A DNA stretch of 5,032 nt, taken from contig JAGUYV010000261.1 in the NCBI GenBank assembly GCA_020061125.1, forward strand, positions 1 through 5,032. Reading direction: 5' to 3'. Positions 1-5,032 of this stretch are shown here, one piece after another. The DNA is from a bacterium (GTDB lineage: Bacteria; UBP15; UBA6099; DSWB01). The first letter of the stretch is position 1. Each line of letters opens with the position of its first letter. Both the position numbers and the translations under genes were made by a program. The notes beneath the pieces are model-generated. The model was not told the origin of the DNA, searched no databases, and saw only the letters and a program-made list of their open reading frames with translations.

Positions 1-795
1 CAGATACTGCGCGGAAAAGCCCAGGGGGGCGTGGCGCAGGGCGCATTCCACGACCAGAACATCAGGCCATGCCTGGCGCACGGTGAAGGGGCCGGACCGC
101 GCGGGCAGAGGTCCCGCGGACGCGGCGCCGTAAATGTACAGCTCCACGCCCCTGTCCGTGCTGAAGAGCCGGAAGGGCGCTTTGCGGTCCAGGGCGATCT
201 GCAGGGTGTGGCGGCGCTTGTCCGGCAGCAGGGCCGCGGACCGGAGCCGGGCGTCGGCTCCGAAACCCGCTCCGGGCGAGAAGTCCAGCAATTCCCCGTA
301 AACCCAGGCGTGGAACGCGCGGCTAAGCTCCACCCGGAACCAGTTGCCCTGCCGGCCCACGAGTTTGAGCCTCACGCCGCGCGGGAGCATGCCCAGGCGG
401 GTGCGGTCGGACGCCGCGGGCAGCGTGTTGGTGGGGTCGCTGCGCAGAAGCGCAAAATCGCTGAACACCGCGGCGAACGCGGGCGCGTCCCATGAGGGGT
501 TGAGAAATTCAGGGCCAGGGATTGGCGGCAGTAGCCTGTCCTGTGAAAACCGCGCCGCGCTCCAGCCCGGAACCCAGCCCTGGACTCCGTTGCGCAGTTG
601 CACGCGCAGCCAGCCGCGGGACTCGTCCAGATATTGCATCACGCTGCCCCGGTGCACCCGGATGTCCAGGCTGGAGCCGCCGGGCGCATCATACACCCCG
701 GCTTCCAGCGCCGTCACGCGCACCAGGTCTCCAGCGTGCGCCGCAATTGAAAGCAGCGCGGCAAACAGAATTGTGAAGATTGCAGAGCGCTTCAT
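1..795 (-). CDS. Secreted SH3b-domain protein, N-terminal part (possible cell-wall amidase), runs off left edge
   Basis: The reading frame is open from an ATG at 795 to the window edge, giving 265 residues without a stop, so the C-terminus is missing. Residues 1-21 form a Sec signal peptide: MKRS, a hydrophobic stretch (AIFTILFAALLSIA), then an AHA cleavage motif. Two SH3b-like segments follow. Residues about 24-83 carry VYDAPGG, a GSV..YLDE turn, GWLRVQL and GWVPGW. Residues about 110-172 carry ALLRSDP, a long turn, GNWFRVEL and AWVYGELL. Residues 195-255 look beta-rich and may be AMIN-like, but this is uncertain. SH3b pairs of this kind usually anchor periplasmic enzymes to peptidoglycan, most often N-acetylmuramoyl-L-alanine amidases. 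No catalytic domain is inside the window, so the enzyme assignment is inference. The gene lies 67 bases downstream of cheX in the same direction. No clear Shine-Dalgarno precedes the ATG; the signal peptide decides the start. Confidence 0.82.
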   Translation of the reverse strand, partial: MKRSAIFTILFAALLSIAAHAGDLVRVTALEAGVYDAPGGSSLDIRVHRGSVMQYLDESRGWLRVQLRNGVQGWVPGWSAARFSQDRLLPPIPGPEFLNPSWDAPAFAAVFSDFALLRSDPTNTLPAASDRTRLGMLPRGVRLKLVGRQGNWFRVELSRAFHAWVYGELLDFSPGAGFGADARLRSAALLPDKRRHTLQIALDRKAPFRLFSTDRGVELYIYGAASAGPLPARSGPFTVRQAWPDVLVVECALRHAPLGFSAQYL

Positions 796-807
796 CGTTG
801 TAACAGT

Positions 808-838
808 ATTATCCCCATTTTCCGCAATTCCGTTTCAA
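808..838 (-). promoter_or_regulatory. Possible sigma70 promoter for the SH3b-domain gene
   Basis: On the minus strand, TTGAAA (833-838) and GATAAT (808-813) each match the sigma70 hexamers at 5 of 6 positions. The 19-base spacer is longer than the usual 17. Transcription would begin only a few bases before the ATG at 795, giving an almost leaderless mRNA, which would fit the missing Shine-Dalgarno. This is a weak call. Confidence 0.25.
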
Positions 839-862
839 TGCGGCAAGAAATGCCCGGCAGGG

Positions 863-1363
863 TCAGAACACGCGCCAGGCCAGGGGCGCGTCCGGGACCG
901 CGCGGCGCAGGGTCAGAAACAGGATAAGCTCCTCGCTGTTCAGCGAAAAGGGCAGGGCCGCGGTGCGCGCCGGGGGCGCGCAGTGAATGGCCAGGCTGTG
1001 GCCCGTAATCACCTCGGGCGTGGTGATGTCGCAAACCAGGCCCTGTTCCGCCAGGCGCGCGATGGCGTTGCCCGAGGCCATGTTGATGAACTCGCGCAGC
1101 AGGCTCCTCACCTCGTCGTTGACATGTGAAACGCCGCGCGCGCCGCCGTAGGCCGTGGCGATGCCCATGGCCGTTTTCTCGTGCAGGCCCACGGCCATCA
1201 CGCCCTCGACCGCGCCGGTGATTCCCACCCGCGCCACCACGCCACGGCCCACGGCCAGGGGATACTCCGTGTGCGCCGCGGGTTTGCCCCACTGCGGCCG
1301 CGCAGAAAAATTCATTTCCAGCACATAGCCCACGGCTTTGGCGAACGGGGTGATGAAATCCAT
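863..1363 (-). CDS. cheX: CheX-type chemotaxis phosphatase
   Basis: This 166-residue protein matches the CheX family throughout. CheX is a cytoplasmic phosphatase that removes phosphate from CheY-P and so resets the flagellar motor signal. It opens with MDFITPFAKAVGYVLEMNF, the usual N-terminal helix. A G41-V-V-A-R-V-G-I-T-G50 strand and turn follows, then the V-G-L-H-E-K-T-A helix start (58-65). The catalytic helix carries the family ExxN signature as E91-F-I-N94, followed by the conserved G98-N99-A100. The strand D112-I-T-T-P-E-V-I-T-G121 matches the family's ISxPTVITG motif. The length is normal for the family. The start is the only ATG in front of the family's N-terminal helix and has AAAAAGG about 5 bases upstream. 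A flagellin gene lies upstream on the same strand, which fits a motility role, although each gene appears to have its own promoter. Confidence 0.9.
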   Translation of the reverse strand: MDFITPFAKAVGYVLEMNFSARPQWGKPAAHTEYPLAVGRGVVARVGITGAVEGVMAVGLHEKTAMGIATAYGGARGVSHVNDEVRSLLREFINMASGNAIARLAEQGLVCDITTPEVITGHSLAIHCAPPARTAALPFSLNSEELILFLTLRRAVPDAPLAWRVF

Positions 1364-1378
1364 GAAAGCCTTTTTGCG

Positions 1379-1419
1379 TCCGCGGCGTTGTGCATATTCC
1401 GGGTCCGGCGCGCCGCGGA
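1379..1419 (-). promoter_or_regulatory. GC-rich hairpin in the cheX leader
   Basis: TCCGCGGCG (1379-1387) and CGCCGCGGA (1411-1419) are perfectly complementary, making a 9-base-pair stem with a 23-base loop. The stem lies between the predicted cheX transcription start and its ribosome binding site, ending about 16 bases before the ATG. The upper arm is part of a GGCGCGCC palindrome (1407-1414). It could stabilise the leader or tune translation. No riboswitch family was recognised. Confidence 0.4.
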
Positions 1420-1435
1420 TTCCCGATAGGCTCTA

Positions 1436-1464
1436 ATAATAAGAGAGCAAGCCGGGGTTGGCAA
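1436..1464 (-). promoter_or_regulatory. Sigma70-like promoter of cheX
   Basis: On the minus strand a -35 TTGCCA (1459-1464) and a -10 TATTAT (1436-1441) are separated by exactly 17 bases. Each hexamer matches consensus at 5 of 6 positions. The predicted start near 1429 gives cheX a leader of about 65 bases. The -35 box lies inside the left arm of the 15-base inverted repeat at 1451-1532, so a protein bound to that repeat would block the promoter. Confidence 0.55.
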
Positions 1465-1532
1465 ATCGCGCGGACCGGGGAAACCAAGGTTGTTCCTCAT
1501 GCGCAATCCAGGCGGTGTTTGCCAACCCCGGC
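1451..1532. repeat. Perfect 15-bp inverted repeat flanking 52 bases
   Basis: The arm GCCGGGGTTGGCAAA at 1451-1465 recurs as its exact reverse complement at 1518-1532. The left arm covers the -35 box of the predicted cheX promoter. On the minus strand the second arm is followed by a pyrimidine-rich stretch (TTGCTCTCTTATTATT). The structure could therefore be an operator pair, a long-loop terminator-like stem, or the ends of a small 82-base MITE-like element. No target-site duplication is visible at its borders. Confidence 0.6.
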
Positions 1533-1685
1533 GCCATGATGCGCGTGGAAACGACTGTATGACTAACCGATCCTGTCCCGCCTCTTATGGGCGTTATCAA
1601 CAATTTATCGCGTCCCGCAAGCTGAAGGAGTAAATTCAGTCCATTTGGTGCCGCTCCCACGACCGAAATTGCTTTTGAGCTTTTC

Positions 1686-1850
1686 ATTCCAAAGATGGCT
1701 GGAATCCATGGCCATGCCGATAACGGCGATTGCATCGAGGCCGTCAGTCAATAGAACCGCCCAAACTTGAAGGCCGGAAACAATCACAACCGCCGGAAGC
1801 GCTCATCGCTCCTTCCAGCCTGTGGATTCCAGCCGAATGCATGCTGGAAT
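1686..1850. repeat. REP-like cluster of ATTCCAGC / GCTGGAAT motifs
   Basis: GGCTGGAATCCA at 1697-1708 has a perfect 12-base reverse complement at 1823-1834. Two local hairpins use the same motif: ATTCCA (1686-1691) with TGGAAT (1700-1705), and ATTCCAGC (1826-1833) with GCTGGAAT (1843-1850) around a 9-base loop. Short imperfect palindromes like these in intergenic DNA resemble REP elements. Whether they recur elsewhere in the genome cannot be seen from this window. Confidence 0.45.
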
Positions 1851-2038
1851 GACACCCATTCCGTGATTTCCAGAAATACGCCGCGCATTATGAACAGAGC
1901 CGGGATATTCTTCACTCGTGGCGCGCTGGGGCGGCGCGAGACATGCGATCACGCAACAGAACGGAACTGCGCTCACAGTGAAATTCATTCAAGCCGTTTA
2001 ACGATGATCAAGCCCAATCCCGTTCTCTTAATCCGTCT

Positions 2039-2058
2039 TTCCGGTCAGAGGACCGGAA
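2039..2058 (-). terminator. Hairpin downstream of the flagellin gene, possible terminator
   Basis: TTCCGGTC (2039-2046) and GACCGGAA (2051-2058) form a perfect 8-base-pair stem around a 4-base loop, 76 bases after the flagellin stop codon. It is the strongest compact hairpin in the 3' flank. It lacks a following run of T on the minus strand, so it may instead protect the mRNA 3' end or be an ordinary intergenic palindrome. Confidence 0.35.
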
Positions 2059-2134
2059 TCCAGGGGACAGGATGTCGAGGGAAAGAGACTTTTGGGCCGG
2101 GCAGGGATTTTCTTAAATGAACGGTATTGTGTGA

Positions 2135-3841
2135 TCAAGCAGCGTTTGCGCCAAGTTGTTCATCGAGCAGGTTGAGTACGGAGCGCGGCAGGTCGTGGGC
2201 CAGGGTTGCGGCGCGCAGGTTGGATTGCTCCTGGAGCTGGGCTTTGACCATTTCCGTGGTCTCCTGGGCCATGTCCGCGTCCTCGATGGTTGAGCGTCCG
2301 TTTTCGGTTCCAAGGCTCTGGGCCATCATGTCGTCCAGGGTATGTTCGAGGCGCTTGCTAACAGTTCCTATCTCCGCGCGTTTGGCGGACACTTTCTCGA
2401 TAGCCGCGTCTATCTTCCCGATGGCCGCCCACGCACCATCTGTGCGGGTCAGCGTCACGCCCCACACACCGAGAGAGCCGCTGCCCATGTCTTCAAGAAC
2501 CACGCTGACCCGGTTGTCGCTTTGATTGTCAGGCCCCACCTGGAGCATCTGCTCGTCCGTTACATCGGCGAAGATGACATGAGAACTTGGGAATCCTACA
2601 AATGTCCAATCAGAATATGCTACTGTATTCCCATTTCCGCTGGATTCCACGTCTAAAACCAATGGTAATGCATTGATAGTTGCTTTGTTTACTTCTCCAT
2701 CTTCGACATTTAGTATGTAAATGTTTTGATTGTAAACATACGTCAAATAATTCCCAGCTAGGCCATACACACCACTGATACCTGTTAACGAGCGGATGTT
2801 TTTCACTTCTGTTCCGTTGTATTTTGCCCCAACAAAACCATTAGCTGTTTCGTGGAAATAAATTCTTTCTCCATCTCGTGAAAGGCTGGTGCCGGATGTC
2901 AAAACACCGTTAATCTGATAATTCACTTTACTTGCCAAATCGATTACATGAGCAAAACCATCACTGTACGCAATTCTTTTTCCGGTATCATCAACCGAAA
3001 TATCCTGTTCAATTACGAATGGTGTAAAAGTCAGCTGTGTTTTATTGTTGCCATCAAAATCAATCATAAAAATATCATTATTCTGTTCGAAAACCACCTT
3101 TTCTCCATTTCCTGAAAATGTGTACCACTGATAGTTATTGTCTAAATAAGTGATTTGCCCATCAGTTGTATTATATGACATAAGATTGCCATTAGATGAA
3201 TAAATGACTCTTGTTCCATCATTTGAAACAGAATCTCTACCGATCATTTCGACATCAGAACTATTCGTAATTCTTTTCGCATTAGTGCCATCAGCATTGG
3301 CCACATAAAGGTCAAAAGAACCATCCCATTTCGTGTAGGCAATTGTGCTGCCATCACCTGAGAGAGATATGTAACTCGTATTAGCAATCGTTATTCTATT
3401 TGATGATTTCTGATAATCCCCATTTACATACAACAAATCTTTGGTGTTGTATTTTGTAGAATCTGATACCTGGTCAATTGCCTCTCTTAATGCATCTGAC
3501 TCATTCTGTAATTTCTGCCTGTCGGACAGAGTCAGCGTGGCTTCGTTAGCCGCGCGCACCGCGAGTTCCTTCATGCGCATGAGCATGTCCTGGATTTCGG
3601 CCAGGCCCGCATCCATGGTGTTGATGAGCTTGATGCCGTCCTGGATGTTGCCCGCAGCCTGGCGCATGCCACGGATTCGCGCTTTCATGCCCGAACTGAT
3701 GCCCAGGCCGCTGGGGTCGTCCGCCCCCTTGTTTATCCGCAATCCGGATGACAACCGCTCCACGGCATTGCTCCCAGAGCGCGCTATCTGGCGGTTCCAG
3801 TTCAACGCTTTCTGCGCGGCTGTGTTGGTGACGAAACTCAT
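2135..3841 (-). CDS. fliC: Flagellin with a seven-repeat beta-propeller in place of its variable domain
   Basis: This 568-residue protein is a flagellin, the polymerising subunit of the filament outside the cell. Residues 1-145 are the N-terminal D0/D1 helices: MSFVTNTAAQKAL, RLSSGLRINKGADDPSGLGIS (29-49), NIQDGI (65-70), RMKELAVRAAN (89-99) and the T-KYNTKDLL end of D1 (129-137). Residues 437-568 are the C-terminal D1/D0 part: DNRVSVVLEDM, IGKIDAAIEKVSAKRAEIG, RLEHTLDDM, IEDADMAQETTEMVKAQ and a final LPRSVLNLL. Residues about 150-436 instead hold seven PD40/TolB-like blades and would face outward. There is no cysteine, as is usual in filament proteins. The frame extends upstream to an ATG at 3889, but that codon overlaps the predicted -10 box; family alignment also favours the ATG at 3841. 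The Shine-Dalgarno is poor (AAAAGAAAG). The C-terminus runs DEQLGANAA past the point where most flagellins end. Confidence 0.93.
   Translation of the reverse strand: MSFVTNTAAQKALNWNRQIARSGSNAVERLSSGLRINKGADDPSGLGISSGMKARIRGMRQAAGNIQDGIKLINTMDAGLAEIQDMLMRMKELAVRAANEATLTLSDRQKLQNESDALREAIDQVSDSTKYNTKDLLYVNGDYQKSSNRITIANTSYISLSGDGSTIAYTKWDGSFDLYVANADGTNAKRITNSSDVEMIGRDSVSNDGTRVIYSSNGNLMSYNTTDGQITYLDNNYQWYTFSGNGEKVVFEQNNDIFMIDFDGNNKTQLTFTPFVIEQDISVDDTGKRIAYSDGFAHVIDLASKVNYQINGVLTSGTSLSRDGERIYFHETANGFVGAKYNGTEVKNIRSLTGISGVYGLAGNYLTYVYNQNIYILNVEDGEVNKATINALPLVLDVESSGNGNTVAYSDWTFVGFPSSHVIFADVTDEQMLQVGPDNQSDNRVSVVLEDMGSGSLGVWGVTLTRTDGAWAAIGKIDAAIEKVSAKRAEIGTVSKRLEHTLDDMMAQSLGTENGRSTIEDADMAQETTEMVKAQLQEQSNLRAATLAHDLPRSVLNLLDEQLGANAA
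2534..3394 (-). other. Region encoding the seven-blade beta-propeller domain of the flagellin
   Basis: This part of the flagellin gene encodes residues about 150-436. Six repeats show a strand motif like SxDGxxIxY: SGDGSTIAY (161), SNDGTRVIY (206), SGNGEKVVF (243), DDTGKRIAY (284), SRDGERIYF (321) and SGNGNTVAY (401). A diverged seventh, LAGNYLTYV, sits at 361. The conserved glycine recurs at 164, 209, 246, 287, 324, 363 and 404. Most repeats continue with a second strand and a DG-type turn (DLYVANADG, DIFMIDFDG, NIYILNVEDG), then a basic or polar stretch ending in T, as in TolB and PD40 proteins. Seven units of about 40 residues predict a closed seven-bladed propeller. No enzyme active site was recognised, so binding of a protein, glycan or surface is the more likely role, by inference. 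Confidence 0.8.
2575..3535. other. AT-rich segment inside the GC-rich flagellin gene
   Basis: Hand counts give about 37% GC for 2641-2700, 33% for 3001-3060 and 30% for 3061-3120. Within the same gene, 2161-2220 is 70% and 3601-3660 is 62%. The change falls near residue 103 on one side and near residue 423 on the other. The segment therefore includes the propeller and also the last conserved part of N-terminal D1 (about residues 103-145). Border positions are approximate. The pattern suggests the segment was acquired from a lower-GC source, probably from another propeller-bearing flagellin gene. Confidence 0.8.
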
Positions 3842-3887
3842 TGCCGTATGCTTTCTTTTCGTGAATTGTAAAAGCCTTCTGTTTACC

Positions 3888-3915
3888 ATATCGTCTCACT
3901 TAAAGTAAAACTTTA
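3888..3915 (-). promoter_or_regulatory. Sigma28 (FliA)-type promoter of the flagellin gene
   Basis: On the minus strand TAAAGTTT (3908-3915) matches the sigma28 -35 element exactly. GACGATAT (3888-3895) matches the -10 GCCGATAA at 6 of 8 positions, including the CGATA core. The spacer is 12 bases, against the usual 11. Late flagellar genes are normally under sigma28, so the position is as expected. The start of transcription would be near 3881, giving a leader of about 40 bases before the ATG at 3841. The -35 box is one arm of a small inverted repeat (TTAAAG at 3900-3905, CTTTAA at 3911-3916). Confidence 0.65.
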
Positions 3916-4034
3916 ATTGGCGGGATATATTTACTCTCTGTTAAGAGACCTTGCGGGGCGGCGGGCAGACTGTTTTTGCCGCAGGCGGACGGGTCTGTTC
4001 ATGCGTTTTTCCGCATTCCAGAGCGCCCCGGCAA

Positions 4035-4059
4035 TCATGGGCGGACGGTTCACCCATGA
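4035..4059. repeat. Small inverted repeat in the divergent intergenic region
   Basis: TCATGGG (4035-4041) and CCCATGA (4053-4059) are perfectly complementary around 11 bases. The repeat lies midway between the flagellin and TetR promoters and is followed on the plus strand by an A/T-rich stretch containing AAAATATTTT. It could be a regulator site. Otherwise the 250 bases between these two promoters show no gene. Confidence 0.3.
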
Positions 4060-4075
4060 AAAATTTCAAAATATT

Positions 4076-4105
4076 TTCCCAAACTGTGGCCGGAATCATT
4101 ATACT
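4076..4105 (+). promoter_or_regulatory. Likely promoter of the TetR-family gene
   Basis: TATACT at 4100-4105 matches the sigma70 -10 at 5 of 6 positions. TTCCCA at 4076-4081 is a weak -35 (4 of 6) at a spacing of 18. The predicted start of transcription near 4112 falls at the beginning of the palindromic operator cluster. TGTAAT at 4105-4110 is an alternative -10. Confidence 0.45.
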
Positions 4106-4112
4106 GTAATTA

Positions 4113-4139
4113 ACCGACCGGTTGGTATAGACCAACCGG
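4113..4139. promoter_or_regulatory. Overlapping palindromic operator, likely bound by the adjacent TetR protein
   Basis: The 9-base element ACCRACCGG occurs three times: ACCGACCGG on plus at 4113-4121, ACCAACCGG on minus at 4118-4126, and ACCAACCGG on plus at 4131-4139. The first two overlap to make a near-perfect palindrome (ACCGACC/GGTTGGT). The second and third make a perfect 9-base inverted repeat with a 4-base spacer (CCGGTTGGT ATAG ACCAACCGG). TetR-family proteins bind such palindromes as dimers, usually beside their own gene. The cluster lies at the predicted start of transcription, 29 bases before the ATG, which is well placed for autorepression. Confidence 0.7.
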
Positions 4140-4168
4140 AAAGCTGAAACAGTGTCAAGGGGGCGGGC

Positions 4169-4789
4169 ATGCAGGCAGCCGGGGCGGAAGAACAAAACAC
4201 ACAGGCCGGACGGCCGAGCGTCAAGGCCGCCATCGAGCAGGCCGCGGCGCGCCTGTTCGCGGAGCAGGGGTTCGGCGCGACCGGGGTGCAGCAGATCGTG
4301 GATGCGGCCGGCGTGAACAAGGCCATGCTGTACTACTATTTCCGGGGCAAGGAGCCGCTGTACGATGCGCTCATCGGCCAGGGCCTGGCCCTGCTGCAGA
4401 GCGCGGTGTGCGTGGCCGAGCAGGACCTGAATCTGCCCGTTGACAAGCGCCTGAAACGGTTTCTCGCCACTTACCTGTCCCTGGTGGCCGGGAATCCGGA
4501 TCTGGCGCAGATCATTTACCGCGAAGCGCTGCGCGTGGGCGAGCACGAGCGCCCCGCGGCCGTGGAGCAGTTCCGCGAATGCGTGCGCAGGCTGGCCGCG
4601 GTCCTGGAATCCTGCGCCGGGGAGCTGGACACGGACACGGATTTCACGCTGGCCGCGTACTCGCTCTTCGGCATGGCCAACATGTTCATCCAGCGGTATG
4701 TGGTCACGCGCGAGGCTCTAGATGTGGCGCCGCTGGTGGAGCATATCGCGGATCTGTTTCTGTACGGCGCGGGCGCGAAGAACTATTAA
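4169..4789 (+). CDS. TetR/AcrR-family transcriptional repressor
   Basis: This 206-residue protein has the TetR-family layout and usual length. Residues about 16-68 form the DNA-binding domain: helix 1 (VKAAIEQAAARLFAEQGFGAT), then the helix-turn-helix with QQIVDAAGVNKAMLYYYFRGKEPLYDAL, which carries the signature G-V-N-K and Y-Y-Y-F-R-G-K-E. The rest (about 75-206) is the helical domain that binds a small ligand and dimerises, with the motif LAGNPDL-type turn (VAGNPDLAQIIYREA, 106-120) common in this group. Proteins of this type release DNA when they bind a ligand and often control efflux or envelope genes. The ATG has AAGGGGG about 6 bases upstream. The palindromic cluster at 4113-4139 is its probable operator. 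The ligand cannot be told from the sequence. Confidence 0.92.
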   Translation: MQAAGAEEQNTQAGRPSVKAAIEQAAARLFAEQGFGATGVQQIVDAAGVNKAMLYYYFRGKEPLYDALIGQGLALLQSAVCVAEQDLNLPVDKRLKRFLATYLSLVAGNPDLAQIIYREALRVGEHERPAAVEQFRECVRRLAAVLESCAGELDTDTDFTLAAYSLFGMANMFIQRYVVTREALDVAPLVEHIADLFLYGAGAKNY

Positions 4790-4950
4790 CAAAAGGAGTT
4801 GACATAAAACAACATTAGAACAGCAGGGCGGAATCGAATCATCGGGTGAACCGGTTCGGGAGCGGGCGGTCAGGGAAGCACGGGGTATCAGGGGTGAGCG
4901 CGGCGCGGCGCGCCGCGAGGGGAAATCCAAGAGATCCGGGGGTGATCCCG
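4790..4950 (+). other. Leader between the TetR gene and the next exported-protein gene
   Basis: These 161 bases hold no gene. Directly after the TetR stop, AAAAGGAG (4791-4798) is a strong Shine-Dalgarno-like sequence with no usable start codon after it. TTGACA at 4799-4804 is a perfect -35 hexamer but lacks a -10 at proper spacing. Two palindromes occur: GAACCGGTTC (4848-4857), which shares ACCGGTT with the TetR operator, and the 14-base CGCGGCGCGCCGCG (4904-4917). Confidence 0.4.
4937..4950 (+). promoter_or_regulatory. Strong ribosome binding site partly folded in a small stem
   Basis: GGGGGTGATC (4939-4948) matches the 16S rRNA tail complement at 9 of 10 bases and sets the start at 4951. 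CGGG (4937-4940) can pair with CCCG (4947-4950), enclosing part of this site in a 6-base loop. The stem is short, so any effect on translation would be modest. Confidence 0.45.
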
Positions 4951-5032
4951 ATGAAGCCATGTCTTATCGTCATCATGGCGGCGGCGCTGCTGGCGCGCGC
5001 GGGGTGGGTGTGTCCCGCGCACGCGGCGCCGC
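4951..5032 (+). CDS. Exported protein, N-terminal signal peptide only, runs off right edge
   Basis: Only 27 residues are inside the window: MKPCLIVIMAAALLARAG followed by WVCPAHAAP. They form a Sec signal peptide, with one lysine, a hydrophobic core and an AHA cleavage site near residues 23-25. The ATG at 4951 has GGGGGTGATC just upstream, which matches the 16S-complementary GGAGGTGATC at 9 of 10 positions. An in-frame GTG at 4846 would add 35 arginine- and glycine-rich residues and bury the signal peptide, so it is less likely. The gene follows the TetR gene in the same direction. By analogy it may be an efflux component such as a periplasmic adaptor or TolC-like protein, but the sequence seen does not show which. 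Confidence 0.7.
   Translation, partial: MKPCLIVIMAAALLARAGWVCPAHAAP

Follow-up and report, generated by a model that had tools for sequence, protein, structure and literature searches.

A flagellin with a predicted seven-bladed PD40-type propeller between its conserved arms

Here, we describe a bacterial flagellin (P0001) in which the surface-exposed position of the D2/D3 domains appears to be taken by a seven-bladed beta-propeller of the PD40/TolB type. PD40 propeller flagellins are real and rare, and domain-bearing flagellins were already known. The complete reading, which we hold with fair but far from full confidence, is that of a propeller-bearing flagellin of recombinant origin that is expressed late among flagellar genes, is displayed on the filament and has a binding role, with recombination, late expression, assembly and binding all being inferred.

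The gene, its propeller and its promoter

The window, that is, the whole stretch of DNA analysed, is an entire 5,032-b contig (G000:C422) of a draft genome (4.1 Mb, 513 contigs, 79% complete), which alone represents its genus in the collection. The reading frame at 2135-3889 on the minus strand encodes 584 aa from its earliest ATG, but translation probably starts at M17 (3841) rather than at this first ATG (3889), because the latter overlaps the -10 element of the putative promoter (Table 1). The neighbours in the window are an SH3-domain protein, a CheX-like protein and a TetR-type regulator (1-795, 866-1363 and 4169-4786); the contig contains no further filament genes, and no diversity-generating repeats or RNA elements were found in it.

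Table 1. Features of the propeller flagellin locus, in window coordinates
Feature	Position	Strand	Basis and remarks
Stop codon of propeller flagellin	2135-2137	-	
Propeller flagellin CDS (P0001) from likely start M17	2138..3841	-	568 aa, begins MSFVTNTAAQKALNW
Flagellin C-terminal helical region	2165..2422	-	residues 490-575; Pfam PF00700, 4.6e-17
Predicted seven-bladed PD40/DPPIV-type beta-propeller	2534..3397	-	residues about 165-452; Pfam, AlphaFold2, motif shuffles
Predicted blades (approximate residues)			169-216, 217-253, 254-292, 293-331, 332-372, 373-410, 411-452
AT-rich tract, codons 126-438	2576..3514	-	GC3 fit; end of D1-N and nearly whole propeller
Flagellin N-terminal D0/D1 helical region	3431..3841	-	residues 17-153 of 584-aa ORF; Pfam PF00669
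Putative sigma-28 (FliA)-type promoter TAAAGTTT-N12-GACGATAT	3888..3915	-	shuffles and pattern count

Both conserved D0/D1 helical regions, which a preliminary description of this DNA had recognized at the two ends, are borne out by Pfam matches above cut-off, to Flagellin_N (residues 21-153, 2.6e-30) and to Flagellin_C. The part between them, correctly placed by that description at 2534-3394 (residues 166-452 of the reading frame), exceeds the curated cut-offs of DPPIV_N (PF00930; 2.2e-9, 37 bits against 22) and PD40 (PF07676; 1.8e-4, 21.8 bits against 20.9) and matches no flagellin D2/D3 family in Pfam, a comparison on which the propeller had been staked. The claim of seven repeats stands; we find them to be 37-48 residues long, with the starts listed in Table 1. 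The motif S-x-[DN]-G-x-x-[IV]-x-[YF] is intact in five blades (repeats 1, 2, 3, 5 and 7), takes the variant form VDDTGKRIAY in repeat 4 and is degenerate in repeat 6. The insert contains 6 motif matches (five blade motifs and an extra one at 231), whereas 20,000 shuffles of its residues averaged 0.32 matches and never exceeded 4.

The insert was modelled twice with AlphaFold2, the input alignments being built from PD40 proteins of named genomes. The better model (residues 158-462, 29 sequences, flagellin arms excluded) has a mean pLDDT of 76 and a pTM of 0.73, with poor confidence in four ten-residue blocks at about 348-387, corresponding to one blade, where the alignment is mostly uncovered. 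In VIA-align, the best match is the propeller of an S9 carboxypeptidase (Z 21.5, rmsd 2.8, 252 residues aligned), followed by tricorn (Z 19.9), oligogalacturonate lyase (Z about 18) and many closed propellers (Z 18-20), among them WD40 ones (Z 18-19), with model residues about 5-305 aligned; the top Foldseek matches are all propellers, TolB occupying ranks 2-5, with TM-scores up to 0.61. The model matches seven-bladed propellers over its whole range, as foreseen, and on this prediction the insert is very likely a closed seven-bladed propeller, with one blade of low confidence and the arms left out.

P0001 does not qualify as a whole-protein TolB: TIGR02800, which would top the NCBIfam list if matched over its 343-bit cut-off, is absent from the best 25 of the 28 NCBIfam families matching the protein, and even the sister flagellin C487 of the same genome stays below that cut-off, at 301.6. 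Neither is it a flagellinolysin, its insert being a PD40 propeller: P0001 contains no HExxH, and the flagellinolysin family NF033876 matches only its C-terminal flagellin part (43 bits against a cut-off of 205).

The near-consensus sigma-28-type site ends 46 nt upstream of M17, its score is equalled in none of 200 shuffles, and its pattern occurs once in the window, with 0 occurrences expected. A similar promoter, TAAAGTTT-N12-GCCGATAA, precedes an FlgL homologue of the same genome (C51), located after an FlgK-like gene, and the same type is found about 310 nt before the reading frame of a propeller flagellin (L255) from another genome, G275. Most other flagellins of the genome (G000) have no such site within 220 nt, and therefore the set is not uniformly under such control. 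We infer from the sequence alone, without transcript data, that the propeller flagellin belongs to the late-transcribed flagellar genes.

The late flagellar type of the putative promoter, together with the full length and strong Pfam scores of both D0/D1 halves, also speaks against the possibility that P0001 is not a filament component but a secreted flagellin derivative, which would leave by the flagellar export route and then be set free or kept as an adhesin or filament-junction protein. There is precedent in Vibrio for secreted flagellin-homologous proteins beyond filament subunits, as far as the consulted portion of the source goes (PMC6692518), and the C-terminal D0 appears, by eye, to diverge from ordinary flagellins over its final 30 residues; we nevertheless consider this scenario distinctly unlikely. 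Incorporation into the filament, the reading we prefer, is inferred from the flagellin fold, in the absence of expression, export or filament data.

Precedents and related flagellins

Sialidases are six-bladed propellers, and propellers gate S9 peptidases and tricorn. Flagellin hypervariable regions harbour 61 domain types according to the main text of an earlier survey (Eckhard 2017, PMC5595980), where the top-ten inserted domains include metallopeptidase (86), vWFA (21) and Sialidase (10). The words “propeller” and “WD40” are absent from that main text, in which the Sialidase and vWFA flagellins are listed without being characterized. Thus, the statement in the preliminary description that no described propeller-bearing flagellin was known to its author has to be softened in view of the 10 Sialidase flagellins (PMC5595980). 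For the PD40, TolB or WD40 type, no description of a propeller flagellin was found in the literature, supplements and preprints being outside the scope.

P0001 resembles flagellinolysin (FlaMP), as presented in the main text of PMC5595980, in that an entire additional domain takes the hypervariable place between the D0/D1 arms and in the lateral spread of this architecture, and HExxH flagellins are present in the same genome and order (C328, L081-L083); it differs in that its insert is a PD40 propeller without HExxH. The Sialidase and vWFA flagellins (Table 1 of the same paper) likewise carry an extra domain between Flagellin_N and Flagellin_C, but the propeller of P0001, unlike that of the Sialidase flagellins, is of the PD40/DPPIV family and has seven predicted blades. 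The repeat motif and predicted seven-bladed fold are shared with TolB/PD40 and S9-peptidase (DPPIV_N) propellers, although in P0001 the propeller lies between flagellin arms, without the TolB N-terminal domain or the S9 hydrolase domain. The giant flagellins of marine gammaproteobacteria are similarly normal apart from an enlarged surface portion, but no propeller is reported in the consulted portion of the source (PMC6248924).

The genome contains 21 Flagellin_N matches, including FlgL and contig-edge fragments. Two other flagellins, both of native base composition, carry propellers, namely, C487 (PD40 1.1e-54; Pectate_lyase22 1.3e-7) and C423 (PD40 4.4e-5, after a long DxDGDG tract, with Flagellin_C just below cut-off). 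Pfam supports a VWA insert in C69 and, less strongly, one in C189, whereas in C287 and C433 (LDATASM, FDGTGSM) such inserts are suggested only by eye, without a Pfam match. C328 has the motif HEMTH, and its match to the flagellinolysin model (8.8e-23) falls short of the cut-off; related HExxH flagellins occur in order members G002-G004, and flagellins of the C423 kind in G002 and G006, the PD40 architecture recurring in G002. The DxDGDG tracts, which are thrombospondin-3-like and of calcium type, precede the PD40 propeller in flagellins of about 1,020 aa (L019:1824-4904 in G000:C423 and L095:611-3676 in G002:C138). The VWA or VWA-like inserts (L017:1921-3450, L018:1877-3496, L022:3-1739 and L024:1469-3085) have MIDAS-like motifs, and such flagellins are also encoded in G001 and G006 of the same order.

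Profiles of propeller flagellins were searched in 386 widely drawn genomes and 398 of one phylum, with the caveat that divergent propellers could escape. The search for the same architecture, as proposed at the outset, succeeded in the same genome (C487, C423), in G002 and in G275, a member of a class with two genomes in the collection and, among the genomes searched, the only one outside the order of P0001 to encode PD40 flagellins. Its two PD40 flagellins (PD40 1.1e-14 and 3.8e-8) are L255, of 547 aa, and the second half of L121. The latter locus (L121:1431-4931, G275:C334) is a 1,167-aa reading frame in which a flagellin with a HEMIH peptidase-like insert of flagellinolysin type is followed, head to tail, by one with the PD40 propeller. 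The D0/D1 tree separates the G275 lineage from the order of P0001.

Several candidates were rejected. An Acetoanaerobium flagellin (27% identity, 97% of query) is an ordinary flagellin without a propeller by Pfam, and the flagellins examined from G052, G261 and the G058 phylum are, despite full-length alignment to the propeller profile, ordinary or, in one case, of HExxH type, and lack PD40-like repeats. Separately, a 635-aa flagellin of G058 (L263:1501-3405) has central DGGYI-type repeats without a Pfam match, perhaps of another propeller family; G138 and G275 encode giant flagellins of 1,559 aa (L259:970-5646, L260:161-4837) that contain many repeated short units of beta-rich appearance; a 479-kb viral contig from IMG/VR (L126:1079-5782) encodes a protein of >1,500 aa composed of many PD40 repeats; and a 2.63-Mb Acetoanaerobium record in PLSDB, NZ_CP154629.1, labelled plasmid pTPELB2, bears a flagellin and resembles a chromosome.

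Base composition and origin of the central segment

A GC3 fit with two breakpoints (lnL -329, compared to -392 without a break; support intervals 124-131 and 436-444) sets codons 126-438, with a GC3 of 0.33, apart from the rest of the gene, with 0.69-0.71. The left break falls inside the conserved D1-N helix, about 30 codons ahead of the propeller. Of the parts not in the tract, segments 60-124 and 445-584 have their best matches in flagellins of the own order (scores 196 and 269, versus 162 and 190 for other lineages), whereas for the D1 tail within it (126-158) other lineages score slightly higher (82 versus 70). Codons 126-438 are, judging from these signals, a probable foreign segment. Because the AT-rich tract begins inside the conserved D1 helix, the donor would have been a foreign flagellin already equipped with a propeller, so that recombination, with the left crossover in conserved D1, may have swapped in the centre of an AT-rich propeller flagellin gene; this suggestion rests on 33 D1 residues and on GC3. 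The G275 loci, with 30-32% GC, demonstrate that AT-rich propeller flagellin genes exist; G275 as the donor is not shown.

The sharp GC shift at both ends of the tract, in a gene on a short, 5,032-b contig of a metagenome-assembled genome in 513 contigs, might alternatively reflect an assembly chimera of flagellin genes from two organisms. We regard this as very improbable: the reading frame and the correct domain order are kept at both junctions, long shared k-mers are unlikely given the strong composition difference at the breakpoints, and the composition of the genome's two other propeller flagellins is native.

Two further origins were considered and set aside. A free-standing propeller donor did not emerge, as the named PD40 relatives are spread over many phyla, include no flagellin and feature no prominent single donor. 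Nor is one common origin of the propeller flagellins supported: against the other flagellin propellers, the propeller of P0001 scores no higher than against PD40 proteins that stand alone. By score, the propeller of C487 pairs with those of G275 and that of C423 with that of G002, and propeller carriers do not form one clade in the D0/D1 tree, in which support inside the order is weak.

Filament display and possible functions

In the recombinant flagellin that we favour, the subunit would pass unfolded along the flagellar channel, acquire its fold beneath the cap and polymerize via the conserved D0/D1 arms, placing propellers at regular spacing on the filament. The propeller would most likely bind an external protein or polysaccharide without being catalytic, a role guessed from the biology of other propellers and without ligand data; we prefer it because P0001 itself shows no match to a catalytic domain or a lyase family.

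Alternatively, the propeller could be catalytic, e.g., with a lyase-type site, or could gate substrates for a metallopeptidase flagellin in the same filament, C328 being such an HExxH flagellin. This remains possible because the model comes closest to the propellers of S9 peptidases and tricorn, oligogalacturonate lyase (Z about 18) likewise ranking high, and because the propeller flagellin of G275 is fused to a flagellinolysin-type one; the sister C487 also matches Pectate_lyase22 (1.3e-7). However, P0001 matches neither Pectate_lyase22 nor peptidase catalytic domains in Pfam, and a common fold is no proof of activity, so that we deem this explanation unlikely, albeit worth keeping in mind.

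Within its species, P0001 would be one of several functionalized flagellins, with propellers, VWA or HExxH peptidase domains, that share the filament or alternate with plain flagellins. The filament could also be mostly plain flagellin, the propeller gene being silent or minor. Tentatively, and with less assurance than we would need to endorse it, the filament of this lineage may be seen as a modular display organelle, in which about twenty flagellins with interchangeable centres co-assemble or alternate, modules being gained by recombination in D1, even across phyla.

With these findings, the concept of functional flagella, so far tied to one enzyme, comes to cover a whole set of binding and catalytic domains within a single genome, with a probable capture event still readable in base composition. 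Furthermore, they provide natural examples for testing how large a folded domain a flagellin can carry, and point to the filament as a possible display rod for binding and cutting modules.
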